A stretch of DNA of 33,714 bases from a virus. Below the pieces are notes generated by a model. The model saw nothing but the letters and a program-made list of their open reading frames with translations. It ran no database searches and was not told where the DNA came from. This document shows, piece after piece, positions 1 to 33,714 of the stretch. The translations under genes and the position numbers were made by a program. Within the stretch, counting starts at the first letter, position 1, and the number at the start of each line of letters is the position of its first letter. The stretch is taken from IMG/VR virus record IMGVR_UViG_3300048592_000073, positions 1-33,714 of that record. One strand, given 5' to 3'.

Positions 1-1155
1 ATCCAATCGGGCTCCGGCGTCACGCAGAACTCGGGCTACGCCTGCCCCTATAATACGGCGTTCAAGCTGACCTCGGCAGATGTTGGGCCGGATGGTGTCG
101 CCACTATTCCGCCGACGACTGACGAGCTGTTCCTGGCCCCATTCCCCGGCGATGCTTTCGACTACAGGATCGGCGATGGGGCTACCTACGTAGATGTTCC
201 CGAACTTGCGGCGCATCAGGGTTCTGGTACTTTCAATGGTGGCAACAATAAATTCGGGATCTGGACGGATATAAATGAAGCATCAGATCCGGTTCGCACA
301 GTCACCGGCTCGGGCATTGGTCTGCCGCTCTCCAACGTGCGGATGCCTGACGGCTGGCCACCGTTTACGACTGGCGGCGAGGCTACTCTGCTGGTGGATT
401 TTCAGACGCGGCTGAGCCACTGCTTTGTCGGCATGACGCGATCGGAGGACAGCACGACAAGGGCGGCGAGCATCCAGCGCTCTGCGAATATCGGCGAGTG
501 GAGCCACGGCACCACGCTAAACTTCGAGCGTCGGGGCACATCGGCTTCTGGCATCAACAATTTGAAAACACTGGTGCGCAGTGCTGACCTGTTCCGGGTC
601 GATTATGAGATTCCCTACGCCGTGGGGGTGGTGTTGCCTCGTGGAGAGACGGGCCACGCCTCGCCTGCGGTTATCAGCAAAAGCATTCAAGTCCCTGCCG
701 GGTGGGTGGACTACAATGCAAATGAGGCAGACAAGAACACCGGACCGCTAGCCTACGGTGCCCGTCTTGGCATCCCGCCGACATACGACTTTGTTACGGC
801 AATCAATGCGCGCGGAGAATCCGCACAAGCAAAGGAGATTGCGATCAGGTTCTTTCGGCAAATGACTGTCTTCGGGTGCATCGTTGTGGATGGCGGCTCG
901 CAACCGAATTTCCGCATCGATACTCGCGACTTGACTATCGAATTTGGCCTGAGCGATGCTGCGGTAACGGCGATCTACAACGAGCTGACTGATATAATCC
1001 GGGCACTGCTCTGGCAGAATTTGAAGCTCATCACCAATGCGGTGACAGGCGCTACTGCCGTTGTCACAGCCGGTGGCGGTTATACCGGGTCGATCGGCAC
1101 GCTCACAAATCCTGTGGGTGGTGGGACGGCGCTGGACTATGGGGACATTTACTAA
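1..1155 (+). CDS. Distal tail / fibre-type protein, 5'-truncated by window edge
   Basis: The reading frame is open from base 1 with no stop until TAA at 1153-1155, so at least 384 residues are present and the true start lies left of the window. An internal ATG at 337 is not a convincing start because the frame upstream of it codes with the same composition. No catalytic motif is recognised. The sequence is Gly/Thr/Asp-rich with a Gly-rich C-terminus, as in phage tail fibre or tip proteins. GC content and codon choice (many NNC/NNG codons) differ strongly from the genes after 1854, as expected for an exchanged host-range module. The stop overlaps the next start (TAATG), so the two genes are probably translationally coupled. 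The tail role is inferred from position and composition; a neck or head-decoration protein is possible. Confidence 0.5.
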   Translation: MQSGSGVTQNSGYACPYNTAFKLTSADVGPDGVATIPPTTDELFLAPFPGDAFDYRIGDGATYVDVPELAAHQGSGTFNGGNNKFGIWTDINEASDPVRTVTGSGIGLPLSNVRMPDGWPPFTTGGEATLLVDFQTRLSHCFVGMTRSEDSTTRAASIQRSANIGEWSHGTTLNFERRGTSASGINNLKTLVRSADLFRVDYEIPYAVGVVLPRGETGHASPAVISKSIQVPAGWVDYNANEADKNTGPLAYGARLGIPPTYDFVTAINARGESAQAKEIAIRFFRQMTVFGCIVVDGGSQPNFRIDTRDLTIEFGLSDAAVTAIYNELTDIIRALLWQNLKLITNAVTGATAVVTAGGGYTGSIGTLTNPVGGGTALDYGDIY

Positions 1156-1835
1156 TGATGATCCTCCCCTTCTTTCTCGCTTCGGCTAATGTAACTGTTC
1201 CTCTTGCCCTACCATCGCTTGCAGTGGCGGTAGCGAGCGAGAACACAAACGACGACAGCATTACGACCGGTTCATTCACGCCGGCAGTCGGCGATTACCA
1301 TGTGATCATCGTGGTCAGCCGCGACGGCAGCTCGACCGCACACGGGACGCCCGCCCCGTCTGGCTTCACTTATGAGGCGACGCCTAACCAGCGGGCGACA
1401 ATAGAAAACGCCAGCGGAAACTTTATTCGGTCAACGATCTGGACAGCGCGAGTTGCCACCAGTGCATCCGGCACTCTCACGCATACAGCGGCAGGGGCTC
1501 TGTTCCAGCACGTTCTGGTAATTCTGAAGGTTCCGGGTGCTACGGCGTTCGACACCTACGCAACAGGTGCTGCATCATCTGGCACAACATTGGATGCGGC
1601 ATGGAATGCAACACCCAATGCAGCAGCTCTGGGTATCGCGGCCATTGGTCAGGACAGTACATCTGGGACATGGACTTGCAGCACTGGAATGGACCTTGTT
1701 GCATCTGCGAGTGGCACGGTAGGCTCGCTGAGATGGGAGGTCCGGGCCAAGTTGGCATCGTTGCCCAGTCCCATTGCCTTTGCTGGCATGGCCAGCGGTC
1801 TCAACAAAGCAGCATCAGGGATTTCACTTATATGA
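1155..1835 (+). CDS. Putative tail-tip / fibre adhesin with beta-sandwich character
   Basis: This 226-aa protein starts at the ATG overlapping the preceding stop. It is rich in Ala, Ser, Thr and Gly with alternating hydrophobic strands and has no helical or catalytic signature, which resembles C-terminal jelly-roll domains of phage fibres and tail-tip adhesins. The N-terminus is hydrophobic for about 25 residues, which could be a buried attachment segment. Base composition matches the preceding gene and not the following one, so the two form one GC-rich block, probably a receptor-binding module acquired together. Function is inferred; no family is recognised with certainty. Confidence 0.5.
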   Translation: MMILPFFLASANVTVPLALPSLAVAVASENTNDDSITTGSFTPAVGDYHVIIVVSRDGSSTAHGTPAPSGFTYEATPNQRATIENASGNFIRSTIWTARVATSASGTLTHTAAGALFQHVLVILKVPGATAFDTYATGAASSGTTLDAAWNATPNAAALGIAAIGQDSTSGTWTCSTGMDLVASASGTVGSLRWEVRAKLASLPSPIAFAGMASGLNKAASGISLI

Positions 1836-1853
1836 GATGCATAAGGAAGAGAC

Positions 1854-2567
1854 ATGACTACTTTAATTGAGCTTATCAATGATATCTTACGAGCAACTAA
1901 GTCTCATGGTGTGTCTGACTGGCAGGATACTGATGAGTCCCGGTCTGCTGCATACATTGTAAGACGACAGCTAAATGCGCTAGTAAAGTTATATCCTGAG
2001 TCTGTCAAGAAGAACAAGATTAGAGAATTGTCTTCCCTGTCTAACGAAGATACTCCTACATCTTTCACTAAGAGTCCAGAGATTGAAGAGATCTATTGGA
2101 TCAAGTATAAAACAAATGGTAAGTACAAGGCTGTTACCTATGTTACTCCAGAAGACTTCATTAATAGAGCAGACATGGCTGATACTACCCAGTCGTATAT
2201 TCAAACAGTTGCTATCAACTCAGTAGACGTGCCTATCTTTAATGATAGACCACCAAATTACTGGACAACCTTTGATAATTCTGTTATAGTAATGGATGCA
2301 TTTGATTCTGATGTAGATAGCACACTACAAGCATCCAAGAGTCAGGCGTATGTAAGAGAGAAGTATACGTTTACATTCTCTAATACATTTGAGATACCTC
2401 TAGATGAGACGTTAGTATCTGTCTTATTAGAAGAGGCTATCTCTTCTGCATACGTAGAGTTCAAAGGATCAGTTAACCCTAAAGCAGAACAACAGGCACG
2501 AAGGGGTAGAATACTAGAGAAGACTAATCAGGATGTAGCAACTTGGACAGCATACGGTAGGCTCTGA
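1854..2567 (+). CDS. Tail tubular protein A-like (head-tail adaptor)
   Basis: A 237-aa protein preceded by a good Shine-Dalgarno (AAGGAAGAG, about 5 nt before the ATG). It is mostly helical at the N-terminus (TLIELINDILRATKSHGVSD) and near the C-terminus, with a beta-rich middle. This layout and its place directly upstream of a tail tubular B-like gene fit the T7 gp11 adaptor family (T7 gp11 is 196 aa), which forms the ring between the portal and the nozzle. It is the first low-GC gene after the GC-rich tail block. The stop overlaps the next start (TGATG). The assignment rests on gene order and general character more than on a single motif. Confidence 0.65.
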   Translation: MTTLIELINDILRATKSHGVSDWQDTDESRSAAYIVRRQLNALVKLYPESVKKNKIRELSSLSNEDTPTSFTKSPEIEEIYWIKYKTNGKYKAVTYVTPEDFINRADMADTTQSYIQTVAINSVDVPIFNDRPPNYWTTFDNSVIVMDAFDSDVDSTLQASKSQAYVREKYTFTFSNTFEIPLDETLVSVLLEEAISSAYVEFKGSVNPKAEQQARRGRILEKTNQDVATWTAYGRL

Positions 2568-2860
2568 TGGAAGACATTAAAGTAGAAACTCACTACGGAC
2601 CAAGGGAGAACCCTTACGTACTTTACCGTAATGTACAAGGTATGTACTATTGGAAGCCTAAGGCCAATACACCAAGGGTAATGGAAGGTTTGTTCACATC
2701 TAAGGACAAGGCTCTGTCTGCCTACATTCGACACCTTAAGTCCGAGACTAAGCCGTATCATAAGAACACAAGGGAACGTTTCTGTGGTAATCCTTGGGAA
2801 TCCACATGGAGACTACCCGCAGCAAAAGTGAAAAGCAATGCAAAAGAAGAAGTACTCTGA
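2567..2860 (+). CDS. Small unknown protein in tail-tube operon
   Basis: A 97-aa basic protein with aromatic stretches (YVLYRNVQGMYYWKPK) and no recognised domain. It begins inside the stop of the adaptor gene (TGATG) and its end overlaps the next tiny gene by 23 nt, so it is embedded in the late virion operon. It could be a minor virion or assembly protein, but nothing in the sequence shows this. Confidence 0.7.
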   Translation: MEDIKVETHYGPRENPYVLYRNVQGMYYWKPKANTPRVMEGLFTSKDKALSAYIRHLKSETKPYHKNTRERFCGNPWESTWRLPAAKVKSNAKEEVL

Positions 2861-2948
2861 GAACCTTAGTGTTCCTAAAGCTAGGAAGCCTAAGAAGAAT
2901 AATAGTGTTTTACTAATTACTAAGAAGCCTAAAAAGAAAATTAAGTAA
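2838..2948 (+). CDS. 36-aa lysine-rich micro-protein
   Basis: ATG at 2838 and TAA at 2946-2948 give 36 residues, about one third of them Lys, with the repeated motif KKPKKK/RKPKK. Its stop overlaps the start of the tail tubular B gene (TAATG), the same coupling used throughout this operon, and its start lies inside the end of the previous gene. Such a basic peptide could bind nucleic acid or acidic virion proteins; that is speculation. Support is the junction geometry and the filling of an otherwise empty gap. Confidence 0.5.
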   Translation: MQKKKYSENLSVPKARKPKKNNSVLLITKKPKKKIK

Positions 2949-5032
2949 TGCCTAGAGTAGCTAAGCTATACACACCTTTACTAACAGGATACGTAACAGA
3001 GGTAAATCCTCTAACGTATCCTGAAGGTGCGTCTAGTGACGAGCTAAACTCATACGTAACTAACAAGAAGTCTAGGGTACCACGGTTAGGATTTAGGCAG
3101 GAGATAGATTACACTAACAGCAACGTAGGTGCCGTAGCTACTACGTCTAACCACTATTGGGAGAACCCTGATAACCTTAAGCGTACTAGGTTTCTGGTAT
3201 TACAAATCAATGCTACTCTACACTTCTGGGATATCTCTACGTACAACTGCTCAGGTAACAAGAAGTCTTTTACTGTAGACTTAGAGAATTATCTTAATCC
3301 TTTCTCTGTTACTGCTGCTAATGACTATGTAGACGTAGCATCAGGTAAAGGTTTTCTCTTCGTAGCTTCACCAGCTATCGAACCATTCTATATCACCTAT
3401 GACAGTGATACAGATACTATCACAGTTACTACTGTCACCCTTAAGATCAGAGACTTCAAGTTTCTACCAATCACTGAAGAATTTACTGATGAACCAGCAT
3501 CTCCTTCCATCGAATTTAAATACAATCTGCTCAATCAAGGATGGTCAGAAGACTACATTGATCAATATCAAAACGGTACAGACATCAGTGGATTTACAGG
3601 TTATGGTGTCTACCCTAGTTTAACCAAGCATTGGGCGTTAGGTAAGAAACCTTATGTATCTTCTCAATCAACCCCTGATGTAGAAGAACGTAAGAAGATT
3701 GGTCTAGATTTATTTGATCCAAGGGAACTAAAGGGAACGTATACTGGTACTACAGTAGCTCCAAATGGACACTTCATCTATGATGCATTCAGGATTACCC
3801 GTGAGGTAGATGGTACACCAGTAAGACAAGAGATTAAGAGCAAGAGACCCATCTCAGTAGCATTCAAGTTTGGTCGTGCTTGGTGGACAGATGGTGACCT
3901 CATCTATTTCTCTCAGATCATTGAACAGGATGTTAACAAGGCAGCATTGTGCTACCAAGATGCTGATCCTACATCAGAAGACATCTCTGACTTAATTGAT
4001 ACTGATGGTGGTACTATCAACATTCTTGAAGCTGGTTACGTCATCAAGCTTGTAGCAGCATCCAACAGTGTGATTGTCTTCACTGAGAATGGTGTATGGG
4101 ATATCTCTGGTCAGGAAGGTGAATCATTCAAGCCTACTGCTTACATCCCAAGGAAGATTTCAGATAGTGAGTTGGTGTCTAGTAAAGCAGTAACTGATAT
4201 CGAAGGTATACCAGTATGGGCAGCTACTGATGGGCTGTACACCCTACAGGTAGAACAGGTGTCCCGTTCATACCAAGAACAATCTTTGACTGATCAGACA
4301 ATCAAGACGTACTACGATGCAATTGACAATAAAGAAAATATGGATATAGATTTTGACAGGGCATCTAGCAAGATATACTTCCAGCATGGATTGAATATTC
4401 TTGTCTACGATTTAATCAATGGTAGCTTTCACCCTTGGACTGTAGCTAGTGATAACAAAAGTATCATTGGTGCATTCAGCACTAAGGATAGAGGTAGGAT
4501 CACTGAAGAGATTGATGTAGAATCAGATGATCAGCTAGTTGAGAGTAACGGAGTACAGGTAGTAGTATCTCAGACCGTAGCATCTGATAGTCGGACTACA
4601 ATCAAGTTCATCATCCTCGACGGAAGCAATTTAACCTTTGGCAGTTTCATTGATGCTAACTATTACGACTGGTTAGATGAAGACTACTCTGTCTACATTG
4701 AAACAGGACATATGTTTGAGGAGGCTCCAGCTTCTCGTAAGTCTATGCCATACGCTACCTTCTACTTCGAAGAGAACTCAGTAGACAGTGAGTGTCTCTT
4801 CAGTCACAAGTGGGACTTCTCTATCTCAGAGAGTAGTAAGTTGTGGACTGATCCTATAGATATCTATGAGACTTCAGGTATCTATAGAGGAGTAACCTTT
4901 GTAACGAGACAGCTACATGGATCAGGTAACTTTGTAGTCCTACGCTTTGAAGGAGTACCCGGTAAGTCTTTTAATCTCTATGGGTTCTTCATCGAGTGGG
5001 ACCTAGACGCACAACGTAAGGATCGTTCGTAA
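2948..5032 (+). CDS. Tail tubular protein B-like (tail nozzle)
   Basis: A 694-aa, beta-rich protein without membrane segments. It begins with a short tail-tube-like N-terminus (PRVAKLYTPLLTGYVTEVNP) and contains recurrent strand-forming repeats such as FGRAWWTDGDLIYFSQI and NSVIVFTENGVWDISGQEG, which are typical of the beta-propeller nozzle proteins of the T7 gp12 family (794 aa in T7). It follows the adaptor gene and precedes ejectosome genes, the canonical podovirus order. In the virion it would form the nozzle through which DNA is ejected. The start is fixed by the TAATG junction; the stop overlaps the next start in the same way. Confidence 0.8.
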   Translation: MPRVAKLYTPLLTGYVTEVNPLTYPEGASSDELNSYVTNKKSRVPRLGFRQEIDYTNSNVGAVATTSNHYWENPDNLKRTRFLVLQINATLHFWDISTYNCSGNKKSFTVDLENYLNPFSVTAANDYVDVASGKGFLFVASPAIEPFYITYDSDTDTITVTTVTLKIRDFKFLPITEEFTDEPASPSIEFKYNLLNQGWSEDYIDQYQNGTDISGFTGYGVYPSLTKHWALGKKPYVSSQSTPDVEERKKIGLDLFDPRELKGTYTGTTVAPNGHFIYDAFRITREVDGTPVRQEIKSKRPISVAFKFGRAWWTDGDLIYFSQIIEQDVNKAALCYQDADPTSEDISDLIDTDGGTINILEAGYVIKLVAASNSVIVFTENGVWDISGQEGESFKPTAYIPRKISDSELVSSKAVTDIEGIPVWAATDGLYTLQVEQVSRSYQEQSLTDQTIKTYYDAIDNKENMDIDFDRASSKIYFQHGLNILVYDLINGSFHPWTVASDNKSIIGAFSTKDRGRITEEIDVESDDQLVESNGVQVVVSQTVASDSRTTIKFIILDGSNLTFGSFIDANYYDWLDEDYSVYIETGHMFEEAPASRKSMPYATFYFEENSVDSECLFSHKWDFSISESSKLWTDPIDIYETSGIYRGVTFVTRQLHGSGNFVVLRFEGVPGKSFNLYGFFIEWDLDAQRKDRS

Positions 5033-5487
5033 TGGCTGCATGGGTAATTCCTTTAGCACTAACTGCTGTTACTCTTGGTGCTACTTATTTGTCATACCAG
5101 AAACAGCAAGAAGCAGCTTCGGCTTCTAAGAAAGCCGCATCTATCCAGAGGCAGGGACAGGATGCTGAGCTACGTAGAGCAAGGGTGCTAGAGATAGCCA
5201 AAGCTAGGCGTCAAAGAGCTAGTGCTCTAGCCATTGCTGAAGCCTCAGGTGTCAACGCTGTTGGATCTAGTGTAACAGGTGGTGTTAATTCTGTTACGTC
5301 TCAGAGTGCAGGAAACCAAGCATTCTTAACAAGTCAGAGTACCTTCGCTAGGGCTGCTGGTAATCAACTAGCTAAGGCTTCTAGTGCTGAGACGCAGGCA
5401 GGTAAGTACAACCTCTTGTCTTCTACTGGTCAGTTTGGCTTAAGTACCTACACTAATAGGGAAGCTTTATTTGGAATGACTACGTGA
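5032..5487 (+). CDS. Small internal virion / ejectosome protein (T7 gp14-like)
   Basis: A 151-aa protein with one N-terminal hydrophobic segment (about residues 3-21), then an Ala/Lys/Arg/Glu-rich helix of coiled-coil type (about 24-75) and a Ser/Gly/Ala-rich remainder. This matches the small ejectosome protein gp14 of T7 (196 aa), which is ejected first and forms a channel in the outer membrane. Position between the nozzle gene and the giant internal proteins supports this. The start overlaps the preceding stop (TAATG); its own TGA overlaps the GTG start of the next gene. Confidence 0.65.
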   Translation: MAAWVIPLALTAVTLGATYLSYQKQQEAASASKKAASIQRQGQDAELRRARVLEIAKARRQRASALAIAEASGVNAVGSSVTGGVNSVTSQSAGNQAFLTSQSTFARAAGNQLAKASSAETQAGKYNLLSSTGQFGLSTYTNREALFGMTT

Positions 5488-8400
5488 TAGAAATCACTAA
5501 ACCTAACGCACCACTAATTGTAAAGCCTAAGCCAACTTCAGTTGTAGGTGAAGGTACTGCATGGAATGCTACGGTTGCTTTCCAAGATGCTGTGTTGGAT
5601 CCAAACGTAGAACCCGGTGAGATCTCTGCTGCCTTGAATGGTGTACGTGCTACTATCACCCGTGAAGGTGAAGACAAAGCAAGGGCTATTGCTGCTTCTC
5701 AGGAGCTTCGTGAGAGGGAGAACTTCATCGTAGAGACCTATGGTCCAGTTAATCCATCAATGGCTGCTGACATGATCCTAGCGCAGCCCTACAGGGATAC
5801 CTACCTTGAAGAGAGGTCCATCGATAAGCAAATCAATGCTGGACTAGCTGATGAAGAGTCGTTAGGCCCTATTGAAGTAGTAGATGTAGTAGCTGAGACT
5901 ACCAAGAAGTTTGCCCACGTAGCTAGGGAACTAGAGAAGAGGCTTAAGGGTAAAGCTAGTGAGTCTTTCTTGTCTACCTTAGGGGACCTAGGTGGTTCAC
6001 TGCTATTCTGGAATACAATCAGATCAAGAGTAGGACTAACAGATAAAGATGTCAACTACTTCAATCCTCTCCAAGCTCAGCAGGTCTTTGATGAAGTCTA
6101 TGATGTCATGTTTAACTCAAGGACTCTTGAAGATTTCATTCCCAAGTTTAATGAGTACCTTGGAAACCTTGAAGAACGATCGGGTATTTTTGGAGTCAAT
6201 GATGCACTGGTCATCGAAGGACTGCAAAGACTTCTGAACTTCCAGAACCCGGGTACACTTTCCTTCAATAACTTCAACAGTGTGCTTGACTACAGTAGTA
6301 TTCTTGGCTCAGCTTGGGGTCTTACTAAGGCTGTACGTTCTCCTGTTGTACTAGCTAGGGTAACTGGCAATCCTAATCTTGCTGCTCGTCTGAATGCTAA
6401 CAACACTGCTGGTGCTGCTGCTCACAATGGGCTTAATGGGGTACAGCAGCTACCTCTCACAGGTAACCCTAACATCTCCATTGCTAATAATGTACAGCAG
6501 GTACAAAGAGATGTAATTAAGTACATTAACAATCACTTCGATGAGATCTCCAAGTATCGTACACCTGATCAGCTAATGCAGGTGCAGGCTTTAACTGAAG
6601 ATACTGTACGCACTATGTACCCTAACCGTGTCATTGATGTACGTTGGCAGAAGGTAGATCAGACAGGTGCTGATCAGTTCACTGAGTTTATGGACGTCTA
6701 CCTAGGTACTCAGAAGGGGGATGGATTCTCTTCTGAAGCTTGGGCTACTAATCAAGCGCAACACATGGGACTAACTGACTTCTCTGTAGTACAGGATGCT
6801 TCTACTCGTAAGTGGCTAATCAAGACACAGCACAGACCTACCGAGTCTAGTAACATTCTAATGGCTAACCTTGAAGAGTTCTCTTCATCTACTACCGGTA
6901 GGCTATTAGCTGGTGCTAGACAGCTTGTGTCTGATCGTATGTCTGCTACTGCTGCACTTGGTGAGCTACGTGGAGGACAGCTAGTTGAACAGTTTAAGCC
7001 TTTAATCAAGAACATTGAGAAGCTTAACAAGAAAGCCAAGAGAGACTTCAACGCTATAGTAACCAAAGGTTTAAATACTGGATCAGGTAAGTGGTTCACT
7101 GATCAAGAGCTAGTGAATGAGTATAACCTAGCATTCAATCGTAACCCTACTCCTACTGAGGTGACAGCGTACCATAGCTTCAAGGCTATGTCTGACGTAG
7201 AGTGGGAGATCCGTAATAGAGCCCTACGTGAGACCTTGGCCTTTGAGAACTGGAAAGAGATTACCTTCAATGGTAATCCTATGATTGCTCGTAAGGTAGA
7301 CACAGTTCCTGTCAACGCTAAGGTCTACGACTCAGCAGGTAACCTAATCCAGAACCTGTCTCCTAATGACATTGTAGTTCAGCTCATGGAAGGTGTACGT
7401 AATCCTCAAGGTGGGTTCCCCATTGCATTCATGAAGCTCAATAGAGCTACTGATCTTAGGGAGTTGCCTAACAGAGTCCTTGGATACGCAGAAGGTGGTA
7501 GGCGCTTCTACGATACTGAACACTTCATCAAGCAGGCTAACAATGTAGTGTCTCGTGAAGGTGTGCATATCTACCATCCTCGTACAGGTTCGGCTACCAA
7601 GACTTCCAAGGAAGCTAATGAAGTAGCAGCAGCTATGAATGATGCTAACCGTATCTACAATGAGTGGAGTGCAGGTACTCTTACTAACGCAGCAGCAGAT
7701 GCACAGCTAGGTCTTCACCGTACCCTTGCCTCCCTTAATATCGCTGAGCTTGAGCGCAAGGTACTCGCTGGTCAGTGGAACCCTAATGAGTTGTGGGAAG
7801 TAGTGCCAGATAAGGGGCTACCTTCAGCTACAGTACGGGCTAAGGCTACTACTAATTCTATCGACTATACTACCAACATCAATGATTCAATCCTCTTCTC
7901 TGATCGTATTGGAAGGATGTACTACAGTCAGAGAGGAGACCCTATCAAGTCTCTTGAGACAGGTAACCCACTACCTACTGTCAACGTATTTGAATCCATG
8001 TCTAAGTCTGTGTCTTCTGCTATCCGATCAGGTGCATGGAACAAGTACAGGATTGAATCAGTTAACTCATTCGTTACTACAGCCAAGCAATTCAATGCTA
8101 TCTCTAACATTGAAGTACTCAAGGCTTCCCCTTGGGAGATCCTAAAGACAGCAGTGATCAAGCATTCAGATGCTAAGGTTGAAGCTAGATTGAAAGAGAT
8201 GCAGAAACAGATCATCTGGAACATTGATCCTGCTACCATGGATTCTGCCATCATGGATTCCATCCGACGTAGAGCCAGAGAATGGATCTATGATCGTGAT
8301 GGTGTGATGAAGAACTTCCCTAACTTGACTGACTTCATTGAGAACAGGATTATCCAAAATCCTATCACTTCACTCAGAGGTATTACTTTTGATAGACACA

Positions 8401-9833
8401 TAGGTATGTTTGGTATTGACCAGTTATTCGTACAGTCCACTACACTTATGTCTGCTGCTGCTACGTACGGTATTAGGGCAGCTACTGATACCATTCCTTG
8501 GACACTAGCCTTGCGCGCAGCCGAGACAGTACGTGGATTCAAGGGTGCTAGGGAGTTTGATAGCTTCATTGGTGCACTAGCTAGGTCGCATAACATCCCT
8601 ACTACTGAGCTGCGTCGAAGGATGAAAGCATTAGATGCTGTAGGTGTGATGAAGGTAGGCGGTGAGTATGCTGATCTACAAAGCCTAGGTAACTACGTAG
8701 AGTCCTCAAGGTTCTTTGGATCTATTGAGAAGTTCAGACAGAAGGGCCGTATCTTCTTCAACTGGGCTGAGCAGAACAATAGGCTTGTAGCATTTAATAT
8801 TGCTTACGATATGGCTAAGAAGGAGGGTCTTGATCCACTAAGTCAGAATGGTCTTGACTTCATTGCACTTAAGACCCAAGACTTCTCATTCAACATGACT
8901 AGGTCTGCTACCGCAGCTTGGCAGAGGGGAGTCCCTTCTCTCTTCACTCAGTTCTTTGGGTATACGGGTAGGTACATCGATGCCTTATACGGTAAAAACT
9001 TTACACCAATGCAGAAGGCTAAGTTCGTACTAGCTAACTTCATCATGTTTGGAGCAGCAGGTATTCCCTTCGGAGATAACCTAGCTCAGTACTTCGGAGT
9101 AGAGGGCGAAGCAACTGATGGGCTACTAGACACGGTTCTTTCTAATATCCTAGAAGTTGAGACTTCCTTTAGGGGTAGGGTATCTCCTGCTCAACAGGTA
9201 GAACAGATGTCTAGAGAAATCCTTATGGATGGGACCAGTGCTCTCTTTGCTACACCTGCTGGTGATACCGTCCTTGATTTGTTCAACCTCTTCCGTCCAG
9301 CAGGTAAGGTATGGAACCTACAGTATGCTTTCCATTCACCTAACCCACTTACTGTCTTCACTAAGGGTGCAGTAGATGCAGTCACAGATTTCATTACACC
9401 TTGGGGTAGACTTGAGAAGGCATGGTTCATCCATCAGACTCAACGATTAGAAGATAGACTTGGCCGTAAGATCCTTGAAGATGTAGAAGGGTACTCTACT
9501 TCTGCTGCTATTGCTGCTGCTATGGGTATTCAACTACAGGAAGTTGATGATCTGTATCGTCAGTATTCAGATGACAAGATCAAGGATGGCTGGCTAGTTA
9601 AGTTCCTTGCTGAGGTGCTGGCAATGAATAGGAATAAAGCATTCTGGGGTTCAGTAGACAACAACGATGAAGCGTATGAAAGTGGTAAGTTGATGACTGA
9701 GATACTTGGTGCTACACTAGATAACGATCCTGCCTTGAAGGTTAAGGTGTATGATGAAGCACAAAGACTATTCGCAGAGAGGGGCTCTCGTGAGTGGAAC
9801 TCTGAAGTACAATCCCTAAAGAGAGGTTACTAA
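5484..9833 (+). CDS. Giant internal virion / DNA-ejectosome protein
   Basis: This 1449-aa protein starts at GTG 5484, which overlaps the preceding TGA (GTGA). It is largely helical, with Ala/Gln/Asn-rich stretches and two hydrophobic regions near residues 975-1015 and 1170-1205. The segment around residue 1130 (DFSFNMTRSATAAWQRG) followed by a hydrophobic stretch resembles the C-terminal parts of very large phage ejection proteins. By position and size it corresponds to T7 gp15/gp16, cylinder proteins that carry DNA across the envelope. No transglycosylase motif is seen here; the cell-wall-active domain appears to sit in the next gene. Function is inferred from order, length and composition. 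Confidence 0.65.
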   Translation: MIEITKPNAPLIVKPKPTSVVGEGTAWNATVAFQDAVLDPNVEPGEISAALNGVRATITREGEDKARAIAASQELRERENFIVETYGPVNPSMAADMILAQPYRDTYLEERSIDKQINAGLADEESLGPIEVVDVVAETTKKFAHVARELEKRLKGKASESFLSTLGDLGGSLLFWNTIRSRVGLTDKDVNYFNPLQAQQVFDEVYDVMFNSRTLEDFIPKFNEYLGNLEERSGIFGVNDALVIEGLQRLLNFQNPGTLSFNNFNSVLDYSSILGSAWGLTKAVRSPVVLARVTGNPNLAARLNANNTAGAAAHNGLNGVQQLPLTGNPNISIANNVQQVQRDVIKYINNHFDEISKYRTPDQLMQVQALTEDTVRTMYPNRVIDVRWQKVDQTGADQFTEFMDVYLGTQKGDGFSSEAWATNQAQHMGLTDFSVVQDASTRKWLIKTQHRPTESSNILMANLEEFSSSTTGRLLAGARQLVSDRMSATAALGELRGGQLVEQFKPLIKNIEKLNKKAKRDFNAIVTKGLNTGSGKWFTDQELVNEYNLAFNRNPTPTEVTAYHSFKAMSDVEWEIRNRALRETLAFENWKEITFNGNPMIARKVDTVPVNAKVYDSAGNLIQNLSPNDIVVQLMEGVRNPQGGFPIAFMKLNRATDLRELPNRVLGYAEGGRRFYDTEHFIKQANNVVSREGVHIYHPRTGSATKTSKEANEVAAAMNDANRIYNEWSAGTLTNAAADAQLGLHRTLASLNIAELERKVLAGQWNPNELWEVVPDKGLPSATVRAKATTNSIDYTTNINDSILFSDRIGRMYYSQRGDPIKSLETGNPLPTVNVFESMSKSVSSAIRSGAWNKYRIESVNSFVTTAKQFNAISNIEVLKASPWEILKTAVIKHSDAKVEARLKEMQKQIIWNIDPATMDSAIMDSIRRRAREWIYDRDGVMKNFPNLTDFIENRIIQNPITSLRGITFDRHIGMFGIDQLFVQSTTLMSAAATYGIRAATDTIPWTLALRAAETVRGFKGAREFDSFIGALARSHNIPTTELRRRMKALDAVGVMKVGGEYADLQSLGNYVESSRFFGSIEKFRQKGRIFFNWAEQNNRLVAFNIAYDMAKKEGLDPLSQNGLDFIALKTQDFSFNMTRSATAAWQRGVPSLFTQFFGYTGRYIDALYGKNFTPMQKAKFVLANFIMFGAAGIPFGDNLAQYFGVEGEATDGLLDTVLSNILEVETSFRGRVSPAQQVEQMSREILMDGTSALFATPAGDTVLDLFNLFRPAGKVWNLQYAFHSPNPLTVFTKGAVDAVTDFITPWGRLEKAWFIHQTQRLEDRLGRKILEDVEGYSTSAAIAAAMGIQLQEVDDLYRQYSDDKIKDGWLVKFLAEVLAMNRNKAFWGSVDNNDEAYESGKLMTEILGATLDNDPALKVKVYDEAQRLFAERGSREWNSEVQSLKRGY

Positions 9834-9858
9834 CTCGCTATGAATAAAGGAAACACAG

Positions 9859-11871
9859 ATGGCTGGTGAGTTTTCTCCTGTAGTAGCAGAAGCAGAGACT
9901 AGGCAGTACCCTATTGATACACCATCTAATAGGTCTTATGACTACTTAGCTGGTCAGATCAACTCAGTAGGTAACAGTGCCTTAGAAGCATTCGCTTCTA
10001 TGCCAGATACTAGTCTACAACCCTTGGCTAAGAGAGCTAGGGACCTAGTCATGCGTGCTTCTCAGGTTAATGATATCACAGGGAGACCGGTTCAGTCATC
10101 TCAGAAGACTAAGACTGAGGCTGCACTACTAGTTGCTGATGCTGGCCTAGCTGGTCCTGAAGCTGTCCGCTTCGTGTCTAATATCCTAGGCAATACACTT
10201 AGTGGTTCCCTAGGTATCGTAACTACTAACCCCTCTGTAATGGCAGAAGAAGATTTCTTCCAACGTAGAGATGCAGCAGGTATTGCAGCTCTTGGTACTG
10301 ATGCCTCAGATGAAGCTATTGCACGGGAAGGTGAGAGGCAGCTACGTGTCCAAGAAGAGATTAGGCTTGCTGGTCAGAGGATTGAGTTAGCCAAAAGTGA
10401 ACTTGCTCTTGATGAGAGCACGTACAACCATAACAAGAGAGTCATTCGTGACGAGGCTAGTTCTATTGCTTCTAACGTCACAGCTAAAGTACTGAACCCC
10501 TTTTTTAAGCAGATAGCTGAGACTAACCTATCTGATCCTGCTTCTATTGAAGCTAACAGAAAAGCTCTCTTAGAAAGACAAGCTCAGATATCTGCCGTTC
10601 TGTCTCAGCAATATGATGAACTTGGTGTAGACTTTGATACACAAACAGAAGTAATGAATCAGTTAAACCAACGTTTCCAATACATGGCAGATGGGATGGG
10701 TAAGATGGCAGAGATGCCTGCCCAGACATTGAGGATGATCCAAGGTATTAACCAACTATCAGAAGTTGAAAATGGTACACTACTTGGTGCTGTCTTCGGT
10801 ATGTTCGGAGAAGCGCAATCAACTATTGCTTTCCAGAGTGCTGGAATCCAGAACCCTGATATCTTCGCTGATCTAGGGAAGGACTTAAGTAGTTATCTTG
10901 GTAGGACTAAGCTAGCTAGACAGGCTCTAAAGTTCAGAGACTACGATAACTCAGAAACCACTATGCCAATGGCTATTGATATCGTATCTAATCCTACTTC
11001 AGCTAATGATCCAGTATCTCTTAGCACTCTAGCAGATGCAGCCAGCTATCTTGTAACTGGTGCAGTGAATGGTAACTTTAACTCTCAGATGAATGCACTA
11101 GATCTTACTACGGATAGCAACTTCTTAGATAACCTAATCAAGTCAGGTGATAGAGAAGCCATCGTAAGAGTAGGAGTTTTCCAAAAGGAATTTGGTGAAC
11201 GCTTAGCTATGATGATAGGTCAAGCAGCCAAGCAAGTAGAAGGTATCACACTAACTACTAACCCTGATGGTACACTAGACCCCGACTGGGAGGGCTGGAT
11301 GGCGGCTATTGAGAGGGTAGGAGATGCTTACACTGCTGCCCCACTCACGTCTCTCACTGAAGGACAGCCCCTAGTACGTGCCTTTAGAGCTATCGGTCAA
11401 GGGTTCACTGAACTAGATTCACGTAGTACTTTCAGTCAACTAAAATCAATGACTGAAGCATACAACAAAGCAGTGGTCAGCTTGAATAAGATAGGTGCCA
11501 AACTACCTAGGGGCCTACGTAATAACAACCCCGGTAACGTGAAGGCTACTCCTACTCAGTGGCAGGGGGAGGTACCTTCAAGTGATCCTGCCTTTAAGTC
11601 TTTCACTGGGCCTGACAAAGGGGTACGGGCTATTGGTAAGATCATGAGTAATAACAGTAACCTCAGCATCAGAGACTTCATCAACAGGTATGCTCCTCCA
11701 ACTGAGAATGATACAGCAGCCTACCTAGCAGCGGTAACAGCCAGTGGTATTAGTGCAGATGCTACCGTCTCTGAAGTAAACCAGCTTGACTTAGCTAAGG
11801 CTATTATCAAGCACGAGCAGGGAGTACAACCCTTCCACGATGAGTTCATTCGAGAGGCCCTAAATGGATGA
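9859..11871 (+). CDS. Virion protein with C-terminal NNNPGN peptidoglycan-hydrolase-like domain
   Basis: A 670-aa protein preceded by AAAGGAA. Residues 1 to about 545 are helical, Ala/Gln-rich and typical of internal virion proteins. The last 120 residues form a separate domain beginning LPRGLRNNNPGNV, followed by a WQG motif, an FKSF segment, IRDFINRYAPPTENDT and a closing helix. This is the widespread phage domain found in virion-associated and tail proteins that is thought to act on peptidoglycan. The protein probably opens the cell wall during DNA entry. It ends 8 nt inside the next gene. The domain is recognised with fair confidence; the enzymatic role is inferred. Confidence 0.65.
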   Translation: MAGEFSPVVAEAETRQYPIDTPSNRSYDYLAGQINSVGNSALEAFASMPDTSLQPLAKRARDLVMRASQVNDITGRPVQSSQKTKTEAALLVADAGLAGPEAVRFVSNILGNTLSGSLGIVTTNPSVMAEEDFFQRRDAAGIAALGTDASDEAIAREGERQLRVQEEIRLAGQRIELAKSELALDESTYNHNKRVIRDEASSIASNVTAKVLNPFFKQIAETNLSDPASIEANRKALLERQAQISAVLSQQYDELGVDFDTQTEVMNQLNQRFQYMADGMGKMAEMPAQTLRMIQGINQLSEVENGTLLGAVFGMFGEAQSTIAFQSAGIQNPDIFADLGKDLSSYLGRTKLARQALKFRDYDNSETTMPMAIDIVSNPTSANDPVSLSTLADAASYLVTGAVNGNFNSQMNALDLTTDSNFLDNLIKSGDREAIVRVGVFQKEFGERLAMMIGQAAKQVEGITLTTNPDGTLDPDWEGWMAAIERVGDAYTAAPLTSLTEGQPLVRAFRAIGQGFTELDSRSTFSQLKSMTEAYNKAVVSLNKIGAKLPRGLRNNNPGNVKATPTQWQGEVPSSDPAFKSFTGPDKGVRAIGKIMSNNSNLSIRDFINRYAPPTENDTAAYLAAVTASGISADATVSEVNQLDLAKAIIKHEQGVQPFHDEFIREALNG

Positions 11872-12184
11872 CGATGAAATAAGAGAACTCCGTAGATGGA
11901 GACACGACTTGGAAGGGATGGGTATCATGGGAGTACCTGAAAGAGTAAAAGATCTTGAGGTTGCTAGACACCAAGAAGCCCTTGCTAATGTCAGGCTTGA
12001 GTCCACTATCTCTGCCTTAAAAGAAGGGATGAGTGAACTATCTAACACTATCAAGGGCTTCCATGGTGATCTTGCTGGGTTACGTAGGATGTTTATGATT
12101 AGTATTATTGTTATTACAGCAAGTCTAGTGATACCTAATGACATGGTATCTAATGCTGTTCAGCTACTTATCAAGTTCCTCTAA
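11864..12184 (+). CDS. Coiled-coil protein with C-terminal membrane segment; candidate holin or lysis protein
   Basis: A 106-aa protein with a charged N-terminus, a long helix with heptad-like hydrophobics (about residues 25-75) and one C-terminal hydrophobic segment (about 78-103, MFMISIIVITASLVIPNDMV). The layout resembles XhlA-type and other small phage membrane proteins that act in lysis, and it is the last late gene, where lysis genes often sit. No family-specific motif is seen, so a membrane-bound ejection accessory is equally possible. Its 3' end overlaps the convergent DUF3310 gene by 21 nt. Confidence 0.6.
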   Translation: MDDDEIRELRRWRHDLEGMGIMGVPERVKDLEVARHQEALANVRLESTISALKEGMSELSNTIKGFHGDLAGLRRMFMISIIVITASLVIPNDMVSNAVQLLIKFL

Positions 12185-12433
12185 ATACATCTCAAGATAG
12201 TGGATAGCCTTCTGGATATCCTTCTTAGGCTCTCCCTTCTTAAGATGTCTAGCGATATACTTCAAGGCATTACCTGTCTCAAAGCCTAGTTCCCAGTCTC
12301 GGATCACTTCGATGGGTTGGATCTTGGATGATTTGTAGTGATCACCTCCTACCTGTCTCTCAAGTGAAGTGTTTACAGTGTAGACCCCTCGGCCCTTACC
12401 TAAGTACCATATACCTGGGTTGTGTTCCATCAT
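12164..12433 (-). CDS. DUF3310-family protein (T7 gp1.7 nucleotide-kinase-like group)
   Basis: An 89-aa protein. Residues about 28-87 carry the DUF3310 pattern: VGGDHY, QPIEVI, then GNALKYIARHLKKG, and a closing DIQKAIHYLEMYLEEL helix. Small phage proteins of this group include T7 gp1.7, reported to have nucleotide kinase activity, which would fit the RNR, MazG and ThyX nucleotide genes nearby. The start overlaps the RNR stop (the ATGATG contains the TGA). It is the last gene of the long leftward arm and runs into the 3' end of the rightward late arm. Confidence 0.75.
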   Translation of the reverse strand: MMEHNPGIWYLGKGRGVYTVNTSLERQVGGDHYKSSKIQPIEVIRDWELGFETGNALKYIARHLKKGEPKKDIQKAIHYLEMYLEELDK

Positions 12434-14283
12434 CCAATATCTACCAATTCACATACATCACCTGAGCAGGCCATAGTACTGGCTCCTCTAGTTGTGTCTT
12501 CATACACATCAAGTTTACTCCAGTCAAGTTTCAAGTCTACGTAGTTATTCTCATACTCTTCTTTAGTGATAGATTGATAGGGTGCTTGCTTGTAGGAACC
12601 AGTATCATAGGGCAGGAAGCTTACACCTGAGATGGAGTCAAAGTTTTTATACACCCAAGCGCCTACATCTAGCCACTCGTCTTCCTTAACATTGATAGTA
12701 CAAGAAGGCTTATGCTCACACCAGTAGTCTTGTAAGAACTTCCAATCTTTAAGATGTTCTACTGCTGTCCTATCTGACCTTTTGACTGAGCCTTCAGGTG
12801 CCTTGACATAGAAAGAGAAGACAGTAGTAGTCTCTTCTTTACCTATCGCTGGTTCGTGAGGGATTCCTTCTTCCTTAAGAAAGGACGTAAGAGGATCTTT
12901 ATTATCACCTCTAACAGTGCGAATATAGTAATCACTATAACGGGGATGACAACCAGAAGCGCTATCAACAAGCTGTGAAACAGTACCGCTAGGCTTAATG
13001 CAAGTGATCGCAGCACTAGGTTTGATACCTATCTTCTTCGCTAATGATTCGTTCTCCTTGATTGCTACTGACTTCCAGTGAGTAAGATACTGAGGATTGA
13101 AGACAAGATCAGGGTTATCATAGATCCCTGTAAGGCTTACCCCCAGTAGCGCCTCATCCTCCGTGACAGTCTTCCAAGTCTTTCGTAGATACTTAAAGTT
13201 AGTAAGTCTAGCTTGATACGTGCCAAGCACAGTAGCGAGGCGAACCTTGTCAGAGATTGATCCTCTTGTGTCGTACTCCCTGACCACAACTTCACTGAGG
13301 TTGCAGAATTGATTGGGACGTAAGATGATTTCACTACAGGGATTTGTACCAAAAGTGTCACACTCGGCTCTGCGCCCACTTCTGGATGCCTGCAACCGGG
13401 AGGCATCTCGATTAAATATTCCCCGCTCTCCACTTTTACTCTCGTATAGCGCAACCCATTCACGGATAAATGTTCCCATGTCAGGTCGCTCGGTGTAAAC
13501 CGCTGAGTTATTAGCAAGTGCTCGGTAAGGAGTGCTCTCCCACCATTGTCCTGACTTTGCATGTCTCATCCTGTCATCAGATAGGTTTGATAAAGAGATC
13601 ATTGCTGATCGACGTACACCACCAACTACTACGATGTCTGCCACTTTACAACAGAGGTCGTGGACTTCGATGGAGGTGAGCTTTCGTCCCATAGCTCCGG
13701 TAATGGCTCTTGTAGTAAAGTCAAAAAGCTCTTCAAGTGGCTCTGGTCCTGAAGATCTTCCACCAAACGTCTTAAGTGGAGAGCCGGCTGGTCGAACATA
13801 CGCCATGTTCCATCTTGGTATGCCACCACTATAAAGAATCGAGATAAGTTTTCGATAGGCCCTAGCCCACCCTGCCTTACTGTCACCGACCACAATTTCT
13901 TGGCTGGATTTGTCAAAGCTTGAAGCAACTGTTGGTAGCTCATTAATCACCTGCCTCTCTACACTGTATCCCACACCTGTGCCACACATCAGAATGTACA
14001 TAAGCTCGTCGAATGCACGTAGGTTATTCACCTGTAGGTATGAACAGTTGTACCCTGCTACGTTACACCTCTCTAGTGCAGGACCTGCTGTCCACATAGC
14101 ACGCATAGAAGGCATGACATCTAGGTTGTAGATTACATCGTAGAGTTCTGACCTTAGATAAGAGCCAGTCATAAAGTCAAGGTAACGGTTGACTGTCTCG
14201 CTCCAGTCTTCTCTACGGCCTTCGGCCTCAAGCCATCGTGAGTACCTAGACTTGTAGATGAATTCTTGGTAGGGTGTCATCAT
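12430..14283 (-). CDS. nrdJ: Class II (adenosylcobalamin-dependent) ribonucleotide reductase
   Basis: This 617-aa enzyme converts ribonucleotides to deoxyribonucleotides for phage DNA synthesis. Recognisable features are an N-terminal Cys in CNVAGYNCSYL (about residue 73-83), GTGVGYSVE (about 100), the active-site NPCSEIIL loop (about 330) with the catalytic Cys and Glu, IKPSGTVSQL (about 435), and a C-terminal redox pair CSGDVC. The overall layout, with no partner nrdB gene nearby, matches the monomeric B12-dependent class. Such an RNR requires a host that makes or imports cobalamin. It is coupled at both ends to small genes by start/stop overlap, and MazG and DUF3310 neighbours form a nucleotide-metabolism group. 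Confidence 0.92.
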   Translation of the reverse strand: MMTPYQEFIYKSRYSRWLEAEGRREDWSETVNRYLDFMTGSYLRSELYDVIYNLDVMPSMRAMWTAGPALERCNVAGYNCSYLQVNNLRAFDELMYILMCGTGVGYSVERQVINELPTVASSFDKSSQEIVVGDSKAGWARAYRKLISILYSGGIPRWNMAYVRPAGSPLKTFGGRSSGPEPLEELFDFTTRAITGAMGRKLTSIEVHDLCCKVADIVVVGGVRRSAMISLSNLSDDRMRHAKSGQWWESTPYRALANNSAVYTERPDMGTFIREWVALYESKSGERGIFNRDASRLQASRSGRRAECDTFGTNPCSEIILRPNQFCNLSEVVVREYDTRGSISDKVRLATVLGTYQARLTNFKYLRKTWKTVTEDEALLGVSLTGIYDNPDLVFNPQYLTHWKSVAIKENESLAKKIGIKPSAAITCIKPSGTVSQLVDSASGCHPRYSDYYIRTVRGDNKDPLTSFLKEEGIPHEPAIGKEETTTVFSFYVKAPEGSVKRSDRTAVEHLKDWKFLQDYWCEHKPSCTINVKEDEWLDVGAWVYKNFDSISGVSFLPYDTGSYKQAPYQSITKEEYENNYVDLKLDWSKLDVYEDTTRGASTMACSGDVCELVDIG

Positions 14284-14519
14284 TTAGAGAATCTAATCAC
14301 TTGTGCACCATCATACACTTTCTCCATCTCTTCCTTGTCTTCAAAGAATTCCTCAAAGTCCATGATAGTTACTGGCTTGATCCCAGATACTTGGTAATGT
14401 TCTACTCCGTTCATCTCTTTCCAAGCCTTCATAGCGTTATCAAAGTTTAGGTAGAGGTAAAAGTAATCTTTATCAACCTTGGTATCAGTTACTACAATGA
14501 GTAGTGCTTCAGCTTGCAT
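14280..14519 (-). CDS. Small acidic unknown protein
   Basis: A 79-aa protein, acidic in its C-terminal half (MDFEEFFEDKEEMEKVYDG), with a beta-type N-terminus. No family is recognised. Start and stop overlap the neighbouring genes (TAATG upstream, TGA inside the RNR start), so it is read as part of the RNR operon. Confidence 0.7.
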   Translation of the reverse strand: MQAEALLIVVTDTKVDKDYFYLYLNFDNAMKAWKEMNGVEHYQVSGIKPVTIMDFEEFFEDKEEMEKVYDGAQVIRFSK

Positions 14520-14647
14520 TACCAGATCCTAACATAATAACCATCATACTTAACGTATTCTATAGGTCCGAAATCGTTATCCCAAATAACTTCTGCTTCC
14601 TTGTCTTCAATTGCCATCAGTCTAATAATTAGCTGTTCTAATGTCAT
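14519..14647 (-). CDS. 42-aa micro-protein between mazG-like and nrdJ genes
   Basis: ATG at 14647 overlaps the stop of the MazG-like gene and the TAA at 14521-14519 overlaps the next start, both as TAATG. The 42 residues (starting MTLEQLIIRLMAIEDKEAEV) form an acidic helix followed by an aromatic tail. The perfect junctions at both ends are the main support. Function is unknown. Confidence 0.6.
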   Translation of the reverse strand: MTLEQLIIRLMAIEDKEAEVIWDNDFGPIEYVKYDGYYVRIW

Positions 14648-15009
14648 TAGATAAAATACTCCATGTTAGGTGGGTAATAGTACTCACCCTTAAGAATCTT
14701 ACCGTCTTCTCTACGTGTGAGGTTCCCATCCATGTCACCCTTAGATAGGTTACTCTCACCTACCTCATCGAAGGCACCCCCATAGTCCCATCCTTTGTGC
14801 TCAGTAAAGACCATATTAGTGAAGGTCACATCACACATCTCTTTGAGCAGGTTCATCTTGGACTCTACCCAAGCTGGTGTTCTACGGTACTCTTCGATAG
14901 CCTTAAGCAACTCTTTAGCTTCTTCTTCCATGACAGTCAGCAAGAGTTCTTCGGACTGTGGGCCAGTTAGATCCATCCATTGGTTGACTACGTCTTCGTA
15001 GATTGGCAT
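14647..15009 (-). CDS. mazG: MazG-like nucleotide pyrophosphohydrolase
   Basis: A 120-aa all-alpha protein. The metal-binding pattern is visible as EEEAKELLKAIEE (about residues 28-40) and LLKEMCDVTF (about 54-63), corresponding to the ExxE and ExxD motifs of the MazG/phosphoribosyl-ATP pyrophosphatase superfamily. The C-terminal part (ESNLSKGDMDGNLTRREDGK) is typical of phage members. It would hydrolyse NTPs/dNTPs or (p)ppGpp-like substrates; marine phage MazG has been proposed to alter the host nucleotide state. The 59-aa upstream gene overlaps its start by 22 nt. Confidence 0.85.
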   Translation of the reverse strand: MPIYEDVVNQWMDLTGPQSEELLLTVMEEEAKELLKAIEEYRRTPAWVESKMNLLKEMCDVTFTNMVFTEHKGWDYGGAFDEVGESNLSKGDMDGNLTRREDGKILKGEYYYPPNMEYFI

Positions 15010-15167
15010 GGTATCTCCTCCATAACTACAATGTCTGCAAAGTAGTACTTAGTCTTCTTCCTGTTAACTATGTTATCGTCTTCTTGTACCTCGTACTCAT
15101 CGAGATAAACGATGTAGTTGTCCCACCCCGGTCTCCACTCTTTGGTTATCTCTACAACTTTCTTCAT
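14988..15167 (-). CDS. 59-aa small protein upstream of mazG
   Basis: ATG at 15167 lies behind a strong Shine-Dalgarno (GAGGAG, about 5 nt upstream) and the frame runs to TAG at 14990-14988, overlapping the MazG start by 22 nt. The product (MKKVVEITKEWRPGWDNYIV at its start) is charged and aromatic with beta character. No family is recognised. The ribosome-binding site makes it more convincing than the overlapping frame at 15097-15333. Confidence 0.6.
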   Translation of the reverse strand: MKKVVEITKEWRPGWDNYIVYLDEYEVQEDDNIVNRKKTKYYFADIVVMEEIPCQSTKT

Positions 15168-15333
15168 CTAGCTCCTCTTCAGATTGTAATTCAATCTCAA
15201 TGTACTTGTCAACATCTTCGATAGGATCGGTGTACCTCTTAGGGTGAGGCTTACGTGGTACCTTAGGGGTAATCTTATTCGTCTTGCTCAAAATCAAATT
15301 CCATCTCGGTGTCAGCAATGTACCGTGCCTCAA
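15097..15333 (-). CDS. Possible small basic/acidic protein, start uncertain
   Basis: This frame reads through 15333-15097 (78 aa from the first ATG). It overlaps the preceding gene by 59 nt and the following 59-aa gene by 71 nt. A TTG at 15291 would give a shorter 64-aa product and a smaller overlap. It is kept because the space 15170-15275 has no better coding explanation and the product has a basic, then strongly acidic segment (IEIELQSEEELDEESC). No ribosome-binding site is clear. Confidence 0.35.
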   Translation of the reverse strand: MRHGTLLTPRWNLILSKTNKITPKVPRKPHPKRYTDPIEDVDKYIEIELQSEEELDEESCRDNQRVETGVGQLHRLSR

Positions 15334-15463
15334 AGATCTTTAGGTCTACCTTGTACCTATCGAGTGCTTCGATGAGGGTGCGCGAATCAAGGTCTAGCTC
15401 ATAGATGATATCTTCAGGAGTTAGTGTATCTACAACGTAATCTTTAATATGATTAGGCAACAT
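15275..15463 (-). CDS. Small acidic helical protein
   Basis: A 62-aa protein that begins inside the end of the phosphoesterase gene (ATG in GATGTTGCCTAA). The sequence suggests a helical N-terminus (NHIKDYVVDTLTPEDIIYEL) and an acidic tail ending FDFEQDE. It could be a protein-binding adaptor, but no family is recognised. Confidence 0.65.
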   Translation of the reverse strand: MLPNHIKDYVVDTLTPEDIIYELDLDSRTLIEALDRYKVDLKIFEARYIADTEMEFDFEQDE

Positions 15464-16226
15464 CTCTTAATGTCTCCATACTGATTAGTTCAATGTCTGA
15501 AAAAGTACCATTAGATACGTTATGAAGAATAACAACTCCACTCCACCAATCCTTCACTCCGGTACCTGCATACTTAAATGATGGGGATGACTTATCTAGA
15601 AAACAGCCAGCTACAACACCCCACCTTGCTACTCCATCAATACCAACCTTACGGCTAATGTCTAAGTTATGACTATGGCCGACAACAGTAGTAGACATGC
15701 AAGTAGTAACCAAATGATGAGCAAGATTAAGACCTGCCTTAGCCCTACTTGTCCCTTGAGTAGGGACAAAATGAGAGTATTGAATACCATCAATAGAAAT
15801 AATATCAGGAGTGTCACCAAGATAAGGGACATACTGCCATCCAATCTTGTCCCAGCCAAATGAACGGTGGTCTACAATACCTTCAAGAAGTGTAGACTTA
15901 GTAGATACAGCCTTCGTTAGTCTGTGTTCGTGGTTACCTTCAAGTGCAATGAAGAGAGGGAGTCTCTTCTTACTAATCTTAATCCTAGACATGAGTACCG
16001 ACTGAGCTAACCAACCTTCTTGAAGATCTTTACTAAGTCGTCTCCCCTCAAAGCTAGACTTACCTACATCATAAGATGAGAGGCTAGGCATATCGAAGAA
16101 GTCACCACCATTAATAACTACATCAGGCTTACGGTTGATGATTAACCTAGCAAGGGCATCGAAACGAGTAAGGGTATCTCCCGGTGCTACGTGTGCATCG
16201 GTAAAGATTAGATGGGTGTTACTCAT
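15453..16226 (-). CDS. Calcineurin-like metallophosphoesterase
   Basis: A 257-aa protein with the family's metal-binding motifs in order: DAH (about residue 10), GGDFFD (about 40), GNHEHR (about 98) and GHSH (about 187). These bind two metal ions and support phosphodiester or phosphomonoester cleavage; phage relatives act on DNA, nucleotides or 2',3'-cyclic phosphates, and the substrate here is unknown. The start at 16226 (MSNTHL) is preferred over an in-frame ATG at 16244 because it overlaps the stop of the upstream 57-aa gene by 8 nt. It lies in the replication arm. Confidence 0.8.
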   Translation of the reverse strand: MSNTHLIFTDAHVAPGDTLTRFDALARLIINRKPDVVINGGDFFDMPSLSSYDVGKSSFEGRRLSKDLQEGWLAQSVLMSRIKISKKRLPLFIALEGNHEHRLTKAVSTKSTLLEGIVDHRSFGWDKIGWQYVPYLGDTPDIISIDGIQYSHFVPTQGTSRAKAGLNLAHHLVTTCMSTTVVGHSHNLDISRKVGIDGVARWGVVAGCFLDKSSPSFKYAGTGVKDWWSGVVILHNVSNGTFSDIELISMETLRDVA

Positions 16227-16392
16227 CAGGTTGCAAAGCCTCATACATTACGACAGCTTTATTAATAAATAGGTATAAAGCTGCCCTATCTTTGATATGA
16301 ATATAATCGTCAAGTTCAAGGAAAAAATATCCCTCTTCTGAGATACTCACAGTAACTTCTGTCTCATTAATAGTATGAGTGACACTAAACAT
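16219..16392 (-). CDS. 57-aa unknown protein
   Basis: ATG at 16392 overlaps the stop of the upstream 47-aa gene by 8 nt, and its TAA overlaps the phosphoesterase start. The product (starting MFSVTHTINETEVTVSISEE) looks like a beta-hairpin followed by a helix. No family is recognised; support is the tight coupling on both sides. Confidence 0.6.
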   Translation of the reverse strand: MFSVTHTINETEVTVSISEEGYFFLELDDYIHIKDRAALYLFINKAVVMYEALQPDE

Positions 16393-16528
16393 CTTCTACC
16401 TCAAGGTCAAACAAGAACTCTCTTAGCATGGTAAGGTCTAAGGTTGTAATCTCAAATGGTTCAAAGTTCTTGATCTGACACCAAACCTTACCACCACTAG
16501 TGTATACTCTAACCTCGTACTCAAGCAT
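16385..16528 (-). CDS. 47-aa unknown protein
   Basis: ATG at 16528 lies 8 nt inside the end of the 66-aa gene, and TAG at 16387-16385 overlaps the start of the next gene by 8 nt. The 47 residues are beta-rich at first (MLEYEVRVYTSGGKVWCQIK) and end in an acidic helix. No family is recognised. Confidence 0.6.
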   Translation of the reverse strand: MLEYEVRVYTSGGKVWCQIKNFEPFEITTLDLTMLREFLFDLEVEDV

Positions 16529-16721
16529 CATCTGTCTTTCTCTTCTGATGGTATGCTTCCATATGTGCCATCAGTTCATCACCATTCCACATCTGATAGA
16601 AGACTTCAATAGGCAGTGCGACATGATCACCCATCATATTGCTTTCAAAAGTAACCCAATCATCTTCTAAGTACATCTTATACTTATTGTCGATATTAAC
16701 AATTACTTCCTTCTTCATCAT
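16521..16721 (-). CDS. 66-aa unknown protein downstream of GIY-YIG gene
   Basis: A 66-aa protein whose start overlaps the stop of the GIY-YIG gene. It has a short beta N-terminus (KEVIVNIDNKYKMYLEDDW) and a His/Lys-rich helical end. No family is recognised. Confidence 0.65.
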   Translation of the reverse strand: MMKKEVIVNIDNKYKMYLEDDWVTFESNMMGDHVALPIEVFYQMWNGDELMAHMEAYHQKRKTDDA

Positions 16722-17179
16722 AGTTTCCTTATAAGTTTAAGCAACTCATCGTGCTCTGTCTTAGATGGAGAGTAGACATCATCTATTCTTTTGTTATACC
16801 AGTTTAATGGGTCAAGTAATATATCCTTCTTATGTTGGATGTTAGCTTCAAGGTACCTTAGAGAACCTTTAGAGTTAACCTGAGCAAGTATCTCAAACTT
16901 GAAGTTACCAATACCGATGTTCTTTATGTCTCTATTAACATCAGGACTAGAACCAGTATAAGTTCTCCAGTCTGATTCACTTACTCTCTTACCTTTACGT
17001 GTATTCCAATACTGCTTTCGTCCTAAGTACTTCCTTCCAGTGACTTTGTTAGTGATGAGATACAAGAATCCAAGGTACTTTTTAGGTTCTGGTACGACAC
17101 CTTCCCAAGGTACTCTGGGGGCGGATAGGTTCTGAGTATAGTCAGGAGTATCAGGTTCCTCTCGTATTGTATGGGGCAT
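16718..17179 (-). CDS. GIY-YIG family endonuclease (homing-type)
   Basis: A 153-aa protein. The catalytic domain begins near residue 35 with GFLYLITNKVTGRKYLGRK, the variant form of the GIY...YIG motif common in phages, followed by the conserved Arg in DWRTYTGSS (about 71) and the metal-binding Glu in RYLEANIQ (about 110). Such enzymes nick or cut DNA and often promote their own spread. The 5' 157 nt, including the first GIY-YIG strand, lie on top of the exonuclease 3' end in another frame. No DNA-binding extension is seen after the catalytic domain. The true start could be a little inside the given one. Confidence 0.78.
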   Translation of the reverse strand: MPHTIREEPDTPDYTQNLSAPRVPWEGVVPEPKKYLGFLYLITNKVTGRKYLGRKQYWNTRKGKRVSESDWRTYTGSSPDVNRDIKNIGIGNFKFEILAQVNSKGSLRYLEANIQHKKDILLDPLNWYNKRIDDVYSPSKTEHDELLKLIRKL

Positions 17180-17778
17180 GAATATAGATCCTTTATGTCG
17201 GCACCAGTAGCTAAGTACTTCTCTGCTTTCTTAGGACCCATACCACGTATACCGTGCACGTTGTCAGCTACATCCCCTGTTATCAACTGTACTTGCAGGA
17301 AGTGATCAGCTTGAGCTTGGGTTACCCAGTATAGGTTCTTCTTCGGGTAATTATAATGCCAACCGGGGATCTGGTCAAGGTCTTTATCGTTAGTTACGAT
17401 ACATGTATGCATATCTCTATAACGATCCAGAGCATAACACTGCATAATACCCATACCATCATCAGCCTCTATCCCATCTAGTACTACTGCATCATAGTCA
17501 GACACTAGATAATCATTCAACGCCTGTCTATGGGGTGGAGGATCTGTCTTGCGGTTACCTTTATACACTTCTCCATTGGACGTAGAAGACATCTGTCGCC
17601 TGTACTGCTTCGCTCCAGACAGGAAGAAGATACCATCTCTACACTTCAGACGATCTGCTATCTGCATAATAGTAGAATCAAGTGTCTTCTTGGCGAGATC
17701 TAGACGGAGACCCTTAGTCGCAGCCGCAGTACGGTACGTCAGCAGATCTCCGTCTAGTAGTAGTAACTTTATAGACAC
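17023..17778 (-). CDS. 5'-3' exonuclease of the FEN/PIN type (T7 gp6-like)
   Basis: A 251-aa protein with the acidic metal-binding sites of flap-type nucleases: LLLDGDLLTYR (about residue 5-15), DGIEADDGMG (about 100), VTNDKDLDQIPG (about 128) and a helix-3-turn-helix region, TGDVADNVHGIRGMGPKKAE (about 168-187). T7 gp6 of this type removes RNA primers and degrades host DNA. The last roughly 50 residues are encoded over the 5' part of the GIY-YIG gene and may not be original sequence. It starts shortly after the SSB gene; exonuclease, SSB and polymerase together form the replication core. Confidence 0.85.
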   Translation of the reverse strand: MSIKLLLLDGDLLTYRTAAATKGLRLDLAKKTLDSTIMQIADRLKCRDGIFFLSGAKQYRRQMSSTSNGEVYKGNRKTDPPPHRQALNDYLVSDYDAVVLDGIEADDGMGIMQCYALDRYRDMHTCIVTNDKDLDQIPGWHYNYPKKNLYWVTQAQADHFLQVQLITGDVADNVHGIRGMGPKKAEKYLATGADIKDLYSCPIQYERNLILLTILRTYPPPEYLGKVSYQNLKSTLDSCISSLTKSLEGST

Positions 17779-17784
17779 AACATT

Positions 17785-18288
17785 TTAATCATACATCTCA
17801 GAGTCTCGGTTGCCGTCCTTATCAAAGGTAACTAGATCAATGACACGTACCTTAGATGGACGCTTGAGTGCGATGAACTGCTTCTTGTTGAACTGAGTAC
17901 GAGCAAGGTCACACTTGACTAGCACTTTGGAACCATTACCAATCTTGGTGCCCGGCTCTACGTCTTCGTCATCATACATAACTTTAGGACCGAACTTGGC
18001 ATTCTTTGAAGAGACAATCTTTACGAACTCAATGCCATCTTCAGCCACCTCATAGCGTGGGTTACCCTCATCATCGACCTTCTCTCTCGCAGAGTCACCA
18101 TGAAGGTTACCGTTCTGATCCTTGAAACCAGTAAGGATCTTGACACCCAGTTCCTTAACCTCTTCAAGACTATCTGGGATGATGGTAATCTCATATAGGT
18201 CGGTAACTGGGTTAATCTCGAATACGCTAGCCCAGTGTGCCTCACCACGGATGAAGACATCGTCAAGCTTCTCGTAGTTCATGGTCAT
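17785..18288 (-). CDS. ssDNA-binding protein (T7 gp2.5-like)
   Basis: A 167-aa protein with OB-fold character. It has an early strand pair around VFEINPVTDLYEITIIPD, a loop-rich acidic middle, then the characteristic IGNGSKVLVKCDL strand (about residue 115-128) and a closing strand RPSKVRVIDLVTF, ending in a short acidic tail (DKDGNRDSEMYD). Phage SSBs of this kind coat single strands and use the acidic tail to contact polymerase and helicase. It lies between the polymerase/tRNA and the exonuclease. The tail is shorter than that of T7 gp2.5 (232 aa). Confidence 0.75.
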   Translation of the reverse strand: MTMNYEKLDDVFIRGEAHWASVFEINPVTDLYEITIIPDSLEEVKELGVKILTGFKDQNGNLHGDSAREKVDDEGNPRYEVAEDGIEFVKIVSSKNAKFGPKVMYDDEDVEPGTKIGNGSKVLVKCDLARTQFNKKQFIALKRPSKVRVIDLVTFDKDGNRDSEMYD

Positions 18289-18341
18289 ATTAGTTTATCT
18301 CCACTTCTCTCTTGCATTGTAGCATAGTTTGATAAGGTAGT

Positions 18342-18415
18342 TGGCGAACCGCCTCAGAATCGAACTGAGATCTACGGTTTTGGAGACCGTCGTTTTACCA
18401 TTAAACCAGCGGAAC
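18342..18415 (-). tRNA. tRNA-Trp (CCA anticodon), acceptor stem imperfect
   Basis: On the minus strand the 74-nt sequence folds as a tRNA. The D stem is GTTT/AAAC with a GG-containing loop, the anticodon stem ACGGT/ACCGT encloses loop CTCCAAA (anticodon CCA, Trp), the variable loop is 4 nt, the T stem CTCAG/CTGAG encloses TTCGATT, the discriminator is G73 (the bacterial Trp identity base), and CCA is encoded. The acceptor strands GTTCCGC and GCGGTTC pair at five of seven positions and leave two adjacent T-T mismatches (2-71, 3-70). It starts one base after the polymerase stop codon, so it must be processed from the operon transcript. Confidence 0.82.
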
Positions 18416-18416
18416 A

Positions 18417-20429
18417 TCAATGAGTTTCTTTCCAAGTTTTCCCCACCTTATATTCACCAGTGATAGGACACTTACATTTGTAGTATCTCCCAGCTTGCTC
18501 TAGGGAGAGTACCTGTAGTCTACCAAGGGTATGTGCATCAGCTTCTGAGCCAACCTCAGTCTGCCATTCGTCATGATTCTGTGTGGATAAACTATATTTT
18601 ACACCCTTCTTATCTGCTTGTCCACACCAAATCTTCAAGGCTCGCTTCATCAAGGTAGCTTCACCCTCTTGTAGTAGCGAAGCGAGCCAGTCACCGTGCC
18701 AGTCAGAAGCACATGGTATCCACCTACCACTGATGCCACTGTAGATGTACCCCTTGCGTGCTTGCTTCTTCTGAGTGTTCATGAAGGACTCCAAGCCGGG
18801 AGTCTCTTTGATGAACTTCTTATATAGTCTACCAGTCTCATCTACTGGCTTGTTGATTGTACTAGCCAGCTTAGTGATACTAGCACCTAAGAGGAAAGAA
18901 TAGATACCTTTATGTTCAATAGGCTTCGCTACTAACCTACCGGTTCTCTTATGAACTCCTGCACATTACTATGCAGAGCAGACTATATCATCACCCTACT
19001 GGGTGTCTGGCGCTTCCACTCGCTTGAGTGTACTCTCTTTCGAGATAGTCGTTGCACCTTCTAAATAAACTTCTTAGAGTCAAGAGTATTTAGCTTGGCT
19101 CAGGATTGTCCTTTAGAAGGAGGTTCCCTGAGTTCACCAGATTTATAGACGTCCTGTATTAAACGTCTTAGCCTTAGGTCGATCACACCCTAAGATGTCT
19201 GCATTACGTTGGTGCACGTCTCCGTTGATTAGCTCGTCTGTCCACTCTTGACTGTCAAGGTAGTGAGCCGAGACTCGTAGTTGAATTCCTGAGGCGTCAC
19301 ACCCCAAGAGATACTTGTTATCTGGTGCCCCCCACAATAGTCTACACTCACTACCATAGGGGCTATCACTGGAGGGTACTTGAGTAATAGGAGGATCGCG
19401 GTGAGCCATTCGGTGAGTTCTGGTTCCAATAGATATGATTTGTCCATGCTGACGATGCGTGTTCTCATTGTAGAACTCCAACCATTTGTCTATCTGTTTA
19501 GTGATACGTGTATTAAGGATACGCCACTCTTGGTATGGCCTGTACTTCTCACCTACCTGATGGATAATATCATCTAAGAGTTCATCATCAAGCTTAGGTT
19601 CTCCAGTAGGAGTTAAAACTTTTGGCTTCCATCCGGCGTGCAGTAAGTGACGTTTGATGAACGCATCTCTGTTGAGGTTGACTTCTGGCCATTTGATCCA
19701 AGCAAATGGGGCTCCGTCAGTAAACCAATCTGTCGGACATCCTCCAAGATTTCTAGTACTAAGTTCTCCGTTTCTTTTAGTCGTCGGGGTCGTGAGTATA
19801 AGCTCTCCTTTAGAATACTTAGCTTCTGCAAGAGAAGGAAATAACTCTCTAAGCTGAAGCTCACACTCTTGTCGTTTATCATTCAGTTCACTCCTAAGAA
19901 CCTGACATTGTTCTATATCAAAGTAGAAACCGTTACGCTCTACCTCTTTCATCTTCCAATGGACGAAACACTCTAGTTCTACCTCCGTCCATGGTATCTG
20001 CTTCTCATTGATACTGTTCTTAAGTAGTCGGTATAGCTTAGCATTGATCTTGGTATCTTCAACACACCGATGGATCATAGCGTCTGATAACACAGACCAG
20101 TCTTCGTGTTCAGGCTTGGTAATCCCTAACCGTTCTCCCCATGCTCCCAAGCTATGACCACCATCACGGTTAGAGTGATCAATGCGAGACATGCAGAGAG
20201 TATCCACCCAGCTATTAATGGGAGGAATAATGCCAAGACAGTCCCTAAGAACCCACCAATCGAAACCAAGAATGTTATGCCCAACAATCTCTGGATGTGT
20301 CGTGGCATAGTTACGCATCTCCTCATACGTAGTTAGGATATCAACATGGTCAGTATCAAGATCACGCCCAACCATGACGTGTATCTTGGTGTACTCTAAA
20401 CCGTCTGTCTCTAAGTCAACTACCTTCAC
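18417..20429 (-). CDS. Family A DNA polymerase (T7-type), interrupted by a group I intron
   Basis: The gene is split: exon 1 is 20429-19162, exon 2 is 18906-18417, and they join in frame to about 585 residues. Exon 1 has the 3'-5' exonuclease motif VVDLETDG at the N-terminus, GHNILGFDWW, and the polymerase motif A LLGCDASGIQLR. Splicing restores motif B as AKTFIYSFLLGAS, aligning with T7 AKTFIYGFLYGAG. Exon 2 has motif C NHDEWQTEV and ends like T7 polymerase. Unspliced, exon 1 stops at 19143, two codons inside the intron-derived frame after motif B. The GTG at 20429 (MKVVDLETDG, Shine-Dalgarno AAGGAG) is preferred over a GTG at 20468, which would overlap the upstream gene by 38 nt. Confidence 0.9.
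18907..19161 (-). ncRNA. Self-splicing group I intron in DNA polymerase gene, no ORF
   Basis: The 255-nt intron is defined on the minus strand. The exon 1 end AGACGTT pairs perfectly with internal guide GACGTCT across an 8-nt loop (P1), with the required U-G pair at the 5' splice site, and the intron ends in G. A conserved P4/P5-type segment (GGACAATCCTGAGCCAAGC) follows, then GGTGCAACGACTAT. GACTAT (19050-19045) and ATAGTC (18986-18981) form P7. CACCC/GGGTG gives a P8-like hairpin and CTGCA/TGCAG a P9-like hairpin. Removing these 255 nt restores the polymerase motif B exactly. No endonuclease is encoded inside, so mobility, if any, needs a protein made elsewhere. Confidence 0.92.
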
Positions 20430-20430
20430 A

Positions 20431-21015
20431 TCATTTAAACTCCTTGATACACTTAAGATGGTACTCACTTGAAGAAATATCCTTGAACTTATCAGGATAC
20501 TTATTGTCTATAAAGGTACACCAATTATCCCATAGTTGGTCTACTCCAATATGTCTACATATAGATAGATAATCTTTAATATTATATTTATTATCTTTAT
20601 TATATTTAATATCTAACTCTTTAAGTATATCTATTAAAGAGTATATAGTACTGAAGTTGTGAATGTCAAGACACCCTACCCTACCAAATGCTAACTGGAG
20701 GATGAAACCACCCTTAGCTACCCCTATCCCCGGTATCTCACATAGTATACCAAGGGCCTCTTCATCTGTCAACGATGGGAGTAGGGTATGGAGCTGAGAG
20801 GTAAGCTTAGGGTGACTCTTGAGCCACTCAAAGGTCTTGATCTTGTTACCCCACACGTAAGGGGAACGTAGCCCTACCTTGTTTACACTTGCAATCTGAT
20901 CATGCATAGCGTAGAATGGTTGTTGAATGGTGAGGGATACGAACTTAATGACACTATGGAAGTTGTCAGGGTTAAGGTGTGCTGCAATCTTAGGTTGAAC
21001 CGTCTTGTAAGTCAT
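20431..21015 (-). CDS. Helix-hairpin-helix DNA glycosylase-like protein
   Basis: A 194-aa helical protein. Around residue 100 it has a helix-hairpin-helix LCEIPGIGVAKGGFILQLAF followed by VGCLDIHN, placed like the HhH motif and catalytic Asp region of endonuclease III/AlkA-type base-excision enzymes. There is no iron-sulfur cluster Cys set. It may act on damaged or modified bases; the substrate is unknown. The start at 21015 is preferred because ATG overlaps the thyX stop (ATGA); the same frame extends to 21039. Codons for residues about 135-160 are unusually AT-rich (Lys/Asn/Tyr/Ile run). Confidence 0.6.
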   Translation of the reverse strand: MTYKTVQPKIAAHLNPDNFHSVIKFVSLTIQQPFYAMHDQIASVNKVGLRSPYVWGNKIKTFEWLKSHPKLTSQLHTLLPSLTDEEALGILCEIPGIGVAKGGFILQLAFGRVGCLDIHNFSTIYSLIDILKELDIKYNKDNKYNIKDYLSICRHIGVDQLWDNWCTFIDNKYPDKFKDISSSEYHLKCIKEFK

Positions 21016-22160
21016 AGATGTTCCATTAAGGCTTTCCAAGAGGTCGGGTATAGCTCTTCAAAGGTAGGCACAAACATCTTAGCGAAGTCTTGGATCTCTT
21101 TCTGTGCACTACCCTCAGTACGTAGCTTTATAAAGTGAGCCCAAGCCAACAGGGAACCAGTCCAATGCCATTCAACCATCTGCGATTGTGGCATCAACAT
21201 ACGCACCTGCTCAGGACATACTCCTTTATCAATCATATCTTTGTATAGGACCTTAAGATTATTGTAAAGTTCATCCACTGAATCTGATTGAGGAAGGATA
21301 TACCCACCATGTAATGCTAGTACCGACTTACAGAATTTTAACAAATCTTCATCAGAGGCATTGTGCTTCATGATGTTAGCTTTATTAGAAATAGTTTGTA
21401 TGTTCCCTTTAATATAGCCTTTAGTGTTATCAATACGATCTACACTAGGTGAATTATCTGTAATACTACTAGATTCATAGTCTAATGTTAACCCAAGATA
21501 GGCACAGCTTTCAGGCATTGGTATATCTTCTGGAGATAGGTCAATCTCTAATCCCCGTCTAGCTGCACTACCTTTTAACCGTTCAAGCTTAGAGACCCTC
21601 CAGCCTTGGTGTGTCTTACGGTATGCTTTTGACTGACAAGATGAGGAACAGTAAATCTGCCTGTTATTAACACTAGTGAATGTTACATTACAATTAGGAC
21701 ACTTACCTTCTTGTCCTTGGTAAGTTACAGTCTTGTCTGAACTTCCTTGTTTCTTATCTTCTGCTCTGCCCCTCCAAGATGTTGGCTTATAGAACTCAGG
21801 AGGAGAGTCAACATAACGACGAGATACTTCACTCCAACTCATACCTACCTGATGCTTACCCGCCTGTCTAGCTACGAAGAGGGGAGCCTTGCAGTGGAAA
21901 GAGATATGAGGATGTCTGAATGGGAGCCAGTGTCCTTCCCTAGCTAGGTAATTTATGAGCTTGGTATCTTTTTCTGATAGATATTTTTTACCGTAATACC
22001 TTCTAATTGGTGGGGCATTATATAGTCCCCTACCAAATTCATCTGTATCCATCTCTTCCCGGTAGTCTTGTACCCAATCAGACTGTTTATCAAAAGATAC
22101 CCTAGCTGCATTGACTACTCCCAAATCACTTGACATATGATCAAGATACGTGACTTCCAT
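21012..22160 (-). CDS. thyX: Flavin-dependent thymidylate synthase carrying an in-frame HNH insertion
   Basis: The 382-aa product is a complete ThyX with a foreign domain inside. N-terminal ThyX part (residues 1 to about 142): WLPFRHPHISFHCKAP and the signature KHQVGMSWSEVSRRY (variant of RHRxxSxNExSxRY), then DSPPEFYKP. C-terminal ThyX part (about 293-382): CPEQVRMLMPQ, HWTGSLLAWAHFIKLR and AQKEIQDFAK. Without the insertion it would be 231 aa, close to usual ThyX length. ThyX makes dTMP from dUMP using folate and FAD, and here complements RNR and deaminase. The start overlaps the 47-aa gene upstream by 20 nt; the stop overlaps the HhH gene (ATGA). Confidence 0.88.
   Translation of the reverse strand: MEVTYLDHMSSDLGVVNAARVSFDKQSDWVQDYREEMDTDEFGRGLYNAPPIRRYYGKKYLSEKDTKLINYLAREGHWLPFRHPHISFHCKAPLFVARQAGKHQVGMSWSEVSRRYVDSPPEFYKPTSWRGRAEDKKQGSSDKTVTYQGQEGKCPNCNVTFTSVNNRQIYCSSSCQSKAYRKTHQGWRVSKLERLKGSAARRGLEIDLSPEDIPMPESCAYLGLTLDYESSSITDNSPSVDRIDNTKGYIKGNIQTISNKANIMKHNASDEDLLKFCKSVLALHGGYILPQSDSVDELYNNLKVLYKDMIDKGVCPEQVRMLMPQSQMVEWHWTGSLLAWAHFIKLRTEGSAQKEIQDFAKMFVPTFEELYPTSWKALMEHL
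21283..21735 (-). mobile_element. HNH homing-endonuclease-like insertion inside thyX
   Basis: Exactly 453 nt (151 codons) interrupt the ThyX frame and are flanked by a 5-bp direct repeat TCAGA. Deleting them gives an uninterrupted KQGSSDSVDELY junction. The insert encodes a zinc-finger-like CPNC...CSSSC, a basic linker, then a CAYLGLTLDY segment and SVDRIDNTKGYIKGNIQ followed by NKANIMKHNAS, the pattern of phage HNH endonucleases. It lacks intein features (no N-terminal Cys/Ser block, no C-terminal His-Asn) and the ends do not fit a group I intron (exon U and intron-end G are not both available). Confidence 0.8.
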
Positions 22161-22284
22161 AATTCTCCATCCATTCCATAATTTGTTTAAGTTCTGTTAG
22201 TGACCCACTATTCTTTAGTCTATTCATTCTTCTAGATATAACTGCTGTACAATTTCTATCAAACTGTAACTTAAGGGTGTACAT
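22141..22284 (-). CDS. 47-aa basic helical protein
   Basis: ATG at 22284 overlaps the TAA of the upstream gene (TAATG) and the TGA at 22143-22141 lies 20 nt inside thyX. The product begins MYTLKLQFDRNCTAVISRRM and is basic and helical. No family is recognised; support is junction structure and the lack of another explanation for this gap. Confidence 0.55.
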   Translation of the reverse strand: MYTLKLQFDRNCTAVISRRMNRLKNSGSLTELKQIMEWMENYGSHVS

Positions 22285-22454
22285 TAATCGTGCATACCTT
22301 CCTTGATATCCATCTCTAGATTGAAGATCCTTAAAGCAATTCTCTCTAGACGCTTAGGTCCCTCTCGCAGAGGACCACTCCAGCAGTCTGCTAGTAAGTC
22401 TGAGATGTATCGTAGCTCTCTAATAATGTAATCATTAGTCATAGATTTTTTCAT
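22284..22454 (-). CDS. 56-aa unknown protein
   Basis: ATG at 22454 overlaps the TGA of the 64-aa gene (ATGA) and its TAA overlaps the next ATG. The product starts MKKSMTNDYIIRELRYISDL and is helical and charged. No family is recognised. Confidence 0.6.
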   Translation of the reverse strand: MKKSMTNDYIIRELRYISDLLADCWSGPLREGPKRLERIALRIFNLEMDIKEGMHD

Positions 22455-22645
22455 GACACTCTCTCATAAGTAACCTTAACTTCAATAACCTTACCACCAA
22501 ACTTACCAACGTACTTCTCTGCTGGCTTACGATGAACCCATAGTCTGGCATCAAGAAGGGTAATACTAACTACACCTCTTCCAGTATCAACAGGATTCCA
22601 ATGTGGATAGTAACCATCTTCACGCAACACTGTATACTTAATCAT
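22451..22645 (-). CDS. 64-aa unknown protein downstream of primase-helicase
   Basis: Begins one base after the primase-helicase stop (TGATATG). The 64 residues are beta-rich (VISITLLDARLWVHRK-like pattern in GVVSITLLDARLWVHRKP) and basic. No family is recognised. Confidence 0.65.
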   Translation of the reverse strand: MIKYTVLREDGYYPHWNPVDTGRGVVSITLLDARLWVHRKPAEKYVGKFGGKVIEVKVTYERVS

Positions 22646-22646
22646 A

Positions 22647-24230
22647 TCACTCTACCTCCGTCAGTCCAAATGGGCGTAGGTTAAACCTAAGCTTGGTACC
22701 TAGTCCACTCCAACCAGAAGACCTACACTTGTTAACATGCAGTAAGGTAGTGTTCTTCTCTTCTTCGTCTTCACTCATCTTGTTACGAGAAAAGCTAAAG
22801 AGGTTATTAGCTAGCTGATAGATAGCACCAGTACCCCTAGCATCTTCCATCGTAGGTACTGCCCCTTCTTCCCAAGTTTTAGAGCCATTACTCTTACGTA
22901 GGTGACAGCAAGTAGCAATGTAACAATCAAGTCTAGTGGTAAGTTGTTTCAAATTAGTAAGGAACTCATCGGTAAGAGCAAGTGTGTTGTCTGATGCTGT
23001 ACCACTCATGATGTAGCTGATGTGATCTAGGATGATCACCTTGGTACCGTATACCCTGACACTCAGTTCAATTAAGGATAAGATATCCTTGGATGTGAGC
23101 CTACCATACTCCTTCTGATCGAAGAGGTGGATACGATTAGACCCTAGTGTATTCTTCCAAGCTTCTTCCTTATCAGTAGGGCTATACTCTTCAGTAGGTT
23201 TATGGAAGGGGATGCCTGAGTTGAGAGCCATGTACCTTAGGGTTGCTTCTTCTTCTGAATCCTCAAGGAAGAAGACAGCCTGATGATCAGTAGTTGTATT
23301 GAGGATGTGATGTGATAGTTGAGAAAGGAATAGACTCTTACCAATGGAGGAGCCTGCAAGGTATACATCTAGGTGTGAGTACTTCCAACCCCAGCATACT
23401 TTATTGATTGCCTCCCAAGGATAAGACTTGTACTCGATGCTTTTACGTGAGAAGATACTATCATGCAGTTCATCAAGATTACAGAAAGCCTTAAGCTTTA
23501 CAGGCTGACTAGCCCACCACCTCTTGATTAGCTCACCTGACTTACCTTTAGTCAGTGCTTCATTAGCATCCTTAGGGAAGTCAGTTGGTAACTCTATTAC
23601 TTCTACCTTACCGGGGAAGATAGTAGCAATCCGTTGCAGGTCTACCTTGCGACCAGCATCATCGTTGTCAGGTAGGATCTTGATCTTCTCGAACTGATTA
23701 AGCTTCTCAAAGTTATGCTGGATAGCATCTACTGCTACTGAGTCTGAAGGTACAGCATAGACAGGGTACCCTCCCAGCATCTGAGATAAGCTTGGTGCAT
23801 CCCACATACCGAAGACAATAGTAACAGCCTTGGTACTCTTAGGTGGTACGTGCATACCCCATAGGTCGTAGTCTTTCTGCTTGAAGCCGGGCGCGTGGTA
23901 GATATACTTCTGTTTCTCAATCTCAGGTTGATTTACTTTAAAGTTTACCAGTTTCCCATTGATGTATAAGGGAAAATAGTAATGACCTTTTGCATCTGGG
24001 CCACAGATACCCCAGTCCTTTAAGGTCTTTACATCTAGTCCTCTGTATGCCTTCGTAGCCAGAGGCACAGAAGGAAGAGTACCAGTGAGCTTAACGCTAC
24101 TAGAATTATCCATGTTAGTACCTCTTCCTTTTCCTTTGTAGTTACATGAATGACAGAATGAACCACCATCTTCAAAGATAGTCAAGCAATCATTGTGTCC
24201 ACATTTAGGGCATGGCTGATGTGTTAGCAT
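22647..24230 (-). CDS. T7 gp4-type primase-helicase, Toprim site degenerate
   Basis: A 527-aa protein with the T7 gp4 layout. An N-terminal zinc ribbon (CPKC...CHSC, residues about 7-30) is followed by a Toprim region with ILPDNDDAGRK (about 195), a DANEAL element (about 228), and a RecA-type helicase with Walker A AGSSIGKSLFLSQL (about 300) and Walker B KVIILDHISYI (about 405). It unwinds the fork and may synthesise primers. The usual Toprim TEGE motif reads VFGM here, so the catalytic Glu is missing. ATG 24230 (MLTHQPCPKC) is chosen because it is the start closest to the zinc ribbon; the same frame runs up to a TTG at 24308. Confidence 0.88.
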   Translation of the reverse strand: MLTHQPCPKCGHNDCLTIFEDGGSFCHSCNYKGKGRGTNMDNSSSVKLTGTLPSVPLATKAYRGLDVKTLKDWGICGPDAKGHYYFPLYINGKLVNFKVNQPEIEKQKYIYHAPGFKQKDYDLWGMHVPPKSTKAVTIVFGMWDAPSLSQMLGGYPVYAVPSDSVAVDAIQHNFEKLNQFEKIKILPDNDDAGRKVDLQRIATIFPGKVEVIELPTDFPKDANEALTKGKSGELIKRWWASQPVKLKAFCNLDELHDSIFSRKSIEYKSYPWEAINKVCWGWKYSHLDVYLAGSSIGKSLFLSQLSHHILNTTTDHQAVFFLEDSEEEATLRYMALNSGIPFHKPTEEYSPTDKEEAWKNTLGSNRIHLFDQKEYGRLTSKDILSLIELSVRVYGTKVIILDHISYIMSGTASDNTLALTDEFLTNLKQLTTRLDCYIATCCHLRKSNGSKTWEEGAVPTMEDARGTGAIYQLANNLFSFSRNKMSEDEEEKNTTLLHVNKCRSSGWSGLGTKLRFNLRPFGLTEVE

Positions 24231-24519
24231 ACTTCGCAATCCAAGGGCATCGTGCTCCATTCCTCTCAATGTAGCTGAGTCTCTTATACTTCTTACTTTG
24301 ACCACCAACAGTCAGTTCTCTACCGTCCTTCAGAGTGACAGGCTCACTCCTCCACATGAAGTAGTAGTAGTGCTTATTCTCAATAAAGGTGATGTCTGCA
24401 ATGACATACATCCTCAAGATACAGTCTGAGACATACCAATGTAGTGGTCTAGCTTGCTTAACAGTTATGATCGTATCACCTACCCCTAAGGTATTGCCGA
24501 AGGCATCAATCAGTCGCAC
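24205..24519 (-). CDS. Small unknown protein upstream of primase-helicase
   Basis: A 104-aa beta-rich, aromatic and basic protein. GTG at 24519 is preferred as start (GGAG six bases upstream, 10-nt overlap with the previous gene); the frame also extends to a TTG at 24549. The C-terminus overlaps the primase-helicase start by 26 nt. Pattern such as GVGDTIITVKQARPLHWYV suggests an SH3-like or OB-like small barrel; no family is recognised. Confidence 0.65.
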   Translation of the reverse strand: MRLIDAFGNTLGVGDTIITVKQARPLHWYVSDCILRMYVIADITFIENKHYYYFMWRSEPVTLKDGRELTVGGQSKKYKRLSYIERNGARCPWIAKYANTSAMP

Positions 24520-24716
24520 GACTGGCTCCGTGTGATACGTGCATACCAAGAGTTAGTATCAGTATGTAGTTGAATGTAACTAAGCCTAGTACCGTACCCT
24601 TCCGGGTGGTACCTGTGCTCAAGATTTTCTAGGTAGTTGTACACCTCATCCCTTGTATCAGCTCTGATATCATATACAATGTTCATACCAAGAGGGTACT
24701 CATCAACTGTGATCAT
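24510..24716 (-). CDS. 68-aa unknown protein
   Basis: Begins 14 nt inside the end of the preceding gene with ATGATC. The product starts MITVDEYPLGMNIVYDIRAD and has alternating beta and helix character. No family is recognised. Confidence 0.65.
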   Translation of the reverse strand: MITVDEYPLGMNIVYDIRADTRDEVYNYLENLEHRYHPEGYGTRLSYIQLHTDTNSWYARITRSQSCD

Positions 24717-24942
24717 CTTTATTATCCTCTACTATAGCCTCAATCAGATCGAGGAAGGCATCTCTACTACGATGACCAAGCCCAAACTTGGGGCTGTACA
24801 CCGTGTTAAGAATGAACTCAGAGGTTGGCCCCTCCTCATAGAGGACGGTAACCTTAGAGTGAATAATAAGGAGTGCCTCTAAGATTTCGTATGCGACCTT
24901 CTCATCAAAAGACATAACATTAGAATAGGTTCGCGTCTTCAT
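24703..24942 (-). CDS. 79-aa unknown protein downstream of deaminase
   Basis: ATG at 24942 overlaps the deaminase TGA (ATGA). An in-frame start at 25023 exists but would overlap the deaminase by 85 nt and is rejected. The 79 residues (starting MKTRTYSNVMSFDEKVAYEI) end in an acidic helix. No family is recognised. Confidence 0.65.
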   Translation of the reverse strand: MKTRTYSNVMSFDEKVAYEILEALLIIHSKVTVLYEEGPTSEFILNTVYSPKFGLGHRSRDAFLDLIEAIVEDNKDDHS

Positions 24943-25301
24943 GTCCACTCCACATTCTTTAAACCATAGAATTCTAACGCTCTCATACAGCCAGAGCAGG
25001 GTTTGGCTGTACCGTACACCCAAGAGTTACCCGATCTCTTCACCCGAACAACCAGTATAGAACAGGACTCCAAAGAATCAGCGGTAGAATTATATAGGTA
25101 GTTACGTACAGCATCAATCTCTGCATGTAGGAAGATCCTCTCTGGTCTGCTAGCCCACTTGGCTTGAAGAGGGTGAGACTTCCTCTGATTAAAACCTACA
25201 GCTAGAAGCTTTCCCTTACGGTGGATACCAGCTACGATCCTTGCAGATTGGATAGGCTCTACATTCTTAGCCATGTTGTAGAGTACATCTTTAAGAACCA
25301 T
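24939..25301 (-). CDS. Cytidine/deoxycytidylate deaminase-family protein
   Basis: A 120-aa protein with the zinc site of the deaminase superfamily: HAEIDAV (about residue 58, His ligand and catalytic Glu) and KPCSGCMRAL (about 98, two Cys ligands). A SARIVAGIHRKGKLLAVGFN strand pair precedes them. Phage members usually deaminate dCMP to dUMP, the ThyX substrate, which fits the thyX, RNR and mazG genes in the same arm. Its short length leaves room for cytidine or another substrate. AAAGGA about 10 nt upstream supports the start. Confidence 0.78.
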   Translation of the reverse strand: MVLKDVLYNMAKNVEPIQSARIVAGIHRKGKLLAVGFNQRKSHPLQAKWASRPERIFLHAEIDAVRNYLYNSTADSLESCSILVVRVKRSGNSWVYGTAKPCSGCMRALEFYGLKNVEWT

Positions 25302-25317
25302 AGCTGGTGTCCTTTAA

Positions 25318-26088
25318 TTACTCTTCGTCGTACTCATACTCATCAAAGTCAAGCACACGACCAACCCACATCTTATCCTTAAGCCTGTCGGTGATATCAT
25401 TGAGGACAGTGTACTCACACACCCTCATCTTAGCGTTGTTGTAGTCTACTGGCACTGCTACAACATCAGCAGGGTTAATCGAGACAGCAACTACCCGGTC
25501 ACTGCCATTACGTACTACACCATAGTGGAACAGATACTCAAACCCACAGACATGTAGACCATGAGAGCAGGTACGGTTAGCGTCCTCGTCTACCATGTTA
25601 CGAGGGACTGACACTACCTGACCCGGACTGTTATCAAACTTACCAGAGAACAGATCCTTGTAGTCTGCCCGTACAATCTTGTAAGCTACGAAGTTACCAT
25701 CCTCAAGGATAGCATGGTTGTTCTTCTCAAGGAACCCATACAGTTCATTGACTGCACGATAGCTAGGGTTCTTTACTAGCTTATCGAGGAAGGCAATGAG
25801 GTGGGACACTCGGTCACCCCCAAGGATACGATCAATGAGGACACCAGATAGAGGTTCCCCATTATAGAGTACCTCAGAGTCAGTGACTACGATGCTAGTG
25901 CCAGCCACTGCTTTACGTACCTTAGTGATTGGCTGCATCAACTCAAGGATGTACTCAAGGGAGTCACCCATTTCGATAGACCCAATAGCCATGTCATAGT
26001 TAGGGTGTGACCTATCAATTGAGGTAGGTACGAACTCCCTATCGAAGACAGTAAGTACGTCACCGTTAATCGTGTAGTTGATTGACAT
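25318..26088 (-). CDS. rIIB: rIIB-like protein
   Basis: A 256-aa protein with the conserved rIIB C-terminal pattern: EDGNFVAYKIV (about residue 130), SGKFDNSPGQVVSVPRN, CSHGLHVCGFEYL (about 174) and SINPADVVAVPVDYNNAKMR (about 205-224). In T4, rIIB works with rIIA at the inner membrane, and loss of either makes the phage sensitive to lambda Rex, which depolarises the membrane. Here it is separated from rIIA by three small coupled genes. The start overlaps the preceding stop (TAATG). Confidence 0.85.
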   Translation of the reverse strand: MSINYTINGDVLTVFDREFVPTSIDRSHPNYDMAIGSIEMGDSLEYILELMQPITKVRKAVAGTSIVVTDSEVLYNGEPLSGVLIDRILGGDRVSHLIAFLDKLVKNPSYRAVNELYGFLEKNNHAILEDGNFVAYKIVRADYKDLFSGKFDNSPGQVVSVPRNMVDEDANRTCSHGLHVCGFEYLFHYGVVRNGSDRVVAVSINPADVVAVPVDYNNAKMRVCEYTVLNDITDRLKDKMWVGRVLDFDEYEYDEE

Positions 26089-26297
26089 TAATAGTCCTCC
26101 ATTTGATTTGAGATCTCAATTAGAAGTTCCCCGAGTTCCTTAGTATCAGCCTTAGTTAGTGTTACCCACTTCTCTGTTCTAATCTCAGTCATTGTTGGTG
26201 ATGTGAGATGGATACAAGTTGTACCACCCCAGTAATCCGAACTGAAGAAGCCACTCTTGTACTTAACTACTGTGACAGTCTCACGGACTGTATTCAT
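26088..26297 (-). CDS. 69-aa unknown protein between rIIA and rIIB
   Basis: Coupled at both ends by TAATG. The product (starting MNTVRETVTVVKYKSGFFSS) is beta-rich at first, then ends in an acidic helix. No family is recognised. Its location suggests co-expression with the rII pair. Confidence 0.65.
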   Translation of the reverse strand: MNTVRETVTVVKYKSGFFSSDYWGGTTCIHLTSPTMTEIRTEKWVTLTKADTKELGELLIEISNQMEDY

Positions 26298-26611
26298 TAC
26301 TCATTTTCCTTTCGGTAAAAGGTTAAGTCAGCTTCACTTACCATGTTAGAAATCCAAGAATTCTGACAGTCGATAAGGACCTCTGGATTAGAACGAAGGA
26401 GATTGATTGCCTTGCTGTGGTTAGCTACTGCTTCTTCGTATGAGTCAGTAGCATATAAGATAATAATATCCCCATCATTGTAGTGGGGATCAGCTACTGC
26501 TGTTTCGTAGGTGTAACGGCCATCAGTAACTCTAGCAGTAGAAACAAACATCCCATCTTCTTCTGTACGAGCAACCTTACGACTATCATAATTTCCAAGC
26601 ATGTCAAGCAT
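26297..26611 (-). CDS. 104-aa unknown protein between rIIA and rIIB
   Basis: A soluble, acidic 104-aa protein. The middle (ETAVADPHYNDGDIIILYAT) is beta-type, followed by a helix and SNMVSEADLTFYRKENE. It starts and ends in TAATG overlaps. No family is recognised. Confidence 0.65.
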   Translation of the reverse strand: MLDMLGNYDSRKVARTEEDGMFVSTARVTDGRYTYETAVADPHYNDGDIIILYATDSYEEAVANHSKAINLLRSNPEVLIDCQNSWISNMVSEADLTFYRKENE

Positions 26612-26802
26612 TACTTGTTCTCCTCTAGGATTGTTGCTACCTTAACGAGATCTGCTGCTAACTTACGCAGATCATAAGAGGAAAACCACTGGCAATTAAT
26701 GCTCACTTCAAGAAAGCGTGAGCAGACCCTACTGACCCGCACACCACCGCCCAACTCTGGGTTACCTTCAATGATAGTATCAACTCTCTTAGTACTAATC
26801 AT
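26611..26802 (-). CDS. 63-aa unknown protein after rIIA
   Basis: ATG overlaps the rIIA stop (ATGA). The product has a basic beta-rich N-terminal half and a helical end (LRKLAADLVKVATILEE). No family is recognised. Confidence 0.65.
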   Translation of the reverse strand: MISTKRVDTIIEGNPELGGGVRVSRVCSRFLEVSINCQWFSSYDLRKLAADLVKVATILEENK

Positions 26803-28706
26803 AATCCAACCTCACTTTTAAAGTTTGACCAATTGATGTACCTATGGATAGGTACGTCTGTAGTTCCAGTGTAATCCTTTACTGTTAAGTTCTTGATGTA
26901 TTCTACCTTCTTCAAGAGTTCTTTATAGTAAGACTCAGCTTTAGGTTTACTCATGTTATCCTTGATGAAGGTGGGAAGGGTAGCCCAATCGTAGGCTCCA
27001 ACAAAGCCAGTCTTATAGTAGTCTAAGTCCTCTACATAATCCATCTCTTTCGGCATATCATTTGAATGAACCTTATTAAGGTAAGACTTGAAGTAGTCTA
27101 CCTTATCAGCACCTCCGTCAGCAATCCATAACTTCAATACCTCTGAGATGTGTGGTACCTTAGAAGCCTTGAGCTTAGTAAGGTTCTTATTAGTAGCTGA
27201 GATAACATAATATCCCCTATTAATCTTATGAGTAGTTATATAATCTTCATACTCTTTCTCTGTATCCCTGATATAATAGCAGGTATTGGTTAGATTATCA
27301 AGGTCTACCGTCGTTTCAGTAGAGTATTCAACATCTCGATATTTATTACCTCTGTAGTACACAACGAGGGCTTGGGTATCTTTGATACTCGGACCTGAGG
27401 TCTTAGTTCTCTTAGCCTTAGCCTTCTTCAATGGCTCATAGTCAGAGAGCTTAAGGTAAGGCACACCAAGGGTAGCCAACTCATCCTCTGCTTCCTTAAG
27501 TGTACCGACTGGGCTGATGTAGAGTAGATTACTCTCAGTTTCCCAGACCTTCTTGATACGAGAAGGTACAAACTTGTCGGTGTCAATTAAGAGATATTTA
27601 ACATTAGTACTATCCTTAGAAGTAAACAGCCTATTGTAGTGGTAATACTTTAACTCACTTACACTACCACTCCTATTAACTTTTATCTCTTTAAACTTAG
27701 AGTACTCTAAGTCAACATTAACTTTCATATATATTCTGACATTATAAGGAATACTATACAGGTACTTGCACTTCTCATAAGGTGTAGTCTTATTCTCTAA
27801 CTCTTCCCTATACTTCTTAATTACGTCTTCTACTGCTGAAGTTAGAAGAGGCTTGAGGTCAGCAGTTGTCTGTTCAGTGTACCTGATTGATTCTCTAGAT
27901 GCAGTGATATTAAGAGAACCGATAGGCCTGACAATTACTAGGTTAGACGAATCAAGAAGAGAACTAAGATTGTTATTTACCAGCTCTTGATGAGAACAAG
28001 AGTAGGGGATGCCACCCATGACTACTAAGAGTAGAGGACTAGCATACTGTGAAGAGTTAGTAAACCTATATAGATCTCCCTTCACTTGTTCAAAGACAAT
28101 AGTATTAGTAACTACCCCCTTAAAGTTAACCTTACTGAAGTAAGCGAGGAAGGTAGCGTAGTATTCGATCTCTCTTTTGAACTCAATATAATTCCTACAC
28201 TTAACTGGGATGCAAACCTTGACACCGCTAGACTCAGTTGAGTTAACCCTGCCCCTTAGTGAGATACTAAATGTACCATCGACATTCTTGGTACACTCAT
28301 ACACTGACTTGATGCCCTCAAACCAAGAGGTAACAGTGAATGAGTCAGTGTATGCAAAGCCAGACTTCGAACCAATACCAAAGCCACCAATCTGGTTGTT
28401 GTTCGTTGTCTTATTGCTGAACCCATATGAGGAGAACAACTCAAGTACAAACTCTTCACTCATACCCTTACCGTAGTCTCTCACTTCAAAGTAAGGGGTA
28501 AGTGAAGAAGGAACAGTTACATCTACCGTCTTACTTTCATCTACTGCGTTAGCTAGGTACTCCCTAACCACTGCCTTGATTGGGTTCTTGTATATGCCTG
28601 ATGAGAGGAGGTCAAACATCTCTGATGTAGGTTTGATACTCATCTGATTAGAGGAGATGACTGACCCGTGTTGAGATAGCGTGTGTTCTTTACGTAGTGG
28701 TATCAT
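26799..28706 (-). CDS. rIIA: rIIA-like GHKL-ATPase protein
   Basis: A 635-aa protein with an N-terminal GHKL ATP-binding domain: N-box REYLANAVDES (about residue 47-57), G1 box VRDYGKGMS (about 74) and G2 box GGFGIGSKSGFAY (about 105). A transducer-like region follows, then a long C-terminal part without known motif. This is the arrangement of T4 rIIA, which acts with rIIB at the membrane against host exclusion systems. AGGTG precedes the start. The gene lies directly downstream of the ExbB/ExbD-like membrane cassette, an association worth attention. Confidence 0.85.
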   Translation of the reverse strand: MIPLRKEHTLSQHGSVISSNQMSIKPTSEMFDLLSSGIYKNPIKAVVREYLANAVDESKTVDVTVPSSLTPYFEVRDYGKGMSEEFVLELFSSYGFSNKTTNNNQIGGFGIGSKSGFAYTDSFTVTSWFEGIKSVYECTKNVDGTFSISLRGRVNSTESSGVKVCIPVKCRNYIEFKREIEYYATFLAYFSKVNFKGVVTNTIVFEQVKGDLYRFTNSSQYASPLLLVVMGGIPYSCSHQELVNNNLSSLLDSSNLVIVRPIGSLNITASRESIRYTEQTTADLKPLLTSAVEDVIKKYREELENKTTPYEKCKYLYSIPYNVRIYMKVNVDLEYSKFKEIKVNRSGSVSELKYYHYNRLFTSKDSTNVKYLLIDTDKFVPSRIKKVWETESNLLYISPVGTLKEAEDELATLGVPYLKLSDYEPLKKAKAKRTKTSGPSIKDTQALVVYYRGNKYRDVEYSTETTVDLDNLTNTCYYIRDTEKEYEDYITTHKINRGYYVISATNKNLTKLKASKVPHISEVLKLWIADGGADKVDYFKSYLNKVHSNDMPKEMDYVEDLDYYKTGFVGAYDWATLPTFIKDNMSKPKAESYYKELLKKVEYIKNLTVKDYTGTTDVPIHRYINWSNFKSEVGL

Positions 28707-28713
28707 AATTCAC

Positions 28714-28977
28714 CTACATAAACAAAGTGAGGATGTATCCCAGACCTAGTGTAAGTACGGGGAATAGCCACATTATCCAAAACTTAACCCATGTCCACTC
28801 CTTAGATACATCTACATCCCCACCCCTAAACATACCTACAATAAAGAACATACCTATTGCAGCAGGTATACTGATAGGAGGTAGAGGCACAAACCAAAGC
28901 CACATCGTAGATAGGATGTAACCACGTAGTACTAGCACAGGTAGAATAGAAAGAACAGTTACAATTGCTAGCATCAT
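28714..28977 (-). CDS. Small polytopic membrane protein, paralogue B
   Basis: An 87-aa, strongly hydrophobic protein with about three membrane segments (roughly residues 2-30, 35-50 and 65-86). Its first 35 residues align with the 88-aa protein at 30241-30507: ML, VT, L, P, GY, S, W and W recur in register, followed by Pro-containing segments. The two are therefore likely duplicates. Start overlaps the preceding stop (ATGA). Role unknown; it closes the membrane cassette just before rIIA. Confidence 0.7.
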   Translation of the reverse strand: MMLAIVTVLSILPVLVLRGYILSTMWLWFVPLPPISIPAAIGMFFIVGMFRGGDVDVSKEWTWVKFWIMWLFPVLTLGLGYILTLFM

Positions 28978-29405
28978 ATCCCAAAGCTCCTAGCTTCTGG
29001 TTGTTCAGGCTTGGGTGGAGTACCGGGTTGTGGCATAGCGTGGAACACCCTGTCTTGATCATCGAGTGATGGATCAAAGTAGAAGGGTGTCCCCTCACCG
29101 ACCATAGCTTGTAACTCTTCAGCCTTCTCTTCATCCCAAGGTAAGACGCAGAACTTAGGCCCATCAATAAGTAGGTAGATGGCCTCTTCATACACTACAT
29201 GGGAGGTTAACACCTGACCTCTGACACACCACGTTGGGTACCCAAGTAGATTGATTGAAGCAAGGGTAAGGTACACTAGACCTACAGTCTTAGCCCTCCA
29301 ACCACCAATGATGAAGAATAGACCAATGAAGAAGAGTAAGGTTAGTTGGATAACTAAGTCACTTACCTGAATAGTCCCTAATAGGTCTGTTAAGCTCGTT
29401 GACAT
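28974..29405 (-). CDS. Membrane protein with Pro-rich C-terminal tail
   Basis: A 143-aa protein from ATG 29405 (MSTSLTDLLG); an ATG at 29420 is possible but has a poor ribosome-binding site. Two membrane segments (about residues 17-34 and 39-56) are followed by a soluble region with two Cys and a Pro-rich tail (MPQPGTPPKPEQPEA). The tail could be a protein-interaction segment. It overlaps the ExbD-like gene by 47 nt. No family is recognised. Confidence 0.65.
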   Translation of the reverse strand: MSTSLTDLLGTIQVSDLVIQLTLLFFIGLFFIIGGWRAKTVGLVYLTLASINLLGYPTWCVRGQVLTSHVVYEEAIYLLIDGPKFCVLPWDEEKAEELQAMVGEGTPFYFDPSLDDQDRVFHAMPQPGTPPKPEQPEARSFGI

Positions 29406-29916
29406 TGACGATAGCCCCATCCTTGAGTGTGAAGTTGAAGACAGTAACCTCCTGTCCGTGAAAGAATAGCTCTACAGTCCTAGAGAGCACATTCTTATTG
29501 AGGATAGACACAACCACAGACACAGGTAGTGGTGCCTTAGCATCACCTAGCCTGTAGAGATGGAGATTGACTGTGTACGTACCATCTACTAGGGCTTGTG
29601 ATCCTGCCTGCTCATGGTTAATAGGCGCCAAGGTGGTACGTCTACTGATCACATCCCTGATCAGGCTGAACTGTAGCCCTGTCTTGTTAGAGTACCCAAC
29701 TGCCCTATTGTCTAGCGGACCCAGCACCCAAAGGTCTACGTCAGCACCTCGATAAGGCTCAGCCCAGTAGATGTCTACGATTAGGAGGTCCCTAAGCGCT
29801 TCGTCTTGGTTCTCATTAGGGTCATTGATAAGCATCAACAAGTAGACGATGACAACTAAGAGAGCACTGAGGAGGAGGAAGAGTAAGTCTCTCCATACTA
29901 TTGAACTACCCCTCAT
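29359..29916 (-). CDS. ExbD/TolR-like single-span membrane protein with beta-sandwich domain
   Basis: A 185-aa protein from ATG 29916, which overlaps the stop of the ExbB-like gene and has GGAGGATTGGAG upstream. One N-terminal membrane helix with a preceding Asp (WRDLLFLLLSALLVVIV) recalls the ion-conducting Asp helix of ExbD/TolR/MotB. The rest (about residues 45-185) is beta-rich, with ADVDLWVLGP and VDGTYTVNLHLYR, like carbohydrate-binding or DUF2135-type sandwiches, and would lie in the periplasm. The pairing with an ExbB-like gene directly upstream supports a stator-type complex. The assignment is an inference from context and topology. Confidence 0.55.
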   Translation of the reverse strand: MRGSSIVWRDLLFLLLSALLVVIVYLLMLINDPNENQDEALRDLLIVDIYWAEPYRGADVDLWVLGPLDNRAVGYSNKTGLQFSLIRDVISRRTTLAPINHEQAGSQALVDGTYTVNLHLYRLGDAKAPLPVSVVVSILNKNVLSRTVELFFHGQEVTVFNFTLKDGAIVNVNELNRPIRDYSGK

Positions 29917-30241
29917 GACTCCAATCCTCCACGAACCAAAGGATACCACCAACGATAGTGGTTGTAACTGAGAGGCCAACACCTGAGAGGAAGTTGTTAA
30001 GTGCATCACCAATCATGGCTGCATCGTTGAGTGGTACTCCAGCCACACTGAGTAGTGCCAGTGCTAGGCCAATTACAGTACCCATCATACCTAGGAATGG
30101 CAGGTACTCATACCTCTCATGGTAGAGAGCCCAGAAGAGGATGATGAGGGTATTACCTACCACCACAGTCCAGTCAAGCCCAGCGTAGTAGGCAGCATAA
30201 GACAGGCCCATGATGAAGAGGGCAGCAATGAAGATACGCAT
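29906..30241 (-). CDS. Small MotA/TolQ/ExbB-like proton-channel protein
   Basis: A 111-aa protein from ATG 30241 (TAATG overlap with the preceding gene), with about four short or three longer membrane segments. The part PFLGMMGTVIGLALALL (about residues 50-65) followed by AMIGDALNNFLSGVGLSVTT (about 76-95) matches the conserved GLLGTVxG ... aLxxTaxGLxvA pattern of the MotA/TolQ/ExbB channel domain, reduced to its two channel helices. Cellular members use the proton gradient to drive work in the periplasm. It is followed at once by the ExbD/TolR-like gene. Confidence 0.68.
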   Translation of the reverse strand: MRIFIAALFIMGLSYAAYYAGLDWTVVVGNTLIILFWALYHERYEYLPFLGMMGTVIGLALALLSVAGVPLNDAAMIGDALNNFLSGVGLSVTTTIVGGILWFVEDWSHEG

Positions 30242-30507
30242 TAGCTTAGGATCCATCCAATAAGTAGAGCTATACCAGTGACGAGCCACCCACTAATCAG
30301 TCTCTCCCAAGAGCTAGGAGTATCATCATACCTCCACGTCATCCATTTTACTATCAGCACTATGATGATAGCTGTGGTGAGTGGTACTTCAGGCGTCTCA
30401 AAGACTGGCACGATATGCCAAGCCCAGAGGGCAGAGAAGGTATAGCCTACAAAGATCAGGTTAGGCACAATACAGAGTAGCGTGACAACCCCAAGCATAT
30501 CACCCAT
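30241..30507 (-). CDS. Small polytopic membrane protein, paralogue A
   Basis: An 88-aa protein from ATG 30507 (MGDMLGVVTLL); a TTG at 30516 is in frame but less likely. About three membrane segments with a Pro-containing VPVFETPEVPLTTA between the first and second. It resembles the protein at 28714-28977 in its first half, so the cassette is flanked by two copies. The start overlaps the preceding stop by 8 nt. Confidence 0.7.
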   Translation of the reverse strand: MGDMLGVVTLLCIVPNLIFVGYTFSALWAWHIVPVFETPEVPLTTAIIIVLIVKWMTWRYDDTPSSWERLISGWLVTGIALLIGWILS

Positions 30508-30685
30508 CCATCCCAAGCTGAATGCACTTAACCTTCATCTCGTATCCACCCCAGAGCACAGGCATCCTATCAAAGGAAGCCATACACTCTGCCTCAGTCC
30601 CATACTGAGTAGGTTCTTCATGGATGTACACAGTCTTTTCCTCACCTGTTGAGAGGGTAACAAGTACCAGCATCATGATCCACAT
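30500..30685 (-). CDS. 61-aa protein with hydrophobic N-terminus
   Basis: AAGGAG about 9 nt upstream supports ATG 30685. A short hydrophobic start (MWIMMLVLVTLSTG) precedes a soluble part with two Cys (EAECMASF and KVKCIQLG) that could form a disulfide. It may be exported or membrane-tethered, though there is no positive charge before the hydrophobic stretch. It is the first gene of the membrane cassette. Confidence 0.6.
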   Translation of the reverse strand: MWIMMLVLVTLSTGEEKTVYIHEEPTQYGTEAECMASFDRMPVLWGGYEMKVKCIQLGMDG

Positions 30686-30796
30686 GGATACTTACTCCTT
30701 CCTAGAACCTAAGCTTGATAGTCTTCTCGTTGTTGACTAAGGAAGAAACCCCAAAGCCACAGTTCATCTTCAGTTAGTCAGGTATGCGCCAGTCAG

Positions 30797-31513
30797 TCAC
30801 CACTCCTCTGCCTCTTCTTTCGTCAAGAAGAAGTGAATACCACTGGTGCATTCAACCCTAATGTCAGCATCATAAGCGTCAGGGTATGTCAGCTTGCCGG
30901 GGATGTAGTGCGTCTTGTGGACACCCCTACTTACTACTGCTTCGCCTTCAATAACGAATACAAACTCAGCCCTGCACTTACGCCCAACGGGTGTTGCTGT
31001 TCGCCGAGCAGAAGGTGGCACACTCATTTTAACTAGGGTTCCATTCTTCTTTCCCCATACGATAAGTGATCCTTCTTGTGGGATCTGAAAGTGCGGAAGT
31101 ATAGCATCTTCAAGGTCTGCACCTTTGAGGTAAGCACCTATGAGGTCTGCATCTCTGAGGTTAGCACTTCTGAGGTTAGCACTTCTGAGGTCTGCATCTT
31201 TGAGGTCTGCACCTCTGAGGTCAGCACTTCTGAGGTCTGCATCTCTGAGGTCTGCACCTCTGAGGTCAGCACTGCTGAGGTTAGTACCTCTGAGGTCTGC
31301 ATCTTCAAAGTCTGCACTTCTGAGGTCTGCATCTTTGAGGTTAGCACCTCTGAGGTCAGCACTGCTGAGGTTAGCACCTATGAGGTCTGCACCTCTGAGG
31401 TCTGCACCTCTGAGGTCTGCATCTCTGAGGTTAGCACCTCTGAGGTTAGCACCTATGAGGTCTGCATCTTTGAGGTCTGCACCTCTGAGGTCAGCAAACG
31501 GTGTAATATTCAT
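30797..31513 (-). CDS. Pentapeptide-repeat protein with C-terminal DUF5758-like domain
   Basis: A 238-aa protein from ATG 31513 ([14 protein letters not shown]). Residues about 7-136 are 26 uninterrupted A(D/N)LxX pentapeptides, predicting a right-handed quadrilateral beta-helix of about 6.5 turns. Residues about 140-238 form a separate domain with [31 protein letters not shown] and [14 protein letters not shown], the pattern seen in phage proteins annotated DUF5758. Pentapeptide proteins of the Qnr/MfpA type mimic DNA and bind gyrase; that role is possible but not shown. Five bases separate it from the upstream gene. About 110 nt of non-coding sequence follow. Confidence 0.85.
31106..31495 (-). 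repeat. 26 tandem 15-bp units encoding pentapeptides
   Basis: The segment consists of 15-bp units that on the plus strand read near CCTCTGAGGTCTGCA, differing by a few bases each. Conservation at the DNA level, including silent sites, is high enough that slippage or recombination between units is likely. It produces long spurious open frames on both strands. Confidence 0.9.
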
Positions 31514-31517
31514 TGTC

Positions 31518-32069
31518 TTACGCTGCCTGCTTGTACTGTTCAACCAATGCCTGCACTGCACGGGTAAGTTCATGGACCCTATGCTTATCGGTAGGCTTGA
31601 TCTCTTTCTTGTCCTCAATCGAAGCAATCGCTTCAAGCCTCTTAATCAGGCTATCATAGCCAACGATAGCATCCGCGCTAGACTTGGAGGTGAGCTTGAA
31701 GTATGGCACCTCACTAGCCTCAGTGAAATGCCAGTCGTCATCAGTCAGGTTATCCCACTTCTTGGCAAGCTTCACACGATAGGTGAGCTTCTCCTTATCA
31801 AACAGCACCTTGATAGGAAAGTTAGTCTCAGTCCAAGCCTTCATCTGTTCGTGGTGAGACTTAACATCGTTGTCAAAGAGCCCCTGAAAGAGTGCCTGCA
31901 TGTACTTGTCAAGGCCAGCACCCTTGTTTTCCCAAGCATACTGGACAGAAGCACACAAGGCTACGTGGATAGAGTTACGTGCCTTTACACTGCCGTTGAT
32001 AGCAGACTTGACAGCACCACCCACCTTGGCAGCACTGATGTGGTTGGTGGTCGTCAGTTCGGTAGTCAT
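31518..32069 (-). CDS. 183-aa unknown early protein
   Basis: ATG 32069 has a strong GGAGGT Shine-Dalgarno about 8 nt upstream; an in-frame ATG at 32144 is rejected since it overlaps the 30-aa gene completely. The product is helical and Lys-rich, soluble, with [20 protein letters not shown] near the N-terminus and a [23 protein letters not shown] closing helix. No family is recognised. As an early gene it may act on the host or in replication. Confidence 0.75.
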
Positions 32070-32070
32070 A

Positions 32071-32163
32071 TCAGCAACCTCCGTAAAGAGTACCCGCACC
32101 CATTGCACGGATAGCAGACCAATACATTTCCATGTGAAGAGCACACCACTCTTGCTTAGTCAT
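32071..32163 (-). CDS. 30-aa micro-protein
   Basis: ATG 32163 overlaps the TGA of the upstream gene (ATGA); TGA at 32073-32071 is one base from the next ATG, and the last codons contain that gene's Shine-Dalgarno. The product starts [20 protein letters not shown]. It may be a translated coupling leader rather than a functional peptide. Confidence 0.45.
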
Positions 32164-32363
32164 GCGTAGAGCACCTTCCCCTTCCTGCGATAGTCACGGA
32201 GCTTGGCGATGGTACGATCATTGCGGGCAAGTTCACGACGAAGGTTGAAGTCACGATCGCTACGCTCGATCTTACGCTCAAGCTCACGATCAGAGTACGG
32301 ATGATAAGTCCTCAAGACAGGACCACCAATGGCGAAGGTGGGTGACTTGGGCCTAACGTTCAT
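32160..32363 (-). CDS. 67-aa basic protein
   Basis: ATG 32363 has AGAAGGAG about 7 nt upstream; the longer frame to 32390 is not preferred. The product is very rich in Arg, Asp and Lys with a charged helix (SDRELERKIERSDRDFNLRR). It may bind nucleic acid. No family is recognised. Confidence 0.65.
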   Translation of the reverse strand: MNVRPKSPTFAIGGPVLRTYHPYSDRELERKIERSDRDFNLRRELARNDRTIAKLRDYRRKGKVLYA

Positions 32364-32514
32364 TGACACACTCCTTCTCATACACTGCATAAGCTTTCAA
32401 AAGCTTCTGGAAGTTGTAGTCTTCGGTTGCACTGCCGGGAGACGACTGATGGACACGGAGCCACCAATAGGCGGCATCTGCCATGTTCAGAAGAGCGAAC
32501 AGCTTCTTAAGCAT
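32353..32514 (-). CDS. 53-aa protein, first gene of the leftward arm
   Basis: ATG 32514 follows TTGGAGAAG (Shine-Dalgarno GGAG). The 53 residues start MLKKLFALLNMADAAYWWLR and are amphipathic. It overlaps the next gene by 11 nt. The 14-bp inverted repeat 32528-32574 sits immediately upstream of its ribosome-binding site, so this gene and the operon behind it may be controlled there. Confidence 0.6.
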   Translation of the reverse strand: MLKKLFALLNMADAAYWWLRVHQSSPGSATEDYNFQKLLKAYAVYEKECVNER

Positions 32515-32527
32515 TCTTACTTCTCCA

Positions 32528-32574
32528 AGTTAAACCATGAAGGATAAGACATGCTTACACTTCATGGTTTAACT
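32528..32574. promoter_or_regulatory. 14-bp perfect inverted repeat in leader of early arm
   Basis: AGTTAAACCATGAA at 32528-32541 is perfectly complementary to TTCATGGTTTAACT at 32561-32574 with a 19-nt loop. In the leftward transcript it forms a hairpin ending a few bases before the Shine-Dalgarno of the first gene. There is no U-tract on either side, so a terminator is unlikely. An RNase III processing site (as in T7 early mRNA), an operator or a translational control hairpin are possible. Confidence 0.7.
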
Positions 32575-32599
32575 AAACATACCTTTCACCCATTGGTAC

Positions 32600-33145
32600 T
32601 ACAGTTCTATAAGTAAGCAGGGTACTAACTTTCGTCAGCTTGCTAGCTTACTCGCGGTCCCGCAAACTTACCCTAGTCGCTGGTTTCCGTTGGAAGGTAT
32701 GCTAGTGCATGTATTACAGTGCAGGCCCATGCTGGCTTAGACGAGGTTGACAGCTCGCCATTGCAGAGGTTATCAGCCTCGATAGGGTGGTACTAAGTTC
32801 CACATGCCTGCCGTTCGGTGTACCCTAAGTGTGCCACAAAGGACAAGCCACACTCGGGCCTTGGTACTAGGCGTACATGTGTTGCAGTCAAGCTCCACAC
32901 TATCCGATATTAGCTCACCTGCGCCTCGATAGGTTACACGAGGCCCGAGCCATAGCTGCTAGGTATCGCTGACGACGAAACCCTAGCATGGTAGCGGCAT
33001 GTTACCTCCGCTCGTCAGATGGGAACGCTGCGTGTTCCCGGTATCTCTCTACATAGTCACTGGCATTGCACCAGTCAAGAGCCGACGCAACAGGGTCAGA
33101 GCAGACCCTCAAGAGACCCACTAAGGGCCGGTGCCGCGTTGGCAA
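32600..33145 (+). ncRNA. Putative large structured non-coding RNA (about 550 nt)
   Basis: No credible frame exists here, yet complementary segments are dense. The main helices are 32612-32618/32646-32652, 32619-32624/32669-32674, 32721-32726/32806-32811, 32853-32863/32939-32949 (11 bp), 32869-32875/32920-32926, 32957-32963/32982-32988, 32969-32975/33012-33018, 33021-33026/33034-33039, 33059-33063/33071-33075, 33081-33088/33136-33143, and 33092-33097/33104-33109. Two pairs of helices interleave as pseudoknots. Three helices contain internal G-U pairs only if the plus strand is the RNA. Ends and promoter are not defined. Giant phage RNAs such as GOLLD and ROOL are comparable in size; identity with them is not claimed. 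Confidence 0.55.
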
Positions 33146-33176
33146 GACAGACCATAGGCTTTGCTGCACTGCTTCA

Positions 33177-33388
33177 CAAATTAAAAATAATCCATGATAT
33201 AGCCTTTGCTATGTTCCCTTCGCGTATATGAATGCAAGTAGCGTGCCAAAGGATAAGATTCCTGTGGATAAGTGGTGGAATACAATGTGGATAACCTTGT
33301 GGATAAGTGCTGTTCCACATACCGGAAATTCCCCGTGAGACGACGATAAGGCATACAGACGAGGGATACCCCATGGAAGTTATCCACA
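33177..33388. other. Candidate replication origin: AT-rich tract plus four DnaA boxes
   Basis: An AT-rich stretch (33177-33201) is followed by perfect DnaA boxes (TTATCCACA or its complement) at 33263-33271, 33286-33294, 33298-33306 and 33380-33388. The first three are in one orientation and the fourth in the other. The AT-rich part would serve as the unwinding element. Host DnaA consensus is known; use by this phage is inferred. A single further copy lies inside the polymerase gene (18582-18590). Confidence 0.6.
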
Positions 33389-33448
33389 GCCTGACGAGGC
33401 TCCTAGAGGCCCTTCCGATGATGCTATGAAGTATAGCCTTTGCTATGT
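33198..33448. repeat. Repeated hairpin TATAGCCTTTGCTATGT, two copies
   Basis: The 17-bp sequence occurs at 33198-33214 and 33432-33448, on either side of the DnaA-box cluster. Each copy folds as ATAGC-CTTT-GCTAT. A shorter relative (AGGCTTTGCT) is near 33156. They could be protein-binding or RNA-processing sites bracketing the origin. Confidence 0.6.
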
Positions 33449-33450
33449 CT

Positions 33451-33520
33451 GGTCTAGGCTAGGAGACAGGTAAGGCTAGGGTTTCCCTAGGCATAGGCTA
33501 AAGCTAGGGATAACGTAGGG
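33451..33520. repeat. CTAGG-rich tract with CTAGGG-TTT-CCCTAG hairpin
   Basis: CTAGG or TAGGCTA elements recur about six times in 70 bp, and CTAGGG (33476-33481) with CCCTAG (33485-33490) form a 6-bp hairpin with a 3-nt loop. No U-tract follows. Nothing else is seen here; a protein-binding cluster is possible. Confidence 0.45.
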
Positions 33521-33563
33521 TGAGGCAACTTTGAACGATCAGTCAAAGATGTACGCGCTTACC

Positions 33564-33707
33564 CTTTAATAGGTATACTCTTATGCAAGTACAATGGTAT
33601 AGGCTTATACAGGTACACTTTTACAAAGGTATGCAACTATACGCGTATAAGCCCATGCGGGTACAAGCTGATAACCCTTGGGGGGTATACCCTTGTAAGG
33701 GTAAACC
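33564..33707. repeat. Array of 18 imperfect 8-bp repeats
   Basis: From 33564 the sequence can be cut into eighteen consecutive octamers that alternate mainly between a GGTAYAC-type unit (for example GGTATACT, GGTACACT, GGTATGCA, GGTACAAG, GGTATACC, GGTAAACC) and a CTTATRCA-type unit (CTTATGCA, CTTATACA, CTTGTAAG). The GGTA units begin at 33572, 33596, 33612, 33628, 33660, 33684 and 33700, all separated by multiples of 8. T7 has comparable short-repeat arrays of 7-bp units beside its terminal repeats; a packaging/end-formation or replication role is inferred. Confidence 0.7.
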
Positions 33708-33714
33708 ATTAAAA

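Follow-up and report, generated by a model that had tools for sequence, protein, structure and literature searches.

Why a phage should carry a tightly packed run of small membrane-protein genes next to its rIIA homologue is the question raised by this locus. Proton-driven motors built of five and two subunits (5:2) are known from flagella, the Ton and Tol systems, gliding and Zorya (PMC12905483). A sequence-only reading of the DNA had proposed a six-gene membrane cassette around an ExbB/ExbD-like pair, forming a miniature proton-driven stator. We analysed the 33.7-kb virus record IMGVR_UViG_3300048592_000073, called here the window (the whole stretch, 33,714 nt), together with related loci in phages and bacterial chromosomes. 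In the open-access literature we found no description of this module.

A coupled run of genes with a conserved core

The genes concerned are listed below. All lie on the minus strand.

30500..30685, minus strand: 61-aa ORF with a hydrophobic N-terminus and two Cys, an orphan with no relatives in the fetched loci
30241..30507, minus strand: 88-aa polytopic protein, paralogue of the 87-aa protein; weak match to phrog_2169 'membrane protein' (E=0.011)
29906..30241, minus strand: A, 111-aa MotA/TolQ/ExbB-like channel subunit (Pfam and family profiles)
29359..29916, minus strand: B, 185-aa single-span subunit with Asp10 in its transmembrane helix (conserved Asp, AF2 model)
B residues 45-173, minus strand: predicted periplasmic TerD-like beta-sandwich (AF2 and VIA-align)
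29644-29652, minus strand: altered residues 89-91 of B (alignment with 99 rows)
28974..29420, minus strand: C, 148-aa protein with two transmembrane helices, a small b-b-b-a-b-b domain and a Pro-rich tail; exact start uncertain (positional homologues, AF2)
28714..28977, minus strand: 87-aa polytopic protein, paralogue of the 88-aa protein (pairwise comparison)
26799..28706, minus strand: rIIA homologue, 3' of the cassette (phrog_612, E=8e-85)
25318..26088, minus strand: rIIB homologue (phrog_609, E=2.3e-69)

The six ORFs are real and translationally coupled, and their places and lengths, as read off the window, are those of the sequence-only reading. Successive overlaps measure 8, 1, 11, about 62 and 4 nt. 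The 87-aa ORF is followed after just 7 nt by rIIA, with rIIB further on in the same direction, so the coupled run extends beyond the coordinates first given to it. The proposed paralogy of the 88- and 87-aa proteins was also borne out (31% over 89 columns, pairwise E=7e-8). For the 61-, 88- and 87-aa ORFs the other fetched loci yielded no relatives, and these three, seen in the window only, are lineage-specific. The surveyed neighbourhoods thus keep one part of the proposed cassette: the A-B-C order recurs, and the conserved module is three genes (111, 185 and 148 aa) instead of six. The rIIA and rIIB genes are linked to it in the window and lie outside the conserved module.

Subunit A

A belongs, as judged from its sequence family, to the MotA/TolQ/ExbB channel proteins. 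The window protein alone scores below the gathering score of Pfam MotA_ExbB (20.1 bits against 22.9, E=5.5e-4), so the assignment is decided by family-wide matches. All ten family members first scanned matched MotA_ExbB (best 3.3e-6), and chromosomal homologues passed the cutoff with 34.2 and 33.8 bits. With a profile of 52 members, 22 PDB sequences came up at E<0.1. Every one belongs to the MotA/TolQ/ExbB superfamily, either under the name MotA, PomA, TolQ, ExbB or ZorA or as an unnamed member. The best E-value was 6e-7, with MotA at 6e-6, ZorA at 1e-5, TolQ at 0.002 and ExbB at 0.011, and the MotA segment aligned to the profile (GMIGTLIGL ... ALITTLYGA) comprises the same helices. The pattern noticed in the 111-aa protein is therefore not a chance likeness, and the profile searches did find the relation on which the first proposal depended.

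The helices carry the expected residues: a G-x-x-G-T/N pattern is present, Gly54 and Gly98 are invariant (52/52), position 55 is T or N in 52/52, and T95 in the last transmembrane helix is T in 50 of the 52 sequences and S in the other 2. The window A is the shortest of 54 A proteins. It has no cytoplasmic tail, and its TM2-TM3 loop is 9 aa long, compared with 24 to 74 aa in 51 relatives.

Subunit B

The AF2 model of B (pLDDT 90.4) has a helix at residues 4-30 followed by an all-beta domain of nine strands, in agreement with the Asp-bearing helix and beta-sandwich first described for the 185-aa protein. Among 99 aligned rows, which include phage and chromosomal copies, some of them near-identical, 93 have D in the membrane Asp column. 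In a separate scan an N-terminal Asp beside the transmembrane helix was seen in 98/99 B proteins; in the remaining one the start had been placed too late. Within the first 45 residues, this Asp and one Leu are the only positions conserved above 75% in 55 non-redundant phage rows.

The ExbD likeness first proposed for B does not extend to its periplasmic domain. Neither an ExbD/TolR nor a MotB/OmpA match was obtained for B in Pfam at E<=1, and the predicted periplasmic domain resembles TerD in structure, being of neither the ExbD/TolR nor the OmpA type. VIA-align superimposed residues 43-184 of the model on TerD-like 3ibz with Z 10.2 (3.7 A, 135 aligned), where Z 7-8 is typical for unmatched models. 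The five highest Z values for this predicted model were 10.2, 9.5 (2qng), 8.9 (2qz7), 8.4 and 8.3 (2kxt), and three of the five entries are titled TerD or TerD-like. TerD did not appear in the Pfam scan of B at E<=1, and hhalign gave no link to the four TerD proteins of plasmid R478 (probability 0.4%), so any kinship of B with TerD is one of predicted fold only. Acidic motifs also come in a similar order in the two, as compared by eye. The TerD family is associated with tellurite and stress responses and binds calcium. TerD is cytosolic, whereas B is membrane-tethered and probably periplasmic.

Residues W51, D59, D61, D88 and E102 of B are invariant in the 99 rows, which suggests a candidate site. 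The RDDLG motif is altered in the window copy, with V89 and S91 where 98/99 have D and G. The domain of this particular B may thus be altered, lacking the near-invariant D89 and G91.

Protein C

C homologues lie 3' of B in nearly all loci, and this position makes C the conserved third component. Its AF2 model (pLDDT 85.4) has two transmembrane helices, as the sequence-only reading had expected of the two-span protein with a Pro-rich tail, and a small b-b-b-a-b-b domain. The loop between the helices is short and positively charged, which suggests that the C-terminus is periplasmic. A PDB fold search with C gave weak OB-like matches only (Z up to 5.9), and no TonB or TolA domain was found by Pfam.

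Distribution and gene order

Neither A nor RIIA, used as a single query, gave a match in IMG/VR, and A likewise gave none in phage records. By tblastn, B found Rhizobium phages, including the temperate 16-3, and a B profile found 72 IMG/VR loci. In every one of the 81 loci that yielded both A and B, 16-3 among them, A precedes B on the same strand. The two genes usually overlap or adjoin, and some gaps between them hold small ORFs or homing endonucleases. Examples of homing endonuclease genes between module genes are L008:3120-3878 and L003:5421-5963. In three loci (L058, L059 and L060) the larger A profile misses diverged membrane proteins at the position of A.

When four B queries were run against 50,697 phage records, the window B matched 10 records and the three others 27 each. 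All 27 annotated records are from Rhizobium or Sinorhizobium phages. The module thus occurs in many rhizobial phages that are unrelated to one another, from the temperate 16-3 to phages with genomes of 154-171 kb; for Pootjesviridae (154-159 kb) profile searches confirmed all three proteins. In the annotated records that we opened, the three proteins are unnamed or 'hypothetical'.

That the module is specific to phages was considered and overturned by chromosomal copies in whole-genome searches. B matches occur in 40/289 Alphaproteobacteria and 20/398 Pseudomonadota genomes, some of them weak and some in prophages. Among Rhizobiaceae, B was seen in only 3/199 genomes, hence rhizobial phages bring the module to their hosts instead of mimicking a host copy. 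In the tree, phage and chromosomal copies are intermixed in two supported clades, with the window copy as a long, poorly placed branch. We take the phage module to be a branch of a system also present on alpha- and betaproteobacterial-type chromosomes. The chromosomal loci contain the same three genes in the same order; they differ from the phage loci in that a fourth exported lipoprotein is often present and the A proteins are longer. Examples of this lipoprotein-like gene are L107:7162-7857, L110:9358-10068 and L142:9172-9885; several share a motif around 'YFPL..G..W.Y', and one has a weak DUF3108-like match.

Neighbouring genes

The recognised phage neighbours of the module are mostly DNA-metabolism and homing-endonuclease genes, and a pooled PHROG scan of 102 neighbours found no other shared functional partner. 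Linkage to rII genes was seen in the window genome only; a search of the other loci gave none beside the module. A gene of the RHph_X2_25 lysozyme-gene cluster lies within about 10 genes of the module in 10/55 non-redundant loci.

An exported trypsin-like protease, sometimes of lipoprotein type, is linked to the module in 32 loci (L046:3843-4559 and 31 others, mostly from rhizobial temperate phages). Its gene is close upstream of A where checked, and the triad His and Ser are invariant in 12 aligned sequences. No such gene was seen in the window. The protease and membrane protein that neighbour the ter operon of R478 were considered as an equivalent protease-A pair and rejected, as their sequences are not those of A, B or C and gave no profile hit.

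On chromosomes, copies lie beside PQQ alcohol dehydrogenases (L115, L116 and L124, and by reading L125 and L126) or beside PqqE (L129). Other copies lie beside a histidine kinase/response regulator pair or beside rodA/mrdA-, SfsA- (by reading) or Era-like genes. The PQQ-linked copies fall in one clade and therefore represent few independent events.

Discussion

We propose that A, B and C form a proton-driven membrane motor that acts on the host envelope during infection. As a whole explanation we give this a probability of about one half. Its parts deserve different degrees of confidence: that A-B-C is a motor we hold to be very probable, while the role assigned to it in the phage, action on the host envelope, is a doubtful suggestion. 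The stator first proposed thus survives at the family level, in that the gene for a channel subunit immediately precedes that for an Asp-helix subunit, and loses its six-gene extent and its ExbD-type domain.

In this motor, five A subunits would surround two B helices. Protons passing Asp10 of B and the conserved Thr in the last helix of A would turn or crank B. The movement of B would in turn move or gate the periplasmic TerD-like domain, which probably binds metal, with C as an inner-membrane or periplasmic partner. The phage might use the motor early or in the middle of infection, for superinfection exclusion or for guarding the envelope, possibly together with RIIA and RIIB in the present genome.

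With MotAB/PomAB, ExbBD and TolQR the module shares a channel subunit with the G-x-x-G-T helix and a Thr-bearing last helix, and a neighbouring single-span subunit with a membrane Asp. It differs from them in the much shorter phage A (111 aa, 9-aa TM2-TM3 loop) and in the head of B, a TerD-like beta-sandwich in place of an OmpA or ExbD/TolR domain. Ton and Tol are coupled to a third periplasmic partner, and here C is encoded by a third gene; however, no relation of C to TonB or TolA was detected. Matches to ZorA rank among the closest that the A family has in sequence, but A lacks the long ZorA tail, B has no ZorB match, and no Zorya-like partner gene was recognised beside A-B-C.

Several other explanations have to be weighed. 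The motor could steady the envelope or the membrane energy until RII-dependent events end, extending rII lysis inhibition. The coupled run stops just 7 nt short of rIIA, rIIB has the same orientation, and lysozyme-cluster genes lie near the module in about a fifth of the non-redundant loci (10/55). However, no rII genes were found near the module in the other loci searched and its recognised neighbours mostly serve DNA metabolism or are homing endonucleases, and we consider such a function in lysis timing unlikely. A little less likely still is periplasmic delivery of Ca2+ or a lanthanide, driven by the motor and with the TerD-like domain as the metal-binding part; the phage copy would then be an auxiliary metabolic module. 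The nearest fold to B is that of a calcium-binding family, W51 and four acidic residues (D59, D61, D88 and E102) are invariant, and chromosomal copies adjoin genes for PQQ alcohol dehydrogenases or PqqE. PQQ enzymes belong to a pathway that uses Ca2+ or Ln3+. Against metal delivery stand the chromosomal copies near rodA/mrdA-, SfsA- or Era-like genes, the hhalign comparison without a B-TerD link, the single clade of the PQQ cases and the loss of D89 in the window B. The PQQ-adjacent copies also count against our whole explanation, as they suggest an ancestral job related to metals or cofactors and not to infection.

A and B could also be decoys that co-assemble with ZorAB, or with another 5:2 motor of the host, and poison it. 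Relatives of the window A do match ZorA models (16-3 p038, E=7.5e-9) and ZorA structures, but the window A does so weakly (E=0.09), and none of the four B proteins scanned with PADLOC matched ZorB. Besides, the force-generating Asp and Thr are conserved, and a poison would not need them. Since B is unlike ZorB and these residues are kept, the anti-Zorya role raised by the sequence-only reading is unsupported and unlikely; since rhizobia rarely have a homologue (3/199 Rhizobiaceae genomes), poisoning of a host copy is unlikely in them too. Altogether, we regard a decoy as very improbable. Finally, these could be ordinary small membrane proteins that look like ExbB/ExbD by composition, as short hydrophobic proteins match by chance and the window A alone stays below the Pfam gathering score. 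This is already contradicted for the A family by the matches of all ten members first scanned and by the chromosomal homologues above the cutoff, while the conserved A-B-C order and the conserved Asp of B speak against it as well, so that we give composition hardly any credence.

Returning to the motor, a broader proposal, to which we give slightly less than even odds, is that A-B-C represents an unrecognised three-component class of 5:2 motors with a TerD-type metal-binding head, common to phages and alpha/betaproteobacterial chromosomes, and that phages use it to remodel or guard the envelopes of hosts that lack the module. The 5:2 motor family would gain a member in a conserved branch that phages carry and that has a new periplasmic head. 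Such a member would suggest that phages draw on the proton motive force of the host for mechanical work on the envelope. The very small A subunit (111 aa) could serve as a model, and the chromosomal loci point to an uncharacterised cellular system in alphaproteobacteria.

Other features of the phage genome

Among the products of the phage are tail and internal virion proteins of podovirus-like type, a DNA polymerase of family A and a ribonucleotide reductase; its primase/helicase has about 29-30% identity to those of SIO1, Celeribacter and cyanophage relatives. The ThyX gene (21012-22160, minus strand) is interrupted in frame by about 150 aa that include a Cys-rich and HNH/endonuclease VII-like segment, and it matches ThyX on both sides of this insertion. 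The insertion may be an intein-like element or an endonuclease carried by an intron and read in frame. At 19143-21039 (minus strand) the DNA polymerase A ORF has only 441 aa and an unmatched 202-aa ORF lies beside it; the polymerase gene may be split or interrupted. At 16718-17179 and 17023-17778 (minus strand), an ORF resembling homing endonucleases runs over the end of an exonuclease ORF and looks as though it had been inserted into it. Just upstream of the cassette, a pentapeptide-repeat-like protein is encoded at 30797-31636 (minus strand), with long antisense ORFs across the repeats.

Follow-up and report, generated by a model that had tools for sequence, protein, structure and literature searches.

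What does a phage encode in a long stretch of DNA without genes at the head of its early operon? The question is raised by the right-hand end of IMG/VR virus record IMGVR_UViG_3300048592_000073, a linear sequence of 33,714 bases analysed here over its whole length and called the window. Its virion genes lie to the left on the plus strand and its replication and early genes to the right on the minus strand; an ORF is cut by the left end, which indicates that the window is probably a fragment. Its primase-helicase shares about 30% identity with the enzymes of SIO1-like podoviruses, Celeribacter phage P12053L and Synechococcus podoviruses, and further genes encode a family A DNA polymerase, a 5'-3' exonuclease, a ribonucleotide reductase and rIIA. 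Positions 32391-33714 are the window's longest run without an ORF of at least 75 aa, and a sequence-only reading had placed there, at 32600-33145, a large structured RNA transcribed from the plus strand.

A scan with the primase-helicase identified one near relative, IMG/VR 3300022678_000014 (hereafter L003), whose helicase is 62% identical and whose gene order is the same as that of the window. L003 carries a homologous gene-free leader upstream of the same early genes: blastn aligned window positions 32572-32659 with L003 949-860, in reverse orientation, at 75% identity (E = 6e-7). The synteny is fixed by the second early gene (Table 1). No ORF of at least 40 aa in the window leader had a match in L003, and the roughly 550-nt region previously described as free of genes is confirmed as such, since it lies inside the run 32391-33714, whose short ORFs lack a counterpart in L003. 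Viral contigs were scanned by protein, by alignment and by motif, and only L003 emerged as a near relative; neither these scans nor one of genomes gave a third homologue of the leader. Searches for related phage records found none by DNA, and by protein only those at about 30% identity (SIO1-like, Celeribacter and cyanophage podoviruses).

Several other features of the genome were recorded along the way. Close to where the early operon starts, 30797-31636 (minus strand) encodes a protein with a long series of pentapeptide-like repeats. Neighbouring rIIA-like and rIIB-like genes (25318-28706, minus), a pair typical for large T4-like phages, are present in this small podovirus-like genome, and both occur also in L003. 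A thyX-like gene (21012-22160, minus) has an insert resembling an HNH endonuclease, apparently in L003 too, a call made by eye from the translation. A group I intron (18959-19204, minus; Rfam RF00028, 89 bits) splits the gene for the family A DNA polymerase, which in L003 forms a 602-aa ORF without interruption (L003 12076-13884). Just downstream of the polymerase gene lies a tRNA-Trp (CCA) at 18342-18415 (minus), the sole tRNA in the window, about 14 kb from the leader.

Taken alone, the window sequence has an ordinary folding energy on both strands, the MFE showing no excess over dinucleotide shuffles (z = -0.46 for the plus strand, -1.12 for the minus strand). The density of helices that had been read as a sign of structure is likewise that of shuffled sequence, with 13 helices of at least 9 bp against 13.6 expected and a longest helix of 12 bp, where the shuffles average 12.0. 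Five of the helices originally proposed were checked on the plus strand; their complementarity is real (11/11, 7/7, 6/6, 7/7 and 7/7 pairs) but not beyond chance, and not one persists in the aligned L003 sequence, where 1-5 of the 6-11 pairs are left. Neither the 11-bp long-range helix nor the two pseudoknots of that model are conserved in L003. The three G-U pairs that had been taken to point to a plus-strand transcript do exist, but they sit in helices that are not conserved and lend no support to the strand. Such ordinary energies and helix counts are consistent with the locus holding no functional RNA at all, that is, with diverged noncoding DNA and chance complementarity.

Comparison of the two leaders gave a different result. 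In a plain MAFFT alignment (A3), the minus-strand consensus fold reached -97.1 kcal/mol, and when columns of a second sequence-only MAFFT alignment were shuffled, none of 150 shuffles was as good on the minus strand (z = -6.2), against z = -1.3 on the plus strand. Under a stricter null, in which whole alignment columns were dinucleotide-shuffled (120 shuffles per alignment), the minus strand was never equalled in any of four alignments (0/120 each), with z = -5.2 (A3), -5.3 (local-pair), -3.8 (A7, with tighter ends) and -6.1 (A6, covering the 3' domain), the corresponding plus-strand values being -1.1, -1.1, -0.5 and -2.1. Five coding alignments from the same phage pair, treated in the same way, ranged from z = +0.6 to -2.9. 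Minus-strand consensus folding that beats every shuffle, with the plus strand and the coding controls falling short, argues against an absence of functional RNA, which we consider very improbable; it also led us to reject the plus-strand reading, for which no strong conserved folding was seen.

Compensatory changes point the same way. Among 72 pairs of the consensus fold, in eleven helices, 19 are changed on both sides, compared with 9.6 in shuffles and 0-2 when partners were slid by 1-3 columns; this count is biased upward by the preselection of pairs from the consensus fold, and for that reason the case rests on the shuffle z-scores. The strongest helix, in the 3' domain (12 pairs, four double changes), has 10 contiguous pairs, and none of 30 shuffles exceeded 9. 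Although the evidence for conserved structure comes from two sequences, the window and L003, we have little doubt that a conserved structured RNA is present at this locus. Several hundred nucleotides long, with no conserved ORF and with compensatory changes between two homologues, it fits the broad description of a large structured noncoding phage RNA. The comparison thus bore out a conserved structured RNA, but with a different fold and on the minus strand, at 33172-32573. The proposal of a large structured RNA in the early control region, of a class absent from Rfam, is supported, whereas its strand, its specific helices and its pseudoknots are not.

Table 1. Elements of the predicted RNA, its flanks and the first early genes, in window coordinates.
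Feature	Position	Strand	Remarks
Inferred large structured RNA, ~600 nt, both ends approximate	33172->32573	-	Conserved folding with L003 334-948 (615 nt), z about -5
5' domain	32716..33172	-	49% identity; alignment of first half uncertain; larger, faster-evolving
Helix P1	33172-33165/32723-32716	-	8 bp; 4/8 pairs changed on both sides; 5/6 alignments
Hairpin; covarying stem of 6-7 bp, loop GCAAUG invariant	33059..33075	-	3 double changes; 6/6 alignments
Long-range helix	32904-32891/32794-32781	-	12 pairs, 4 double changes; mostly 5/6 alignments
Extension of long-range helix	32882-32880/32804-32802	-	2 double changes
Linker AAUAC(A/G)UGC joining the two domains	32706..32715	-	Identical at 8/10 positions
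3' domain, 133 nt	32573..32705	-	64% identity; separate z -6.1; blastn E 6e-7; covariance model R1
Closing helix of 3' domain	32705-32694/32585-32573	-	12 bp, 4 double changes; 5-6 of 6 alignments
Strong hairpin	32528..32574	-	21-nt arms, 90% complementary; no U-tract; z -5.3; directly after 3' domain
TTTAAT, candidate -10 box	33180..33185	-	Identical in L003; ends 7 nt before P1
Four exact DnaA boxes (TTATCCACA)	33263, 33286, 33298; 33380 (33263..33388)	- (first three); + (33380)	4 of the window's 5 exact TTATCCACA
First small ORF past the RNA	32356..32514	-	53 aa; early genes begin at 32514; no homology to L003 first ORF
Second early gene	32160..32390	-	76 aa; L003 homologue, 43% over 53 aa; fixes synteny
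Third ORF, early gene	31518..32144	-	Weak PHROG 1448 match; 57% identical in L003

In the predicted architecture, a conserved linker connects two domains (Table 1). Recurrence of each helix was scored over six alignments, two of which were sequence-structure alignments representing the re-weighted output of a home-made fold-and-align program and were used for robustness only. The 5' domain is probably closed by P1; for its strands to be complementary at 8/8 positions here in both phages, the chance probability is about 3e-5, before correction for segment choice. Identity to L003 rises along this domain from 44% in its first part to 57% in its second, and the alignment and helices of the first part are provisional because of the low identity there. 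The better conserved 3' domain holds a conserved GACCGCGAGUAAnCUAGCAAGCUG block and small hairpins.

Just upstream of P1, the hexamer TTTAAT may be the -10 box of a promoter for this RNA; no good -35 box matches it, and the promoter scan left it unreported. Farther upstream, the four DnaA boxes lie 90-216 bp from the RNA 5' end (L003 has one box, at 161), a cluster that suggests a DnaA-dependent origin beside the early promoter. A 17-nt direct repeat with dyad, ATAGCAAAGGCTAT, occurs just upstream of the candidate promoter (33198-33214) and again at 33432-33448, and could be a regulator site; in L003, AAGCTATGC repeats precede the RNA. RNAs with roles in replication or packaging are encoded beside origins or genome ends, and the position of the DnaA boxes would fit an RNA that primes or regulates the adjoining origin, or a packaging RNA of the phi29 type. 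Transcription, however, heads away from the boxes, so the RNA would not prime through them. As for packaging, the contig is a fragment whose end need not be a genome end, and the RNA, roughly three times as large as phi29 pRNA, has no Rfam match. A replication or packaging role is therefore conceivable but distinctly unlikely, and less likely than either a free-standing RNA or a cis-acting leader.

Those two readings differ in what becomes of the transcript after the 3' domain, where a strong hairpin parts the RNA from the first ORF in both phages. The L003 hairpin is a different one in the same place (z = -3.0). A hairpin so placed would suit processing by RNase III, and the window hairpin could be such a site; no intrinsic terminator was found at the RNA 3' end. 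The main rival to a free-standing RNA is a structured 5' leader that stays on the early mRNA and controls early transcription or translation in cis, for example by processive antitermination like that of HK022 put RNA, by attenuation, or by control of the ribosome-binding site through the hairpin before the ORF. It would yield an identical pattern of covariation. The RNA immediately precedes the early genes, shares their strand and is separated from them by no convincing terminator. Past the RNA, the L003 fold pairs the AGGAGAGG ribosome-binding site. All of this would suit such a leader. Yet conservation of the RNA does not extend to the adjacent ORF: the two phages have different first ORFs past the leader but share the RNA and the genes that come next, and the RNA is therefore not tied to a single adjacent gene. 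The known antitermination leaders and riboswitches are also far smaller than the RNA considered here. We regard control in cis as rather doubtful.

We favour, with belief and doubt about evenly balanced, a free-standing noncoding RNA, about 600 nt long and highly structured, that acts in trans, because the RNA is large and structured, its neighbouring ORF is exchangeable and a hairpin follows it. It would be the early operon's first product, read leftward on the minus strand, with its promoter next to the group of DnaA boxes that resembles an origin. Its fold would consist of a 5' domain that is large and evolves faster and a 133-nt 3' domain that is better conserved, with the conserved linker between them. 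The strong hairpin that follows would probably be where the RNA is cut from the early mRNA, or else where it ends. Once released, it would accumulate early in infection and, as a folded RNA, act in trans, as has been supposed for ROOL and GOLLD. Counting against a free-standing RNA are the restriction of the comparison to two sequences, the ordinary single-sequence energy, and the lack of a -35 box, a terminator and a distant homologue.

Searches for known families gave no assignment. With cmscan and permissive filters, neither the region nor the L003 leader matched any Rfam 15 family down to E = 5, save two spurious microRNA hits, which fits a class outside Rfam, and the ROOL and GOLLD covariance models matched neither sequence at E values up to 5. 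Rfam intron and ribozyme models scored nothing at the RNA locus, the group I intron model scoring only at 18959-19204. The covariance model of the 3' domain (R1) found no homologue among 91 more distant loci. A motif match in a Saccharibacteria contig (L085) fell inside a kinase-like gene and was dismissed as chance, and a search for antisense complementarity to other phage genes gave isolated 13-mers only, judged to be noise without a shuffle control. We would tentatively go one step further and propose a new class of large, free-standing phage RNA, the first made in infection and expressed from a promoter next to the DnaA-box origin, with a two-domain architecture unrelated to those of ROOL and GOLLD, and acting perhaps in an RNA-only assembly or in the takeover of a host machine; this seems to us possible, if somewhat short of probable.

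Few structured noncoding RNAs longer than 500 nt are known, and several of them are phage-encoded and without known function. If the RNA described here forms a distinct family, it would provide an independent case, located at the head of an early operon, whose function could be tested by knock-outs and infection time courses. The locus also illustrates how a large RNA that is missed by single-sequence folding energy may be revealed by comparison with one distant relative, and that the strand of a candidate RNA needs testing.

Among known phage RNAs, phi29 pRNA is a structured RNA of 174 nt that comes from the early control region and acts at the portal. The RNA described here would likewise be a structured RNA of an early control region, and nothing at its locus points to packaging. 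In the lytic phage ICP1, RNA-seq revealed an abundant noncoding RNA, about 800 nt long, at the start of the lysis cluster (PMC7567579). Both RNAs are large, noncoding and away from tRNAs, and they are set apart, by description, by the position of one in a lysis cluster and of the other at the head of an early operon.

The closest parallels are offered by ROOL and GOLLD, which are phage-encoded, of unknown function, and form RNA-only cages (PMC12286853). ROOL env-120 measures 659 nt and has an elaborate secondary structure, and ROOL is often found near tRNA islands, while GOLLDs are often longer than 800 nt, are sited near tRNAs and have a conserved 3' region and a variable 5' region (PMC12286853). 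The resemblance to these RNAs that had been remarked upon at the outset holds only for size and phage context: no cmscan match was obtained and the locus lies outside any tRNA cluster. With ROOL, the predicted RNA shares its phage origin, a comparable size and an elaborate secondary structure; ROOL assembles into a homo-oligomeric nanocage, an octamer. The RNA of the window heads an early operon beside DnaA boxes, with the nearest tRNA about 14 kb away. At about 600 nt and without an Rfam match, it also differs from the longer, tRNA-associated GOLLDs, with which it may have in common that the 3' region is the better conserved (64% against 49% identity for the 5' domain, as judged from two sequences). 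It is thus most likely an analogue of ROOL and GOLLD rather than a member of either family.

Follow-up and report, generated by a model that had tools for sequence, protein, structure and literature searches.

How does a phage with a T7-type replisome begin to copy its DNA when no RNA polymerase gene of its own is in view? In T7, RNA polymerase transcripts serve the start of replication. An earlier note on the DNA studied here drew attention to a cluster of DnaA boxes, and proposed a host-DnaA-dependent origin, to which the phage may have shifted in the absence of an RNA polymerase of its own. We analysed the entire viral contig (33,714 bases, hereafter the window), which is classed as linear and is probably a fragment.

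Gene content and the T7-type replisome

The window carries structural genes on the + strand up to about 12.2 kb and an opposed early/replication arm on the - strand, which begins near 32.4 kb; its first early ORF (32160-32390, -) has a homologue in the same order in L006 (IMGVR_UViG_3300022678_000014). This was the only close relative that we found, with 62% identity in the primase and the same gene order. The closest matches of the tail-tube B protein and the primase were in the Zobellviridae, e.g. SIO1, P12053L and CRP-4 (about 30% identity). We identified a T7-type primase-helicase (22647-24308, -; phrog_239, E 1e-104), parts of a T7-type DNA polymerase (N-terminal part at 19143-20468, -; phrog_17), an exonuclease and a ribonucleotide reductase, bearing out the T7-type replisome that had been claimed. 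We could not find a phage RNA polymerase gene (PF00940) in the 33.7-kb fragment, with four control phages positive; the earlier statement that none is in view was thus correct, though the whole family lacks this gene.

The DNA polymerase gene (18342-20468, -) is broken into two ORFs (19143-20468 and 18417-18794) and is immediately followed by a tRNA-Trp gene; in L006, by contrast, the polymerase ORF is single and intact. ThyX, identified in the window from its translation (21012-22160, -; 9233-10333 in L006), contains in both phages an in-frame insert resembling a zinc-finger/HNH-type domain. A pentapeptide-repeat protein at 30797-31636 (-) is coded by a 15/45-bp tandem array.

A phased array of DnaA boxes at the head of the early arm

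We identified four exact copies of the DnaA box TTATCCACA, of which A (33263-33271), B (33286-33294) and C (33298-33306) lie on the - strand and D (33380-33388) is inverted, on the + strand. Together these span exactly 126 bp, as the earlier note had said, and each was found where it had been placed. Boxes A to C, three of the four, share one orientation and follow each other at a helical spacing, in 23-bp and 12-bp steps. The 23-bp step is split into 12 + 11 by a degenerate box-like 9-mer, TATTCCACC (33274-33282, -), which is weak by itself because it has three mismatches to the consensus. A fifth exact box was found at 18582 (-), within the polymerase gene.

When the window was simulated 600 times with Markov models (200 each at orders 1, 2 and 3), 0.2-0.4 exact boxes were expected and no simulation gave even two within 130 bp, confirming that the cluster is genuine and far above chance. 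The array is non-coding, as ORFs of at least 90 aa do not overlap it, and stands at the head of the early arm, in agreement with the intergenic location previously described. For comparison we assembled 120 viral loci selected by DnaA boxes alone (three clustered), blind to all other sites. Their box steps peaked at 11, 12 and 21-23 bp; the search pattern allowed steps of 9-24 bp only, so that weight rests on the peaks inside that range. Such steps are the geometry expected of adjacent DnaA molecules on one face of the helix, as in DnaA oligomers.

An AT-rich tract, repeats and the contig end

A possible unwinding element, 84% A+T over 25 bp, is found at 33178-33202. It ranks in the top 0.25% of 25-bp windows, although over 50 bp the A+T content is only 68%. 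The boxes had been described as next to this tract; the tract is real, but the nearest box is about 60 bp away and a predicted σ54 promoter intervenes, with the tract just downstream of that promoter's predicted start (near 33222). We recognised no DnaA-trio at the tract. Across the 120 loci, a mean AT excess of 0.05-0.08 (SE about 0.012) was found 60-120 bp from the arrays, on one side; the tract of the window lies on the opposite side of its array from this excess.

Adjoining the tract is a 17-bp repeat, TATAGCCTTTGCTATGT (33198-33214), with an internal dyad (ATAGC/GCTAT), and a second identical copy is found at 33432-33448. These two copies flank the array and are possible regulator sites, that at 33432 being a candidate upstream site for a σ54 activator. 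AT-rich imperfect repeats and inverted repeats occupy the contig end (33559-33714), which is probably close to the genome terminus, judging from gene order against ICBM2, a phage with a 159-bp terminal repeat beside its early arm.

The cumulative GC-skew minimum falls at the array. This check had been proposed for the complete genome and was run here on the window; the two transcribed arms diverge at the same point, and gene direction explains the minimum equally well. As the skew is inseparable from gene direction, it is not independent evidence for an origin and was dropped.

A σ54 promoter beside the array

We identified a perfect match to a σ54 (-24/-12) promoter, TGGCACG-CTAC-TTGCA, at 33233-33248 (-), where at most 0.01 would be expected per window. 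The motif tested was the core TGGCAC-N5-TTGC, including the GG at -24 and the GC at -12. The promoter lies 14 bp from box A and reads into the early arm. A counterpart, TGGCACG-GCAA-TTGCT, was found in L006 at 245-260, on the same strand and in the same order, with drifted flanks, indicating that the predicted promoter has been conserved against a drifted background. L006 has a second perfect site at 75-90, in the opposite direction.

A gene for a σ54 enhancer-binding protein (PF00158) was found neither in the window nor in 49 other records, and we therefore rejected a phage-encoded activator; a host-encoded one is possible. Sigma-70 promoters were also considered: upstream of the early genes the minus strand had none, and their number stayed below that in shuffled sequence. 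Read along the early strand, the order is dyad, box D, boxes C-B-A, σ54 promoter, dyad, AT-rich tract, structured RNA, hairpin and early genes. The previous reading of this region had noted the boxes but overlooked the perfect σ54 promoter and the structured RNA, both of which alter its likely role.

A conserved structured RNA downstream of the promoter

Between the σ54 promoter and the first early gene lies a conserved structured RNA of about 550 nt (32581-33130, -), with a counterpart in L006 at about 395-945 (+). The two-sequence consensus energy was -81.05, against a mean of -53.4 for column-shuffled alignments (z -4.84 on the early strand); the 3' domain reached z -5.7, and the opposite strand only z -1.0. 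Between the window and L006, 32 base pairs have changed on both sides, four of them belonging to a single long-range helix of ten pairs. Folding of single sequences gave nothing remarkable (z -1.4), the signal emerging only from the two-sequence test with column shuffles.

Rfam covariance models (E up to 1) gave no credible match to this RNA and no tRNA was detected in the non-coding stretch that holds it, so that a known RNA family or a tRNA cluster was rejected. A search for further relatives of the RNA and its adjacent gene returned the L006 contig only; with two members, it is a good candidate and not a defined family. It is followed by a 21-nt inverted repeat (32528-32574, -; 90% complementary, 5-nt loop), possibly a processing or termination element.

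DnaA boxes do not track the loss of RNA polymerase

L006 contains one exact DnaA box, within the 13-mer GCTGTGGATAACT (159-171), identical to that of box D in the window and in the corresponding place. We found no second box there, but the contig ends 160 bp beyond the first. Of the four boxes, the one at the site of box D is kept in this close relative, along with the promoter and the RNA, so that the array has been less well preserved than the elements around it. The earlier note had named absence of the boxes from close relatives as a result that would tell against it, and the retention of one box in four goes part of the way towards this.

Among 19 Zobellviridae records without RNA polymerase, we could not find a cluster of exact DnaA boxes. 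One, PQ867852, has a weak cluster close to the beginning of its record, in which an exact box and two near-exact ones follow each other in 11/12-bp steps; we found nothing comparable in the other 18. In contrast, arrays coexist with a phage-encoded RNA polymerase in four isolated T7-type phages, Escherichia P483, Enterobacter NJ2, Klebsiella FBKp16 and Vibrio BD5. Thus, loss of the polymerase neither requires nor predicts the boxes, and we rejected it as their cause; the proposed shift to DnaA initiation by this route was not borne out. In the latter phages (FBKp16, P483, NJ2 and BD5; L210-L212 and L214) each early-end array has three to six exact boxes. We found no perfect σ54 site in the fetched regions of these four.

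The pairing of DnaA boxes and σ54 sites recurs in environmental phages

In the 120 DnaA-selected loci we identified 11 perfect σ54 sites within 400 bp of the arrays (102.8 kb), against two elsewhere (932.7 kb), an enrichment of roughly 50-fold. This was specific to the correct 4-bp spacer (11 sites near arrays, against 0-1 for other spacers), and 40 permuted motifs gave no sites near arrays. The 11 sites are spread over seven loci that are linked at the protein level, and so are not independent events.

Direct scans for a box followed by a σ54 site within 5-35 bp returned 97 viral stretches, and those for a distance of 122-150 bp another 64; by our estimate chance would account for about three in each viral scan, if the viral collection contains about 5e10 bases. 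Applied to 257 Gb of bacterial and archaeal genomes, the 5-35-bp scan yielded 24 matches, scattered over many phyla. The paired regions form 41 clusters at 70% DNA identity, the largest with 127 members. We examined 50 records, most of them picked because they showed the pairing; the window and a few records with an array alone completed the set. The T7-type primase family was found in 26 of the 50, and a phage RNA polymerase over the cut-off in one.

In several of these records (L239, L242, L246 and L281) the layout is an AT-rich stretch, a G+C-rich tract, DnaA boxes, 11 bp and the σ54 promoter. The distance from the last box to the promoter differs between lineages, from 0 to about 150 bp. 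The commonest gaps between box and σ54 site in IMG/VR loci L239-L391 are 11, 22, 33 and 43 bp. The σ54 sites often occur as overlapping opposed pairs, e.g. in L331, L377 and L388. L025, L026, L039, L045, L051 and L126 mostly show an oriC-like arrangement of a T-rich element, a short C-rich tract and then the DnaA array; all encode T7-type primases, with the exception of L045, a short fragment.

A T7-type primase, encoded a few kilobases downstream of the array, was found in at least nine of the 120 array loci. We also searched 80 distant relatives of the primase for arrays, and none had two boxes within 300 bp. The sequences make a strong case for a combined DnaA/σ54 architecture, and its recurrence in many environmental phages suggests that two host proteins have been borrowed for the copying and the reading of DNA.

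A candidate origin and its alternatives

Our leading, if tentative, reading is that the region is a transcription-assisted replication origin, using host DnaA and the σ54-polymerase together with the phage T7-type replisome. The cluster would be one part of a composite region, controlled by host factors, from which the early (replication) arm starts. The phased four-site array would be bound by DnaA of the host, and the promoter beside it by σ54 RNA polymerase, activated by an enhancer-binding protein. The transcript would cross the AT-rich tract into the structured RNA, and probably continue into the early operon. DnaA oligomer and σ54 transcription would together open the duplex, on which the phage primase-helicase and polymerase could load, taking over the role that RNA polymerase transcripts have in T7. 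DnaA binding, σ54 use, the extent of the transcript and origin function are all predictions from sequence; they draw on the boxes and their phasing, the conserved σ54 promoter, the covariation in the RNA, the T7-type replisome and the recurrent pairing. Of the origin first proposed, what stands is an ordered, helically phased array at the early-arm head, of a class also found repeatedly ahead of T7-type primase genes in environmental phages; the argument from RNA polymerase loss does not. The strongest point against an origin is that L006 has lost three of the four boxes but kept the promoter and the RNA. Further points against it are the Zobellviridae records, in which exact boxes do not cluster, the AT-rich tract on the other side of the array from that in the larger group, where we recognised no DnaA-trio, and the 50 records in which we found no gene for an enhancer-binding protein.

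Second in our ranking, and a possibility to be taken seriously, is that the boxes control transcription and are not an origin. DnaA, a known transcription factor, would act at -45 to -162 from the σ54 start, repressing the promoter or helping to activate it, and so tie the structured RNA and the early genes to the host DnaA-ATP level. The array fills exactly the upstream zone of the σ54 promoter, and in most of the DnaA-selected loci with a nearby σ54 site, that site points away from the array and in the orientation of the boxes. However, the lineage-dependent distance between box and promoter is unlike a fixed contact, the phages that carry an RNA polymerase have arrays without any σ54 site, and the AT-rich and GC-rich segments flanking arrays appear origin-like.

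We consider it unlikely that the boxes are instead a DnaA sink, titrating host DnaA and stopping chromosome initiation, or a genome-end element for DNA entry or packaging. The probable genome end nearby, with its repeats and dyads, would suit an end element, as would the early-end arrays that P483, NJ2, FBKp16 and BD5 have despite their own RNA polymerase. The T5 injection stop signal, for which a role of this kind has been proposed, has been described as rich in repeats, palindromes and DnaA boxes (PMC13250531), and repeats, dyads and boxes are present in the window, but its genome end is inferred rather than seen. Neither function predicts a σ54 promoter beside the array, or the absence of σ54 sites in the phages with an RNA polymerase, and four boxes per genome are few for titration early in infection. 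Finally, a chance cluster or functionless remnant, for which the single box kept by the closest relative might speak, is very improbable given the simulations, the helical phasing, the adjoining perfect σ54 promoter and the conserved RNA.

Novelty and implications

DnaA-box arrays in phages and classic σ54 promoters are already known in kind. In the open-access literature we found no description of the DnaA/σ54 pairing, of how specific it is or of its repeated occurrence in phages with T7 replisomes, most of them without an RNA polymerase gene in view, no example of σ54 promoters heading phage early regions, and no DnaA origins in such phages, the T5 stop signal (PMC13250531) aside. A bolder proposal, which we regard as less likely than not, is that these loci represent a class of origin that is widespread but has gone undescribed, and in which a host DnaA array and σ54 transcription replace the phage RNA polymerase transcript in RNA polymerase-less phages with T7 replisomes. 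If so, the σ54 transcript would here double as a new large structured RNA, and genome copying and the early programme would hang on host σ54 activators, which respond to nitrogen, motility or stress signals, so that infection would be gated by them. The locus thus offers a concrete candidate for the start of replication in these phages, with two host proteins at one genome site in many lineages. The motif pair is specific enough for searching, and simple enough for reporter tests in laboratory bacteria.

Comparison with known systems

The RNA of the window resembles GOLLD and ROOL RNAs in being long, highly structured and phage-borne, but differs in having two members only and no Rfam match. 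The promoter shares with bacterial σ54 (RpoN) promoters its perfect -24/-12 elements and correct 4-bp spacing; it differs in lying in a phage control region, beside DnaA boxes. With SIO1, P12053L, ICBM2 and CRP-4 of the Zobellviridae, the window shares its gene content, opposed arms, lack of an RNA polymerase and about 30% identity in primase and tail proteins, but these phages have no exact DnaA boxes. The arrays of P483, NJ2, FBKp16 and BD5 have 11/12/22-bp steps and are located close to the early end, within non-coding DNA or beside it, although these phages encode an RNA polymerase and most have more boxes than the window.

Like a bacterial oriC-type origin, the region has several exact TTATCCACA boxes, spaced helically at 11-12 bp on the same strand, with an AT-rich tract close by, and lies where the two gene arms diverge. 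It differs in that there is no dnaA gene, the unwinding element is putative, a σ54 promoter lies within the element and a T7-type helicase stands in place of DnaB. With the primary origin of T7, formed of phage RNA polymerase promoters and AT-rich DNA, it shares the T7-type primase-helicase and polymerase and the succession of a promoter and an AT-rich tract; in place of the phage RNA polymerase, it has a host σ54 promoter and DnaA boxes.
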